Source: Streptococcus anginosus (GTDB lineage Bacteria > Bacillota > Bacilli > Lactobacillales > Streptococcaceae). From it: DNA of 64,000 bases. Numbering within the stretch: the first letter of the stretch is position 1; each line of letters opens with the position of its first letter. The position numbers and the translations under genes are program-made. This document shows positions 1-64,000 of the stretch, in pieces. A model generated the notes under the pieces. It had not been told where the DNA came from, searched no databases, and saw only the letters and a program-made list of their open reading frames with translations. Location of the stretch: NCBI RefSeq assembly GCF_001697145.1, contig NZ_CP012719.1:1708501-1772500 (forward strand), in the 5' to 3' direction.

Positions 1-401
1 CGGTTGTAAACCGCAACATCACTAAACATCGGTAATTCAGAAAACTCTTGGAAATAATCATAATTCATATTTGTGCTAGGAACTTGACCAACCAAAGCCA
101 AAACCGGAGCATGATCTTCCCGCGCATCGTACAAGCCATTTAAAAGATTGACAGCACCAGGGCCAGCAGATCCAAGAGTTACGCCTATTTTTCCAGTCAA
201 TTTAGCATGAGCTGCAGCTGCAAGAGCTCCAACTTGTTCGTGACGAACTTGAACAAAGTGAATGTTTTCCTTTTCCAGATCCAGCGCATTCATAGTTGAA
301 TTGACAGAACCACCAGGGTAACCGTAAACATTTTCCACACCCCATGCTTCTAATACACGAAGCATAGCAACAGCAGCGGGCACTGTTTTCACATTAGACA
401 T
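1..401 (-). CDS. spxB: Pyruvate oxidase SpxB, N-terminal part (cut by window edge)
   Basis: Pyruvate oxidase converts pyruvate, phosphate and oxygen to acetyl phosphate, CO2 and hydrogen peroxide, using thiamine diphosphate and FAD. Only the first 133 codons lie in the window. The start is the ATG at 401, preceded by GGAGGAT at a normal distance. The visible protein begins MSNVKTVPAAVAMLRVLEAW and has the thiamine-diphosphate-enzyme N-terminal fold signatures: YGYPGGSVNS, the VRHEQVGALAAAAHAKLTGK segment with the catalytic Glu, and GSAGPGAVNLLNGLYDA. The gene continues off the left edge. It stands alone with its own promoter. In oral streptococci it is the main source of peroxide. An acetolactate-synthase-like enzyme is the only realistic alternative, and the GYPGGSVNS segment favours SpxB. 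Confidence 0.93.
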   Translation of the reverse strand, partial: MSNVKTVPAAVAMLRVLEAWGVENVYGYPGGSVNSTMNALDLEKENIHFVQVRHEQVGALAAAAHAKLTGKIGVTLGSAGPGAVNLLNGLYDAREDHAPVLALVGQVPSTNMNYDYFQEFSELPMFSDVAVYN

Positions 402-464
402 AATAATCCTCCATCTCAGAGAATGGAATTGCAATTTCAAAATCTGTTTTTTAGTTACGGTAAT

Positions 465-493
465 ATCATAATACTTTTTGAATTCGTTTACAA
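465..493 (-). promoter_or_regulatory. spxB promoter
   Basis: On the minus strand TTGTAA (493..488) and TATGAT (470..465) are separated by 17 bases, about 64 bases upstream of the spxB start. No clear cre or other operator was recognised in this leader. Confidence 0.55.
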
Positions 494-610
494 AAAATTT
501 GCTCACAGATTTTCACAATCTCAGAAAATATCAAAAAGCTTATACACAACAGCATTTCCTTTTATGCTTTATCTAAGTTTGTGACATAATAAACAATGCT
601 TTTCAAATAT

Positions 611-646
611 AAAAAAACACCTACGGATTCCCAACCGTAGATGTTG
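611..646 (-). terminator. Intrinsic terminator of the VanY/SH3 surface protein gene
   Basis: Minus strand reads ACATCTACGG, an 8-base loop, CCGTAGGTGT, then a run of T. It lies 12 bases past the stop codon of the surface protein gene. Confidence 0.9.
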
Positions 647-657
647 TAAAGTTTGAA

Positions 658-3600
658 TTAAGCAACAGCAATATACCGTCTCTTTCCGCTAAAAGCAATG
701 TAAGAAATCCATGTCGCACCATCTGCATTCAAAACCTTATCATAAGTGACCGATTGCCCGGCATCATAATAAGCCAATTCAGGAGCTGACATTCTAGCTT
801 CTGCTTTGATAGAGGAGCGTTTTGTAAAACGATATACACCTTGAGCAGGGATAGAGGGTGTTTGGGGAGACGGAGTCGTTGGTTTTGACGGGGTTACTGA
901 TGAAGCGTAATCTCCACCTTCAAAGCCATAATATTCCTCTAAACTCAAACCAGAATGGTAAACTTCATCAGCTTCCTTACCGATGTAACGAATATGCCAT
1001 GCTTCTGGCATGTATCCTGTCGAAGCTTCTTTCCCTGGTTGGTAACGGACTACAAAACCGTAGCGATGTGCATTGTTCTTCAACCAATTACTTGCAGCAG
1101 CGTCCTCTAAAAGATTGCCCGCTTTATCCGTTAAATCAAAGACAAGACCTGTTTGGTGCTCACTATAACCCGGACGTGCAGAGTAACGATCCGCAGCAGC
1201 TTGACCATCTTTGTTCACATAATTTTGATACAGAACCTTTTGATAATCATAACTTCTAAATCCGCTGTAAGCATAACCAACATTATAGCCTTGAGCAATC
1301 ATATCATTTCTTAATCGAAGAAAGGCAGCTTTTGCAGTTGGATTTTCACCAGGATTGTAGTTAGCAGCCATCGGATGTTTTTTATTTGCCACTACAATCT
1401 CGTCATATTTTCCTTGGACAAAGTAGTAAGAGCCATTATATTGTACTTCTTTTACACTCGTTTGAGATCCTTCCACCTTAGTCGTAGTACCCGTTACACC
1501 CTGCAAACTACCGTCCGACTGAACATAGTACATGTGTATGTTATATTCACCACGATTATTTTTATGACGGCGGATATCCACACTCAACTTATAACTGCCA
1601 TCATTTTGCTTAGCAGCATCGTACCAGATCACATCATCTTGACCGCCTTGGCTGGACCAAACAGGCAGCTTTACTGTCTTCACACCCTTGGTCGAGCTGA
1701 CATTCGTCACCACCACATCAAAACCTTGCGAAGTCTTGTTTTCAATGTGAATCGTGCCAGTCACCTGAACAGGTTTGGGAGCTTCTTCATTTGTTAAGGT
1801 TGCAATTGGGATATAGCGACGTGTACCACTGTAGCTAACATAACTAATCCATTGATGATGATCTGCGTCCAATACCTTATCATAGCGAATTCTTTCTCCT
1901 CTTGCAAAGGTAAATTCAGTCTTAGCCGTCATTGTGGGACTATTTTTGACTTCAACTTCCTTTTTAAAAGTATAAACTCCTTGAGACGGAATGGATTCTC
2001 TTGCAGAACTTGGTGCCACTACGGTTGTCTTGGTACCGCTAACACCTCTTACTTTGCCATTTGATTCAATGTAGTAAAGGTGAATATTATATTCGCCATA
2101 TTCCCCCTTGTGCTTGTCAACATTGACAGAAACTTTATAATTTCCATCACTTTGCTTAGTGGCATCATACCAAATAATATCGTCTTGACCATCCTTATCT
2201 GTCCAGATAGGAACTTTCACTCTAGAAATTCCATTGCTGTCTGACGCATTTGTAATCAGGACATCAAAGCCTTGAGATGTCTTATTTTGAATGTTAATGG
2301 TGCCAGTCACACTATATTTTGGCTCTTCCACCTTAGTCGTGGTACCCGTTACACCTTGCAAGCTACCATCTGACTGAACGTAATACATGTGAATGTTGTA
2401 TTCGCCTCGATTATTTTTATGGCGACGAATATCCACACTCAACTTGTAGGTGCCGTCTATTTGCTTGGCTGCATCGTACCAGATGATGTCATCTTGACCG
2501 CCTTGACTGGACCAAACAGGCAGCTTCACTGTCTTCACGCCTTTGGTGGAGCTAACATCTGTCACTACCACATCAAAACCTTGCGAAGTCTTATTTTCAA
2601 TGTGAATCGTGCCGGTCACACTATATTTAGGTTCTTCCACCTTAGTCGTGGTACCCGTCACACCTTGCAAGCTGCCGTCTGACTGAACGTAATACATGTG
2701 CACATTATAGTCACCGTAGTTATTCTTATGACGACGAATGTCCACACTCAATTTATAAGTGCCGTCATTTTGTTTAGTGGCATCGTACCAGATGATGTCA
2801 TCTTGACCGCCTTGGCTAGACCAAATAGGCAACTTCACCGTCTTCACACCCTTGGTCGAGTTGACATTCGTCACCACCACATCAAAGCCTTGCGAGGTCT
2901 TATTTTCAATGTGAATCGTACCTGTCACTTGACTTTGAGCTGGTCTTTGAGGTGCTGGCTGAGCTAACTTTGTAACAGCTGCATAACGACGCATTCCACT
3001 ATAAGAAATATAGCTAATCCATTGATAACCATCATTTTCCAGCACTTTATCATAGTTAACGCTATCGCCTCTATTAAAAGTAAATTGTGTCGGAGCTGAC
3101 AATTTGGCTTCATTCTTAACCTCTGTCGTTCCAGAGAAAATATATCTTCCTCTAGAAGGGAAAGTTCCTGTTGAAGAAGGTGTTTGCTTTGCTGGCTGTT
3201 GAGGTTCAGATTGAATCAGCTTGTTAATAGCCGCATAGCGACGAGCTCCACTATAAGAGCGGTAACTTAGCCATTGGTATCCATCTGCAATCAAAACTTG
3301 GTCGTAAAAAACGCGATCCCCCGCATTCACATAAAATTGCAATGCTGCACTTGCTTTTGGTTCATTCTTCACTTCCGTACGTTTCGTATAAGTGTAATAG
3401 CCCTGACTTGGTAAAGAAGGTACACTTTGCGCTACTTTGGATTCTGCCAGACGTGCTTCGTGCGCTGTTTGCGTTTTATCCATCAATTTCGCAACATCAA
3501 TTTCTTCTTTTCCTGCTTCTTTTTCGACAGGACTCTTTTCAATTTTTGCAGTTGTTGAAGGGGTAGCTGTGTCTGTTGTTGCATCAACAGATGAATTTGT

Positions 3601-3963
3601 TGTTTCGTCTTCTGTCTGTGTCGCTGCATCAACAGTCGTTGGTTGAGAAGGTGTCGTCTCTGTAGCTACAGAAACAGCTTTATCCGCTGAAGAACTAGTT
3701 GGCGCAGTTGTTGTTACAGCAGTTTCTTTTTGAGTTGCTGCTGATTGAGAAGACACATCAGTTGATTCAATTGTGTTTTGAGTCTTATTTACTGTGCCAA
3801 CTTGAGCCGCTTCTGGTACTGTTCCAGTCGTGGCTTGTTCATCAGCTAACACGGTTTGACCGCCCATAAAGAGGACACATCCAATCAAAACAGAAGCCGC
3901 ACCGCACGAATATTTACGAATGGAAAAACGTTGTTCTTCGTGATCAAACATTCTTTTTTTCAT
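658..3963 (-). CDS. Secreted surface protein with SH3_5, GBS Bsp-like repeats and a VanY-type D,D-carboxypeptidase domain
   Basis: This 1101-residue protein starts at the ATG at 3963. A GTG three bases upstream is also in frame but is too close to the AGGA ribosome site. Order of parts: YSIRK-type signal peptide (FSIRKYSCGAASVLIG, cleavage near VLADEQ), a Thr/Ser/Ala-rich stalk to about residue 180, SH3_5 domains near 185-250 and 270-335, three GBS Bsp-like repeats (345-645), a third SH3_5 (655-720), a fourth Bsp repeat (730-825), a VanY peptidase (about 835-1010), and a terminal SH3_5. The peptidase keeps the zinc motif SEHQTGLVFD and the PEAWHIRYIG segment, so it is probably an active D,D- or L,D-carboxypeptidase on peptidoglycan stems. 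There is no LPXTG anchor, so wall attachment is presumably through the SH3 domains. The Bsp repeats are nearly identical at DNA level. It is the last gene of the putative pheromone locus. Confidence 0.9.
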   Translation of the reverse strand: MKKRMFDHEEQRFSIRKYSCGAASVLIGCVLFMGGQTVLADEQATTGTVPEAAQVGTVNKTQNTIESTDVSSQSAATQKETAVTTTAPTSSSADKAVSVATETTPSQPTTVDAATQTEDETTNSSVDATTDTATPSTTAKIEKSPVEKEAGKEEIDVAKLMDKTQTAHEARLAESKVAQSVPSLPSQGYYTYTKRTEVKNEPKASAALQFYVNAGDRVFYDQVLIADGYQWLSYRSYSGARRYAAINKLIQSEPQQPAKQTPSSTGTFPSRGRYIFSGTTEVKNEAKLSAPTQFTFNRGDSVNYDKVLENDGYQWISYISYSGMRRYAAVTKLAQPAPQRPAQSQVTGTIHIENKTSQGFDVVVTNVNSTKGVKTVKLPIWSSQGGQDDIIWYDATKQNDGTYKLSVDIRRHKNNYGDYNVHMYYVQSDGSLQGVTGTTTKVEEPKYSVTGTIHIENKTSQGFDVVVTDVSSTKGVKTVKLPVWSSQGGQDDIIWYDAAKQIDGTYKLSVDIRRHKNNRGEYNIHMYYVQSDGSLQGVTGTTTKVEEPKYSVTGTINIQNKTSQGFDVLITNASDSNGISRVKVPIWTDKDGQDDIIWYDATKQSDGNYKVSVNVDKHKGEYGEYNIHLYYIESNGKVRGVSGTKTTVVAPSSARESIPSQGVYTFKKEVEVKNSPTMTAKTEFTFARGERIRYDKVLDADHHQWISYVSYSGTRRYIPIATLTNEEAPKPVQVTGTIHIENKTSQGFDVVVTNVSSTKGVKTVKLPVWSSQGGQDDVIWYDAAKQNDGSYKLSVDIRRHKNNRGEYNIHMYYVQSDGSLQGVTGTTTKVEGSQTSVKEVQYNGSYYFVQGKYDEIVVANKKHPMAANYNPGENPTAKAAFLRLRNDMIAQGYNVGYAYSGFRSYDYQKVLYQNYVNKDGQAAADRYSARPGYSEHQTGLVFDLTDKAGNLLEDAAASNWLKNNAHRYGFVVRYQPGKEASTGYMPEAWHIRYIGKEADEVYHSGLSLEEYYGFEGGDYASSVTPSKPTTPSPQTPSIPAQGVYRFTKRSSIKAEARMSAPELAYYDAGQSVTYDKVLNADGATWISYIAFSGKRRYIAVA

Positions 3964-3997
3964 CACTTGTCCTACTTTCTAATTTATGTTTATCATC

Positions 3998-4099
3998 TTA
4001 ATTTCTATAAAAGGTATGTGCATTGGCATTTTCATCTTGCCCAATCAAAATACGATCTGTATTAGAGACATTTCCTGTAATAGGATCAGCTATGCCTGC
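3998..4099 (-). pseudogene. C-terminal remnant of an unidentified gene in the leader of the surface protein gene
   Basis: Downstream of the duplicated promoter module, the minus strand has an open frame of about 34 codons. It reads PAGIADPITGNVSNTDRILI and continues to a stop at 3998..4000, but has no start codon. It looks like protein sequence (acidic and polar, with no AT-biased codons) rather than a random frame. I read it as the tail of a lost gene onto which the promoter module was joined. The source protein is not recognised. Confidence 0.4.
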
Positions 4100-4184
4100 A
4101 GGAATCCTTAAATTCCAAAATCATTATACAACTTTGTTTTGTAAAAATTAACACATTTTATAAATGTTTGTAATTTATTTGTAA
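4099..4184 (-). repeat. 86-bp duplicated promoter module, copy 1
   Basis: This segment is repeated at 4771..4856 in the same orientation with only a few differences. On the minus strand it contains, in order, two TTACAAA-like motifs, the palindrome ACATTT-ATA-AAATGT (4167..4153), a 24-base gap and a perfect TATAAT (4128..4123). It lies about 136 bases upstream of the surface protein start, so the predicted transcript has a leader of roughly 150 bases. No good -35 box is present, which suits an activator-dependent promoter. Confidence 0.75.
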
Positions 4185-4221
4185 TATTTCTCTTGTCCAA
4201 GAAAAAAGGTTAACAATATCT

Positions 4222-4752
4222 TTAATGTTTTACATCTGAATAGGCTATGTAGTAACGCTTAGACTCTGTTCCATTAGAAACTACAAAACTATACCAATTT
4301 TCACCGTTTTCAAAAACATACTGATCCCAATCAACATTTCCTTTAGGATAAGTATAAGCAACTTCGCTTGATTTATCTGGTGAAGCATAAACTGGCGTGT
4401 CTTGGTACAGTTCAAGAGTTCCAGAGGTCACTTGAGTACCTCCTCCTTGAGATTGAACAATTGAAGAAGTCGAAGATTGCTGACTACTTGCACTATTTTG
4501 GCTATTTGAATTACTAATCTCTGATGATTGAGCATTTGTAACCGAATTGTCTTGCTCTTTATCAGTTGTTTTATTATCATTAGTAGACGTTTTGTTATTT
4601 TGAGAAGCTTTTGTCTTTTTAGAGCTACTACTTTTTGTTGTTTTTACTGAATGTCCATTTGTCCCACTTTTGACTTCGTTTTTATGACAAGCACCAAGTA
4701 AGAGCATAGAGCACAACATGGTTACACTTGCTAATTTATATGAATTTTTCAT
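4222..4752 (-). CDS. SH3_5-domain lipoprotein
   Basis: This is a 176-residue lipoprotein. The signal peptide ends in the lipobox LLLGAC (Cys at residue 22). A long Ser/Thr/Asn/Lys/Gln-rich linker (about 25-108) leads to one SH3_5-like domain at the C-terminus (TLELYQDTPVYASPDKSSEV onward to YYIAYSDVKH). That domain is of the same kind as those of the neighbouring surface protein, so both products probably sit at the cell wall, this one tethered to the membrane. The start at 4752 follows AAGAAGGGA. Transcription should come from the second copy of the duplicated promoter module, whose end lies 19 bases upstream. The coincidence of shared promoter and shared domain argues that the two genes are co-regulated. 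The exact role is unknown. Confidence 0.85.
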   Translation of the reverse strand: MKNSYKLASVTMLCSMLLLGACHKNEVKSGTNGHSVKTTKSSSSKKTKASQNNKTSTNDNKTTDKEQDNSVTNAQSSEISNSNSQNSASSQQSSTSSIVQSQGGGTQVTSGTLELYQDTPVYASPDKSSEVAYTYPKGNVDWDQYVFENGENWYSFVVSNGTESKRYYIAYSDVKH

Positions 4753-4770
4753 TGTATTTCCCTTCTTTTT

Positions 4771-4856
4771 CAGGAATCCTTAAATTCCAAAATCATTATA
4801 CAACTTTGTTTTGTAAAAATCAACATATTTTAGAAATATTTGTAATTTATTTGTAA
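4771..4856 (-). repeat. 86-bp duplicated promoter module, copy 2
   Basis: Second copy of the module at 4099..4184. The palindrome here is ATATTT-CTA-AAATAT (4839..4825), and TATAAT is at 4800..4795, again 24 bases away. Relative to copy 1, the second base of each arm has changed in a compensating way (C/G to T/A), so the dyad is preserved although the sequence is not. Confidence 0.75.
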
Positions 4857-4870
4857 CAATTACCTTGTTC

Positions 4871-4924
4871 TCATATTCCTGATAGGAACAACAAAATTTT
4901 GATAACATTTTTTATGTTTTTCAC
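4871..4924 (-). CDS. Short hydrophobic peptide gene, putative pheromone precursor
   Basis: GTG at 4924 opens a 17-codon frame encoding MKNIKNVIKILLFLSGI, ending TGA at 4871. It is preceded by AAAGGAG, 10 bases from the GTG, and by a promoter with TTGAAA, a 17-base spacer and TATAAT. The product has a Lys/Asn N-terminus and a hydrophobic C-terminus. That is the shape of streptococcal SHP, XIP and PapR-type precursors, which are exported, trimmed and re-imported to bind an RRNPP regulator. The PlcR-like regulator gene lies immediately upstream on the same strand, as in comRS. The active peptide would probably be the last 7-9 residues, but this is inference. Alternatively it is a leader peptide of the downstream lipoprotein gene. 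Confidence 0.62.
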   Translation of the reverse strand: MKNIKNVIKILLFLSGI

Positions 4925-4951
4925 AGAATTAAATCTCCTTTCTAGGTACAC

Positions 4952-4997
4952 ATTATATACCTTTGAATAAACTATTTCAATAGATTTTTATAAAAAT
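4952..4997 (-). promoter_or_regulatory. Peptide gene promoter with upstream palindrome
   Basis: On the minus strand, the palindrome ATTTTTATAAAAAT (4997..4984) is followed three bases later by TTGAAA (4980..4975), a 17-base spacer and TATAAT (4957..4952). The core TTTATAAAA is identical to the centre of the palindrome in promoter-module copy 1. Its distance to the -10 box differs by one base (25 versus 24). This is the position expected for a class II activator. Confidence 0.65.
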
Positions 4998-5081
4998 AGT
5001 TATTTTTTTTGTAATTATGACTATAATTATCTCACATGTTTGGATATATTCACTTAGTTTTAAGGTAGCAGTTCAAAAAAT

Positions 5082-5137
5082 AAAACACGAATAAAATTAG
5101 CCCCATAATCAACTGGACATAAGATTATTCGTGTTTT
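5082..5137 (-). terminator. Large-loop inverted repeat after the regulator gene
   Basis: The 13-base arms AAAACACGAATAA and TTATTCGTGTTTT flank a 30-base loop, followed on the minus strand by ATTTTTTG. It begins 18 bases after the regulator stop and probably ends that transcript before the peptide gene. The loop is long for an intrinsic terminator, so an operator role cannot be excluded. Confidence 0.5.
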
Positions 5138-5155
5138 CTAAAATTTATCTTTAAC

Positions 5156-6028
5156 TTACACTTTTTGAAAATTATCACGAAGATACTTTTCAAGCGTCAA
5201 CGCCATTTTTTCATTACCGCTTAGTTTATATAATACTTGTGAAAGCGTAAAATAGTGTTTTACAATACTTTGGCTAGAAAAATCCTCGCTAATATTTGCT
5301 AATATACAGTATAAATCTGCTAATAAATAACTACAACTGTATTCATTACATTTTTCAATAACATCAAGCGTTTCCTCTATTCCCTTTTCAATCTGAGAGC
5401 TTTTCCAAAGATAGCGACAAAAATTATATCTAATTTTAATATAAATTTTCAACTCTATTATATGAGTAAAGTCAATACTTTGAAGTTTAGGTAGTACTGC
5501 TTGATAACATTTTTCAAATTCATCATTATTTTTTTCTTCTAAAAAGAAATTAAGCAAGGTATTAGAGATACGAAGGTACATTAACTCATCTTTATTTAAT
5601 CGCACAAGCATTTGTTCTAATTTTTTAATAGCCTCTTCTCTTTTATTATCACAATGAAATGAAACAATTGCCCCTATCCATTCAAGATAATTTTGGTCTG
5701 ATAGTGGCAATCTATGTTGTTTATCAATTTCTAAACTGTATAAATATTTTAATGAATCATACTCACGCTTTACTAGAAAGGATTCTACCAGCTCTTTGAA
5801 TTGTACCAACTTAGATGTCTCATCAAGTACACTATCATCAAAAAAATAATTCATTGTTACATTCATTTTTTTCGATAATGAATATAAAAGATCCGAACCA
5901 GGCATATACTTGCCTTTTTCCATTCTACTAATCTGACCTTGCTCACATACCCCTTCGGCTAATTCTTTTTGGGATAACCCTAATTCCAATCGTTTACTTT
6001 TTAATCTTGTAGCTAATAATATACTCAT
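5156..6028 (-). CDS. PlcR-like XRE/TPR transcriptional regulator (RRNPP type)
   Basis: This 290-residue protein has an N-terminal XRE helix-turn-helix (about residues 6-60: LSQKELAEGVCEQGQISRME, then KGKYMPG). The rest is a helical, TPR-like region with regularly spaced aromatic and Leu residues. Length and architecture match the peptide-binding RRNPP regulators, with PlcR the closest by the helix-turn-helix motif and Rgg/ComR as cousins. The start at 6028 follows GAAGGA at five bases. A 17-codon hydrophobic peptide gene, a lipoprotein gene and a surface protein gene follow on the same strand. I infer that the regulator binds the re-imported peptide and then the palindromes at those promoters. 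Its own promoter has TATAAT at 6066..6061 and a poor -35. Confidence 0.85.
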   Translation of the reverse strand: MSILLATRLKSKRLELGLSQKELAEGVCEQGQISRMEKGKYMPGSDLLYSLSKKMNVTMNYFFDDSVLDETSKLVQFKELVESFLVKREYDSLKYLYSLEIDKQHRLPLSDQNYLEWIGAIVSFHCDNKREEAIKKLEQMLVRLNKDELMYLRISNTLLNFFLEEKNNDEFEKCYQAVLPKLQSIDFTHIIELKIYIKIRYNFCRYLWKSSQIEKGIEETLDVIEKCNEYSCSYLLADLYCILANISEDFSSQSIVKHYFTLSQVLYKLSGNEKMALTLEKYLRDNFQKV

Positions 6029-6175
6029 ACTATTCCTTCAACAGTTTATAATTATTTTTCATTATATCATATGAGTTAAAATATATAAAATTAAATTTTT
6101 ATGATAATAATAATTTTTTGGTATTATATCTATTGAAACGAGTTCAAAATTGCCAATCTATAGTTGACTCAAAGA

Positions 6176-6808
6176 TTACAACTGTTCTGCTATTCGCTCT
6201 GCCAGCACTTGATAGCCTGCGACCGTCAAATGCAGCCCGTCGGTGGTAAATGATTCTTTTAATTGTCCTGCTTCATCTAGCAGATTGTCATAGATATTCA
6301 AAAAGGTCACATTCATATAAGCAGAAGCTAACTCTTGATAAGCATGATTGAGGGCTTGAATTTTTTGATTACTTCTCCGATGAACGCGCTTTTTGTAAGT
6401 AGCAGTTTCATTGACTGGTAGGACAGATAAAAGACAAACTTCTGCAAGAGGATAATTCCTAGCAATCGTTTGGATGATGCTTTCCACATTTTTTACTGTT
6501 TCCTGCTGCGGGATTTCCTTGCCAATATCATTGGTACCGATAAGGAGAAAGACCTTATCAACTGCCTGCCCAAATAAAAGAGGTTCTAAATGCTCTAGCA
6601 ACAAATCGGATCGATACCCTCGAATTCCACGGTTTATTAGTGTTTTTGATGTTTTTAATAACTCATGCAATGGAAAATATTCAACAATGGAATCTCCCAG
6701 AAAAAGTACATCAGGGTCTTCAAGGGATATACGATTCAAATCTTGGTACTTTTGTCTGACCTGCTCTTGCTCATTCAAAAGCCATTCATCTAATAATTGG
6801 ACAGCCAT
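6176..6808 (-). CDS. SGNH/GDSL-family hydrolase
   Basis: This 210-residue protein has the SGNH blocks: block I VLFLGDSIVEY with the nucleophile Ser, block III IGTNDIG, and block V TTDGLHLTVAGYQ carrying the catalytic Asp-His pair. Members cleave acyl or carbohydrate esters such as acetyl groups on sugars or lysophospholipids, and the substrate cannot be told here. There is no signal peptide, so it is cytoplasmic. Its start codon overlaps the stop of the upstream HAD phosphatase gene by one base (TAATG), so the two are translationally coupled. Confidence 0.88.
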   Translation of the reverse strand: MAVQLLDEWLLNEQEQVRQKYQDLNRISLEDPDVLFLGDSIVEYFPLHELLKTSKTLINRGIRGYRSDLLLEHLEPLLFGQAVDKVFLLIGTNDIGKEIPQQETVKNVESIIQTIARNYPLAEVCLLSVLPVNETATYKKRVHRRSNQKIQALNHAYQELASAYMNVTFLNIYDNLLDEAGQLKESFTTDGLHLTVAGYQVLAERIAEQL

Positions 6809-7638
6809 TAACTCTCTCCTTTGCTCAAATAGCTCTCTAATACTGTCAGGACACCCGCCTCTGTATTTGCTGGTGCAAGGTGATTGGCAACTGCCTTGGT
6901 TTTAGGATCTGCATTCTCCATAGCATAGGAAATCCCTGCTAATTGCAGCATTTCAATGTCATTTTCACTATCTCCAAAGGCCATGATTTCCTGCTCTTGA
7001 ATTTCCCATTTTTGCATCAATTGCTCTAACCCCCAAGCTTTATGGATTCCTTTTTGCAAAATGTCAATCGCTCCATAGCCGCTTGTGACTGCGTTTAATG
7101 TGTCTGCAAAATCCTGATTGAGCTGTCGAGTAGCCTGAACTGCTACTTGCTCGTTTACCACCATGCTCATTTTCAGAACTTGTGGGAAATCGTCTGGACG
7201 CAATGTTTCAACAAAGTTTATCTTTCGGTAAAATTCTTGCGCCATTTCTGCTGTCATGACTTTTTCAATCATAGGGAAAACCGTCCCCGTTTTGACAAAG
7301 GCACCATTTTCAGCTGTGACGACGAGGTGCACATCACGTTCTCTCCCTTCAAAGTAAGACAAGACTTGTGCAACTAAGTCTTGAGACCAACATGTACCCA
7401 GCAGTACCTCGTTTTTATCAAAAATCCGCGCACCATTTGCAGCAATCAGGGTCACGCGCTCCAGCAAATCCCCAAATAGCAAGCGCATTCGGTGAATTTC
7501 ATTGCCCGTTGCCACTACAAACCGAATCTCCCGCTTGTCCAGCTCATCCAATATATTTTTCAACCGACCTCGATCGAATTCCCCTTTTTCATCTAAGAGC
7601 GTTCCGTCCATATCGGTCACAACCATCTTAATTGTCAT
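6808..7638 (-). CDS. Cof-type HAD-superfamily phosphatase
   Basis: This protein of about 276 residues contains the HAD motif I DMDGTLLDE, motif II with VVATGNE, and the C-terminal metal-binding GDSENDIEML typical of the Cof/YidA class IIB subfamily. Such enzymes dephosphorylate sugar phosphates or flavin phosphates in the cytoplasm. The ATG at 7638 is preferred because AAAGGTG lies five bases upstream. An in-frame ATG at 7659 has no good ribosome site. It forms a two-gene unit with the SGNH hydrolase downstream. The specific substrate is unknown. Confidence 0.87.
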   Translation of the reverse strand: MTIKMVVTDMDGTLLDEKGEFDRGRLKNILDELDKREIRFVVATGNEIHRMRLLFGDLLERVTLIAANGARIFDKNEVLLGTCWSQDLVAQVLSYFEGRERDVHLVVTAENGAFVKTGTVFPMIEKVMTAEMAQEFYRKINFVETLRPDDFPQVLKMSMVVNEQVAVQATRQLNQDFADTLNAVTSGYGAIDILQKGIHKAWGLEQLMQKWEIQEQEIMAFGDSENDIEMLQLAGISYAMENADPKTKAVANHLAPANTEAGVLTVLESYLSKGES

Positions 7639-7899
7639 GTTATCACCTTTAACAATCATTCATTTCAAATTCAAATCCCATCGTTCATTTATTTCATGAC
7701 GTACAACTATCCTTTTACCATTTCTGTAATTCCGCTTGGATAATGCAGGACAGGATTGGCTATATTTACATCCTATTCAAAAGGATTATAGCACATTTAA
7801 AAAATAGCAAAATAGCAAACAAAGTTTTTTCTTTTATTTTACCAAAAAAGAGGGGTGAAGAGGAAACAATTGTAGTCAAGCAAAGATTGGTCTTTCAGA

Positions 7900-7916
7900 T
7901 ATAGTTTTAAGCTATA
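7900..7916 (+). promoter_or_regulatory. Met-box (MtaR/MetR-type operator)
   Basis: TATAGTTTTAAGCTATA matches the streptococcal MET-box consensus (TATAGTTTNAAACTATA) at all but one defined position. It lies 85 bases upstream of the MetE-like gene. A LysR-family methionine regulator encoded elsewhere would bind here. The rest of the 7660-8000 gap is AT-rich and shows nothing else I can assign. Confidence 0.75.
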
Positions 7917-8000
7917 TCCCTTCCTCTAAATTAACTATTTTTCAAAAGTGCTTAGCTTGTGTACAATAAAAAGTAAGAAATTTAGAAAGAGGCTTTTGAC

Positions 8001-9146
8001 ATGACACAATCAAAATTCCAGCTCGTTGGCTCCTTACTCCGCCCAGCCAACCTACTTGCCTACAAAAATAAAATCGAACATCGTGATGATATTCACTATC
8101 CATTTTACGACAGTTTTCCCGGCTATCTTGAAACGGAGACAGCAGAGATTAAAAAGATCATTGCTGATGAAAAGGCAAATGGTATTGATATTTTGACAGA
8201 TGGTGAATATTCTAAGTCCATGTGGCATTTAGACTTTGTTTGGGGTCTTAAAGGTATTGAACGCTATATTGCAGACCACGGTTACACTTTCCAAGATCAT
8301 GACGGCGGACAATACGAGACCCGCAAAGACATCGGTATCCGCATCACAGAACCTCTTTCAGGGAAGAATCATCATTTCTTAGACATTTACAAATTGCTCA
8401 AGGAAGAAGCTGGTGATACGCAAACAAAATTAACGATTTGGGGACCTGCGCATGCTTATACTGAACTGGCTATCTTTGACGGGCTGGCTGGCGATGATCA
8501 AGTTTACAAAACAAATGAAGAATTAAAGGCCGGTCTTATCAAGGCCTACAAAGAATTCTTGACAGAATATAAAGAAGTTGGCGGGGCCATCATCCAGTTT
8601 GATGATTGCCTTTGGGAACTTTTTGACGAATCAAATCCTGCTTCATTTTTTGCCGACGGTAATGCTGCGCTGGCTGATTTAGCTGATGAATTCATTGCGA
8701 TCAATAACGAGGTAGCTGATTACGGGCATCAATTAGGACTCAAAGTTTGGACACATAACTGCCGCGGAAATTATGAAAGCCGTTCTGCCTCAGGCGGAAC
8801 TTATGAAGCCATTGCGGAAAAATTCTTACGTGATCAACACTATGACCGCTTTTTCTTGGAATGGGACAGTGATGTATCTGGCGACTTGAAGGCTCTTGCT
8901 TCTCTTAAAGATAAAGATGCTGAGGTTGTTCTTGGACTCCTTTCCAGTAAGACAACTGATCTTGATGATGAAGAACGTGTGCTTCGTTTATTAGAACAAG
9001 CCAGCACCATCCTTCCTAAGGAACGTCTCCTGCTGTCACATCAATGCGGTTTTGCTTCCTGCGATTCAGGTAATGAACTAGCTATTCCACAACAATGGGC
9101 TAAAATCAAACAAGGTCAAGAAATCGCTAAAAAGTTTTGGGATTAA
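8001..9146 (+). CDS. MetE C-terminal-like methyltransferase (short, cobalamin-independent methionine synthase family)
   Basis: This 381-residue protein corresponds to the catalytic, zinc-binding barrel of MetE without its N-terminal half, like Bacillus YxjG/YxjH. Recognisable segments are LVGSLLRP at the start, VWTHNCRGNY, FFLEWDSDVSGD and the C-terminal LLLSHQCGFAS with the zinc-ligand Cys. The likely reaction is methyl transfer to homocysteine from an unidentified donor. A Met-box upstream supports induction under methionine limitation. It is monocistronic, with its own terminator. The start ATG follows AGAAAGAGG. Confidence 0.88.
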   Translation: MTQSKFQLVGSLLRPANLLAYKNKIEHRDDIHYPFYDSFPGYLETETAEIKKIIADEKANGIDILTDGEYSKSMWHLDFVWGLKGIERYIADHGYTFQDHDGGQYETRKDIGIRITEPLSGKNHHFLDIYKLLKEEAGDTQTKLTIWGPAHAYTELAIFDGLAGDDQVYKTNEELKAGLIKAYKEFLTEYKEVGGAIIQFDDCLWELFDESNPASFFADGNAALADLADEFIAINNEVADYGHQLGLKVWTHNCRGNYESRSASGGTYEAIAEKFLRDQHYDRFFLEWDSDVSGDLKALASLKDKDAEVVLGLLSSKTTDLDDEERVLRLLEQASTILPKERLLLSHQCGFASCDSGNELAIPQQWAKIKQGQEIAKKFWD

Positions 9147-9199
9147 GTTGTACGCGACAACAGCTCTTGTGACTATTTAGTGATCCCTTATAAAATGCG

Positions 9200-9231
9200 A
9201 GACAAACTTCTTTTTGAGGTTTGTCTTTTTG
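9200..9231 (+). terminator. Terminator of the MetE-like gene
   Basis: AGACAAAC pairs with GTTTGTCT across an 11-base loop, followed by TTTTT. Confidence 0.85.
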
Positions 9232-9389
9232 ATTTCCAGCAATAAATACCACTGAAAAAGAATACTATTAAAATGATTTCTCTATTGAGAAATTTTTAAG
9301 GTAAAAATAACAGAGAATTGCACTTGCACATTTTCTTTCTAATAACGTCTATGTTACAACTTTCAGTTCATCTGTTTAACATGAAAAAC

Positions 9390-9417
9390 GAGGCTGAGCA
9401 AAAAGTATCTCAGCCTC
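9390..9417. repeat. Stem-loop GAGGCTGAG/CTCAGCCTC
   Basis: A perfect 9-bp stem with a 10-base loop in the non-coding stretch 9232-9643. It has no long T-run on either side. Confidence 0.6.
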
Positions 9418-9444
9418 ATGCATTTATCGTTTAGCTTGCAAGAT

Positions 9445-9616
9445 GCAGTGGTTGGTTGAATAGCCTTATCCCTTGTTATACCGGCGATAGCGGCTATCCT
9501 AACCAACTGTGCGGAGGTGGGAGTAAAACAGTCCACTGGACTGTTTTAGGTCAGCAACTAGAAACTAGGACTTGCTGAAAAATCAAATTCTTCGAATGAC
9601 TGATTTTTTCCCACTC
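9445..9616. repeat. Composite streptococcal intergenic repeat (GTGGGA type), copy 1
   Basis: Two modules are joined. The first is a stem-loop bounded by GCAGTGGTTGGTTG and AACCAACTGTGC. The second runs from GTGGGA to TCCCAC and contains smaller stems (AAAACAGTCC/GGACTGTTTT). The same two motif types recur at 55742..55905, and the GTGGGA type at 40079..40136. It has no coding potential. Confidence 0.6.
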
Positions 9617-9643
9617 TCTATTTATAAGGAGCAAATTTATCAA

Positions 9644-11480
<1,837 letters not shown>

Positions 11481-11570
11481 TCACTTAATTATATTATAAT
11501 CTTAGACAAGAGTATTTTCTAACACAATTCTCTTATAAATTGGTATTATTCTACGAAAGAGGCAACACTT

Positions 11571-12440
11571 ATGGATCTGGGAACATTACACAAAGATATC
11601 GTTTACAAAAATCAAGGCACTCCTTATTCTCTCACACGAACTATTACAAAAAACGGTCAGCCGGACATTCTCTTTCATTGGCATACGGATGTTGAACTGG
11701 TTTATGTTCATGAGGGAACTGCGCAGTTTCACATTGATTATGATTACTTTAATAGTGAAGCAGGTGATATTATCCTGATTCGTCCCAATGCTCTTCACTC
11801 CATTCACCCGATTGAAAATCAACGCCACTATATGGATGCGATTAACTTTCATTTAGACTTAATGGGCTATTCTGCGATGGATCAAGCTAGTATTGAATAT
11901 TTGCAGCCACTTTATAATGGTCAGCTGGATTTTGTTCGTGTCATCAAGCCCAATCAGCCAGCCTATGCAGACATTCGGCAGTGTTTACTTGATGCCATGA
12001 AAACAGGCTATTATCGTACAGAGTATTTTGAATTTCAGCTCAAAGCCCAGCTCAACCAACTCTTTTTTCTCTTATTTGAAAATGGCTATGTGATTTCAAA
12101 AGAGCAATCTTTAGAAGGCTATCGCAAGGAAGAAAAAATCCGTACCATTATTGACTACATCGGAAGTCATTATCAAGAGGAGCTCACGATTGATCAGCTT
12201 GCTCAAATTTGTGGTTATAGCGATACCCATTTTATGAATTTCTTTAAGAAACATCTGGGTGTGTCTTGCATGGAATACGTGATTCAATTTCGCTTGCGAA
12301 AAGCGGCTGAACTCTTGCAACACTCTACCTTGCCCGTCCTAGAAATTGCTACACAGTCTGGCTTTAACAATCTCTCTAACTTCAATCGTCAGTTTAAAAA
12401 GTATTACCAAATAACTCCTAGTCAATATCGGAAAAAATAA
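11571..12440 (+). CDS. AraC-family transcriptional regulator
   Basis: This 289-residue protein has an N-terminal cupin sugar-sensing domain (HWHTDVELVYVHEGTAQFHI, GDIILIRPNALHSIHP). Its C-terminal double helix-turn-helix runs from about residue 190 (LTIDQLAQICGYSDTHFMNF to SGFNNLSNFNRQFKKYY). It is transcribed divergently from the phospho-beta-glucosidase gene across a 111-base gap, so it probably activates that gene in response to a sugar or glycoside. The HXXEE membrane protein gene follows 14 bases downstream. Confidence 0.9.
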   Translation: MDLGTLHKDIVYKNQGTPYSLTRTITKNGQPDILFHWHTDVELVYVHEGTAQFHIDYDYFNSEAGDIILIRPNALHSIHPIENQRHYMDAINFHLDLMGYSAMDQASIEYLQPLYNGQLDFVRVIKPNQPAYADIRQCLLDAMKTGYYRTEYFEFQLKAQLNQLFFLLFENGYVISKEQSLEGYRKEEKIRTIIDYIGSHYQEELTIDQLAQICGYSDTHFMNFFKKHLGVSCMEYVIQFRLRKAAELLQHSTLPVLEIATQSGFNNLSNFNRQFKKYYQITPSQYRKK

Positions 12441-12454
12441 CAAGGAGACATTCA

Positions 12455-13000
12455 ATGAAAGATACTATCTGGTTGTTTCCGCTACTATTCATTTTTCATG
12501 ATTTGGAAGAAATCATCGGCTTCATGCCGTGGATAGAACGAAACGAAAAACTGCTAGCGAAAAAAGCTGCTTTCATTCTAAATACCCACAAAGGCTTATC
12601 CACAGAAGGCTTCGCGCTAGCTGTGGCAGAGGAATTTGTCGTGGTACTCCTCGTCTCGTTCTTTGCTCTTATTTGCCACACTCGCCTACTTTATCTCATC
12701 TGGCTGGGCGGATTCGTCGCTTTTGCTCTTCATCTGGTGGTTCATATCCTGCAAGCTATCTGGATCAGGCGCTATATACCAGCTCTTGCAACCTCTATCC
12801 TGTGTTTACCTGTTAGCAGTATTATCATTTGGAAAACCACCACTTTACTTCATGTCAACACAGTTGAACTCCTCTTTTTCAGTCTCATTGGTATTCTCAT
12901 TGTCATCAGTAATCTCTTTTTTGCACTCTGGTTAGGGAGGCAGTTTTCTGGGTGGCTGAATAAGATTTTTTACAACTCGGAAAAAATTGAAAAACTTTAA
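12455..13000 (+). CDS. HXXEE-domain integral membrane protein
   Basis: This 181-residue protein has about five hydrophobic segments. The family motif HDLEE follows the first stretch (FPLLFIFHDLEEIIGFMPW). The function of HXXEE proteins is not known. The conserved His and Glu residues suggest an intramembrane metal site. The gene starts 14 bases after the AraC gene with AAGGAG in front, so the two are probably co-transcribed. Confidence 0.8.
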   Translation: MKDTIWLFPLLFIFHDLEEIIGFMPWIERNEKLLAKKAAFILNTHKGLSTEGFALAVAEEFVVVLLVSFFALICHTRLLYLIWLGGFVAFALHLVVHILQAIWIRRYIPALATSILCLPVSSIIIWKTTTLLHVNTVELLFFSLIGILIVISNLFFALWLGRQFSGWLNKIFYNSEKIEKL

Positions 13001-13086
13001 CATAAATGGTACACTAAAAATGTAAACGAATTCACAAAAATTAGAAATACGGCATTATAGTTTTGAGAAATAAGGGGGGAAGAATT

Positions 13087-13923
13087 ATGAAAAAAGTCAT
13101 ATACTCGTCAATTGTTTTCTTATTAGCCTTCATTGTGATTACTGCGTGTGTTCATGGAAACACAGCACCAGCAAAACCATCAGATACTGTTAAAGCCAAG
13201 CAAACACAACGTTCTCATTTTTCTGCCTCTCAACAAAATTCTTCTAGTTCAAGCCAGACAAGTTCTTCTCAAACCTCAACTGCTGGAGAAAACAATTCTT
13301 CAGCTACTAATAAAACAGTCCCCTCTGAATCTATAGATAGTACCGACCCAAAAAGTCATGTAGGAGGGGAAAAGGTTCAACTAAATATCTCTACAATTGT
13401 CCAACGACGGTGGAATTACTGCGCACCAGCAACCGTATCTATGATACTGGCAAGTCAAGGTCTTCAGGTTGACCAAGCCCAGCTAGCCAATGAAATGGGA
13501 ACAGATGAAACTTTTGGAACTCATAATAGCAATGCTATAAAAGTTTTAAATCGCCATTTGTTTGGCTACGATGTACCATCAGGAAATCAAGCAGGATATC
13601 GTTTAGCAACTGTAACCAATCCTAATTCTGATTCAGAAGATATGAGATTATTCAAAAAACGCCTGATTCAAAATATCAATGGCGGCTATCCAATGTACTA
13701 CACTTTCAATAATAGCAAAATATATCCCGGCAAAAGTGGAGAGCATAATGTTATCGGTGTAGGATATGTCTTAACAGAAGATGGTTCAGATGTTGCTTAT
13801 GTCTATTATTTAGATCCATCTTATTTAGTCCAAGATTCTGTTTATGGAGGGTTAAAAATTGTGAGTCCAGAAGAATTGCTAAATGCAATGGTAAGTTGTA
13901 CTGAACCAAATTATGCATGGTAA
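13087..13923 (+). CDS. Lipoprotein with a C39-like cysteine peptidase domain
   Basis: This protein of about 278 residues starts at 13087, directly after the strong site AGGGGGGAAG. An upstream in-frame start at 13063 lacks one. The signal peptide ends VITAC, a plausible lipobox. A Ser/Thr/Gln-rich linker follows, then a papain-like C39_2 domain with WNYCAPATVSMILASQG (Cys nucleophile), GEHNVIGVG (His) and YYLDPS (third residue). Related proteins are annotated as C39-family peptidases and are thought to act at the outer membrane face. The substrate is unknown. There is no ABC transporter nearby, so it is not a bacteriocin exporter's processing domain. Confidence 0.83.
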   Translation: MKKVIYSSIVFLLAFIVITACVHGNTAPAKPSDTVKAKQTQRSHFSASQQNSSSSSQTSSSQTSTAGENNSSATNKTVPSESIDSTDPKSHVGGEKVQLNISTIVQRRWNYCAPATVSMILASQGLQVDQAQLANEMGTDETFGTHNSNAIKVLNRHLFGYDVPSGNQAGYRLATVTNPNSDSEDMRLFKKRLIQNINGGYPMYYTFNNSKIYPGKSGEHNVIGVGYVLTEDGSDVAYVYYLDPSYLVQDSVYGGLKIVSPEELLNAMVSCTEPNYAW

Positions 13924-13960
13924 AAATCCTCTATACTATTGAATTTTACCAAAAACAAAA

Positions 13961-13999
13961 AGCCAGAAATTCTCAACGCAAGAATCTCTGGTCTTTTTT
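13961..13999. terminator. Bidirectional intrinsic terminator
   Basis: A stem CCAGAAATTCT/AGAATCTCTGG with T-runs on both strands lies between two convergent genes, the C39-like lipoprotein and the CapA-like protein. Confidence 0.85.
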
Positions 14000-14013
14000 C
14001 TAAAGGAATAAAC

Positions 14014-15279
14014 TTATTCGTTCCATTTCAAATTGACATGCTCATTCATTTCCTGATAAGCAGTGTCAATTCGTTCTTTGGTGGCTTGGTCTAGTTTGTC
14101 ACGGTATTTTCCACCTTCAATGAAATCTTCTAAAATATAGGTCTGATAGGTGTAGAGAGGATAGCCTTCTGGTGAATACGTTCCTTTCGCCACACGACTA
14201 ACCCAACTTGGATGCGCCTGTACTTTCTTGATAATCGTCCCTTTCTGTGATTTCTCAACTGTCACGTCCATGAGCACGCCGCGTTCTGTCCATTTTTTAT
14301 TTTCCACACCGTCCATCGTCTCAATACGCTGATTGGAGATGAAATTTCCCATAGAATAGATAATGAATTTCTTTTGTCCATTTTGTTCGACGACTTCTGA
14401 CGGCTCAACAACATGCGGATGCCCGCCGAAAATAATATCCGCTCCCCACTCAATCATCTTATGATAAAGAGTGACTTGTTCCTCCGTTGGCTCTAACTGG
14501 TATTCCACGCCCATTTGTGGCATGACAACGGTAATGTCAGCCTCTTTTTCGGCTCGCTCAATTTCTTTTTTCATCTTTTCTTCATTTAAATCCGACAAAT
14601 GATGATTATAGTCTGCATGAGAGATATTTTCCTCCAAGCCGTTAAACCCATAAGAATAAGCTAGAAGTGCAATTTTAATCCCATTTACTTTTTTAATGAC
14701 AAGTGACGATTTATCTCGATTTTCATGAGTGTAAACCCCAATTGGTGTAATGCCTTGTTTTTCAAAGGCCTCCGCTGTTGTGGTAACACCTTCCAATTGA
14801 GAATCTAAAATGTGATTGTGCGCCAAATCCACGACTTGATAACCAGCGTCTTTGATAGCGGATACCACCGACTCTGGTGCATTGAACAGTGGGTAGCCCG
14901 CCAAAGGATAATTTGGTCGAATCGTCCCTTCAAAGTCTCCTAATACCAAGTCCGCTTTTTTCAACCAAGATTTGACATATTGATAATTCTCTGTGAAATC
15001 ATACGTCCCGTCTGACTGTAAGGCGCTCATATATAGAAGATCATGATATAGCAGATCTCCGTTTGCCATGATACGAGCCGTCTGTACACCATTTGAGGAA
15101 GAAGATATTTTTTTCTTTTGTACAACACCTGTTTTTGCCGACTTTCCCTTAATCGTAATGCTATCGTTTATTTTTTCAGCTACTAAAATCACACTTGCTG
15201 CTACAAACACGGCGCAAAGCAAGCCTAAAATAAACTGCCAATTAGTTGCTGACTGTATTTTCCGTTCTGATCTTTTCAT
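14014..15279 (-). CDS. CapA-family protein (poly-gamma-glutamate synthesis/capsule-like, metallophosphatase fold)
   Basis: This is a 421-residue protein from the ATG at 15279, which has TAGGAGAG six bases upstream. One N-terminal membrane segment (FILGLLCAVFVAASVILVAE) anchors a PGA_cap domain with MANGDLLYHD, DLVLGDFEGTI, VVDLAHNHILD and GGHPHVVEP, the metal-binding signatures of this calcineurin-like family. The named family member CapA takes part in poly-gamma-glutamate capsule export, but streptococci lack the rest of that system, and none of its genes is nearby. An extracytoplasmic phosphoesterase is a fair reading. The gene is monocistronic. Confidence 0.85.
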   Translation of the reverse strand: MKRSERKIQSATNWQFILGLLCAVFVAASVILVAEKINDSITIKGKSAKTGVVQKKKISSSSNGVQTARIMANGDLLYHDLLYMSALQSDGTYDFTENYQYVKSWLKKADLVLGDFEGTIRPNYPLAGYPLFNAPESVVSAIKDAGYQVVDLAHNHILDSQLEGVTTTAEAFEKQGITPIGVYTHENRDKSSLVIKKVNGIKIALLAYSYGFNGLEENISHADYNHHLSDLNEEKMKKEIERAEKEADITVVMPQMGVEYQLEPTEEQVTLYHKMIEWGADIIFGGHPHVVEPSEVVEQNGQKKFIIYSMGNFISNQRIETMDGVENKKWTERGVLMDVTVEKSQKGTIIKKVQAHPSWVSRVAKGTYSPEGYPLYTYQTYILEDFIEGGKYRDKLDQATKERIDTAYQEMNEHVNLKWNE

Positions 15280-15346
15280 CTCCTGCTCTCCTATAGCTCT
15301 ATTGTAGCACAAAAAAGCAGACATGACGCAGGAAATGATAAATAAT

Positions 15347-15430
15347 AAAAAGGACGAGGCATGCTTGTAGTAGCTCTAGTTGATTTTTTCGACAACTGTT
15401 TAGAACTCTACAAGTTTTGCTTGTCCTTTT
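15347..15430 (-). terminator. Long hairpin terminator of bglP
   Basis: AAAAGGAC and GTCCTTTTT close a long imperfect stem with an inner CTTGTAG/CTACAAG pair. It begins 7 bases after the bglP stop, with a T-run at the end on the minus strand. Confidence 0.65.
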
Positions 15431-15436
15431 CTTAGA

Positions 15437-17371
<1,935 letters not shown>

Positions 17372-17425
17372 TTATTTTTTAGGTCAGCTGTGTTGTTGCA
17401 CATATAAATATAGAACAACGATAAC

Positions 17426-17518
17426 AAAAAAACCTAAACACATACCAAATAGAAAGTAGTTCCCCTACTTCATATCTCGTATTTGTCTAGGTTTTGCCTG
17501 CATGACCAGTAACAATCC
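17426..17518 (-). promoter_or_regulatory. LicT/BglG-type RAT antiterminator overlapping a terminator
   Basis: On the minus strand, GGATTGTTAC at 17518..17509 and GCAGGCAAAACCT ending at 17489 form a ribonucleic antiterminator that matches the BglG/LicT RAT layout. The 3' arm of the RAT overlaps the 5' arm of a terminator (AAAACCTAGACA paired with TGTTTAGGTTTT plus T-run, ending near 17426). The regulator bound to RAT would block the terminator and let bglP be transcribed when substrate is present. Confidence 0.88.
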
Positions 17519-17526
17519 ATGAATTA

Positions 17527-17563
17527 AGTATAACACAAGTTTCTAAAAATGCAAGCGGTTTCT
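17527..17563 (-). promoter_or_regulatory. bglP promoter with cre site
   Basis: TTGCAT (17554..17549), a 16-base spacer and TATACT (17532..17527) form the promoter. TGCAAGCGGTTTCT (17550..17563 on the plus strand) matches the cre consensus TGNAANCGNTNNCA except for the last base, and covers the -35 box. CcpA repression in rich sugar is expected. Confidence 0.75.
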
Positions 17564-19119
17564 AAAAGTTTTTTTAAAATTTGAAAAAATCGTTATCAAA
17601 CTAGAGATAGAGCTACCATTCAATAACGAAGTAAGACAATTAAAAAACTTTGATTGGATTATCACCAACCAAAGTTTCAGACTGAAGACAAACTTGCTTT
17701 TGTGGTTTGTCTTTTTTGATGTTCCTAATCTTTGCAGTAAAAAATGGGGATAAAACCAAATTTTCCAAAAATAAAAAGGCTTACCCGCCATTATTTTAAC
17801 CAATTTTTTGATATTTAAGCATGCCAAAGTCAGCCCAACCTTATCTTCCATTTTGGGCTTGCCTTTTTCTCGTGTATAACGTAAATTGTGATACTCCTTG
17901 GCTGTTCCAAAGAGTCGCTCAATCGTTTCTTTGCGTTTCTGATATAGCTCTTTCATCCCCCTACGGTGGCGGATATCTTCACAGATTTCCATCTCGTCCT
18001 TCCAAATATGACGGGTGACAACTTTCTGATGGTTTTGACTCTCTGTACAGATGGATAATAGAGGGCAGGTAACACAAATTTGGGGATCACTCTTGTACTC
18101 GCGATAGCCATCCCGAGTTGTAGTTCGGTAAGTTAATTCATGGTTTTCAGGACAAAGATAACAATCATAATACTCATCGTAAACAAAATCTTTAGGGCGA
18201 AGCTTCCCTTTGATGCCTCTTGGTCTGGTGTAAGGAAAAACAGGAGTGATGGTCTTTTCTAACAAAAACTTGGCAATACTTGGCGTCTTGTAACCTGAAT
18301 CAGCGATAAGAAATTGTGGACTGAAGAGCTCAAGTTTGGTAAAGAGCGCAGGAAAAGCCTGACTGTCATGGACATTGCCTGCCTCCACACTATAAGCGAG
18401 TACCCAGCCATGCTTATCACAAGCGACTTGGGCAGTGTAATAAGCAAAGACTTCTTTATGGTCACCCTTGTGAAACCAGCCGCTTTCTGGATCAGTCGTA
18501 GAGATTTTCTTCTCCTTAGCTTCGCTTTTTATGGCGGGCTTTAGCAACTTTTTTGCGTGTTTTTTCCTATCACAATCAATCTCAAATTCCAGTTGGTCAC
18601 TCATAAATTTAGCCTGTTGTACCACCATTTCCTTGCGGTACTTGTGATTGTTAGCGGCTGCCTTAATGTGCGTGCCATCTACAAAAATCTCACTTGGGTC
18701 AATTAAACCGGCCATCAGAGCTTGATGCAACACCTGATTAAAAATCTCAGAAATGACCTGTTTGTCTTGGAAACGCCGACTGTAATTCTTACCATAGGTT
18801 GTGAAATGAGGCACCTTATCATCCAAAGTCAAACCAAGAAACCAGCGATAAGCCGTATTCACCTCAATCTCTTTAATGGTTTGGCGCATAGAACGAATCC
18901 CATAGAAGCATTGAATCAGAGGAATCTTGACCAACATAACAGGGTCAAGACTGGGACGACCATTATCAGAACTATAGCTATCTTCCACTAAATCATAGAT
19001 GAAGTCAAAATCAATCACAGCCTCAATCTTACGAAGAAAGTGGTCTTCTGGGACGAGCTGGTCAAGCGTATAAAACCATATTGGTTACGGTTATAATCTG
19101 GTCTTTCTTTGTGAAACAT
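17543..19119 (-). pseudogene. IS1182-family transposase, frameshifted
   Basis: The frame from 19018 downward encodes a DDE transposase of the IS1182 group (YSSDNGRPSLDPVMLVKIPL at the N-terminus, FVDGTHIKAAANNHKYRK, IADSGYKTPSIAKFLLEKTI, and a C-terminal RRGMKELYQKRKETIERLFG). The proper start is the ATG at 19119 (MFHKERPDYNRNQYGF). After that residue one T is missing from a T-run near 19080, so the N-terminal 16 codons are out of frame with the rest. At the other end the frame runs through the terminal repeat, so the last 45 or so codons come from flanking DNA. It is therefore probably inactive unless frameshifting occurs. Confidence 0.85.
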
Positions 19120-19211
19120 AACAGCACCTCGCGAGCGTTTTCTTTATCGTAACACAAATCGAGAAGAAAAGCCCTTAGAAAATGAATTCTAAGAGCCTTG
19201 TCTTCAGTCTG
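17678..19211 (-). mobile_element. IS1182-family insertion sequence
   Basis: Terminal inverted repeats begin CAGACTGAAGAC at the left and end GTCTTCAGTCTG at the right. The element is flanked on both sides by the same 33-base sequence (17645..17677 and 19212..19244). That sequence is itself a hairpin and was probably the terminator of the cellobiose PTS operon. Duplication of a palindromic target is consistent with this family. Confidence 0.8.
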
Positions 19212-19244
19212 AAACTTTGATTGGATTATCACCAACCAAAGTTT
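19212..19244 (-). terminator. Cellobiose PTS operon terminator, duplicated by the IS insertion
   Basis: Minus strand AAACTTTGGTTGG and CCAATCAAAGTTT pair across a 7-base loop. An identical copy lies at 17645..17677 on the other side of the IS. Confidence 0.6.
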
Positions 19245-19274
19245 TGATTTATAAGAATGTGTAAAACCGTTTTT

Positions 19275-19598
19275 TTACTTCATCTCATTTGCCAGCCGCT
19301 CGTACACATCAACGACTTCTTTTGCCAAGTCAATGAAAGTCAAACTTGTCATCAAATGATCCTGAGCATGCACCATCAAAAGACTAAGCTCAATCTTTTC
19401 ACCTTGAGCTTCCTGTGTCAGCATTTCGGTTTGAGATTTATGAGCTGATATTAAATCCTTGTTAGCTAATTTTAATTTTTCACGCGCTTCTTCAAAACAG
19501 CCTTTTTTAGCTTTTTGAATCGCTTCAAAAGCATTGCTCTTTGCCTCGCCACCATACATAATGAGGGACATGATACTTTCTAAATTTGAATTTTCCAT
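19275..19598 (-). CDS. PTS cellobiose/lactose-family EIIA
   Basis: This 107-residue all-helical protein of the Lac family carries the phosphohistidine in LLMVHAQDHLMTS. It takes phosphate from HPr and passes it to the EIIB encoded just upstream (9-base gap). It is the last gene of a four-gene operon (EIIC, DUF7916-like, EIIB, EIIA). Cellobiose or a related beta-glucoside is the probable substrate of the system. Confidence 0.9.
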   Translation of the reverse strand: MENSNLESIMSLIMYGGEAKSNAFEAIQKAKKGCFEEAREKLKLANKDLISAHKSQTEMLTQEAQGEKIELSLLMVHAQDHLMTSLTFIDLAKEVVDVYERLANEMK

Positions 19599-19607
19599 AT
19601 CGAACCT

Positions 19608-19928
19608 CTAGCCTCCGATCAGTTCCTCAGCTAATGCCAATACCTTTGAACCATTCATCATGCCATAATCCACCATTGGGATAACTCCAATTGGAATGTT
19701 TTTATCCTTCAATTTTTCCGTAAATTGCTCTAATAGATACCGAACTTGCGGTCCTAATAACAAAACATCTACTTTTTTCTCCAAAATTATATCGTCCACT
19801 TCTTGAGCTGGGACTGCAAAAATCTCTGCATCTAATCCTTTTTCATCTGCCGCAGCTTGCATTTTTGTCACAAGCAAGCTGGTACTCATGCCCGCAGCAC
19901 ATGCTAACATAATGGTTGTTTTAGCCAT
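19608..19928 (-). CDS. PTS cellobiose-family EIIB
   Basis: This 106-residue Lac-family EIIB has the P-loop-like active site MLACAAGMSTSLLVTKM, with phosphocysteine at residue 10. It receives phosphate from EIIA and gives it to the sugar on EIIC. It lies between EIIA and the DUF7916-like gene, with a 34-base gap to the latter. Confidence 0.92.
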   Translation of the reverse strand: MAKTTIMLACAAGMSTSLLVTKMQAAADEKGLDAEIFAVPAQEVDDIILEKKVDVLLLGPQVRYLLEQFTEKLKDKNIPIGVIPMVDYGMMNGSKVLALAEELIGG

Positions 19929-19962
19929 GTTTACTCCTTCTATTTTATCAAATAATTACTTC

Positions 19963-20859
19963 CTATCGATTGACAGACCTTGCTAGACGAGACACTGTAT
20001 GCCGAAGCCCTCGAATAGCATTACTTAGTGCATAAATATTATCCACTACTGCCAAACCACCATAGCCTGCATCCCCAATATGTTGAATATCCACACCACA
20101 AATTTTATTACGAAGTGCGATTTGTTTAATCGTATCCACATCTGATGTCTCTTGGCTAGTGCCAATAGCACTTAAAACTAAACCTTTTTTACTATGTACT
20201 AAATCTACGACAGCTCTCATTTCCTCATCGCTGAAAGCAGGAACCGTTCCAACGGCTGGCACCAAAATCACATCTGCACCCGCGTCTAATAATTTCTCAG
20301 CTGTCTGAAGATCTGCAACCGGCTCGGATACCCCTGCACCGTGCATTTTCCCAGCTATAATCAAACCTGAAAAATGCTGCTTAGCTAATTTTACTGCATC
20401 AATAATTTCTTTATTGCTAACTCCTGTTCCTGGATTACCTGTTAAGCAGACAAAATCAAAGCCTAATTTTTCAATTTGTTCAAAAGAAGTCTGACTAGCT
20501 TGCCGACCGGCAGCAATCACTTGTACTTCTTCCAACATATCAGCTTCCAAATCAACAGGTTCTAAATTCACTCCAATCGGAGCTCCCACCAAGCGATGCA
20601 ATTCGTGAACAATTTGCTCTTTTTTACAATCTAAGCCAAATATTTCTGGCTGAAAAACATCTAAACAATTCAGTAAAATCATATCTGCACCGAAAGCTTT
20701 TGCAATTTCAGCATTGGTAATGTCTCCGACAAAGGTTTCACGAATGACCACATTTTCAGATAAGACAACCCGCCCTTCACTCGCTTGAATGCTTTGCTTG
20801 AGCTCTTGGGCTGTCATATTCAAAATTTCCGAAGGATTTGCACTAATTAATCGTTTCAT
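19963..20859 (-). CDS. DUF7916-like TIM-barrel protein in a PTS operon
   Basis: This 298-residue cytoplasmic protein has the strand-helix rhythm of a TIM barrel: GADMILLNCLDVF, GAPIGVNLEPV, FDFVCLTGNPGTGVSN, GLIIAGKMHGAGVS, GADVILVPAVGTVPAFS, KGLVLSAIGTSQ and CGVDIQHIGDAGYGG. I associate it with the family named DUF7916, older entries of which were called haloacid-dehalogenase-like although no HAD motif is visible. The function is not known. Its place between EIIC and EIIB suggests that it acts on the imported sugar phosphate or a product of it. No glycosidase is encoded in this operon. Confidence 0.72.
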   Translation of the reverse strand: MKRLISANPSEILNMTAQELKQSIQASEGRVVLSENVVIRETFVGDITNAEIAKAFGADMILLNCLDVFQPEIFGLDCKKEQIVHELHRLVGAPIGVNLEPVDLEADMLEEVQVIAAGRQASQTSFEQIEKLGFDFVCLTGNPGTGVSNKEIIDAVKLAKQHFSGLIIAGKMHGAGVSEPVADLQTAEKLLDAGADVILVPAVGTVPAFSDEEMRAVVDLVHSKKGLVLSAIGTSQETSDVDTIKQIALRNKICGVDIQHIGDAGYGGLAVVDNIYALSNAIRGLRHTVSRLARSVNR

Positions 20860-20871
20860 ATTCTCATCTCC

Positions 20872-22137
20872 CTACTGATTTTCTTCTGCTTTAAAGCGGT
20901 TTTCAATAGCAATTACAAATGGAATATAGATTAAAATATCAATTACAATAAGAACAACTTGTAAAATAGACGCTTTAAAACTTCCCGTTGCCAACAAGCC
21001 ACTAATAATCGGAGGAGTTGTCCAACCTGGGTCAGTATATGTTAACGGTACAAGACCACTTGCCATGGATGACCACGCAACGATGAGATTCGCAATCGGT
21101 GCCAAAATGAATGGAAACAGAAGCAAGATATTTAATACAATTGGCACACCAAACATGGTTGGCTCATTGATATTGAACAAGCCTGGAACTACCGTAATAG
21201 GTGCCAGTGCTTTGATTTGTTTGCTTGATTTTTTCTTTTTCGCTAAATAACCAAGTGCCAATACAAGTCCAATGGTAGCACCTCCGCCACCAATAAAGAC
21301 AAAGTTATCCATAAAGACACTGGTAAAGATATGCGGTAGTTTTTCCCCTGCTTGATAAGCAACTTTATTGGCATCGAGATTCGAAAGCCACAATGGTTTC
21401 ATAACCGCATTGACAACATTGCCTCCATGAAGTCCAACAAACCAAAATGAACTATTTAAAGCAACTAGAATCATCAAACCAAATAAATTATTACCTAGTA
21501 GACCTAGCGGTTTTCCTAAGACAGTCTGCGCTACAGCATGCAGGTTTGGCAGTTTTAGGCTAGCCAAGAGGGCATAAACCAGCAACCAACCTGTGATAAT
21601 CACTGCTCCTGGAATAATCGCACTGAAACTTTTTGAAACTGCTGGCGGAACACCATCAGGCATCTTAATTTGGACATTATGATTGATAAACCATTGATAG
21701 ATGTAACCATTTACCAAACCAAGAATAATTGCTACAAAAAGGCCTTGTGAAGCTAAAAATGCTGTAGGAACACCGTTTCCTGTTTTAGTAGCAAGGAATG
21801 GTGTCACTGTGATAAAGGCAGCAAGCGAGATAATCCCAGAAGGAATCCCATCCACTTTGTATTGGCGGCTCATATAGTAGGCAATCCCAAAACTGGCTAC
21901 CAAACCAATCAGACCAAAACTACTATCCACGCCTTTCCATAGATAGGCAGAAACCCCAATTTTTGTCAAATACGCTTCCCATCCTGGAACAGGAAAACTA
22001 GCAATAACCATAAACAAAGAACCAATCAACAATAATGGTACTGCAAGCGTAATTCCATCCCGAATTGCCACTAAGCCTTTATTATTTCCCAGCTTAATGG
22101 CAATGGGCATTAACTTCTTTTGTAAAAATTTGTCCAT
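20872..22137 (-). CDS. PTS cellobiose-family EIIC permease
   Basis: This 421-residue membrane protein has about ten hydrophobic segments and the Lac-family EIIC signatures LVALNSSFWFVGLHGGNVVN and FNINEPTMFGVPIVLN. It moves and presents the sugar for phosphorylation by EIIB. It is the first gene of the operon, facing a ROK regulator over a 172-base intergenic region that contains a cre-like site. Confidence 0.92.
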   Translation of the reverse strand: MDKFLQKKLMPIAIKLGNNKGLVAIRDGITLAVPLLLIGSLFMVIASFPVPGWEAYLTKIGVSAYLWKGVDSSFGLIGLVASFGIAYYMSRQYKVDGIPSGIISLAAFITVTPFLATKTGNGVPTAFLASQGLFVAIILGLVNGYIYQWFINHNVQIKMPDGVPPAVSKSFSAIIPGAVIITGWLLVYALLASLKLPNLHAVAQTVLGKPLGLLGNNLFGLMILVALNSSFWFVGLHGGNVVNAVMKPLWLSNLDANKVAYQAGEKLPHIFTSVFMDNFVFIGGGGATIGLVLALGYLAKKKKSSKQIKALAPITVVPGLFNINEPTMFGVPIVLNILLLFPFILAPIANLIVAWSSMASGLVPLTYTDPGWTTPPIISGLLATGSFKASILQVVLIVIDILIYIPFVIAIENRFKAEENQ

Positions 22138-22230
22138 CTTTACAATCTCCTTTGGTTATAATATATTATTAAATAGCAGACAAAACCAACTTTATCTCGC
22201 TTTTTAATTATATTTTAAAACGATTTTCCG

Positions 22231-22249
22231 TGAAAGTCAAGCGCTTTCA
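22231..22249. promoter_or_regulatory. Palindrome TGAAAG-N7-CTTTCA with cre-like core
   Basis: The perfect inverted repeat TGAAAG/CTTTCA contains AAGCGCTTTCA, a cre-like core with two mismatches to consensus. It sits between the divergent EIIC and ROK genes, so it could serve CcpA, the ROK repressor or both. Confidence 0.55.
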
Positions 22250-22309
22250 CTTATATTTGATAATTTTTTATAATCAATATATAATAGATGCAGGGAAGGA
22301 TGGTAGATA

Positions 22310-23488
22310 ATGAATCAAACAAAAAAACAAGCTGAGTTACGAGCGATTATTTTAGATAAAATTTACGCCAAGGGGCCAATTTCTCGCATTGATATTTCAA
22401 AAGAGACTGGCATTACTCCTGCCACAGTTAGTGCGATTACAGGAAGTTTGATCCAAGAAAAACTGCTGTATGAGCTGGGGGAAGATGAAGAACACGCAAA
22501 AGTCGGACGCAAGAAAATCCTCTTGGGTATTAAAAAACAGCACTCTTATTTCATCGGCTGTGAACTGTCTGAAAAATACTTTTCTTTTGTGTTGAGTGAT
22601 AATACAGGAAATGTGATTGATAAAGATAAAGCAACCGTCACCTCGGAAAAAATTCTAGCAGAAGGCGCTGATTTGTTTTGTCATTTACTTGAACAATTCA
22701 TTTTTCGGAACAATTCCTATACAATTCAAGCCGTGGGAGTAGCTATCCCTGGACGCTATTTGCACAATGACTTGATTACAACAAACAATCAAACATGGAA
22801 ACAATTTGATCTAGCAAAGATTAAAAACGAGTTTTCTTTTCCAATTTACTTTTCTAATAATGTCAATTGCATGGCACTAGCAAAGCGCCTTTTTTCTGCT
22901 TACCAGCTGGATGAGAATTTTATCTATTTTCATTTTGCACGGGGTATGCACTGCTCTTACATGTACAATGGCAAAATCTACGGCAAAAGCAATATTGTCA
23001 TCGGTGAAATTGGTCATACCGTCGTTTGTCCTGACGGAGAAGTCTGTGGTTGCGGACGCAGAGGCTGTTTGCAGACTTATGCTAGTGAAAGTTGGCTGAT
23101 AAAAAAAGCAAAAATCATCTTTGAAACTGCCGAGTTGACCTATTTAAAATCGCTTGTCACAGATAAAGAAGAGATCACGATTCAAACCATTCTCACAGCC
23201 TACAAGCTAGGAGACCAAGCTATTCTCAATCTCCTTCATTTGGCATTTAAGTATTTAGCACAATCCCTGCTAAACCTTAGCATGATGATTGATGCAAAGA
23301 AAATTTATCTGCACAGTCCCATCTTGACTGATGACAAAGTCATTGCAGCTTTCTATCAAGAAATCTCACAACAACCAAAACTACTCTTCAAAGACTTGCC
23401 TGAACTCATTATCGAGCCTTATAGTGATTTTACTGGCGCAGTCGCTGGCGTTGCTCTTTGTTTGCAAAAGGAGTTTTTATCCATTTAG
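22310..23488 (+). CDS. ROK-family transcriptional regulator
   Basis: This 392-residue protein has an N-terminal winged helix (GPISRIDISKETGITPATVS) and a ROK sugar-binding/kinase-like fold with the zinc motif VCGCGRRGCLQTYAS and GVAIPGRYL. It resembles NagC/XylR-type repressors. Being divergent from the cellobiose PTS operon, it is probably that operon's repressor, released by the sugar or its phosphate. Confidence 0.9.
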   Translation: MNQTKKQAELRAIILDKIYAKGPISRIDISKETGITPATVSAITGSLIQEKLLYELGEDEEHAKVGRKKILLGIKKQHSYFIGCELSEKYFSFVLSDNTGNVIDKDKATVTSEKILAEGADLFCHLLEQFIFRNNSYTIQAVGVAIPGRYLHNDLITTNNQTWKQFDLAKIKNEFSFPIYFSNNVNCMALAKRLFSAYQLDENFIYFHFARGMHCSYMYNGKIYGKSNIVIGEIGHTVVCPDGEVCGCGRRGCLQTYASESWLIKKAKIIFETAELTYLKSLVTDKEEITIQTILTAYKLGDQAILNLLHLAFKYLAQSLLNLSMMIDAKKIYLHSPILTDDKVIAAFYQEISQQPKLLFKDLPELIIEPYSDFTGAVAGVALCLQKEFLSI

Positions 23489-23618
23489 CTTCATTATGGC
23501 TCATAAACTTGTTATACTTATTACAAAAATTAGAGGTCAAAACAATTGTCACGAACCTCTAATTTTTACTATACAATACAAGATGGACTTACTAACTTGT
23601 CTGAAATATTTATAAAGA

Positions 23619-23648
23619 AAGAACCTCTATTGTGTCAAAGAGGTTCTT
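23619..23648 (-). terminator. Hairpin AAGAACCTCT/AGAGGTTCTT
   Basis: A perfect 10-bp stem with a 10-base loop lies between the convergent ROK and amidohydrolase genes. T-rich sequence follows on the minus strand. Confidence 0.65.
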
Positions 23649-23674
23649 CAAAGATTCCTTTAGAACTTTCATTT

Positions 23675-24940
23675 TTACATAACTACATCCATCGTCAGGA
23701 CTTGTCCGTCTTTTACAACTTGCTCACCTGCTATATAGACATCTTTAACATCATTTCCCTTGACAGCATAGACAAGGTGGGAGAGCATATTTTCCTCTGG
23801 GTACAAGTGCACTTTTCCTTTTGGCTGAATGATTAAAAAATCTGCTTGTTTGCCAACTTCTAGGCTGCCGATTTGATCATCCATGCCGAGTGCTTTGGCA
23901 CCTTCAATTGTCATTGTTTTCAAAGCCTGCTCAATGGTAAATTGAGTGGCGTCACCTGTGCGCATTTTTTGTAAAAGAGCAGCGGTACGACTTTCTTCAA
24001 ACATATCCAAATTATTATTAGAAGCGACCGAGTCCGTTGCAAGTCCGACTGTCACGCCAGCCTGAACCAAGTGTGTTACGGGAGCAATGCCAGATGCTAA
24101 TTTGAGATTGCTGATGGGGTTGTGGGCGATATGAATCTTAGAGGCTGTTAGTTCTGCAATTTCTCGCTCATTTAACTCCACACCGTGGGCAAAAATCCCC
24201 TCATGTTCCAGATAGCCTAATTCTTTCAAGAAAGCAAGTGGGCGTTTTCCATAGCGCTCTAAAATTATGCCATTTTCTGCTTGTGTTTCTGCCACATGGA
24301 TATGCAATTTCAGCTGTAATTCACGCGCCAGCTCCAAACTTCCTTTTAGCAACTCCTTACTGCAACTATATGGCGCATGTGGTGCTACCATTACTTTAAA
24401 GCGGTCATCGTTGTAGGACAGAATTTCCTCAATAATAGTCCGAGTACGCGCCAAGGTTTCTTCCGTCGTCTCCATATCGGAGCTAAACAAAGTCGGTGAA
24501 AAATAACAACGCATTTTAGAGCGTGCCACCACTTCATGAATCTGCCCAATTTCAACACCATTGGGATTGTACATATCATTAAAAGTCGTCGTCCCAGTCT
24601 GAAGCATTTCTGTAAGTGCCAGCTTGACAGCTCTTGTTGTGACCTCTGGTGTAAACTCGCTTTCTGCCGGCCAGATATAATCTTCTAGCCATTCGTGGAG
24701 ATTGCTGTCGTCTCGAATGCCACGCAGTGTGGTCATAGCAGAGTGGGTATGGCAATTGACTAGACCAGGCATAAGCCAAGCTCCCTCACAATCTACTGTC
24801 TCATCTGCCCGCGCTTCCCAAGTAGCGTCCTCATTCCCACAATAAACAATCTTGTCCCCGTTTACCACCAGCAGCCCATTTCGATAGACATGAAAATCTA
24901 CGTCACATGTCACCAAATTCACCTGTTTAAATGCTTTCAT
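23675..24940 (-). CDS. TRZ/ATZ-type amidohydrolase (methylthioadenosine/S-adenosylhomocysteine or related purine deaminase)
   Basis: This 421-residue, full-length enzyme belongs to the metal-dependent amidohydrolases. Metal ligands are visible in LVNCHTHSAM, LHIHVAET and AHNPISNLKLASG, with the catalytic Asp in GLATDSVASNN. By family it deaminates methylthioadenosine, adenosylhomocysteine or guanine-like rings. The 220-base leader contains a purine-riboswitch-like aptamer, which supports a purine-related substrate over a triazine. The gene is monocistronic, with GGAGAAG before the ATG. Confidence 0.83.
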   Translation of the reverse strand: MKAFKQVNLVTCDVDFHVYRNGLLVVNGDKIVYCGNEDATWEARADETVDCEGAWLMPGLVNCHTHSAMTTLRGIRDDSNLHEWLEDYIWPAESEFTPEVTTRAVKLALTEMLQTGTTTFNDMYNPNGVEIGQIHEVVARSKMRCYFSPTLFSSDMETTEETLARTRTIIEEILSYNDDRFKVMVAPHAPYSCSKELLKGSLELARELQLKLHIHVAETQAENGIILERYGKRPLAFLKELGYLEHEGIFAHGVELNEREIAELTASKIHIAHNPISNLKLASGIAPVTHLVQAGVTVGLATDSVASNNNLDMFEESRTAALLQKMRTGDATQFTIEQALKTMTIEGAKALGMDDQIGSLEVGKQADFLIIQPKGKVHLYPEENMLSHLVYAVKGNDVKDVYIAGEQVVKDGQVLTMDVVM

Positions 24941-25064
24941 CGCTTCTCCTTTAAATAAGAGTCACAAGGCATTCAATTACTATGCATTTGTCAGCGTAGC
25001 AATCGCAAAAACAAAAGTCGTATGGGACGATCATTTCACATTACCCTATGCTCTATTTGTATCT

Positions 25065-25152
25065 GACAACATAACTAAGGACAAAGCCACGCTTATTTAC
25101 GGTAAGACGGTAGAAACTCTCCAACCCTATTATGGAGATTATATGTTTTCAT
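25065..25152 (-). ncRNA. Purine-riboswitch-like aptamer in the amidohydrolase leader
   Basis: The minus strand carries conserved purine aptamer blocks in order: CATATAATC, a P2 stem TCTCCA/TGGAGA with loop TAATAGGGT, the J2/3 block GTTTCTACC, and a P3 hairpin with loop CCGTAAA. Possible P1 partners are AACATA and TATGTT. The segment after P3 is about 13 bases longer than in the classic xpt aptamer, so the key J3/1 pyrimidine cannot be assigned. It may be a variant or partly degenerate. It starts just downstream of a good promoter. I could not define the expression platform, although a weak hairpin plus T-run occurs near 25010. Confidence 0.68.
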
Positions 25153-25166
25153 TGAATTTTTTAGTT

Positions 25167-25195
25167 ATTGTAGCAAAATCCACACCAAATAGCAA
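25167..25195 (-). promoter_or_regulatory. Promoter of the riboswitch/amidohydrolase transcript
   Basis: TTGCTA (25195..25190), a 17-base spacer and TACAAT (25172..25167) lie on the minus strand, about 15 bases before the aptamer. The rest of 25200-25388 shows nothing I can assign. Confidence 0.65.
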
Positions 25196-25388
25196 GCTTT
25201 AAAAAATAGGAAAAACATTGAAATTTACTCCGCAAATCCTATCTGCAATACTTTGAGCAATCAATCACTACAACATTTGTTTAGTCTGTAATTAGTTTTG
25301 AAACTGCTAGTCGCTCTATCCACACATTTATGAGTAGTTGCGAAATAAGCAGAGCCGTCTAGCTCAGTCCCTGTTTACTCTACTGATC

Positions 25389-26324
25389 TTACTTCATATA
25401 TGAAAGCAAGTAGCCATATCCTGCAGCTTCCATGTCTTCTTTTTTAATAAAGCGTAGCGCTGCTGAATTGATACAGTAGCGAAGTCCGCCTTGTTCCTGT
25501 GGACCGTCTGTGAAAACGTGGCCTAAATGCGCATTTCCTGAGCGCGATCGCACTTCAATTCGCTCCATGCCGTGACTCTTATCTTGATAATACTTGATCA
25601 CATCTTTGGCAATCGGTCTTGTAAAACTCGGCCAACCACAACCAGCATCAAACTTATCACTGGCAAAGAATAGTGGCTCTCCCGTTGTCACATCTACATA
25701 GATGCCTTCTTCAAACGTTGCAAAATATTCGTTATGAAATGGTCGTTCGGTTGCGGCATGTTGAGTGACTTGGTAGGATTCTTCAGACAAATCTGCCTTT
25801 AAAGCTGCTTCGTTCGGTTTCTCATATTGTCCTGGATCTACTAGAGGCTGGTAGGCATCATTGACATTGATATGGCAATAACCACTAGGATTCTTCTTGA
25901 GGTAATCTTGATGATAATCCTCTGCCAATACATAATGGCGCAGCGGTTCTACCTCCACCGCAATCTTCTGGCCAAATTGCCGTTCTTGCTCTTTTACGAC
26001 TTCGCTAATGACTGACACATCCGTATCGTTTATGTAATAAATCCCTGTGCGGTACTGACGTCCGACATCATTTCCTTGCTTATTGATAGACAGCGGATCA
26101 ATCACCCGAAAATAATAGAGCAAAATTTCTCGTAAGCTAACCAAATTTTCATCATAAGTCACATGAACTGTTTCAGCATGGTCGGTTTGATGAATCAACT
26201 GGTAATTGGTAGATTCCACCTGCCCATTGGCATAGCCGACAGTTGTATCAGTCACACCTGTGATACGGGAAAAATATTCTTCCAAGCCCCAAAAGCAGCC
26301 ACCTGCTAGATAAATTTCAGCCAT
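25389..26324 (-). CDS. msrAB: Peptide methionine sulfoxide reductase MsrA/MsrB fusion
   Basis: This 311-residue protein has an MsrA half with the active site [11 protein letters not shown] (Cys at residue 10) and an MsrB half with [10 protein letters not shown] and [17 protein letters not shown] followed by [11 protein letters not shown], carrying the catalytic Cys. It reduces both S and R epimers of methionine sulfoxide in proteins. In the streptococcal genome with spxB, repair of peroxide damage is the obvious context. No signal peptide is present, so this is the cytoplasmic form. It is monocistronic. Confidence 0.95.
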
Positions 26325-26440
26325 AAAAACACCTCATTTCTTTGTTCTTATTTTCTCACAAATTCCTAAAATGTTATAAGAATTTGATTAGAACTTTCTT
26401 GAGAATGATATGGCAATGAACTGTTAAATACCACTCTGGT

Positions 26441-27376
26441 TTAATCCAGATAGTTCAACTTCCCACGAAAATCTTCTATGCTTTCATAGCCTTTTTCTAA
26501 CATGATTGCTTTCAGCTCCTCAGTAATACGCTCAAAAGCTCCTACACCTTCTTTGTGCAGCGTTGTTCCGACTTGCACCATACTAGCTCCACAGAGAATA
26601 TGCTCAAAAGCATCTCGACCCGTCAACACACCACCTGTACCGATGATTTGGATTGTAGGATTGAGCCGTTGATAAAAAGCATGAACATTAGCAAGGGCAG
26701 TCGGTTTGATGTATTCACCACCAATTCCGCCAAAGCCATTTTTCGGACGAATAACAACTGTTTCATCGTCAATATAAAGACCATTTCCGATTGAGTTAAC
26801 ACAGTTGACAAAAGAAAGAGGAAATTTGTTAAAAATTGCTGCCGCTTGATCAAAATGTGCCATATCAAAATATGGTGGCAATTTAATGCCCAGCGGTTTA
26901 GTGAAATAGGCAAATACTTCACTCAAAATCTTCTCTGTCGCCTCAAAATCATAAGCGATTTGTGGCTTTCCAGGAACATTTGGACAAGATAGATTGAGCT
27001 CAGTCAAGCCTTTAAAGTTACTATCCTGCACCTTTTTCAAAAGGATGTGGGTTTCTTCTAGCGACAGACCTACCAGCGACAAAAAGAAGGTTCGATTGGA
27101 CTCTGTTTTTTGTAGGTCTAACAAATACTCCAAATAATAATCCAATCCATGATTGGGTAGTCCCATTGAATTGATTGAACCTAGTGGTACATCTTGGTAA
27201 CGAGGTTCAGGATTTCCTGCTCGCGCTTGCAAGGTTGCTGTCTTAGTCACAAAAGTTCCCGCAGCTGAGTTTTTAACTTCTTCTAGTTCTTCAATCGTCA
27301 TGCAGGCAACGCCAGCCGCATTCATCAGGCAGTTGTCAAAAGAAAAACCAGCAATTTGTGTTTGAGTTGATAGCAT
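26441..27376 (-). CDS. pyrD: Dihydroorotate dehydrogenase, class 1A
   Basis: This 311-residue FMN enzyme oxidises dihydroorotate to orotate in pyrimidine synthesis, with fumarate as acceptor in class 1A. The catalytic Cys lies in [13 protein letters not shown], and the FMN site includes [20 protein letters not shown]. The N-terminus [20 protein letters not shown] fits class 1A, and no PyrK partner is nearby, as expected. The promoter has TACAAT about 25 bases before the ATG. Confidence 0.93.
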
Positions 27377-27539
27377 GAAATGCTCCTTTCATTTTTTCTA
27401 TTGTACCACTAAAAGCAGAAATATGACTCTTTTAACGGAATAGAAAGAAGAAACGTTCGGGATAAACAACTGAATCTTTGCTGAGCAAGAGTTTGTTTTG
27501 AATATTAAGTCGGAATTTTCAGAAAATTCAACTTTTTTC

Positions 27540-27568
27540 TTTACAGCTCTTTTGTTTTCTGTTATAAT
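27540..27568 (+). promoter_or_regulatory. Strong promoter upstream of the gdhA leader RNA
   Basis: TTTACA (27540..27545), a 17-base spacer and TATAAT (27563..27568). It lies about 360 bases before the gdhA start and directly in front of the structured RNA region. Confidence 0.75.
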
Positions 27569-27574
27569 GGCACA

Positions 27575-27783
27575 TGTAACAAAAGATAACACACACAGAA
27601 CTAGGACGAAAGTCTCGTTCTGTGATTGGGCTAAGACCATTGATAGCTAGAACAGACAAGTCTAACAAATCTTGCAAAGCAACTTTTGTTGAGCTACCTC
27701 TTTTTCCCATGACCGTTCGAGCATAGGGAATTACGGACGTGGATATTAAGGAGCATAGCGACGTGATTGCTTTTGTTTTTTTA
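27575..27783 (+). ncRNA. Candidate structured RNA, about 210 nt
   Basis: Beginning about 7 bases after a consensus promoter, the sequence is closed by AACAAAAG (27578) and CTTTTGTT (27770), followed by a T-run that would end the transcript. Inside are a perfect CACAGAAC/GTTCTGTG hairpin (27594..27624), a paired TAGCT/AGCTA arm and a TTCCC/GGGAA hairpin. There is no open frame with a ribosome site. It could be a free small RNA or a regulated leader of gdhA. I do not recognise the family, and 6S RNA is one possibility on shape only. Confidence 0.5.
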
Positions 27784-27834
27784 CAGTCTTAGTATCTTAT
27801 TGCAACTGAACTCGGATGGAAAGTCTAGCAAAAA

Positions 27835-29274
<1,440 letters not shown>

Positions 29275-29289
29275 ACGAATATACAGGAT

Positions 29290-29327
29290 AAAAGGCTGTG
29301 GACGAATTTGTCCACAGCCTTTTATTG
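29290..29327 (+). terminator. gdhA terminator
   Basis: AAAAGGCTGTGGAC and GTCCACAGCCTTTT form a perfect 14-bp stem. T-rich on both strands, it may also serve the convergent gene at 29346. Confidence 0.92.
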
Positions 29328-29345
29328 TTCTTCTGCTGAAAATTT

Positions 29346-29933
29346 CTAAAACTTCACGCTTTGGGTTTCTCCCCACTTGACATTGTCATAAGTGAGAGTG
29401 TAAGGCTGCTGCGCGCCGTCCTCACCGTCATACATCAGCTTCCATTCTACCTTTTCACCCGCTACGAGTTCCTCTTTGATTTTGTTGGCCTCAAAAATGG
29501 CATCATCCATTACATAGGATTCGCCCATTTCGTCTTGTAAATCAAAGTCATAAACATTGAGTGGGAGCTTTTCGCTAGAGGTATTTTCGATAATAACCTT
29601 AGCCGTAATCATCGCACCTGTTGCTTGACCTTCCATTCGCTCTTTAGAATCCACGTGAATGTACTGGACAGTAACTTTCAGACCATTTTCAAAACGAACG
29701 CTATCTCCCAGGCGATGATGTTTGTAATTATCTTGATACATTTCAGTTCGAGTGCCATGTCCTAGAAAAGCAAGGTTGACAATACTTAAACCAGCCACCA
29801 TGAGGGTGATGCAAAAGAGCATGACACAGCTAATGATTGTCGTCCAAAACAAAGGCTGTTTATACAAAGGCTGTTTCAAGCGATAGACATGACCGTCAGG
29901 GGTCGTTATTTCATGCGGTACTTGTTCTTCCAT
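29346..29933 (-). CDS. Membrane-anchored protein with DUF4352-like domain
   Basis: This 195-residue protein has a cytoplasmic N-terminus, one membrane segment (TIISCVMLFCITLMVAGLSI) and an outer beta-sandwich with the DUF4352-like pattern (RFENGLKVTVQYIHVDSKER, TAKVIIENTSSEKLPLNVYD). Such domains are found in immunogenic or chaperone-like surface proteins and have no assigned activity. It follows the MscS channel gene by 17 bases, so the two are co-transcribed. Confidence 0.7.
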   Translation of the reverse strand: MEEQVPHEITTPDGHVYRLKQPLYKQPLFWTTIISCVMLFCITLMVAGLSIVNLAFLGHGTRTEMYQDNYKHHRLGDSVRFENGLKVTVQYIHVDSKERMEGQATGAMITAKVIIENTSSEKLPLNVYDFDLQDEMGESYVMDDAIFEANKIKEELVAGEKVEWKLMYDGEDGAQQPYTLTYDNVKWGETQSVKF

Positions 29934-29950
29934 AGTAATCTCCTTTCTGC

Positions 29951-30808
29951 CTATGCTGGCGCATAAATCGTTGGCAAATCAATTCCTCCCTTTAATAGAG
30001 CGTCATGATACAGTCTGTAAAATTGATGATAAACGGTGCTTTGGCTACCGCTTTGGACGGTGATACTAATACGAAAATAAAATTGTCCATTGTCTGCGAG
30101 TTGAGGGCCTAGAATCACTGGTTCCTGCAAAATTTCTACTTGATCGCCCGCATATTCTTGATTGACCTGCTGGATAATCCGAGTGACCTTCTCCAAATCC
30201 GTCTGAGCGTATAATGGAATATCAATGAGCGCTCGCATATTGCCGCGTGAGAGATTGCTGACGACGGTAATGTTGCGATTAGGAACGTAATGCAAAGTGC
30301 CATCTGCATCGCGCACTTGTGTCGTCCGAATCCCGACGCTCACGACTGTTCCTGCGATTTTAATCGAGCCATTAGTCAGACGAACGCTGTCTCCGACATC
30401 CAACTGCCGCTCCAACAAAATAAAGAAACCATTGACTAAATCAGACAAGAAGCCTTGCGCTCCCATCCCGATTGCCACCCCAGCAATCCCAGCTCCTGCC
30501 AGTAAACTTGACACCGGCAAGCCTAAAATCGCCAATATCCAATAAATCAAAAAAAAGTAAAGAGTGTAATTCAGCAAATTTTCAATCAAACGAGTGAGGG
30601 TCTTTTGCCGCCCTTCGTCTTGACTGGAGAGTTTCAAAGAGGGTGAGATAATCTTTCTTACGAGTACATGTACCAGCTTTTTAGCAAGGTAAAAGAGAGC
30701 TAGCAAGAGCAAAAGTGAAACGAGCTTGCTAAAGACATCATCTACCAAATGAGACCAGTTGAGTTTTTCAAAGTAGCGATAGAATACATTCTTGTTTACT
30801 GAGAGCAT
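29951..30808 (-). CDS. Small-conductance mechanosensitive channel, MscS family
   Basis: This 285-residue protein has three membrane segments, the last being the pore helix LLAGAGIAGVAIGMGAQGFL, followed by the beta domain FFILLERQLDVGDSVRL and VSVGIRTTQVRDADG. It opens on membrane tension to release solutes at hypo-osmotic shock. The downstream DUF4352-like gene is probably in the same operon. Confidence 0.92.
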   Translation of the reverse strand: MLSVNKNVFYRYFEKLNWSHLVDDVFSKLVSLLLLLALFYLAKKLVHVLVRKIISPSLKLSSQDEGRQKTLTRLIENLLNYTLYFFLIYWILAILGLPVSSLLAGAGIAGVAIGMGAQGFLSDLVNGFFILLERQLDVGDSVRLTNGSIKIAGTVVSVGIRTTQVRDADGTLHYVPNRNITVVSNLSRGNMRALIDIPLYAQTDLEKVTRIIQQVNQEYAGDQVEILQEPVILGPQLADNGQFYFRISITVQSGSQSTVYHQFYRLYHDALLKGGIDLPTIYAPA

Positions 30809-30905
30809 ACTTCACCTCCTCGTATTTATCTCTATTATACCATATCTGAGCCTAATTGAATCAGGGGAATGCTAACTCCCCCCAGTGTATTCTATCTAAA
30901 ACAGA

Positions 30906-30934
30906 TTGATTTTTCAGAATATTTATACTATAAT
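30906..30934 (+). promoter_or_regulatory. sstT promoter
   Basis: TTGATT, a 17-base spacer and TATAAT. Transcription would start near 30941, which rules out translation starts upstream of that point. Confidence 0.7.
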
Positions 30935-30968
30935 GGGAGACATTATGATCATGAAGGGATTATATGAT

Positions 30969-32183
30969 ATGAAAAGAATAGTTTTAGCTTGGAAAAAATC
31001 TAGTTTGATTAAGCGTATTGCTATCGGGATTGCATTAGGGGCTGTCCTTGGCTTGACCTTTCCTAAGCTATCAGCAATTGGGTTATTAGGAGATATATTT
31101 GTTGGTGGCTTAAAAGGCATTGCTCCACTGTTGGTTTTTGCTTTGGTGACCAATGCTCTATCACAACATCGAAAAGGGCAAGAAACCAACATGAAAACTA
31201 TCATTATCTTGTATCTTTTGGGAACATTCTCAGCAGCTTTAGTCGCAGTGCTAGCTAACTACCTTTTTCCTTTACACATCACACTCACAGCGTCAAAGAC
31301 CAAGATTACACCACCAGATGGGATTGGGCAAGTCCTCAGTAATTTGTTGCTCAAAGTAGTGGACAATCCAGTCAATGCTCTCATCACCGCAAACTATATT
31401 GGAATATTATCTTGGGCTGTGGTATTTGGACTTGCCATGCGTGAAGCCAGCAAAAGCAGTAAAGAGCTTTTGCAAACTATGGCAAGTGTAACCTCTAAGG
31501 TCGTTGAATGGATTATCAATTTGGCTCCTTTTGGAATTCTTGGTTTAGTCTTTAAAACGATTTCTGACAAAGGGTTGGCAGTGTTGGCTAACTATGGCAG
31601 CTTGTTAGCAGTTTTAATCGCTATCATGCTTTTTGTAGCTCTGGTCGTCAACCCTTTCATTGCTTTTGTTCTGATGAGAAAAAATCCCTACCCACTTGTT
31701 TGGCGGTGTTTAAAAGTCAGTGGTGTAACAGCTTTCTTCACACGTAGTTCAGCTGCTAATATTCCTGTCAACATGAAACTTTGTGAAGAACTAGGACTCA
31801 ACAAAGATACCTATTCCGTTTCTATCCCACTTGGTGCCACTATTAACATGGCTGGAGCAGCTATTACCATCAATGTGCTCACCCTTGCTGCAGTCAATAC
31901 ATTAGGCATTTCGATTGACTTTGCGACAGCATTAATCCTCAGCATTGTCGCCGCTATCTCTGCTTGTGGCGCTTCCGGAGTGGCAGGTGGCTCTCTTTTG
32001 CTCATTCCTGTTGCTTGTAGTCTCTTCGGGATTTCAAATGATGTTGCCATGCAAGTCGTTGGGGTAGGATTCATCATTGGAGTTATCCAAGATTCCTGTG
32101 AAACGGCGCTCAATTCCTCAACGGATGCCCTCTTTACCGCAGTTGCAGAAAAAAGTACTTGGAGAAAAAGGAAAAAAACGTAA
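30969..32183 (+). CDS. sstT: Serine/threonine:Na+ symporter SstT
   Basis: This 404-residue transporter of the dicarboxylate/amino acid:cation symporter family has eight or more membrane segments. The two re-entrant loop motifs are present as [16 protein letters not shown] and [20 protein letters not shown]. It imports serine and threonine with sodium. The start at 30969 ([13 protein letters not shown]) has AAGGGA nine bases upstream and lies past the predicted transcription start, unlike upstream in-frame starts. Confidence 0.92.
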
Positions 32184-32187
32184 TACA

Positions 32188-32219
32188 ATGAGATTGGAAA
32201 TGTCCCAGCCTCATTTTTT
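32188..32219 (+). terminator. sstT terminator
   Basis: AATGAG/CTCATT with an imperfect inner stem, then TTTTTT. Confidence 0.65.
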
Positions 32220-32221
32220 AA

Positions 32222-32351
32222 TTAACCCAATTCTGCCTTAGGCACTTTCCCCTTGCGGCGGGCAAAAATATCCGCATAGTGCTTGCGGCTGTTATTGAGC
32301 ACGGAAAGGAAGATTACTAATCTTAAGTCCAATGAGCTTTTCTTGCTTCAT
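32222..32351 (-). pseudogene. Frameshifted small gene of about 42 codons, unidentified
   Basis: The ATG at 32351 follows a strong AAGAAGGA site and opens MKQEKLIGLKISNLPFRAQ before a stop. In another frame the same stretch continues VLNNSRKHYADIFARRKGK and ends at 32222. Total length is 130 bases, one off a multiple of three, so a single-base indel near 32300 would unite a small basic protein of about 42 residues. Not recognised. Confidence 0.45.
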
Positions 32352-32407
32352 AAATTCCTTCTTTCCTTTTTTACTTATCACTTAAAGCGACCGTTTCAAT
32401 GACTTCT

Positions 32408-32612
32408 CCTTTTTCCGTCAGCGCGGCGGATGACCTCAACTACTTTTCGTTTGCTTCGTCCGCCCGGCGGAAAGTCTCCCTTACTTTTGGTTTGCTCCGT
32501 CCGCCCGGCGGACAGCATGAATCAAAAGAAGTTTATCTCGTCCGCCGAGCGGACGGAGTGAACGACAATCAGTTTGCCTTGTCAGCCGCGCGGACGAAAT
32601 GAAATTGTCTTG
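32408..32612. repeat. Five-unit, 41-bp-period array of GC-rich hairpins
   Basis: Units begin at 32408, 32449, 32490, 32531 and 32572, exactly 41 bases apart. Each has a pyrimidine-rich lead (GTTTGCTYC in the best units) and a hairpin core of the form GTCCGC-NNN-GCGGAC, then about 18 divergent bases. Arms vary with partly compensating changes: GTCCGC/GCGGAC in unit 3, CTCGTCCGC/GCGGACGGAG in unit 4, and TTGTCAGC/GCGGACGAA in unit 5. The core is far richer in GC than anything around it. 41 is not a multiple of three, so this is not a protein repeat. Confidence 0.8.
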
Positions 32613-32643
32613 TTTGCAATTATTTCCTGCTTAACTTCTAACT

Positions 32644-32736
32644 TTATTTTTTGAAGATAACTTTGAAAAGAAGGTAGATACAAATGAATAAAAGTACAAT
32701 AATGACGAATACAGCTACTATTCCAAACGTTCCCAT
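32644..32736 (-). CDS. 30-residue single-span membrane peptide
   Basis: The ATG at 32736 opens a 30-codon frame. The peptide begins MGTFGIVAVFVIIVLLFICI and ends in the basic tail KVIFKK. A purine-rich AAGGGGCGG site precedes it, and TATAAT lies at 32786..32781, about 45 bases upstream. It is one hydrophobic helix with a positive C-terminus, the shape of type I toxins and other small membrane proteins. The GC-rich hairpin array lies immediately downstream on its strand. No antisense RNA gene was identified. Confidence 0.55.
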   Translation of the reverse strand: MGTFGIVAVFVIIVLLFICIYLLFKVIFKK

Positions 32737-32875
32737 AATTTGACCGCCCCTTCTGATTGAAACAATCTTTCTTCATTTTCATTATAGCATCGATTTGTGC
32801 ATTTTTCTATTGGCAAAAGGGTGTGGATGACGAAAGTGAATTTACGTCAAAAATACTCTTCTAATCTTAAAAAGA

Positions 32876-32912
32876 GAAAAGACTTGAAACTTTCGTTCAA
32901 GCCTTTTCTTTT
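32876..32912 (-). terminator. trxA terminator
   Basis: On the minus strand, AAAAGGCTTGAA pairs with TTCAAGTCTTTT (one G-T pair) around CGAAAGT, with T-rich sequence after it. Confidence 0.85.
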
Positions 32913-33227
32913 TTAACTTAATTCGGCTACAATAGCTTTTAATTGTTCTTTGGTATGAACACCGACAACTTGCTTCACCACTTGCCCGTCTTTCTTGAAG
33001 ATGAGGGTCGGGATTGACATGATTCCAAATTCACTTGGTGTATTTGGGTTGGCGTCCACGTCCATTTTGAAAATCTTCAATTCGTCTTCATGCACTTCTT
33101 CGGCTAATTTTTCCAAAATCGGTGCCTGCATGCGGCAAGGACCACACCATGCTGCCCAAAAGTCAATGAGGACAAGTCCGTCTTTTGTTTTTTCTGCAAA
33201 GTTTGCATCTGTAACTGCTGCTACCAT
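32913..33227 (-). CDS. trxA: Thioredoxin
   Basis: This 104-residue thioredoxin has the active site WAAWCGPCRM and the cis-Pro loop MSIPTLIFKKDG. It reduces protein disulfides in the cytoplasm using thioredoxin reductase. It is monocistronic with a terminator directly behind it. The 235 bases upstream contain two related stretches, CTACGGAGCGAAAAGCT and CTACGGAGTGAAAAGCT, and nothing else clear. Confidence 0.96.
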   Translation of the reverse strand: MVAAVTDANFAEKTKDGLVLIDFWAAWCGPCRMQAPILEKLAEEVHEDELKIFKMDVDANPNTPSEFGIMSIPTLIFKKDGQVVKQVVGVHTKEQLKAIVAELS

Positions 33228-33462
33228 ATTATTCTCCTCTGACGATGACCGATGTCATCGCTCTATTTCATTTCTTGACATCATTCTACACTAAAAGGAA
33301 GCATTTGCAAAATATTTGCTACGGAGCGAAAAGCTCCTCCGCAGATTAGCGTTCAATCATTCCGAAAATAAACTTCTATCCGTTGGAAATTACCTGAGAC
33401 AAATCTTCTGTAATATCAGAATTTACTACGGAGTGAAAAGCTAACTCCTCTCATTCCATAGG

Positions 33463-34881
33463 TTAGTCGCTCAAAGAAAAATGATTGGTCATCAGATTGC
33501 TGGCGTCTAGCAAGATTTTATTCAGAAGTTGGTCCGTTGCTTCTTGAATCTTATCGCTTAGGGCTTGATTTTCTGCTTCAAAATCAACTATTTCTCCCTT
33601 TTCCAAGGCACAATCCACGCGCCCTAACATTTCATGTCCCAAAGCCATAGTCGTTTCCTGATAATCATCCAAATCTCCCAGATGACTAGAAAAATGCGCG
33701 TCAGCCAAAGCAGCGATTAAGCGATTTGTCCAATAGAACGAATCCGTAGAGACTTTCTCACCTGTATTCGCAAAATAAGTCGGCGTCGTAGAAATTTGAG
33801 TAAAGAAAGGAACGGCTGTATTGTAAGGCATAGAGCCATAGGACAACCATTGAATACCCGTCGTTTCCTGGGGTTTATTGGGTCTCAACTGCAAGATAGA
33901 TGTTTGACTTGTGCGGTTAATCCCAATCGTGCGGAAAGTCCGCTGGCTGTGAGGTGTGCCTTCTAAGCCATAAGGGTCATAAGGAGAGTCTTGGTAATGG
34001 CTGCTAAGGACATACTTGACATCTTCAATCGTGATTTTGCGGTAGGGTTTTTGACACCAAGGAAGGAAAAAGGAGCGCGGGTCTTGCTCGATTTCTGGAT
34101 TGAGAAAACGCTGAATATCCCAAGCACGCGGTGTATTGTAATGACGGTCTTTGTCACGCTGGCTGCCAAAAGCATAGCGCGGATTGAAAGATTCCCCGTC
34201 ATAGTTGAGATTCAAATGATTGCGACGAATAAAGTCTTTCAAATCAGAATCACAGAGGAAATATTCTGGATTGTCAAACTCAAAATAATCCATTCCCAGC
34301 TGGTTTGGATTGGTCACATAGGCGTCATCTGGCACACGGCGAGCTATCCAATGATGTCCGCCGATTGTCTCCAACCACCAAATTTCATCCACGTCAGAAA
34401 AGGCAATCCCGTTTGACTCATAGGTGCCGTATTCTTCAAGAATCTTCCCTAAGCGCAACACACCCTCACGTGCCGTTTTGATATAAGGCAGCACCAAGGT
34501 CAGCATATCTTCTTCTCCGATACCAGTCGCCACCAAAGGATCTGCTCCCAGCACTCGGCTATTGGTGGTAATCGTCTCGGTCTCGCTCATGGCTACATTG
34601 TAGACATTGATACCAGCTTCACCCCAAATCCCGTCTTTTGCAAGAGCGTCCGGTACACTGGTGTAGCGAACTGGATTGTCCGGCAAATCTATCTCAAAAC
34701 TTGACAGCACTGATTTATAATGCCGCGGCTGATCTTCTGGGTTAACAACAATAAATTTCTTGGGCGTAAACACACCATTTTGCGAATCCTCTGTACGTGC
34801 AATCATAGTTGAACCATCATAACTCGCTTTTTTCCCAACCAGAATCGTTGTACAAGAATCTTGTATTCCTTTTTGTCTCAT
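33463..34881 (-). CDS. Dipeptidase, peptidase family C69
   Basis: This 472-residue enzyme of the Ntn-hydrolase fold corresponds to lactococcal/lactobacillar PepD. The nucleophile is probably the Cys in [19 protein letters not shown], followed by [10 protein letters not shown]. It cleaves a broad range of dipeptides. In some streptococci this protein is exported, but no signal peptide is visible here. The catalytic Cys lies about ten residues in, so either the N-terminus is trimmed or the true start is slightly downstream. It lies 62 bases after mutS2. Confidence 0.88.
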
Positions 34882-34943
34882 AAATGTTTCCTCTTTTCAA
34901 TCTTTCTTCTTTACCATGAACAGTTTTGTTCACCAACTCTGCA

Positions 34944-37274
34944 TTACTTAAACACCACAATCGTCGCTCCGCTGCCACCAGCATTTTGCGGTGCATAACC
35001 AAAACTCTTGACATGCTTATTGCGGCGGAGATATTTGGTGACGCCTTCGCGAATGACGCCAGTCCCAATCCCGTGAATAATGTCCACCTGAGCCATATTG
35101 TTGAGCAAGGCTTGGTCAATAAAAGCGTCCAACTCTTGCATAGCTTCTTCGTAGCGCTTGCCTCGCAAATCCAGTCTGGCTCTTGGCCCACTTGTTGTCG
35201 TTCGTTTCACCACATTGACCTGCTTTTTCTTGGGCTGTTCTTTTTCAGCTTTGAGCAGGTTAAACTCTGCTTCCTCCAAAGTCATTTTAATGAGCCCAAC
35301 TTGTGCTTCCCAGCGGCCGTCCTTGAGCTGATTGACAAGCGTCCCTCTCTGACCGTAGCTAATTACCAGAATATCGTCTCCCACCTTTGGTTTCCGTGCT
35401 TTTTTAGCTTGTTTCAGCACTTTATTCTGTGACAAGTCCACCGTTTCCGGAGCTAATTTTTTCAGCTGGCTTTTAGCTTCGATAATCTCATGCGGTTTGA
35501 GACTAGACTTATCATGGAGATTTTTGAGAATCGTATCACTCTCGGTCAGCGCCACATCAATGATTTCCTGCGCTTCCAATCTTGCCTTATTGAGTTCGGT
35601 TTCTTTCTCTCGGTTAAACTCATTGTAAAGTTTTTTGAGTGCTCGGTTAAATTTGAGATTTTCTTGCTCCACCTCACGGATATTGTCTAAGCGCTTACGG
35701 CTTTCCAAGGTCTGCTCTTCCAAGCGCTCAATAACGCGATTGACATCGCTGTCCGTGTCAGTCAATTCTTGAGCATCCTTGACCACTCTATCAGACAGAC
35801 CTAAACGCCTTGCAATCTCAAAAGCATTGGAGCGACCCGGCACTCCCTGCATAAAACGATAAGTCGGTCTTAGGCTATCTGTATCAAACTCCATGCTGGC
35901 ATTTTGCACTCCCTCAGTCTCAATCCCATAGGCTTTGAGCTCTGGGTAGTGGGTCGTCGCCATTGTCTTGACCTGTCGTAGCCGCAAGTCCTCAAGAATT
36001 GCCATAGCAAGAGCTGCTCCTTCCTGCGGATCGGTTCCAGCTCCCAGCTCGTCCAAAAGCACCAAAGAATTTTCGTCTGACTGCTCTAAAATGGCAACAA
36101 TATTGGTCATGTGGCTAGAGAAAGTCGATAAGCTCTGCTCAATAGACTGCTCATCTCCAATGTCCGCAAAGATTTGGTCAAAAATCCCCACTCGGCTCCC
36201 TTCATCTGCCAAAATAGGCAGACCGGACTGCGCCATAAGCTGAGCCAAGCCTAGGGTTTTGAGCATAATCGTCTTTCCGCCTGTATTGGGTCCCGTGATG
36301 ACAATCTCAGTCAAATCCGCCGCAAAGTACAGGTCATTGGCTACTGCATTTTCTATCAGGGGATGAGCAACATGGAGCAGTCGAATATTCTGACGGTCAG
36401 ACAGCTTGGGTACTACCGCTCCTCTCTCCTGCATAAAACGCACCTTAGCTCGAACAAAGTCTAGATGTCCGATAATCCAAGCATTATTGGTAATTTCAGC
36501 AGCATGCGGACGAATGCGTTCTGATAACTCTTGCAGAATCCGCAAAATCTCATAGCGCTCGTCTGCACGTGCATTGGTGATTTCTTCATTGAGATTGACC
36601 ACTGCCCGCGGCTCAATATACACCGTGTTTCCACTGGCAGAAATATCATGCACCACGCCTGAGATACGATGGCGGAATGTATTTTTGACCGGCAAAACAT
36701 TGCGACCGTTTCGACTGGCTACTACTTGATCTGCTAACATATCGCCCTTGGTTTTGAGAATATCTTGCAAAATATCTCTCACTTGAACTTCATTTTCTTG
36801 AATTTTTCGGCGAATGCGAGCCAAAGTATCACTCGCAAAACTTTCAACAAATCCGCCTTCATTGATCGCTTGCAGCGCTCCTTGCAGGCTCGGAAAAGGA
36901 ACCAGATTTTCAAAAAGTCGGTTCAATCTTTGCAACTCAACATTTTCCAAATCCTCATAAAAATCAGTCAATTCTTGCGTGACAGCCAGAACCCGCTTCA
37001 GAGCGAGAAATTCTTCAATGTTTAAGTCGCCTTCCAGCTCCAAGCGCTTGGTCAAGCCCGTAATGTCTTGGGTCGCAGCTAGACTAAAATGCGGATGCTG
37101 TACAAAAATCTGCTGCATGTCCGTCATTTCTAAGAATGCTGTCTCCAGCCTTTCCTGTTTATTGGATGGGAACAGCTGCTGCAATTCCAAGCACCCTTGT
37201 TCTGTCAGAAGATAGGGTTCAAAGAGCGCCTTGATTTTCCCAAATTCTAATGTTTCTAAAATTTTTCTATTCAT
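34944..37274 (-). CDS. mutS2: Endonuclease MutS2
   Basis: This protein of 776 residues has a MutS-type core ATPase (Walker [12 protein letters not shown] near residue 328, [19 protein letters not shown] as Walker B/signature), a coiled-coil stretch (about 500-620) and a C-terminal Smr nuclease domain ([32 protein letters not shown]). It suppresses homologous recombination and rescues collided ribosomes in relatives. cvpA and zapA lie upstream, as in other streptococci. Confidence 0.96.
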
Positions 37275-37334
37275 ATTCTTATCTTTCCTGATGAAAAAGA
37301 AACTCAGCTAGCACCACCAACTGAGTCTTTGTAT

Positions 37335-37883
37335 TTATCCGATGATTTTGGTCACCCAGAGTTGTTTCAACATTCCTGAAGTAATTGGTGTGTGACTGAT
37401 GATAAAACGAGCTAAACCACTGGCATTGAGATGATTTTGAACAAGTGGTAAGGGAATCGTTGCTAAAACGGTCAGCAGCATTTGAATTCCAAATAAAGTG
37501 ACGCAAACAGCTAAAGCACCACTAGCAACATTGTACCAACGCTCATTGGCTTTCTTGTTTGGCACCAAGTGAATAAAAATCCCAATAAAACGGGCTATGC
37601 TATAAACAATCGTATAAACTGCTAAATAAGCCAGACCGGCATAAAAAACCTTATCCAACTGGAACAATTGGCTGCTGGGAAAGAAATAGGTAAATGTTCC
37701 TTCCTGTGCACTGGCGTAGGGAACTAAAAGATTGATTTGTTCACCCAGAGATTGGTACAGTTGCCCTGCAATAATTGCTGAAATAACCGCCGAAACAGTA
37801 TAATAAGCCTGCAAAACAATTCCGCGCGAATAGCCAATGTAAAAACTCCAAGCTAAAATCAGCAAAATTACTAATGAAATCAT
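37335..37883 (-). CDS. CvpA-family membrane protein
   Basis: This 182-residue protein has four hydrophobic segments beginning MISLVILLILAWSFYIGYSR, with the family's YSRGIVLQ motif. CvpA proteins were first tied to colicin V production and more generally to envelope integrity. The start overlaps the zapA stop by four bases (ATGA), so translation is coupled. Confidence 0.85.
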   Translation of the reverse strand: MISLVILLILAWSFYIGYSRGIVLQAYYTVSAVISAIIAGQLYQSLGEQINLLVPYASAQEGTFTYFFPSSQLFQLDKVFYAGLAYLAVYTIVYSIARFIGIFIHLVPNKKANERWYNVASGALAVCVTLFGIQMLLTVLATIPLPLVQNHLNASGLARFIISHTPITSGMLKQLWVTKIIG

Positions 37884-38185
37884 AGGGCGCCCTCTTGCTC
37901 ACTTACCTTTTGCTTGTTGGCTTCTAGCACTTTTTTACGAAGTTCTTCCAGCTCTTGCTCCTTGTCATCGAACTCAATCTCACGTGACAATTGCGTCGCT
38001 AAACTATTAACCGCCAGCAAAATAGCTAATGTTTCATCATCTGCCGCAGGCATCTTCTCTTTAATTGCGTGATATTTTTCTGTCGCAACCTTTTCAACTT
38101 CTTCCATGAATAAATTATCGTGTTCTGTTGTTAAGGTTACACTCTTCTTTCCGAAAGTAAATTTGTATCGATTTAAGTTTGCCAT
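37880..38185 (-). CDS. zapA: Cell division protein ZapA-like
   Basis: This 101-residue protein has an N-terminal beta-hairpin domain (NRYKFTFGKKSVTLTTEHDN) and a C-terminal coiled coil (LSREIEFDDKEQELEELRKK). The architecture is that of ZapA, which bundles FtsZ filaments at the division ring. It is the first gene of zapA-cvpA-mutS2. Confidence 0.82.
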   Translation of the reverse strand: MANLNRYKFTFGKKSVTLTTEHDNLFMEEVEKVATEKYHAIKEKMPAADDETLAILLAVNSLATQLSREIEFDDKEQELEELRKKVLEANKQKVSEQEGAL

Positions 38186-38270
38186 AAAATCACCTCAAAA
38201 TATTATACCAAAAGGAAGAGATTTTGTCAGTTTTTAAAGAAATTTATAACTTTTATGGTACAATAACAAT

Positions 38271-39161
38271 ATGGAAAGTATTACCTTGCAACCAAGCGAG
38301 AGACAAATTCAAGATTTTGTCACACAATATCAGACACAGCTTGTCGCTAGCAAAAATCCCTACATTCGCTATCTTTTTAAGCTTGATAAGGCAACTGTCT
38401 CCGTCTATACTTCAGGAAAAGTCCTCTTTCAAGGGGAAACAGCCGGACAGGCAGCAGAATTTTTTGGCTATCAAGCGTCCAAAGAAAAAACGACATCTCA
38501 TCGGCAAAATTGTCCTCTGATTGGAACAGATGAGGTGGGAAATGGCTCTTATTTTGGCGGGCTCGCTGTTGTGGCTTCTTTTGTCACACCAGAGCAGCAT
38601 GATTTTTTACGAAAATTGGGCGTTGGCGATTCTAAAACCTTAACAGACCAGAAAATCAGGCAAATCGTTCCTCTGTTGAAAGAAAAAATCCAGCACCAAG
38701 CTCTGCTATTGTCCCCGAAAAAATACAACCAAGTTATCGCTTCTGGCTACAATGCGGTGTCTGTCAAGGTTGCCCTTCACAATCAAGCTATTTATCTGTT
38801 ACTACAAACGGGAGTGCAACCAGAAAAAATTGTCATTGATGCCTTCACGAGCGACAAAAATTATCAAAAATATCTCCAGCAGGAAAGCAATCGCTTTTCA
38901 AATCCTATTACATTAGAGAAAAAAGCAGAAGGGAAATACTTAGCCGTAGCAGTCAGTTCCATGATTGCACGCGACCTCTTTTTAGAAAATCTTGAAAATT
39001 TAAGCCAAGAGCTCGGCTACGAATTGCCTAGCGGAGCAGGAGCAAAGTCCGATAAAGTCGCAAGTCAGCTTCTTCAAGCCTATGGTATGAAGAGTTTAGA
39101 AGTGAGTGCGAAACTACATTTTAAAAATACTGAAAAAGCAAAAAAACTTCTAGAAAGGTAA
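38271..39161 (+). CDS. rnhC: Ribonuclease HIII
   Basis: This is a 296-residue type 2 RNase H. It has the N-terminal TBP-like extension of RNase HIII (about 1-75) and the catalytic [13 protein letters not shown] motif with the HIII-typical DEVGxG, followed by KIVIDAFTS. It removes RNA from RNA-DNA hybrids. It is divergent from zapA and is followed after 3 bases by lepB. Confidence 0.95.
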
Positions 39162-39164
39162 GTT

Positions 39165-39779
39165 ATGCAAGCAAAATCAACTACTTTTTCAAAATTTATG
39201 AAAGAATGGGGATTTTTTATCCTCTTTATGGCCGTTCTTTTCTTATCACGCGCCTTTTTCTGGGTTCCTGTCAAGGTAGACGGGCATTCAATGGATCCAA
39301 CCTTAGCTAATGGAGAGTATTTATTTGTTGTCAAACACCTGCCTGTCAATCGCTTTGATATTGTCGTTGCAAGTGAAAAAGACGAAGATGGAAAAACCAA
39401 GCAAATTGTCAAGCGGGTGATCGGTCTTCCTGGAGACACTATCCGCTACGAAAACGACCAATTGTATGTAAATGGCAAAAAGACCAACGAATCTTATCTT
39501 AACAATTACCTCACGAAGTTTAAAGATGATAAATTGCAGAAAACCTATTCCTACAATAGTTTCTTCCAATCTTTAGCAGACAAAGCTCAAGCCTTTACGC
39601 AGGACGCAAACGGCAACACTAGTTTCACTATTGAAGTTCCAAAAGGCGAATACCTGCTCTTAGGAGACGACCGTCTTGTTTCAAAAGACAGCCGTCAGGT
39701 AGGAACCTTTAAAGCCAGTCAATTGCAGGGCGAAGCAAAATTCCGCTTCTGGCCTTTGAATAGAATTGGCACTTTTTAA
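39165..39779 (+). CDS. lepB: Type I signal peptidase
   Basis: This 204-residue signal peptidase is anchored by one N-terminal segment (FFILFMAVLFLSRAFFWVPV). It has the catalytic Ser42 in DGHSMDPTLANG, the Lys83 in IVKRVIGLPGD, and the conserved GDDRLVSKDSRQVG. It cleaves Sec signal peptides outside the membrane. It is co-transcribed with rnhC. Confidence 0.95.
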   Translation: MQAKSTTFSKFMKEWGFFILFMAVLFLSRAFFWVPVKVDGHSMDPTLANGEYLFVVKHLPVNRFDIVVASEKDEDGKTKQIVKRVIGLPGDTIRYENDQLYVNGKKTNESYLNNYLTKFKDDKLQKTYSYNSFFQSLADKAQAFTQDANGNTSFTIEVPKGEYLLLGDDRLVSKDSRQVGTFKASQLQGEAKFRFWPLNRIGTF

Positions 39780-39925
39780 TCCCAAACAAGTCTATTTTGA
39801 TTCGTTGGAGGTGGACAAAAAGTGTTCCAGCTTCTATCAGATTTAGGAATAAACGAATAACGCAGCTTCAACAATCTAGTGAATTGTTGAAGGTTGGAAA
39901 TCAGACTTGTGAAGCAAGCCACCGT

Positions 39926-39980
39926 GATTGCTCAAAGCACTGCTTTGAGGTGGCAGATAAAACTTGCGAAGCAAGTATCA
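39926..39980 (-). repeat. BOX-like element, copy 1
   Basis: On the minus strand this reads ACTTGCTTCGCAAGT, then ATCTGCCACCTCAAAGCAGT, then GCTTTGAGC. It closely follows the boxB/boxC end of pneumococcal BOX elements, with stems ACTTGC/GCAAGT and CTCAAAGCA/TGCTTTGAG. A related copy lies at 48711..48765. Confidence 0.65.
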
Positions 39981-40078
39981 AAGCTGTTCGCTTTTCAAGC
40001 TTGGAAGAGCACCTTTGACGAAAACTTCGTTTTCTTCATTTGCAACCTTAAACAGCTTGACAACTGTTTAAGCACCTT

Positions 40079-40136
40079 GTGGGGGTGGGACTACGAACTA
40101 AAAATTTTTGATTTTTAGTTCTGTTCCACTCCCATT
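40079..40136. repeat. GTGGGAC-type stem-loop (GTGGGA repeat family)
   Basis: GGGTGGGAC and GTTCCACTCCC flank the stem GAACTAAAAAT/ATTTTTAGTTC. It probably acts as a terminator for lepB. Together with the BOX-like element and another hairpin (CTTCAACAAT/ATTGTTGAAG, near 39866), this fills the 380-base gap before recD2. Confidence 0.6.
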
Positions 40137-40161
40137 CTTTTAACATTGATACAGGAAGATG

Positions 40162-42516
40162 ATGGAATTTTACTTTTCAGGCACTATTGAACGCATTATT
40201 TTTGAAAATCCCAGCAGTTTCTTTCGGATTCTGCTGTTAGATATTGACGACACCGATGCAGATTTTGATGATTTTGAGATTATTGTCACAGGCACCATGG
40301 CGGATATTATGGAGGGCGAAGACTATACTTTTTGGGGAAACCTCGTGCAACACCCTAAATATGGGGAACAGCTCAAAATAACACGCTATGAGCGGGCAAA
40401 GCCAACCAGCAAAGGCTTAGTCAAATATTTTTCAAGCGACCATTTTAAAGGGATTGGTGTAAAAACAGCGCAAAAAATCGTGGATCTCTATGGCGATAAC
40501 ACGATTGACAAAGTTTTAGCAGAGCCAGAAAAATTAAAGGATATTGCAGGTCTTTCTGCCAAAAATCGCGAAGCCTTTCTCACGAAACTAAGACAAAATT
40601 ACGGTACCGAGAGAATCCTTGCCAAGCTATCTGAATACGGTATCCCCAACAAACTAGCTTTTCAAGTGCAAGATTTCTACAAGGAAGAAACCTTAGAAAT
40701 CGTGGAACACTATCCTTACCAATTGGTAGAAGACATTCAAGGAATTGGTTTTAAAATTGCCGACCAACTGGCACAAAGCTTAGGGATTGAAGGTACCGCT
40801 CCAGAGCGTTTTCGTGCTGGGTTGCTTCACACGCTCCTCACTCAATCTATGGAAAAAGGCGACACCTATCTTGAAGCAAAAGAACTTCTGGAACATACGA
40901 TTGAACTCCTCGAAAGTTCCCGTCAGATTGAGTTAGACCCAAGTTCTGTTGCGGATGAGCTGGCACATTTGATTGAAGAAGATAAAGTTCAAAATATTGA
41001 TACAAAGATTTTTGAAAACAGTCTCTTTTTTGCCGAAGAAGGGATTCGTAGCAATCTCTTGCGCATTTTAGAAAAAGGGAAGCAAAACAAGTTTGAACCG
41101 AAAAAGATCGAAGCTGCTATTGCTCAAATCGAAAATGAGTTTGCCATTTCCTATGATGTGACTCAAAAACAAGCAATTTGTGACGCTATCAATCACAAAA
41201 TTTTTATCCTAACGGGTGGCCCTGGAACAGGAAAAACGACCGTCATCAATGGAATCATTGCTGTTTATGCTCTGCTGAATGGGTTGGATTTGCGCAAATC
41301 TCAGGATTTGCCTATCCTGCTAGCAGCTCCTACTGGGCGTGCTGCCAGACGCATGAATGAATTAACAGGGCTTCCAAGCGCTACAATTCATCGGCATTTA
41401 GGCATGACAGGAGACGACGACACCAGCCATTTAGACGATTATTTGGACGCAGACTTTATTATTGTGGACGAATTTTCAATGGTAGATACTTGGTTAGCCA
41501 ATCAACTCCTCAGCAACATTTCATCAAACACCAAACTCCTAATCGTCGGAGATGCCGACCAACTACCCTCTGTCAGTCCTGGACAAGTGTTAGCAGATTT
41601 GCTGAAAATCCCTCTTCTTCCGCAGACCAAATTAGAAAAAATTTATCGACAAAGCAAAGACTCTACTATCGTCACCTTAGCCAGTCAGATTCAAAAAGGC
41701 ATTCTGCCACCTGATTTTATAGAAAAAAAAGCTGACCGTTCTTATTTTGAAGCGCGCAACGAGCATATTCCACAGATGATCGAGCGCATCGTAGAGGCTG
41801 CTCTCCGCAGCGGCATTCCAGCTCAAGATGTGCAGGTGCTTGCGCCTATGTACCGCGGACAGGCTGGGATTGACCACATCAATCAACTCATGCAAAATCT
41901 AATCAATCCTGTCGAAACAGAACAAATCATTTTTGAAGCAACTGATTGTCAATATCGACAAGGCGACAAGGTGATTCATCTGGTCAATGATGCGGAAAGC
42001 AATGTCTTTAACGGCGATTTGGGTTATATCACTGATTTGCTGCCAGCAAAATATACGGACTCTAAACAGGACGAGCTGACTATCAACTTTGATGGCAATG
42101 AAGTCATTTACCCACGCAGCGAATGGTATAAAATTCGTCTGGCATACGCTATGAGTATCCACAAATCTCAGGGTAGTGAATTTCCTGTAGTCATTTTACC
42201 GATTACATCCAGCAGCCACCGTATGCTGCAACGCAATCTTATCTATACTGCTATCACCCGTGCCAAGAGCAAATTGATTCTTCTTGGGGAAAAGTCTGCC
42301 TTTGACTTTGCTGTCAAAAACACTGGCACAGCTCGCAATACCTATCTAATCCAACGCTTTTCAGACCTCCTAACTGATGAAAAAGTTATACACACTTCTG
42401 TGAATAATTTGGAAACAACTGTGGAAAAATATATCTTGACTGAGGAAAATTTCTTGAAAATCAACCCTATGATTGGAATAACGGATGAGGATATTCAAAA
42501 TGTTTTTGGAGAATGA
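40162..42516 (+). CDS. recD2: SF1B helicase RecD2
   Basis: This protein of 784 residues has an N-terminal OB-like domain and tandem HhH repeats (HFKGIGVKTAQKIVDLYG, IQGIGFKIADQLAQSLGI), then a RecD-type helicase with Walker A LTGGPGTGKTTVINGI near residue 352, IIVDEFSMVD and the C-terminal YAMSIHKSQGSEFPVVILP. It unwinds DNA 5' to 3' and acts in repair outside RecBCD. The ATG at 40162 is preferred to the one at 40159, which is only one base from the AGGAA site. The stop codon abuts the ISL3 element. Confidence 0.95.
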   Translation: MEFYFSGTIERIIFENPSSFFRILLLDIDDTDADFDDFEIIVTGTMADIMEGEDYTFWGNLVQHPKYGEQLKITRYERAKPTSKGLVKYFSSDHFKGIGVKTAQKIVDLYGDNTIDKVLAEPEKLKDIAGLSAKNREAFLTKLRQNYGTERILAKLSEYGIPNKLAFQVQDFYKEETLEIVEHYPYQLVEDIQGIGFKIADQLAQSLGIEGTAPERFRAGLLHTLLTQSMEKGDTYLEAKELLEHTIELLESSRQIELDPSSVADELAHLIEEDKVQNIDTKIFENSLFFAEEGIRSNLLRILEKGKQNKFEPKKIEAAIAQIENEFAISYDVTQKQAICDAINHKIFILTGGPGTGKTTVINGIIAVYALLNGLDLRKSQDLPILLAAPTGRAARRMNELTGLPSATIHRHLGMTGDDDTSHLDDYLDADFIIVDEFSMVDTWLANQLLSNISSNTKLLIVGDADQLPSVSPGQVLADLLKIPLLPQTKLEKIYRQSKDSTIVTLASQIQKGILPPDFIEKKADRSYFEARNEHIPQMIERIVEAALRSGIPAQDVQVLAPMYRGQAGIDHINQLMQNLINPVETEQIIFEATDCQYRQGDKVIHLVNDAESNVFNGDLGYITDLLPAKYTDSKQDELTINFDGNEVIYPRSEWYKIRLAYAMSIHKSQGSEFPVVILPITSSSHRMLQRNLIYTAITRAKSKLILLGEKSAFDFAVKNTGTARNTYLIQRFSDLLTDEKVIHTSVNNLETTVEKYILTEENFLKINPMIGITDEDIQNVFGE

Positions 42517-43881
42517 TAGAAAAAAGTAGCTCTTTGTCAACTGTAGTGGGTTGATGTCAGCTAAGCTTTAGAGAGGACGAGATTCGTTCTCTCTCTTTTG
42601 ATGTTCAAAGCGATGAGAATGCGTTTCTTAAAGTTGTCAAAGTTCCTGAATCCAAAAGCGTTGCGCTTAATGACCTTGATGAGATTGTTTAGTGCTTCCA
42701 GCTTAGCGTTGGAGTAGGGTAGTTCCAAGGCGTTGGTAATCTTGTCTCTGTCCTTCAGGAAAGTCCGACAGACGGTTTGAAAAATTGGGTGAACAGCTGA
42801 AAGATTCTCCTCAATTAGGTCAAAGAAATGATTAGTTTGCTTTTCCTGAAAGTGAAAGAGCAGAAGCTGATAAAGCTCATAGTGCTGTCGAAGTTGGTCC
42901 GAATAGCTGAGCAGCTGATGGAGAATCTCCTGATTGGTTAAATGCGCCCGAAAAGCTGGCCTGTAAAAACGCTTATGGCTGAGCTTGCGGCTGTCCTGCT
43001 GGAGGAGTTTCCAATAGCGTTTGAGGGCTCGGTATTCCTGAGATTTTCGGTCGAATGGGTTCATGATTTGGATGCGGACACGGTTCATAGCTCGGCTGAG
43101 GTGCTGGATAATGTGGAAACGATCGAGAACAATTTGGGCATGCGGGAAAAGCTGCTTGGCCAGCTGATAGTAAGGACTGAACATGTCCATGGTCATCACT
43201 TTGACCCTCATACGAACCTGTCTAGGATAGCGTAGAAAATGGTTTCTAATGACCGCTTGGGTTCTGCCGTCCAGGATGGTTAGGACCTCATTGGTATTAA
43301 AATCCTGAGCGATAAAGCTCATCTTCCCTTTCTTGAAGCTATACTCATCCCAGCTCATAATTTCTGGCAGTTTCTGCCAGTTGGTTTCAAATTTGAATTC
43401 CTTGAGCTTGCGAATGACGGTTGAAGTTGAGATCGAGAGCCTGTGCGCAATATCAGTCATGGCTTGCTTCTCAACCAATAATTGAGCGATTTTTTGTTTG
43501 ACTGCAGCGGCAATCTGGTGATTTTTCTGGACGAGGGAGGTTTCAGCGACGGCCATTTTTCCACAGTTTTTACAGCGAAAGCGCCGCTTTTTGAGTCGGA
43601 TAAGGGTTTTGTATCCTGCTGTCTCCAGATAAGGGATTTTAGAAGGTTTCTGGAAGTCGTATTTGGTCATCTGTCCCTTGCAGGCAGGGCATGGAGGGGC
43701 ATCATAGTCAAGGTGGGCCAGGATTTCTTTGTGAGTACCGGCATCAAAAAGATTGTCTATTTTGATATTTTGGTCTTCAATTCCAAGAAGTTTTGTGATA
43801 AAATCGAGTTGTTCCATATGAGTCTTTCTAATGAGTAGTTTCGTCGCTTTTCATTATAGGTCATATGGGACTTTTTTTCTA
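42517..43881 (-). mobile_element. ISL3-family insertion sequence (ends approximate)
   Basis: A complete ISL3 transposase gene is bounded by imperfect matching ends: TAGAAAAAAGT at 42517..42527 on the plus strand, and TAGAAAAAAAGT at 43881..43870 on the minus strand. The left end starts right after the recD2 stop codon. I could not identify a target duplication, so the borders are provisional. Confidence 0.55.
42561..43817 (-). CDS. ISL3-family transposase
   Basis: This 418-residue transposase has an N-terminal zinc finger pair (PPCPACKGQMTKYDF, KKRRFRCKNCGKMAVAE), a helix-turn-helix (DIAHRLSISTSTVIRKLKEF) and the ISL3 DDE catalytic domain (VMTMDMFSPYYQLAKQLFPH, ALNNLIKVIKRNAFGFRNF). The frame is intact and of full family length, so it may be active. 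Confidence 0.92.
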   Translation of the reverse strand: MEQLDFITKLLGIEDQNIKIDNLFDAGTHKEILAHLDYDAPPCPACKGQMTKYDFQKPSKIPYLETAGYKTLIRLKKRRFRCKNCGKMAVAETSLVQKNHQIAAAVKQKIAQLLVEKQAMTDIAHRLSISTSTVIRKLKEFKFETNWQKLPEIMSWDEYSFKKGKMSFIAQDFNTNEVLTILDGRTQAVIRNHFLRYPRQVRMRVKVMTMDMFSPYYQLAKQLFPHAQIVLDRFHIIQHLSRAMNRVRIQIMNPFDRKSQEYRALKRYWKLLQQDSRKLSHKRFYRPAFRAHLTNQEILHQLLSYSDQLRQHYELYQLLLFHFQEKQTNHFFDLIEENLSAVHPIFQTVCRTFLKDRDKITNALELPYSNAKLEALNNLIKVIKRNAFGFRNFDNFKKRILIALNIKRERTNLVLSKA

Positions 43882-43903
43882 CATAAAACATACTAAGATT
43901 AGT

Positions 43904-43947
43904 AGTGAGGAAATCTCCGACGGGAGATGGTACTCACTGCTTTTTCT
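43904..43947 (+). terminator. Strong hairpin between the two insertion sequences
   Basis: AGTGAG/CTCACT closes an inner ATCTCC/GGGAGAT stem, and GCTTTTT follows. It may be the original recD2 terminator, now separated from the gene by the ISL3 element. Confidence 0.6.
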
Positions 43948-43961
43948 TTATGTTAAAGTAG

Positions 43962-44130
43962 AGGTGTCTTGTTAAGTCGTGGGTGTTTTTGACGCTAGAC
44001 GTCGTACAAAAAACTAGCAAGACACCTGTTTTAGTGGGAATCTGTTCAAAGTATGTGGGACGCTTGACGTCGTGTATTGAAAATGACATCACTAAAATAA
44101 GGTATCATTCAAGACAAAGAGGGAATTATC
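43962..44130 (+). ncRNA. Candidate IS110 bridge RNA region (left-end non-coding)
   Basis: The region just upstream of the IS110 recombinase gene starts with a perfect 10-bp stem AGGTGTCTTG/CAAGACACCT (43962..43971 with 44018..44027) that encloses a 46-base internal region. A second segment follows. Both contain the motif GACGTCGT (in GCTAGACGTCGTAC and CTTGACGTCGTGT). IS110-family elements encode a two-loop guide RNA in this position. The assignment rests on position and structure only. Confidence 0.45.
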
Positions 44131-45322
44131 ATGCGGACTGTGTTTGGAATTGATATGAGCAAGGCAAGTTCAGAGGTGGCTATTTTAGTCAACAGTGAGA
44201 CGGTTCATGGCTACACCATGCCCAACGATACCATTGGATTCCGCCGTCTCTTGGAAGACCTGAAGCAAGTCCAAACACCAGAGATTGTTTTTGAAGCTAC
44301 AGGAGCGGCTCCAAGCTTTTCTGGAGGAAAAGGGCTACACTTATACACGGCTCAATCCTTTGGAAACTAAGAAGCAACTGGATAGCCTGCGAGTTCGTAA
44401 AACAGATAAGATTGACGCTGAAAAACTAGCACAATCTCAATTTGTGCTCAATCGTAAACCGACCTATGTTCAAGAGGAGGTTTATCAAGACTTGCGGGAT
44501 TTGAGTCGTTTCTATCAGAATCTGACAGAGGATACCGTTCGTACTAAGAACCGCCTTCACAAAGTACTGCAAGTGACCTTCCCAGAAATAGAGTCTATTT
44601 TATCAGCGCCAACAGGTGAACAATACTGGCAGCTGGTGAGGGCATTCCCATGCAAAGCTTTCGTCTTAGACTTGTCCGAGGAGGACTTAGCCGAAATCAT
44701 CCACCAATCCACTTCAAAGCGGATTTCTGATAAACGAGTGGAATATCTCGTTGATAAACTGATTGGGTTAGCCAAACAGTCTTATTGTGCTGCCAAGAAA
44801 AACTCTCCAATGATTGAAGAGGTTCGTTACTATGCAGGAGAACTCCAACGATTGACCGAACGCAGACAGACTATCTTAGACAAAATGGTAGAGCTGGCCA
44901 AACCTCTACCAGAATACGAGATTCTTCTCTCCATCCCTGGTATCGCTGAAACAACCGCCACCTCTATCATAGGCGAATTAGGAGATATTCGCCGTTTTCA
45001 GTCTCCCAATCAAATCAACGCCTTTATTGGAATTGATCTGAGACACTACGAATCTGGAAACTTTCTGGCTCAAGAACATATCACCAAGCGGGGCAATCCT
45101 TATGCCAGAAAGATTCTCTTCAAGACCATTCACAACATTGCTTCGGCCAGTCATACCAATCCTTGCCACATTGCGGACTTTTATGAGAAACGAAAAAGAC
45201 AATCGCAGACGACTTCAACTAAGCCTCATACGATTGCCTCAATGCATCGCCTCATAAGGACAATGTATTACCTCATTACGCATAACAAACTTTACGATTA
45301 CACTTTAACCCAAAATCATTAA
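44131..45322 (+). pseudogene. IS110-family transposase/recombinase, frameshifted
   Basis: The first part (MRTVFGIDMSKASSEVAILV to IVFEATG) and the rest (RLQAFLEEKGYTYTRLNPLE, to SIPGIAETTATSIIGELGDI and KRGNPYARKILFKTIHNIAS) form one DEDD-type IS110 recombinase. They are in different frames, joined near 44303. The catalytic Asp in GIDMSK and the C-terminal transposase_20 domain with HhH are both visible. A small indel after EATG explains the break, so the element is probably dead. Confidence 0.88.
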
Positions 45323-45345
45323 AGCCGTCTATGCTCTATCATTGT

Positions 45346-45387
45346 AACACCTTATGAAAAAAATAGCTAGATAAGGTGTTGTTTTTG
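45346..45387 (+). terminator. Terminator-like hairpin after the IS110 recombinase
   Basis: AACACCTTAT/ATAAGGTGTT is a perfect 10-bp stem followed by GTTTTTG. The remainder of the gap to 45644 has one 9-codon frame at 45541 (MKKFRISIK) with GGGAGA in front, possibly the N-terminal stub of a lost gene. Nothing else was seen there. Confidence 0.75.
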
Positions 45388-45644
45388 TGTACTCTTTTTC
45401 CAATCAAAAGAGCCGAAAAGGGCTAGGATAAACTATTAAAATCAAATCAATCATCAATTCTTTGACTGAAAAACATTGAATTGCTTGACAAATGGTAGAA
45501 AAAAGACCACCTCTTTGGTGGCCCTTATAGGGAGATTATTATGAAAAAGTTTAGGATTTCTATCAAATAAAGTTAGGAGGTCTTCATTTGATGATGTTAT
45601 TATAAAATGATTTTCTTAAATGAAGCTTAAGCCGTATTTTAAAT

Positions 45645-46334
45645 TTACAATTTCTGCAAAAGATACTGAAAAAGTTCTAGATTTCCTTTTTCTTCATTGA
45701 CTAAAAACTCTGGGTGCCATTGAAGCCCAATGATGCGACTATCATCTAGCGACTCAATCGCTTCAATGGTTCTATCCCTAGGATCAAAAGCTGTTGCGCG
45801 AAAATTAGGCGCCAAATCTTTAATACTTTGTCGGTGGACAGAGTTAATCTGACTAGCACGACCGAACAATTCTTCAACAATGCTGCCTTTATCAGTTTGA
45901 ATAGAGTGAGAAGTTCCAAAAGGTAAGCCCTGCCAATGGTTGTCAATATGCTGATTCAGCGTTCCACCAAAAGCAACATTGACTAGCTGCAAGCCTCGAC
46001 AAATCGCCATAATTGGTTTTTCCTGTCGAATAGTTTCTGCTAACAGAGCCAGCTCAAACTCGTCTCGCACCATATTGTAATCATCACTCTCAATCGTCTG
46101 CTTTTCTCCGTAAAAAGTGGAGTGCACATGTTGTCCGCCAGACAAAATCAATTTATCAATACTTTCAACATAATCCCTCACCAAATTTTTGTCACCAACA
46201 GGGATAATCATAGGCAATCCGCCAGCGATTCTGATACTCTCAGCAAATTTACTAGAAACGGACGAGTGAATATTTTTACCTTCCTTATCAACAGGACAAA
46301 GATTAGCGGTCACTCCAACTATCGGTCTGCTCAT
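45645..46334 (-). CDS. Class I glutamine amidotransferase-like hydrolase (peptidase C26, PuuD-like)
   Basis: This 229-residue protein has the nucleophile elbow PIMAICRGLQLVNVAFGG and the QWHPEF motif of the catalytic His-Glu pair. The family includes gamma-glutamyl-GABA hydrolases. The exact gamma-glutamyl substrate is unknown. It is monocistronic. The transposable elements lie just downstream. Confidence 0.87.
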   Translation of the reverse strand: MSRPIVGVTANLCPVDKEGKNIHSSVSSKFAESIRIAGGLPMIIPVGDKNLVRDYVESIDKLILSGGQHVHSTFYGEKQTIESDDYNMVRDEFELALLAETIRQEKPIMAICRGLQLVNVAFGGTLNQHIDNHWQGLPFGTSHSIQTDKGSIVEELFGRASQINSVHRQSIKDLAPNFRATAFDPRDRTIEAIESLDDSRIIGLQWHPEFLVNEEKGNLELFQYLLQKL

Positions 46335-46585
46335 ACGATTCCCTCCTCATTGATATACACAAGCTTACCACTTCCTCAGCTAGTCGTCCAATTGATTTTT
46401 TTAAAGGTTGTGATAAATAGTTTTTATACTAGCTACAATTCCTGCCTCATTACACTCTTTTTATGCACTTTAATCAGACTTTATTCTTATAAAATAATAA
46501 CTTATAAAAACAAGCTGCTACTAAACAAGAAATTTATCGCTTTCTATGGTAAAATGAAATTAGAAAACTCTATAAGGAGAAGAAC

Positions 46586-47602
46586 ATGAAAAAACAAACA
46601 GTTGCTGTTTTAGGCCCTGGTTCATGGGGTACTGCCTTGGCACAAGTATTAAATGACAATGGACATGAAGTTCGCATTTGGGGCAATATTGCTGAACAAA
46701 TTACTGAAATCAACGAGCACCACACTAACAAACGTTATTTTAAAGATATTGTTCTTGATGAAAAGATTACAGCGTATTACGACTTAAAAGAAACCCTTGA
46801 TGGCGTGGATGCTATCCTTTTCGTCGTTCCAACCAAGGTTACACGTCTTGTAGCCAAACAAGTCGCCGAGGTGCTTGATCATCCAGTTAAAATCATGCAC
46901 GCTTCAAAAGGACTCGAACCCGATACTCACAAACGACTTTCCATAATTTTAGAAGAAGAATTATCTCCAAATTTACGAAGCGAAGTGGTTGTCGTATCTG
47001 GACCAAGCCATGCTGAAGAAACTATCGTTCGTGATATTACTCTTATCACAGCAGCTTCAAAAGACTTAGAAGCAGCAAAATATGTTCAAGAACTTTTCAG
47101 CAATCACTACTTCCGTCTCTACACTAATACAGATGTCATCGGCGTAGAAACAGCCGGCGCACTAAAAAATATCATTGCTGTCGGAGCAGGTGCCCTTCAT
47201 GGTCTCGGTTACGGTGATAATGCAAAAGCTGCGATTATCACACGCGGCTTAGCAGAAATTACTCGTCTTGGCGTCAAACTTGGTGCTAGTCCCTTAACAT
47301 ATAGTGGCTTATCCGGAGTAGGAGATTTAATTGTCACAGGAACCTCCGTTCACTCACGTAATTGGCGCGCTGGTGATGCTCTTGGTCGTGGCGAAAAGTT
47401 AGAAGATATTGAAGCCAACATGGGCATGGTTATCGAAGGCATTTCCACCACCAAAGCTGCTTACGAACTCGCACAAGAACTGGGTGTCTATATGCCAATT
47501 ACTCAAGCAATCTATCACGTGATTTATGAAAGCCTTAACATAAAAGACGCCATTTATGATATAATGAATAATGAATTCAAAGCTGAAAACGAATGGTCGT
47601 AA
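46586..47602 (+). CDS. gpsA: NAD(P)+-dependent glycerol-3-phosphate dehydrogenase
   Basis: This protein of 338 residues makes sn-glycerol-3-phosphate for phospholipids. It has the Rossmann motif [20 protein letters not shown], the substrate-binding Lys in [17 protein letters not shown], and [19 protein letters not shown]. It is followed by galU after 27 bases, as in other streptococci. Confidence 0.96.
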
Positions 47603-47629
47603 TTAGCTACTACAAAAAAGGAGGGTCAT

Positions 47630-48529
47630 ATGACTCAAGTAAGAAAAGCTGTTATCCCTGCTGCTGGACTTGGAACTCGTTTCTTGCCAGCCACAAAAGC
47701 GCTCGCAAAAGAAATGCTGCCTATTGTTGACAAACCAACTATTCAATTTATCGTTGAAGAAGCGTTAAAATCCGGTATCAAAGACATTCTGGTTGTAACT
47801 GGAAAATCCAAACGCTCCATTGAAGACCACTTTGATTCAAATTTTGAATTGGAGTACAACCTCAAAGAAAAAGGTAAATCTGATCTTTTAAAACTCGTAG
47901 ATGAAACGACTGGTATCGGTCTTCATTTCATTCGGCAAAGCCATCCACGTGGGCTTGGAGACGCTGTTTTACAAGCCAAAGCTTTCGTTGGGAATGAACC
48001 TTTCGTTGTCATGCTAGGTGATGACCTAATGGACATTACAAATGACAAAGCAGTACCACTTACCAAGCAATTGATGAACGATTACGAAGAAACACACGCT
48101 TCAACTATTGCTGTCATGAAAGTGCCACACGACGAAGTTTCTTCTTACGGTGTTATTGATCCACAAGGTGAAGGAGTAAATGGGCTCTACAGCGTTGAAA
48201 CTTTTGTTGAAAAGCCAAAACCAGAAGACGCACCAAGTGATCTCGCCATTATCGGACGCTACCTACTGACGCCTGAAATCTTCTCCATCTTAGAAACACA
48301 AAAGCCAGGTGCCGGAAATGAAATCCAGCTGACAGATGCTATTGATACTCTCAACAAAACACAAAGAGTATTCGCTCGTGAGTTCACAGGTGACCGTTAT
48401 GATGTCGGCGACAAATTTGGCTTTATGAAAACATCTATTGACTATGCCCTCAAACATCCTCAAGTCAAAGACGATATGAAGCAATACATTATTGAGTTAG
48501 GCAAGAAATTAGACAAAAAAGAAAACTAA
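47630..48529 (+). CDS. galU: UTP-glucose-1-phosphate uridylyltransferase
   Basis: This protein of 299 residues produces UDP-glucose for glycolipids and capsule. It has the nucleotide-binding signature [20 protein letters not shown] followed by EMLPIVDKP, and the C-terminal [10 protein letters not shown] and [11 protein letters not shown]-like segment ([17 protein letters not shown]). It is co-transcribed with gpsA and starts after AGGAGGG. Confidence 0.96.
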
Positions 48530-48647
48530 CAGATAGCTGTGATGGGTGGCACCTATTCCTAATCAATTGTTCCAAGGAACTCTAATTGATTAAAATCAAA
48601 AGCGCTTTTCCAATCACTATATTTGTTGGGAAAACAATAGCTTGTAA

Positions 48648-48681
48648 AAGGCAGGGAAAATATAATCCCTGCCTTACTTTT
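48648..48681 (+). terminator. gpsA-galU terminator
   Basis: AGGCAGGGA/TCCCTGCCT with a T-rich tail (TTACTTTTT). Confidence 0.85.
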
Positions 48682-48710
48682 TGATATCCAAAATTCTTAA
48701 CGAAGTAGAT

Positions 48711-48765
48711 AATTGCTCAAAGCACTGACTTGAGGTTATAGATAGAGTTTGCGAAGTAAGTCTCA
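48711..48765 (-). repeat. BOX-like element, copy 2 (degenerate)
   Basis: Related to 39926..39980 over about 55 bases (ATTGCTCAAAGCACTG on the plus strand, then TTTGCGAAGTAAGT), with several mismatches in the stems. The rest of 48530-48969 is AT-rich with no clear feature. Confidence 0.55.
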
Positions 48766-48969
48766 ATACTGCTTTTGGCAGACTCGGGAAAAAAACCTTT
48801 GGAAATGAAAATAGTAACCGCAAATCTACTTTACAACAAACTCTCATTGTACCCAATCTAAATAAAAAACTCATTAAAATTCTGAATGGTCTGTTTTAGG
48901 TCTTAAACGGTCATTTTTAACTAAAACTCCGCTTTAGTGATTTTCTAAGACAGAGTTATTTCTATAAAG

Positions 48970-49293
48970 TTAAAAGATAAATCGCAGAATAGCTACCAAT
49001 ATCACACCAAAAATCACGGTCACTACTAAGTTACGATAGCGAAAAGCAATATAAATTGTTGGAAAGACAGCTATTAAATCTAGCCATTTAAAGGTTGGCA
49101 ACTGCCCTATCTTCCCATTTGTAAGGCTGGATAAAATCAATGCAAAAATAATAGAGACTGGTAAATACTGTAAAAATCGTTCTACAACTTTAGGTAAGCC
49201 GCGATATTTTACCAAGATAAAAGGAGTCACCCGCGCTAGCCACGTCACCAAGGCTGAGAGAAGAATGGCGACAAATATATAATTATTTATCAT
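48970..49293 (-). CDS. azlD: Branched-chain amino acid exporter subunit AzlD
   Basis: This 107-residue membrane protein has three to four hydrophobic segments (INNYIFVAILLSALVTWLAR, FLQYLPVSIIFALILSSL). AzlD pairs with AzlC to export branched-chain amino acids. It overlaps azlC by 11 bases. Confidence 0.9.
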   Translation of the reverse strand: MINNYIFVAILLSALVTWLARVTPFILVKYRGLPKVVERFLQYLPVSIIFALILSSLTNGKIGQLPTFKWLDLIAVFPTIYIAFRYRNLVVTVIFGVILVAILRFIF

Positions 49294-49978
49294 CTAGTAT
49301 TACCCCCACAGCACAGCCTAATAAGGTTGAAAATAACACAGCTAATGAAGAAGAGATTACCATTATCAGAGCAAAGAATGACAAAGTGACCACAACTAAA
49401 ATCACCAAAAGTTTTTGAAGTTTTGTTTTATGGAGCATCACTAAAAATTGGGAAGAAAAAATCCCAATAAACATGCCCACCAGCGCAAAATCCAAGCCAA
49501 ACATTTCTGGATTTGGCAAAAGACTTCCTAATGTCGTTCCGACCACAGATCCGACAATCCAAGCAAGGTAGCTCGTAATGTTATTGCCGTACATCCACTG
49601 AAGCGAAATATCCTTTGTATGGACACGCTCACTTAGTAAAACGCCGTATGTTTCATCTGTCAAGAGTATTCCGATACCGATATTTTGCAATAGACCGGCA
49701 TGCCGAAAAAAGGTTGATGTATGAAGGCTCAGCAAAAACAACCGCAAATTGATTAAAAAAACTGTCAGAGCAATAGCTGTTACCGGTGCGTGAATCGCAA
49801 GAAGTGCTAGCATAGCAAACTGAGCACTTCCTGCATAGACTAAACTGCTCATGAGTGCCATTTCAAGAGGACTGACATAAGAGGCACCAATAATTCCACA
49901 AGCTAGTCCAATACTAATATACCCAAGAGCCGTTGGCATCGCTGCCTTAGCCCCATCCTTAAAACTTTTTCCAATCAT
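49283..49978 (-). CDS. azlC: Branched-chain amino acid exporter subunit AzlC
   Basis: This 231-residue membrane protein has AzlC signatures: AAMPTALGYISIGLACGIIG near the start, LVYAGSAQFAMLALL, and LLTDETYGVLL. It acts with AzlD. It starts 2 bases after tsaD ends on the same strand, so it may be read from the tsaB-rimI-tsaD transcript. Confidence 0.92.
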   Translation of the reverse strand: MIGKSFKDGAKAAMPTALGYISIGLACGIIGASYVSPLEMALMSSLVYAGSAQFAMLALLAIHAPVTAIALTVFLINLRLFLLSLHTSTFFRHAGLLQNIGIGILLTDETYGVLLSERVHTKDISLQWMYGNNITSYLAWIVGSVVGTTLGSLLPNPEMFGLDFALVGMFIGIFSSQFLVMLHKTKLQKLLVILVVVTLSFFALIMVISSSLAVLFSTLLGCAVGVILDDK

Positions 49979-49980
49979 AT

Positions 49981-50994
49981 TTATTCTTCCATTGTGTCAA
50001 ATGCCAGACTTGGCTTAGCATTCAAGCTCAATGTTGCAAGATTCCCTTTGTTCCACTCACTGACGCTCGCATAAGCAATCATTCCTGCATTGTCCCCACA
50101 GAGACGCAAAGGCGGTATGATTACCTTGATATCTGTCATTTCAGCTACTAAACGTTCACGTAAACCTTGATTAGCAGCAACACCTCCCGCAACGACCAGA
50201 GTCTTGACTGGATATTTTTCCAGAGCTTTCTTAGTCTTGGCCATGAGAATATCCATGACCGCTGCCTGAAAACTTGCTGACAAGTCTTGATTAGACAAGA
50301 CTTCTCCCTTTTGCTGGGCATTGTGGTGCAGGTTGATAAAGGCCGACTTGAGACCGGAAAAAGAAAATTCCAGATTGTCTTCCTTGATCATGGCCCGCGG
50401 AAAATCATAAATATCCTGTCCTTTATGGGCCAATTCATCTATCTCACGCCCTGCTGGATAAGTCAATCCCATCACACGACCAACTTTATCATAAGCTTCT
50501 CCAACTGCATCATCGCGTGTTTCCCCGACAATCTGATAATCACCAGCCCGACTGACATAGACCAGCTCAGTATGACCGCCGCTGACCAAGAGAGCCAGCA
50601 AGGGAAATTCCAAAGGCTCCACGCTCTGGGCTGCCATCAGATGACCTGCCATATGATTGACAGGAATAAGCGGTAAATGATGTGCCCACGCAAAAGACTT
50701 GGCAGCTGCCAGCCCGACCAAAAGAGCACCGACTAGTCCCGGTCCATAAGTTACTGCTACTGCAGTCACTTCTTTTTCTGTAATCCTAGCCTCCGCAAGA
50801 GCCTCCTCAATGCAAGCCGTGATAACTTCCACATGGTGACGGCTAGCCACTTCCGGTACCACGCCACCAAAACGTTTATGGCTCTCAATCTGGCTCGCAA
50901 TAACATTGGATAAGAGTTCAGCGTCATTCTTTAAAACCGCTACGCTAGTCTCATCGCAGGAGGTCTCAAAAGCTAAAATATATTTATCATTCAT
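49981..50994 (-). CDS. tsaD: tRNA N6-adenosine threonylcarbamoyltransferase TsaD
   Basis: This protein of 337 residues transfers the threonylcarbamoyl group to A37 of ANN-decoding tRNAs. The metal-binding motif [10 protein letters not shown], the N-terminal [16 protein letters not shown] and [16 protein letters not shown] are intact. It needs TsaB, encoded two genes upstream. The start overlaps rimI by 8 bases. Confidence 0.97.
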
Positions 50995-51427
50995 TGTTTT
51001 CTCTTTTCATTACGATCGCATCTTCCATTGGCTCATGATAGTAATTCTTACGCCGAGCGATTTCTATAAATTTCTCTTTTTTGTAAAATAGCAGAGCTGC
51101 TTTGTTGGATTCTCGCACTTCGAGGAAAATCTCTTTGTCAATTGGCAGATGTTCAAACAAAGCGGTCGCAATTTTTTGTCCTTGATAGGCTTTCTTAACC
51201 GCAATTTGTAAAACTTCTGCTTCAAAGTCCGACTCTTGAAAAGCCAGAAACCCGATTAAATTTTGGGCTTCTAAAGCCAAAACATAAACCGACAAAGGAT
51301 TTTGTAAATCTTTCTCAATCTGCTCTATATTCCAAGGACTGACAGCATACACATCTTTCAATACTTGGTAAATTTGCTCCGCTAAATTAGCAACCCGCTT
51401 TTTTTCATCTTTTTTAATCTCAATCAT
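50987..51427 (-). CDS. rimI: Ribosomal-protein-alanine acetyltransferase RimI-like
   Basis: This is a 146-residue GNAT acetyltransferase with the acetyl-CoA motif [20 protein letters not shown] and [20 protein letters not shown]. The start at 51427 overlaps the tsaB stop by four bases (ATGA). A longer frame upstream runs inside tsaB and is rejected. It sits in the conserved tsaB-rimI-tsaD cluster. Confidence 0.9.
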
Positions 51428-52107
51428 AAGCGCTTGATGTAAGAATCGTTCGTTTCTTGATGGTTTTTGAGCCAATTCTCTTCTGCTTCCACTCGCTTGA
51501 GGTAATTCGGCACGAAATCATGAACAGAACGAGCTGATAGTTGCAGACCGATTTTAGCAAGGAGCACAGTGCTTGGCAGGGTTGCTTTGATAAGAGCTGC
51601 TGGCAAAGCGGATTGAATCTGCTCCACAAAATTTTCCACTTCTCCTACAAAAGTTACCTGAGAAGCAGACTTGGCTTTTTCTAAAACTTCTTCAAAAGAT
51701 AAATGAGCTTCCGGCTGAGTTGCTCTGCCATTTTCATAAAAACCAGCATAGACATTGTTTCGTCTAGCATCCATGAGAGGAATGACCAAGCCGTCAATGT
51801 CCTCTGGCACCAGAATCCGCAAGCTAGAAACTCCCACCAAATCTATTTTAAGCGTATGTGCTAACGTTTTGGCCGTTGCCACAGCAATTCGCAAACCTGT
51901 ATAACTACCAGGACCTTCTGCAACTACAATGCGACCTAAGTCACTTGGTTTCAAATCCAAACTTTCCATTAAAAAATCAATAGCCGGCATCAATGTAACG
52001 CTATGATTTTTCTTAATATTTATCGTCATCTCAGCAAGCAACTTATCATCTTCTAAAATCGCAATTGCTAAGGCTTTGCTGGATGTGTCAAAAGCTAAAA
52101 CTTTCAT
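51424..52107 (-). CDS. tsaB: tRNA threonylcarbamoyladenosine biosynthesis protein TsaB
   Basis: This protein of 227 residues has an ASKHA fold with MKVLAFDTSSKALAIAIL and VVAEGPGSYTGLRIAVATAK. It is a non-catalytic partner of TsaD. It is the first gene of the tsaB-rimI-tsaD-azlC-azlD series. Confidence 0.95.
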   Translation of the reverse strand: MKVLAFDTSSKALAIAILEDDKLLAEMTINIKKNHSVTLMPAIDFLMESLDLKPSDLGRIVVAEGPGSYTGLRIAVATAKTLAHTLKIDLVGVSSLRILVPEDIDGLVIPLMDARRNNVYAGFYENGRATQPEAHLSFEEVLEKAKSASQVTFVGEVENFVEQIQSALPAALIKATLPSTVLLAKIGLQLSARSVHDFVPNYLKRVEAEENWLKNHQETNDSYIKRL

Positions 52108-52384
52108 TCTTATCTTTCCTTTGTGACAATCTACTTTCTATTATACTACAAAAAATACGGATTTCCTTAATATGATTTCCAAAAAAACAAGACCTTTTGA
52201 AAATCGCTTTCCTAGATTTTCTCACTTCTTTCTTTTACTAAATAACCTTTTTATGATATAATGATTGTAATTGTAACGTATCAAAATCAATCTATTACTC
52301 GGAAAATCAAATAGATGAAGACCGCCCTTGAAAATAAGGTGGCTATTTTCTGGTAGATTGATCATGAATGAGAAAGGAATTGAA

Positions 52385-52615
52385 ATGATTTACAAAGTTT
52401 TTTATCAAGAAACAAAAGAACGCAATCCACGTCGGGAAAACACGCATTCTCTCTACTTGGATATTGACGCCAAAAACGAATTAGAAGGACGCATCAAAGC
52501 CCGGAAACTCGTCGAAGAAAAAACACCTTACAATGTTGAATTGATTACACTTTTGTCTGACAAACATTTAGAATACGAAAAAGAATCAGGCAACTTTACA
52601 ATTACGGAGCTCTAA
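52385..52615 (+). CDS. rpoY: RNA polymerase epsilon subunit RpoY
   Basis: This small protein of 76 residues ([20 protein letters not shown]) is the Firmicutes-specific epsilon subunit, formerly DUF1447. The start at 52385 has AAAGGAA seven bases upstream. It precedes rnjA by 3 bases, the usual arrangement. Confidence 0.93.
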
Positions 52616-52618
52616 ACC

Positions 52619-54301
52619 ATGTCATATACTTTAAAATCCGAAGAAGTCGGTGTATTTGCCATTGGTGGTTTAGGAGAAATCGGGAAAAATACCTACGGGA
52701 TTGAATACCAAGATGAGATTATCATCGTTGATGCAGGGATTAAATTTCCTGAAGATGACCTCTTAGGGATTGATTATGTCATTCCTGACTATTCTTATAT
52801 CGTAGAAAATATTGACCGTATCAAAGGAGTGTTAATTACTCACGGTCATGAAGACCACATCGGAGGGATTCCCTTCCTTCTCAAGCAAGCAAATGTTCCT
52901 ATTTATGCTGGACCACTTGCCCTTGCACTGATTCGTGGTAAATTGGAAGAGCACGGACTTTTACGTGACGCTAAACTCTACGAAATCAATCAAAATACCG
53001 AACTTCAATTTAAAAATTTAAAAGCAACCTTCTTCCGCACAACTCACTCCATCCCAGAGCCTTTGGGAATTGTCATCCACACACCTCAAGGGAAAATTGT
53101 TTGTACGGGTGACTTCAAGTTTGACTTTACACCTGTTGGCGAGCCAGCAGATTTGCATCGAATGGCAGCACTTGGTGAAGATGGTGTTTTAGCACTTCTT
53201 TCTGACTCCACCAATGCAGAAATTCCAACTTTCACAAATTCCGAAAAAGTCGTTGGTCAGTCTATCATGAAAATCATTGAAGGCATTCACGGGCGGATTA
53301 TTTTTGCCTCCTTTGCCTCAAATATCTTCCGTCTCCAACAAGCTGCGGATGCTGCGGTTAAAACTGGCCGGAAAATTGCTGTTTTTGGACGTTCAATGGA
53401 AAAAGCCATTGTCAACGGAATTGAACTAGGTTATATCAAAACCCCAAAAGGGACGTTCATTGAACCAAATGAAATTAAAGACTATCCCGCAAACGAAATC
53501 CTAATCATGTGTACAGGAAGTCAGGGGGAACCGATGGCAGCCCTTTCACGCATTGCGAATGGAACCCATCGTCAAGTCCAACTCCAACCAGGTGATACAG
53601 TGATTTTCTCTTCTAGTCCTATCCCCGGAAATACTACTAGTGTCAATAAGCTCATCAACACCATTTCAGAAGCTGGCGTTGATGTTATCCATGGAAAAAT
53701 CAATAACATCCATACATCTGGACACGGTGGACAACAAGAGCAAAAATTGATGCTCCGTTTGATAAAACCTAAGTATTTCATGCCAGTCCATGGTGAATAC
53801 CGCATGCAAAAAGTTCATGCTGGACTTGCAATGGATACAGGCATCCCTAAAAAGAATATCTTTATCATGAGTAATGGAGACGTCCTTGCTTTAACTGCCA
53901 ATTCGGCTCGCATCGCAGGAAGTTTCAATGCCCAAGATATTTATGTTGACGGTAATCGTATCGGAGAAATCGGTGCTGCAGTCCTCCGCGACAGACGTGA
54001 CCTTTCCGAAGATGGCGTTGTCCTTGCAGTAGCTACCGTTGACTTTAAATCAAAAATGATTTTGGCTGGTCCCGATATCCTTAGTCGCGGTTTTATCTAT
54101 ATGCGTGAATCAGGCGATCTCATTCGTCACAGCCAGCGTATTCTTTTCAATGCGATTCGTATTGCATTAAAAAATAAAGATGCTAGCATTCAGTCAGTCA
54201 ATGGTGCTATCGTAAATGCTCTCAGACCATTTTTATATGAAAACACGGAGCGTGAGCCCATTATCATCCCAATGATTTTAACACCAGATGAAGAAATCTA
54301 A
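52619..54301 (+). CDS. rnjA: Ribonuclease J1
   Basis: This protein of 560 residues has the metallo-beta-lactamase fold with [12 protein letters not shown] and SDSTNAE, a beta-CASP domain with [10 protein letters not shown], and a C-terminal domain. It is a 5'-3' exonuclease and endonuclease in mRNA turnover. It is co-transcribed with rpoY. Confidence 0.96.
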
Positions 54302-54324
54302 CAATACAATCCTTACATAGTAAA

Positions 54325-54362
54325 AAAAACAACTTGATTTAGGTAAAGTCAAGTTGTTTTTA
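54325..54362 (+). terminator. rpoY-rnjA terminator
   Basis: AAAACAACTTGA and TCAAGTTGTTTTT pair around a short loop, with a T-run. Confidence 0.88.
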
Positions 54363-54486
54363 TTGTAGCTTGGTCATAACGACCAAACGAGTGGAAACTC
54401 TGGAGTTTTATCAACATTCTAATTTGATTTTTATATATATTCAACTCCCAACTTCCACAAGTCTGAACCGAGGAGCGAATGACAAC

Positions 54487-54515
54487 AAAAAAGAGAGGCG
54501 AACCCCTCTTCTCTA
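54487..54515 (-). terminator. gapA terminator
   Basis: Minus strand AAGAGGGGTTCGCCTCTCTT followed by TTTTG, 11 bases after the gapA stop. Confidence 0.8.
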
Positions 54516-54525
54516 TACTGATGAA

Positions 54526-55533
54526 TTATTTAGCGATTTTTGCAAAGTATTCAAGAGTACGTACAAGTTGTGCAGTGTATGACATTTCGTTATCGTACCA
54601 AGATACAACTTTCACCAATTGTTTTCCGTCAACATCAAGAACTTTAGTTTGAGTTGCATCAAACAATGAACCAAATGACATACCTACGATATCTGAAGAT
54701 ACGATTGGATCTTCTGTGTAACCGTATGATTCGTTAGCTGCTGCTTTCATAGCTGCATTTACTTCATCAACAGTAACATTCTTTTCAAGAACAGCAACCA
54801 ATTCAGTAACTGATCCAGTTGGAGTTGGAACACGTTGAGCTGAACCATCAAGTTTACCGTTCAATTCTGGGATAACAAGACCGATAGCTTTAGCAGCACC
54901 AGTTGAGTTAGGAACGATGTTTGCAGCACCAGCACGAGCACGGCGAAGGTCACCTTTACGATGTGGACCATCAAGGATCATTTGGTCACCAGTGTAAGCG
55001 TGGATTGTTGTCATCAAACCTTCAACGATACCGAAGTTGTCTTGAAGTGCTTTAGCCATTGGAGCCAAGCAGTTTGTAGTACATGAAGCACCTGAGATAA
55101 CTGTTTCAGTACCATCAAGAACATCGTGGTTAGTGTTAAATACGATTGTTTTAACATCGTTTCCGCCAGGAGCAGTGATAACAACTTTCTTAGCTCCACC
55201 TTTAAGGTGTTTTTCAGCTGCATCTTTCTTAGCAAAGAAACCAGTTGCTTCCAAAACGATTTCTACACCGTCAGTAGCCCAGTCGATTTGTTCTGGGTCA
55301 CGTTCAGCAGAAACTTTAACGAATTTACCGTTAACTTCGAATCCACCTTCTTTAACTTCCACAGTACCGTCGAAACGACCTTGAGTTGTGTCATATTTCA
55401 ACAAATGTGCAAGCATAACTGGATCTGTAAGGTCGTTGATACGAGTAACTTCAACACCTTCTACGTTTTGGATACGACGGAATGCAAGACGACCGATACG
55501 ACCGAAACCGTTAATACCAACTTTAACTACCAT
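54526..55533 (-). CDS. gapA: Glyceraldehyde-3-phosphate dehydrogenase
   Basis: This 335-residue glycolytic enzyme has the NAD-binding [20 protein letters not shown] and the active-site Cys in [17 protein letters not shown]. The start at 55533 has AAGGAGGAAAT upstream. An upstream in-frame ATG at 55560 has none. Codon usage is strongly biased, as expected for a highly expressed gene. Confidence 0.97.
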
Positions 55534-55618
55534 TCGTGATTTCCTCCTTATGAAAATCAAAAAATTTTTATGTGAAAAGAGTAACTTGAGTTGCTACAAA
55601 TCACCTTTCAACATATCT

Positions 55619-55647
55619 ATTATATACTTTATCCCTTAAAATTGCAA
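55619..55647 (-). promoter_or_regulatory. gapA promoter
   Basis: TTGCAA (55647..55642), a 17-base spacer and TATAAT (55624..55619). Confidence 0.75.
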
Positions 55648-55741
55648 CTGATTTCAGCATTATTAACAAGGAATATCATTTCTTTCAAAGATTTTCATTT
55701 CTCTTTCATTTCCGGAAGCTAAGTGGAAGATATGCAAAAAG

Positions 55742-55905
55742 AGAGTGGGACAGAAATCAGTAGTTTCGTAGAAACTTGATTTCATCGTCCCACCTCTGTA
55801 CGGTTGAGTAGGGCTGTACAAGTTGATTTATCAACGTATTAGAGTCCCACTCAGCAGTGATTGATTGGCGCTAAAGCGCCTAATCAACTGTGCATGGGAA
55901 ACTCT
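55742..55905. repeat. Composite streptococcal intergenic repeat (GTGGGA type), copy 2
   Basis: GAGTGGGAC to GTCCCACCTC contains a GAAATCA/TGATTTC stem, and is followed by a second module bounded by GCAGTGATTGATTG and AATCAACTGTGC around GGCGCTAAAGCGCC. It has the same two modules as at 9445..9616, but in swapped order. Confidence 0.6.
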
Positions 55906-55966
55906 ACATTGACTAAAGTCAATAGAGCTTCTCCAAACTACTGCGTTTTATAATTCTGACTATATA

Positions 55967-56008
55967 AACAAAGGAAGCTGAGTACATTGTCCCAGCTTCC
56001 TTTGTTTA
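55967..56008. terminator. Long perfect hairpin downstream of fusA
   Basis: AAACAAAGGAAGCTG and CAGCTTCCTTTGTTT form a perfect 15-bp stem, next to the fusA terminator. Confidence 0.7.
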
Positions 56009-56010
56009 TA

Positions 56011-56038
56011 AAAAACGCCCGCAATTACGGTGCGGACG
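56011..56038 (-). terminator. fusA terminator
   Basis: Minus strand CGTCCGC/GCGGGCG with TTTTTT after it. Confidence 0.88.
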
Positions 56039-56054
56039 TATGGGCTTGACTTGA

Positions 56055-58136
56055 TTAAGCCTCACCTTTGTTTTTCTTAATAATTTCTTCTTGTACTGAC
56101 TTCGGTACATCTTCGTAGTGGTCAAATACCATCATGAAAGTACCGCGTCCTTGTGATGCTGAACGAAGAACTGTTGCATAACCGAACATTTCAGCAAGTG
56201 GAACATAAGCACGAACGATTTGGCTGTTACCATGAGCTTCCATACCATCAACACGTCCACGACGAGCTGTTACGTGTCCCATAACATCACCGAGGTTTTC
56301 TTCTGGTACAGTAATGGTAACAAGCATCATTGGTTCAAGAATGGCTGGTTGCGCAGTCTTAGCAGCTTCTTTAAGAGCAAGAGAGGCAGCAACTTTGAAG
56401 GCTGTTTCTGATGAGTCGACATCGTGGTATGAACCATCATACAGTTTTGCTTTCACGTCAACGATTGGGTAACCAGCAAGAACACCATTTGCCATTGACT
56501 CAATCAAACCTTTTTCTACAGCTGGGATGAATTCACGTGGAACGACACCACCAACGATAGCATTTTCAAATTCAAAGCCTTTTCCTTCTTCGTTTGGAGT
56601 AAATTCAATCCAAACATCACCGAATTGACCTTTACCACCAGATTGACGTTTGAAGAATCCACGTGCTGATGTTTGGGCACGGAAGGTTTCACGATAAGAT
56701 ACTTGAGGAGCACCTACGTTTGCTTCCACTTTGAATTCACGACGCATACGGTCTACAAGGACATCCAAGTGAAGTTCACCCATACCAGAGATAACTGTTT
56801 CACCAGTTTCAACGTTAGTTTCAACGCGGAAAGTTGGGTCTTCTTCAGCCAATTTTTGAAGGGCAATACCCATCTTGTCTTGGTCAGCTTTTGACTTAGG
56901 TTCAACCATCAATTGGATAACTGGTTCTGGAACTTCAATCGATTCAAGGATAATTTTTGCCTTTTCATCTGTCAATGAGTCACCAGTTGTAGTATCTTTC
57001 AAACCAACAGCTGCAGCGATATCACCTGCGTAAACAGTTTCGATTTCGTTACGGTGGTTAGCGTGCATCTGCAAGATACGTCCGATACGTTCACGTTTTC
57101 CTTTAGAGGTATTCAAAACGTATGAACCTGAGTTCAAGACACCTGAGTACACACGGAAGAAAGTCAAACGACCAACAAATGGGTCTGTCATAATCTTGAA
57201 AGCAAGTGCTGCAAATGGTTCGTCATCAGATGCAGGACGAGTTTCTTCTTCTTCAGTATCTGGATTTACACCCTTGATAGCTGGAATGTCAAGTGGGCTT
57301 GGAAGGTAGTCAATAACTGCATCAAGCATCATTTGAACACCTTTGTTCTTGAAAGCAGAACCAGCAAGGACTGGGAAGAATTCAACATTGATAGTTGCTT
57401 TACGGATGGCAGCTTTTAGTTCTGCTTCAGTAATTTCTTCCCCTTCAAGGTATTTCATCATCAAGTCTTCATCAGTTTCAGCAACTGCTTCTACCAATTT
57501 TTCACGCCATTCTTGGGCTTGTTCAAGATAATCAGCCGGAATATCTTCTTCAAGAATATCTGTTCCAAGGTCATTTGTATAGATTTCAGCTTTCATGCGA
57601 ACCAAGTCAATGATACCACGGAAATCATCTTCTGCACCGATTGGTAATTGAATTGGATGAGCATTTGCTTGAAGGCGATCGTGAAGAGTGCTTACTGAGT
57701 AAAGGAAGTCTGCACCGATTTTATCCATTTTGTTAGCAAATACGATACGTGGAACGCCATATTCAGTTGCTTGGCGCCAAACTGTTTCCGTTTGAGGTTC
57801 AACACCTGATTGTGAATCAAGAACAGTTACAGCACCGTCCAATACACGAAGTGAACGTTGTACTTCAATAGTGAAGTCCACGTGTCCTGGTGTGTCGATA
57901 ATATTGACACGGTAATCTTTCCATTGTGCTGTTGTTGCAGCAGATGTGATGGTGATACCACGTTCTTGTTCTTGTTCCATCCAGTCCATTTGTGAAGCAC
58001 CTTCGTGTGTTTCACCAATTTTATGGATTTTACCGGTATAGTAAAGAATACGTTCAGTCGTTGTTGTTTTACCAGCATCGACGTGAGCCATGATACCGAT
58101 GTTACGAGTTTTTTCAAGTGAAAATTCGCGAGCCAT
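56055..58136 (-). CDS. fusA: Elongation factor G
   Basis: This is a 693-residue translocation GTPase. It has the G1 motif [19 protein letters not shown]3 [10 protein letters not shown]4 VFANKMDK, and EF-G domains II-V to the C-terminus. It is part of the str operon after rpsL and rpsG. A hairpin and a -10-like TATAAT in the 160-base gap suggest that it also has its own promoter. Confidence 0.98.
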
Positions 58137-58170
58137 TTGGTTGTTTCTCCTATTATTTTATTTACAGTTT

Positions 58171-58217
58171 ATTATAACATATTTTAAGAAAAGCGAGTAG
58201 GCAAATCCTACCCGCTT
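58171..58217 (-). promoter_or_regulatory. Hairpin and -10 box between rpsG and fusA
   Basis: On the minus strand, GCGGGTAGG/CCTACTCGC (within 58189..58217) forms a stem with TTTTC after it, and TATAAT follows at 58176..58171. This probably partly terminates the ribosomal protein transcript and restarts it for fusA. The -35 is weak. Confidence 0.5.
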
Positions 58218-58295
58218 GTTGATTACTCATGCTAATTAGTAAGAGTACTAAGCCTTTGAAAGAGCTTTTGCAATTCTCTAAAAAGAGAAGCAATC

Positions 58296-58766
58296 TTACC
58301 AGCGGAAGTGAGCAAAAGCACGGTTAGCTTCAGCCATACGGTGAGTATCTTCACGTTTTTTAACAGCTGCACCAGTATTGTTAGCTGCATCCATGATTTC
58401 TTTTGCAAGGCGATCTTGCATAGTGTGTTCTCCACGTGAACGTGAAATAGTTACCAACCAACGAAGTCCAAGAGTTGTACGACGTTCTGGACGAACTTCA
58501 ACTGGGACTTGGTAGTTAGAACCACCGACACGGCGAGCACGTACTTCAAGTACAGGCATGATGTTTTCCATAGCTGTTTCAAATACTTCAAGTGCATCAT
58601 TTCCAGTAGCTTCTTTGATTTGCTCAAAAGCACCATATACGATTGAAGCTGCTGTACCACGTTTACCATCAAGCATAACGCGGTTGATAAGACGTGTCAC
58701 TAATTTTGAATTGTAGAGCGGATCTGGCAATACTTCGCGCTTAGGCGCACGGTTTTTACGACTCAT
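58296..58766 (-). CDS. rpsG: Ribosomal protein S7
   Basis: This 156-residue 30S protein ([20 protein letters not shown]) nucleates assembly of the 16S 3' domain. It has the conserved [17 protein letters not shown] and AFAHFRW end. It follows rpsL by 19 bases. Confidence 0.98.
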
Positions 58767-58785
58767 TGATCTTTATCCCCTTTCC

Positions 58786-59199
58786 TTATGCTTTTGGTTT
58801 TTTCGTACCGTATTTAGAACGGCCTTGTTTACGATCAGTTACACCTGCAGTATCAAGTGCACCACGAACGATATGGTAACGTACCCCTGGAAGGTCTTTT
58901 ACACGTCCACCACGAAGAAGCACAACGCTGTGTTCTTGCAAGTTATGTCCGATACCTGGGATATATGCAGTTACTTCGATCAGATTGCTCAAACGTACAC
59001 GAGCAAACTTACGAAGAGCTGAGTTCGGTTTTTTAGGTGTCATAGTACCAACACGAGTTGCTACACCACGTTTTTGTGGTGAGTTTTCACGAGTAGGTAC
59101 ACGCTTCAAACTATTATAACCAACGTTTAAAGCTGGTGATTTAGATTTTTCTACTTTTGATTTACGCGGTTTGCGAACCAATTGGTTAATTGTAGGCAT
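58786..59199 (-). CDS. rpsL: Ribosomal protein S12
   Basis: This 137-residue 30S protein of the decoding centre has both classic streptomycin positions with the sensitive residue: Lys56 in [13 protein letters not shown] and the Lys in [13 protein letters not shown]. No resistance change is therefore visible here. It is the first gene of the str operon. Confidence 0.98.
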
Positions 59200-59336
59200 C
59201 TACATTTCTCCTGTATTTTTTTAATTTTGGTGATGATACACTTGGTGACAGCTATCATCTGTGTGTACTTTTGCAACATTTGTCAGCACGTCTCTGTACA
59301 CTTTTGAGAGACCAAAAGTAAAAAGTACCGTCTATT

Positions 59337-59366
59337 AGTATAACACGACGGCACTTTCTTTGTCAA
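59337..59366 (-). promoter_or_regulatory. str operon promoter
   Basis: TTGACA (59366..59361), an 18-base spacer and TATACT (59342..59337) lie about 138 bases before rpsL. Confidence 0.75.
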
Positions 59367-59400
59367 TATATTTTTTATAGTTTTCCTATTGAAATCCCAG

Positions 59401-59985
59401 CTATTGTCCAGTAGTATTTGTGGTTGGGACACTTGCTCCGTTTCCGTTAGTCGTTGGAGTTTGAGCTGAATTGGTCTCAGCCTGTCCTGTGGTAGCTGAA
59501 GTTGCTGGAGCTTGATAGGTTTGAGGATAAGTTTGTTGGTACGTTTGCCCTGTATCTGTTTGAGGCGTTACAGCATTTTGACTTTCTGTAGCAGCTGCTT
59601 CGCTGGCTGCACGCGCAGCAATCGCGTCACTAACTGCCTTAATCCGTTGTTGAAGTTGAGCTTTTTGAGCTTCGTCTTTCAACTTGTCCACTTTTTCTTG
59701 AGCAGGCGTTACATTAGCTGTCATCTGCTCCGCTTCCAGTTTTTTAACAGCCTCTTCTGCCTCTTGTGCAATTTTGGCTTGCTCTTTTTTCTCTTTTTCT
59801 GCTTTCGATTCTGAAGATTTTGATGTTGAAATGGTTTGCCTTACAGTCGGAGCAGCTGCACGCGTCGCGTCATCTTGCTTTTTAACGAAAAACAATCCAG
59901 CAGCAAGAATAAGCGCCAAAGCTGTAACAATCGAAATTCTTAGCCACAAAGAGCTTTGATCCAATTTATCCAATATATTTTTCAA
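59401..59985 (-). CDS. Membrane-anchored protein with coiled coil and Thr/Gln-rich tail, function unknown
   Basis: This 194-residue protein has a short cytoplasmic N-terminus, one membrane segment (RISIVTALALILAAGLFFVK) and a charged coiled-coil stretch (about 55-110, Lys/Glu/Ala-rich). A low-complexity Thr/Gln/Ala/Asn tail with TYQQTYPQTYQ follows. There is no LPXTG. It is probably a surface-exposed, membrane-anchored protein. It follows purR by 13 bases and is probably co-transcribed. I do not recognise the family. Confidence 0.75.
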   Translation of the reverse strand: MKNILDKLDQSSLWLRISIVTALALILAAGLFFVKKQDDATRAAAPTVRQTISTSKSSESKAEKEKKEQAKIAQEAEEAVKKLEAEQMTANVTPAQEKVDKLKDEAQKAQLQQRIKAVSDAIAARAASEAAATESQNAVTPQTDTGQTYQQTYPQTYQAPATSATTGQAETNSAQTPTTNGNGASVPTTNTTGQ

Positions 59986-59998
59986 ATTCTCACCTCAT

Positions 59999-60817
59999 CT
60001 ATTTGTCAAAAATATTGCCAACTTTTACGCTAATTTTGTTGGACTTCACATCAATAGCTGTCACTTTCAACAATGATTTGTAATCCAAATGTTCACGTTC
60101 TGTCTGTGCATTTTCCGCAAAGACCGCTACACCAGCTAACTCTGAATCAAATTCTCGTAAAAGACTAATCATGCCATTGACTGTCCCACCACCTTTTAAG
60201 AAATCATCTACGATTAAAACACGGCTTCCAGCTTTCAGGCTGCGTTTCGACAAGAACATCTTCTCAATACGGTCACCGCTCGAACCTGACACATAATTGA
60301 CGCTAACCGTCGAGCCCTCTGTGATTTTCAAGTCGCGACGGACAATGACAAATGGAACATTTAACACATTTGCCACTGCATTTGCCAACGGCACTCCTTT
60401 TGTGGCAACAGTCATTACGGCATCAATTTTTTGATTTCGAAACGTCTTGGCAATAATGCGCCCAATGTTGTTTAAAATAGAAGGCGTACTCAGCAAATCC
60501 GATAAGTAAATGTAGCCACCGGGTAAAATTCGATTGCTTTCAGACAATTTCGTGCGGAGGTCTTCCACCATTGCTCTAGCTTCTTTATCCGAGATAGAGG
60601 GAGTAAAAATAACGCCTCCTCCTGCTCCTGTAATGGTTTCGATGTGCCCAATTTCCATTTCTTCAAAAGCACGTTTGATAATGACAATATCTTCGGAAAT
60701 GGAAGATTTTGCGGACTCATACTTTTCAGCAAATGTATTGAGACTTGTTAATTCGTACGGATGATTGATTAGGTAGTTAGAAATAACTACCATGCGTTCA
60801 CTTCTTCTTAATTTCAT
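59999..60817 (-). CDS. purR: Pur operon repressor PurR
   Basis: This protein of 272 residues has an N-terminal winged helix (LRRSERMVVISNYLINHPYE) and a phosphoribosyltransferase-like domain with the PRPP loop VLIVDDFLKGGGTVNGMI. As in Bacillus, PRPP would tune DNA binding to purine genes. PurBox-like sites in its own promoter point to autoregulation. Confidence 0.95.
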   Translation of the reverse strand: MKLRRSERMVVISNYLINHPYELTSLNTFAEKYESAKSSISEDIVIIKRAFEEMEIGHIETITGAGGGVIFTPSISDKEARAMVEDLRTKLSESNRILPGGYIYLSDLLSTPSILNNIGRIIAKTFRNQKIDAVMTVATKGVPLANAVANVLNVPFVIVRRDLKITEGSTVSVNYVSGSSGDRIEKMFLSKRSLKAGSRVLIVDDFLKGGGTVNGMISLLREFDSELAGVAVFAENAQTEREHLDYKSLLKVTAIDVKSNKISVKVGNIFDK

Positions 60818-60845
60818 TTTTTCACCAATTTATTTTATTTTCTTC

Positions 60846-60905
60846 ATTATATCATAATCAGTCCAAAAAACGAACATTATTTTTGCAATAACATTCGTTT
60901 TTCGT
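60846..60905 (-). promoter_or_regulatory. purR promoter with two opposed PurBoxes
   Basis: AAAACGAACATT (60867..60878) and its opposed partner near 60891..60903 (AACATTCGTTTTT) form an inverted pair with 12 bases between, matching the PurBox type AWWWCGAACWWT. On the minus strand, TATAAT lies at 60851..60846, so the boxes cover the -35 region. Confidence 0.7.
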
Positions 60906-60908
60906 TTT

Positions 60909-61853
60909 TTACTTATCAAAATTAGGCTTATAGAAAGAGCGGTTGTCCATAGCAAAGATTCGATTGGTCATCTCCCCCTTGCCAACCAAGGCTAGAGCCG
61001 AAGTCATCATCATCATTTCCGCATCTAAATTATCAATCATGTGGATAATTTCAGCTTCCATGATTTTCGGACGCACTGGACTACCGTATTCCAACAGGCC
61101 GTGATGACTTAGCAAAACATGACGGAGAATAATGACCTCTTCTCTAGTGTCGTCAATTTTTAATTCTGCCAACACCTTTGTTATTTCTTCATCAATCAAA
61201 GCGATGTGTCCGATGAGATTGCCTCGAACAGTGTATTCTGTTTGCTCTGGGCCTGTCAATTCCAGTACCTTTGCTAAATCATGGAGCATAATTCCTGCAT
61301 AAAGTAAACTCTTATTTAGTTGCGGGTAAATCTCACCAATAGCATTTGCTAGCCGCACCATAGTCGCAGTATGAAAAGCAAGTCCTGCCTCAAAAGCGTG
61401 GTGATTGGTTTTCGCTGCTGGATAGGAGTAAAATTCTTTATCGTATTTAGCATACAAAGCCCGTACCACACGCTGCCAAACTGGATTTTCAATTTTAAAA
61501 ATCATTTGCGAGAGATAGTCACGTAACTCCTGGACATCAACCGGTGGTTTTTCCTTAAAATCAGCCGGATTGTTTGGTTCGCCAACTTTAGGCAATCGCA
61601 AGGTAATTTGATTGACTTGAGGGGTGTTGTTATACACTTCTCTGCGCCCTTGCATGTGAACGACTTTCCCAGCAGTAAACTCTTCCACATTGTGCGGTTG
61701 TGCATCCCACAATTTCCCTTCAATCGTTCCAGTGTCATCTTGAAAGGTGAATGCCAAATAGTTTTTCCCTGCCCTTGTTTGACGAAGTTCAGCAGATTTG
61801 ATGAGATAAAACCCTTCAAACAGCTCGTCTTTTTTCATTTGGTTAATCTTCAT
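60909..61853 (-). CDS. yhaM: 3'-5' exoribonuclease YhaM
   Basis: This protein of about 314 residues has an N-terminal OB-fold (NYLAFTFQDDTGTIEGKLWD) and a C-terminal HD hydrolase domain (YAGIMLHDLAKVLELTGP, LRHVLLSHHGLLEYGSP). It trims RNA 3' ends in Firmicutes. The start at 61853 has GAGGAAGA upstream and overlaps the end of rmuC by 11 bases. Confidence 0.93.
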   Translation of the reverse strand: MKINQMKKDELFEGFYLIKSAELRQTRAGKNYLAFTFQDDTGTIEGKLWDAQPHNVEEFTAGKVVHMQGRREVYNNTPQVNQITLRLPKVGEPNNPADFKEKPPVDVQELRDYLSQMIFKIENPVWQRVVRALYAKYDKEFYSYPAAKTNHHAFEAGLAFHTATMVRLANAIGEIYPQLNKSLLYAGIMLHDLAKVLELTGPEQTEYTVRGNLIGHIALIDEEITKVLAELKIDDTREEVIILRHVLLSHHGLLEYGSPVRPKIMEAEIIHMIDNLDAEMMMMTSALALVGKGEMTNRIFAMDNRSFYKPNFDK

Positions 61854-63099
61854 ATTCTTCCTCTTCATCTTGGAAATCTAGTAGACCGTTGAAGTCCGAT
61901 TTGTCCGAAATTTCAATATGGCGCAAAGTTCGCTCGATAGCATTGGTTCTGCGCGTCAGCAATTCATCAATATTGCCAGAAGCATGTTGCAGATGTTTTT
62001 GTGCCTTGAGCAAAATGCCACCAAATTTATTAAATTCTGATTTGACATTGCCCAAAACCTTACTGATGTCATCTGCACTTCGTTGAATGTTGAGCGTTTT
62101 AAAACCAACCGAAAGCGAATTGAGTAGGGCAGACAACGTAGACGGTCCTGCGACCACAATCTGCTCGTCTCGACGCAAACTGTCAAAGAATTCCGGATTG
62201 CGAACGACTTCTGAATAAAGCCCTTCCGTTGGTAAAAACATCACGCCAAAGTTTGTTGTTGCAGGAGGCGCTAAGTATTTCTTATTGATGTCCTTGGCAA
62301 AACGTTTGACGCTCGCTAGCAAAGACTTACGATACAAATCAATCTCTTCTTTGTTTCCTGATTCGTAAGCATCCTCCAAGCGATAGTAGTCAGCAAGCGG
62401 AAACTTGGAATCAATCGGCAAATAGATATATTCTTTTTCCACTTGTCCCGGTAATTTAATCGCATACTCTACGCGCTCACTGGATCCTGCAACCGTCGCA
62501 AATTCGCGTTCATACTGGCTCGGTGTCAGAATGTCTTCAATGATTTGACCAAGTTGCAACTCGCCTAAAATTCCACGCGTTTTAGTATTGGAGAGCACCT
62601 TATTTAGAGTGCCAACATCACGCGCTACATTTTGCATTTCTCCCAAGCCACGATTGACCGACTCTAATTGTTTTGAAACTGTTTCAAAAGACGTTTGCAA
62701 TCTCGCCTGCAACGTTTTCTCTAATTTTTCTTCCACTGTTTGGCGCATTTGCTCTAAACGACGGTCATTTGACTCTTGAATCTGACGCATTCGTTCGTCT
62801 GTCTTATCACGATTTTTAGTTAGATTCTCGCTTATCTCTAACCGCATTTCCGTTAAATTTCGATGTAAATCCGTACGCGCCTCACCCAAACGATCTCCCA
62901 GAGCCAATTCCAGTTGTTGCTGTGCTAGAAGGCGTTGCTGCCGCTCCTGCTCAAAACGGTAATCCAACTGATCAGATAATTGATCGGCTTGATCTTCAAA
63001 AATCTTCTTCGCTTGGTCTGTCTGTTGCTGATTCTTTTGCCACAAAAGAAAGGTCACAATAAGATCTCCCAGCAATAAGAGGATAATTATAAACTCCAT
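61843..63099 (-). CDS. rmuC: DNA recombination protein RmuC
   Basis: This protein of 418 residues has one N-terminal membrane segment (FIIILLLLGDLIVTFLLW), a long coiled coil (about 25-150) and the RmuC nuclease-like domain (TRGILGELQLGQIIEDIL, LPIDSKFPLADYYRL, NFGVMFLPTEGLYSEV). It limits inversions between short repeats. The start at 63099 has AGGAG at the right distance. It directly follows the thiamine pyrophosphokinase gene. Confidence 0.93.
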   Translation of the reverse strand: MEFIIILLLLGDLIVTFLLWQKNQQQTDQAKKIFEDQADQLSDQLDYRFEQERQQRLLAQQQLELALGDRLGEARTDLHRNLTEMRLEISENLTKNRDKTDERMRQIQESNDRRLEQMRQTVEEKLEKTLQARLQTSFETVSKQLESVNRGLGEMQNVARDVGTLNKVLSNTKTRGILGELQLGQIIEDILTPSQYEREFATVAGSSERVEYAIKLPGQVEKEYIYLPIDSKFPLADYYRLEDAYESGNKEEIDLYRKSLLASVKRFAKDINKKYLAPPATTNFGVMFLPTEGLYSEVVRNPEFFDSLRRDEQIVVAGPSTLSALLNSLSVGFKTLNIQRSADDISKVLGNVKSEFNKFGGILLKAQKHLQHASGNIDELLTRRTNAIERTLRHIEISDKSDFNGLLDFQDEEEEYED

Positions 63100-63100
63100 A

Positions 63101-63733
63101 CTAACTCCTGTCTTTGCTATAAATGACAATAACATAATCTGATTGGCACTCTAAAAAAACGGGCTCATCTATAAATTCGTTAGAAGCATACACTTTTTTA
63201 AAAAAATAATTGGATTCGTTTAAAGGATATTTGGCGCCTTCAATGGTCAAACGACCGTCGTCCACAGGCATAAAAGCTAAATAGTTCATACCAGCTACTG
63301 GCTTTATCTCGTGACGCCCTTGAGGGCAATAGCGGAGCTCATTTTGTGCATTGCACAGTCGAATTTGCTGCATATAAGGAGTAATTTCTGGATTACTTGG
63401 CAAGAAAATATTTGCCAAAGTATGATCCAAGCGCCCGCCAAAAGCACCAAAAATTGTCACTTGCGCCTGTGGATAACGTGCAAAAACAGCTTTAACTGCC
63501 AACTCTAAATCCGTATCATCTTTTTCAGGTTGTGCTTGAAGTACCTCTTTAGATTGAGAACAAATCAAAGCCAACTCTTTCTCCGAAACGGAATCAAAAT
63601 CACCGACCGCTAAATCTGGGCAAATGCCTTGTTCAATGAGAAACAGGCTTCCCCTATCTACTCCGATAAAGAGGTCAAAATCCATTTGAAAGCTATCTAT
63701 CGTCCCACCAGCAAAGAGAGCAATTTTAATCAT
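63101..63733 (-). CDS. thiN: Thiamine pyrophosphokinase
   Basis: This 210-residue enzyme makes thiamine diphosphate from thiamine and ATP. It has FIGVDRGSLFLIEQGICPDL followed by AVGDFDSVS, the QPEKDDTDLELAV motif and FGAFGGRLDHTLANI. It overlaps rpe by 8 bases in an operon of metabolic and housekeeping genes. Confidence 0.93.
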   Translation of the reverse strand: MIKIALFAGGTIDSFQMDFDLFIGVDRGSLFLIEQGICPDLAVGDFDSVSEKELALICSQSKEVLQAQPEKDDTDLELAVKAVFARYPQAQVTIFGAFGGRLDHTLANIFLPSNPEITPYMQQIRLCNAQNELRYCPQGRHEIKPVAGMNYLAFMPVDDGRLTIEGAKYPLNESNYFFKKVYASNEFIDEPVFLECQSDYVIVIYSKDRS

Positions 63734-64000
63734 GCAATGCTTCTTTCAAGGTTTGAACCTGACGAGCTACATCACCTTTGAACACATAACTACCTGCCAC
63801 AAAGACATTAGCACCGGCCTCTTTGGCAATGCGAATGGTTTCATCATCAATACCACCGTCTACTTCAATATCAAAGTCTAGTTGGTTCACTTCTCTCAAA
63901 ACGACTAATTCGCGTACTTTATCCATTGTTTCTGGTAGAAAAGCTTGTCCACCGAAGCCCGGATTGACAGTCATTACTAAGACTTGGTCAACTAGATTAA
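63726..64000 (-). CDS. rpe: Ribulose-phosphate 3-epimerase, C-terminal part (cut by window edge)
   Basis: The last 91 codons of the pentose-phosphate epimerase are present, with LVMTVNPGFGGQAFLPETMD (phosphate-binding loop), DIEVDGGIDDETIRIA (catalytic Asp) and NVFVAGSYVFKG. The 5' part lies beyond the right edge. It is the first visible gene of rpe-thiN-rmuC-yhaM. Confidence 0.95.
   Translation of the reverse strand, partial: NLVDQVLVMTVNPGFGGQAFLPETMDKVRELVVLREVNQLDFDIEVDGGIDDETIRIAKEAGANVFVAGSYVFKGDVARQVQTLKEALHD

Follow-up and report, generated by a model that had tools for sequence, protein, structure and literature searches.

A PapR/TprA-like regulator and a possibly truncated or strongly reduced signal gene upstream of SH3 surface genes in a streptococcus

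The PapR/TprA-like family of regulators and its logic are already known. PapR of the Bacillus cereus group is a longer secreted precursor. PMC12445099, in its available sections, counts precursors of the type found here beside relatives of our regulator among the PapR/TprA-like ones of S. thermophilus and describes the detection in the medium of a C-terminal peptide derived from one of them. TprA is usually a repressor that is released by PhrA (PMC7595303 and PMC5436883, as excerpted). Here, we describe a locus within a 64-kb stretch of DNA, referred to as the window, at which a regulator gene is followed by a very short hydrophobic reading frame and two genes encoding putative surface proteins. 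A preliminary description had read this arrangement as a peptide-pheromone circuit. Based on sequence comparisons, we put it at about an even chance that an RRNPP regulator has been maintained at this locus while its signal gene was truncated or strongly reduced.

The regulator gene (5156..6028, minus strand) encodes a protein of 290 amino acids with an N-terminal helix-turn-helix domain (HTH_3, 45.2 bits) and a C-terminal RNPP/TPR domain (RNPP_C, 36.2 bits), both above the Pfam cut-off; no NCBIfam model matched at its cut-off. PlcR (PDB 2qfc) is the closest solved relative by sequence (phmmer E 1.5e-14, residues 5-240). The proposed RRNPP architecture and likeness to PlcR were thus borne out. 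No Rgg model occurs among the Pfam and NCBIfam matches at E 0.001, which comprise RNPP_C and HTH families only, and the matches to PDB sequences at E 0.1 include PlcR and neither Rgg nor ComR. Membership in the Rgg/SHP systems was ruled out because of the RNPP_C and PlcR matches and the lack of an Rgg match, and membership in ComRS was rejected as no ComR appeared among these PDB matches. The locus had been likened to comRS, rgg-shp, and plcR-papR pairs alike; this holds for the PlcR type but not for the other two. By its domains, its phmmer matches, and its position in the tree described below, the regulator is PapR/TprA-like (PlcR-type) and not of the Rgg/SHP type. Its residues Asn156 and Asn202, present in 40/41 and 41/41 regulators of the clade, align with Asn159 and Asn201 of PlcR (counted by hand on the alignment), residues with a role in peptide binding. 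These PlcR residue numbers do not occur in the available text of PMC6568020 or PMC9765709. A structure predicted from the single sequence had a mean pLDDT of 45.7. Between pairs of the three genomes that carry close copies (the window, G112, and G196), 13-16 codons of the regulator gene differ by amino-acid-changing and 21-29 by silent substitutions; judged by these counts, the gene is under ordinary constraint, as a working gene. It is followed by a terminator-like hairpin (5082..5137, minus strand; fold -20.5 kcal/mol) with a 13-bp stem and a subsequent T run. Our terminator scan, which accepts loops of 3-8 only, yielded zero sites between 3900 and 5300; the loop of this hairpin is too long to be listed. 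As the regulator gene ends in a hairpin and T run, a separate promoter probably drives the short frame behind it.

Homologues were searched in 197 genomes of the genus, one per species. Matches at E 0.001 occurred in 132/197 genomes when weak HTH-only matches were counted. Identities above 90% were found only in G112 (96%) and G196 (95%) besides the window, and the next relatives were 43-55% identical. Relatives of 45-46% identity are located on plasmids of S. salivarius and Streptococcus sp.; none were found in phage records and viral contigs, and scans of genome contigs recovered none. These plasmids and the published precursors assign the window to Streptococcus, and we tentatively read it as part of the S. 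suis group. A tree was calculated from 65/69 fetched homologues, leaving out the near-copies L015, L016, L017, and L024. The regulators of the window, G112, and G196 (the trio) are placed inside a clade of 41 rows that includes propeptide-bearing members, with support of 88/94 for this clade (not starred) and 95/94 for a subgroup of 11 rows. The nearest groups in the tree have propeptides ending GIDTGAYYSPS and EEIFIYAK (L078 group and L081 group); the program cautioned that these two groups may have been joined by long-branch attraction.

Propeptide genes were identified as frames of at least 35 aa on the same strand, within 420 nt of the regulator gene, with a Shine-Dalgarno (SD) sequence, a basic start, and a hydrophobic stretch. 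Such a frame lies behind the regulator in 17/41 clade members, none of them belonging to the trio. In L004, L006, and L018, a frame of this length occurs for which the SD was not recognised, and the frames of L006 and L109 look doubtful. By the filter, 21/41 members, including the trio and counting near-copies, have no such frame; near-copies are retained in all counts on 41 rows, and L012 offers only 229 nt behind its regulator. Many of the propeptides end DPGPAN, and the C-terminus is mostly hydrophilic. Lactococcin-972-type bacteriocin genes are situated near three of the regulator relatives (L034, 8910-9215; L035, 7561-7866; L114, 7148-7444), with an additional gene for a DUF1430 protein in L034 and L114, and on the S. 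salivarius plasmid pSsal-YU10 the regulator relative adjoins a bacteriocin gene of the same type.

Behind the regulator gene of the window, at the place of the relatives' pheromone precursor, lies a frame of 17 codons (4871..4924, minus strand; GTG...TGA, MKNIKNVIKILLFLSGI), a candidate mini-pheromone or truncated propeptide. It is preceded by the SD AAAGGAG (4935..4941, minus strand; AAAGGGG in G112), 10 nt before the GTG, and by the promoter TTGAAA-17-TATAAT (4952..4980, minus strand; -10 at 4952-4957, -35 at 4975-4980). All these elements, and the position of the short frame on the same strand behind a promoter of its own, are as the preliminary description had stated. This promoter is the best (11/12) of 9 promoter-like sites between 3900 and 5300, a number close to that expected from shuffled sequence (mean 7.9). 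Both strands of the window were scanned for frames of 14-32 codons that had a strong SD, carried at least two K/R among residues 1-8, and ended in a hydrophobic C-terminus, criteria that were chosen after the short frame had been seen. In the 64 kb only the short frame passed, listed with two nested starts, and a promoter of at least 10/12 was assigned to the GTG-17 form only. The candidate C-terminal peptides are LLFLSGI, ILLFLSGI, and MKNVIKILLFLSGI; a literature search for LLFLSGI returned no match, nor did one combining Streptococcus suis, PlcR, transcriptional regulator, and SH3. An overlapping ATG frame of 42 codons (4780-4908, minus strand) spans the promoter of the following lipoprotein gene and is open in the window, G112, and G196; coding constraint was not apparent in it by eye.

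A short frame of 12-70 codons with some SD is common in itself, as one occurs downstream of the regulator in 24/30 loci. When SD-bearing, basic-hydrophobic frames of 13-32 codons behind the regulator were selected, the filter passed the window, G196 (only from a far-upstream GTG), and L030 alone among the 38 other clade members. By comparison, 17/41 members carry the longer frame. In L030, a 19-codon SD-bearing frame, MYLIKINKKILSKILTVLY, begins about 53 nt after the regulator. At L103 (G140), a PlcR-like regulator of 27% identity is immediately followed by a hydrophobic frame of 22 aa, MKRLHLLSLVALFLLMIPPIIF, which is preceded by a GAGG motif.

Codons 5-17 of the short frame (KNVIKILLFLSGI) are identical at the protein level in 3/3 genomes. 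Together with the stop codon, they contain 2/42 variable columns versus 37/151 in the upstream spacer (p 0.004). Both changes in these codons are silent, for which the chance probability (2/2) is 0.05. From the SD through codon 4, variability is like that of the upstream spacer (5/22 columns, p 1.0): codon 1 reads GTG in the window and CTG and GTT in the other two genomes, and codon 4 reads ATA, ATG, and ATG. Possible in-frame starts are thus GTG in the window, CTG and ATG in the second genome, and ATG in the third. The 13 C-terminal residues are identical in 2/2 orthologues, but the GTG start, on which the preliminary description had relied, is kept in 0/2. The conservation of codons 5-17 with silent changes argues against plain decay; however, the neighbouring block around the next promoter, with 8/106 variable columns in the window, G112, and G196, is equally conserved (p 0.73).

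Since the 13 C-terminal residues are kept in both orthologues, a working peptide survives this comparison. The short frame could be an ultra-short precursor (14 aa from ATG, 17 aa from GTG) with a C-terminal signal of the LLFLSGI type for the PlcR-type regulator, a modified form of the initial proposal that we consider rather unlikely. ComS precursors are of similar length. Such a precursor would fit the location of the frame where relatives have their propeptide, the strong promoter and SD, the protein-level identity with silent changes only, the retention of some in-frame start in each genome, and the lack of any comparable frame in the 64 kb; an 8-aa leaderless signal, MWLLLLFL, is listed for S. 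thermophilus in the available part of PMC12445099. However, neither orthologue retains the GTG, their codon-4 ATG is located 19 nt from the SD, two silent changes out of two may be due to chance at the probability given above, and most signals listed or seen in this family are the hydrophilic C-terminal ends of longer precursors.

The unconserved start codon would also suit a frame that arose by chance, the conserved block being a leader or a regulatory RNA or DNA element of the lipoprotein gene. The continuation of the conserved block into the next promoter and the overlapping 42-codon frame, which is likewise open in all three genomes, point in the same direction. On the other hand, fold energies are not unusual (z -0.3, -1.3, and -1.1), and similarity to G171, a genome with related surface genes, begins only at the WalR-type box, so that the short frame lies outside the common surface promoter. 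We regard a chance frame as improbable.

Truncation or strong reduction of a signal gene is suggested by the shape of the frame: a basic start and a hydrophobic run to LSGI, followed by a stop, as in the signal part of the precursors that relatives carry. Directly after LSGI comes the TGA, and 12 nt further on begins the block of promoter sequence that is shared with G171. Since the frame occupies the pheromone place and 17/41 clade members carry longer precursors, mostly with a hydrophilic C-terminus, it looks like an export-signal half. An adjacent precursor of 35-50 aa with an export signal and a hydrophilic C-terminal signal is not present; there are 14-17 codons only. The likeness to the propeptide signal half was not significant for the protein (241/2000 shuffles as good) or for the DNA (96/1000 shuffles and 44/1500 window segments as good), and proven homology between the two was therefore rejected. 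A profile of ten propeptides gave no convincing match in the own genome, a single contig of 2.0 Mb (best E 8.1); the best match in G112 had E 0.75, G196 gave none, and G171 gave a weak match within a 508-codon frame (E 0.037). In control searches, a training member was recovered strongly and 3/6 left-out propeptides (five genomes) were recovered weakly (L004, L087, and L098, E 0.015 to 0.29), while those of L079, L081, and L084 were missed. Given this recovery of 3/6, the negative result for the own genome is of weak to moderate weight.

The promoter of the short frame is also conserved. From the possible operator to the promoter, 5/53 columns vary among the three genomes compared to 37/151 upstream (Fisher p 0.019), and the promoter-leader blocks have 5/53 and 1/17 variable columns. 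The possible operator, ATTTTTATAAAAAT (4984..4997, minus strand), is located 3 nt upstream of the -35 and was recognised by eye in side-by-side promoters, where it resembles the element TTATAAAAAT found before the -35 in many relatives; in the L078 and L081 groups, TTATAAAAAT was not visible by eye. A position weight matrix (PWM) was built from 19/38 non-window clade members, chosen by hand; near-copies were left out, as were members in which the element could not be seen, including the two groups nearest to the trio. It scored 5.7 at the short-frame promoter with a shift of 1 nt, ranking fourth among the window's 1508 -35-like sites; this score is not significant, as 196/2000 shuffles were as good.

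Two surface genes follow on the same strand. The first encodes a lipoprotein-like protein with a marginal SH3_5 domain (4222..4752, minus strand), which at 21.3 bits is just below the Pfam cut-off of 22; its ATG is located 118 nt from the end of the short frame. The second (658..3966, minus strand) encodes a YSIRK surface protein with four SH3_5 domains, four GBS_Bsp-like domains, and an LdcB/VanY carboxypeptidase domain. The description of two SH3 surface genes was thus correct for strand and for the YSIRK protein but marginal for the lipoprotein. The YSIRK/Bsp-like/LdcB protein varies in length (1102 aa in the window and 1327, 1206, and 937 aa in L031, L032, and L068) and has four Bsp-like repeats in the window versus three in L068. 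Between the surface genes, G112, G196, and G171 have a second lipoprotein gene (DUF6287 in G112), which the window does not have. By blastn against the G112 locus (L031), the window promoter block at 4100-4220, which is retained ahead of the large surface gene, matches the block before this second lipoprotein gene, and the adjacent window sequence matches the stretch at the end of this gene.

Each surface gene has a promoter of its own, TTGATT-17-TATAAT for the lipoprotein gene (4795..4823, minus strand) and TTAATT-17-TATAAT upstream of the large gene (4123..4151, minus strand). Just upstream of both, on the opposite strand, are exact WalR/VicR-type boxes, TGTAAT-N5-TGTAAC (4841..4857, plus strand) and TGTAAT-N5-TGTAAT (4169..4185, plus strand). 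The consensus TGTWAH-N5-TGTWAH and VicR sites on either strand have been described (PMC4168254, available text). These two are the only exact matches in the window; 0.5 were expected, and 11/100 shuffles reached two. The two boxes sit at duplicated surface-gene promoters. A similar promoter stretch precedes a lipoprotein-like (7) or YSIRK (5) gene in 12/14 loci inspected, as judged by ORF starts. The lipoprotein promoter block is conserved in G112, G196, and G171; in G171, two promoters of this kind (96% and 92% identical) precede two lipoprotein genes, which are followed by the YSIRK gene, and neither regulator nor peptide is present at this locus, the best regulator match in G171 being 30% identical and located elsewhere.

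This pattern indicates that the surface genes are probably under WalRK-type control. We see the odds as evenly poised for the wider view that WalRK/VicRK, or another envelope regulator, controls the surface genes, the adjacent regulator-peptide module having no connection with them, which is compatible with the other readings: exact boxes occur at both surface promoters and nowhere else in the window, the stretch recurs before such genes in other loci, and G171 keeps promoters and surface genes without the module. Speaking against WalRK control alone, the operator PWM scores higher at the surface promoters than at the short-frame promoter, namely 11.6 for the lipoprotein promoter (first of the 1508 -35-like sites; 8/2000 shuffles as good) and 13.0 for the large surface gene (5/2000 shuffles as good), the -35 of which is outside the 1508 sites. 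However, the same scores are obtained for the G171 surface promoters in the absence of the regulator, and among nine other surface promoters the scores go up to 8.9 (L045, in G053, which has family regulators) and 7.1 (L056, in G012, no regulator match), so that by these scores the regulator may or may not control the surface genes directly. A palindrome with matching arm changes (ATATTT-CTA-AAATAT and ACATTT-ATA-AAATGT, by eye) before the surface genes was rejected as a regulator site because promoters with this stretch also precede other surface genes of streptococci and because G171, which has no regulator at this locus, retains it. The proposal that the circuit switches wall remodelling by cell density is not supported beyond possible read-through or an unproven operator likeness, since the surface genes have their own promoters with exact boxes and G171 retains such promoters and genes without regulator or peptide.

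For the maintained regulator with a reduced signal gene, the following course appears plausible. Selection would keep the PlcR-type regulator and the promoter behind it, at the place from which a propeptide for secretion is expressed in relatives, and in the trio the propeptide gene would have been reduced to a hydrophobic frame of 14-17 codons, an export signal without the C-terminal pheromone part. The short-frame promoter may be the regulator's own target, and its transcript could read through into the SH3 lipoprotein gene, as the terminator scan gave no site in the 118 nt that follow the short frame. The regulator would then act without its own pheromone, responding to a foreign peptide or being constitutive, or would answer to the reduced peptide, and the surface genes would additionally be driven by their WalR/VicR-box promoters. 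If the short frame is a remnant, the locus would represent a peptide receptor that has outlived its signal; receptors that have no precursor gene beside them may be widespread, as judged by the 21/41 of the filter, and would offer a handle on eavesdropping. If the frame works, it would illustrate the switch of a PlcR-type receptor to another class of signal. In the boldest form, which we think improbable, the receptor would have exchanged a propeptide of 40-50 aa with a hydrophilic signal for an SHP-/LCP-like mini-precursor of 14-17 aa (ILLFLSGI), now driving an SH3 lipoprotein gene instead of a bacteriocin operon, a change of signal class within one genus.

Either way, the finding moves from an Rgg/SHP-like to a PapR/TprA-like system and is set apart from envelope control of the surface genes. 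The streptococcal Rgg/SHP and ComRS systems share with the locus a short hydrophobic precursor with a cationic N-terminus; they differ in that the window regulator matches PlcR and RNPP_C, with neither Rgg nor ComR among the listed matches. PlcR/PapR of the Bacillus cereus group is alike in domain architecture and in the positions of the Asn residues, and 2qfc is the best match. In the salivarius-group PapR/TprA-like systems, too, a short signal gene lies next to that of a PlcR-type regulator, and a precursor ending GIDPGPANIMVK resembles those beside the relatives of 44-47% identity in our set (PMC12445099, available sections); they differ from the window trio, which has 14-17 codons only, without the C-terminal pheromone half. 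TprA/PhrA and TprA2/PhrA2 of S. pneumoniae also consist of a PlcR-type regulator, a peptide, and bacteriocin-linked genes, the latter occurring here in relatives; according to the excerpts of PMC7595303 and PMC5436883, their regulator and peptide genes are oriented in opposite directions, whereas at the locus described here both run in the same direction and the peptide is reduced.
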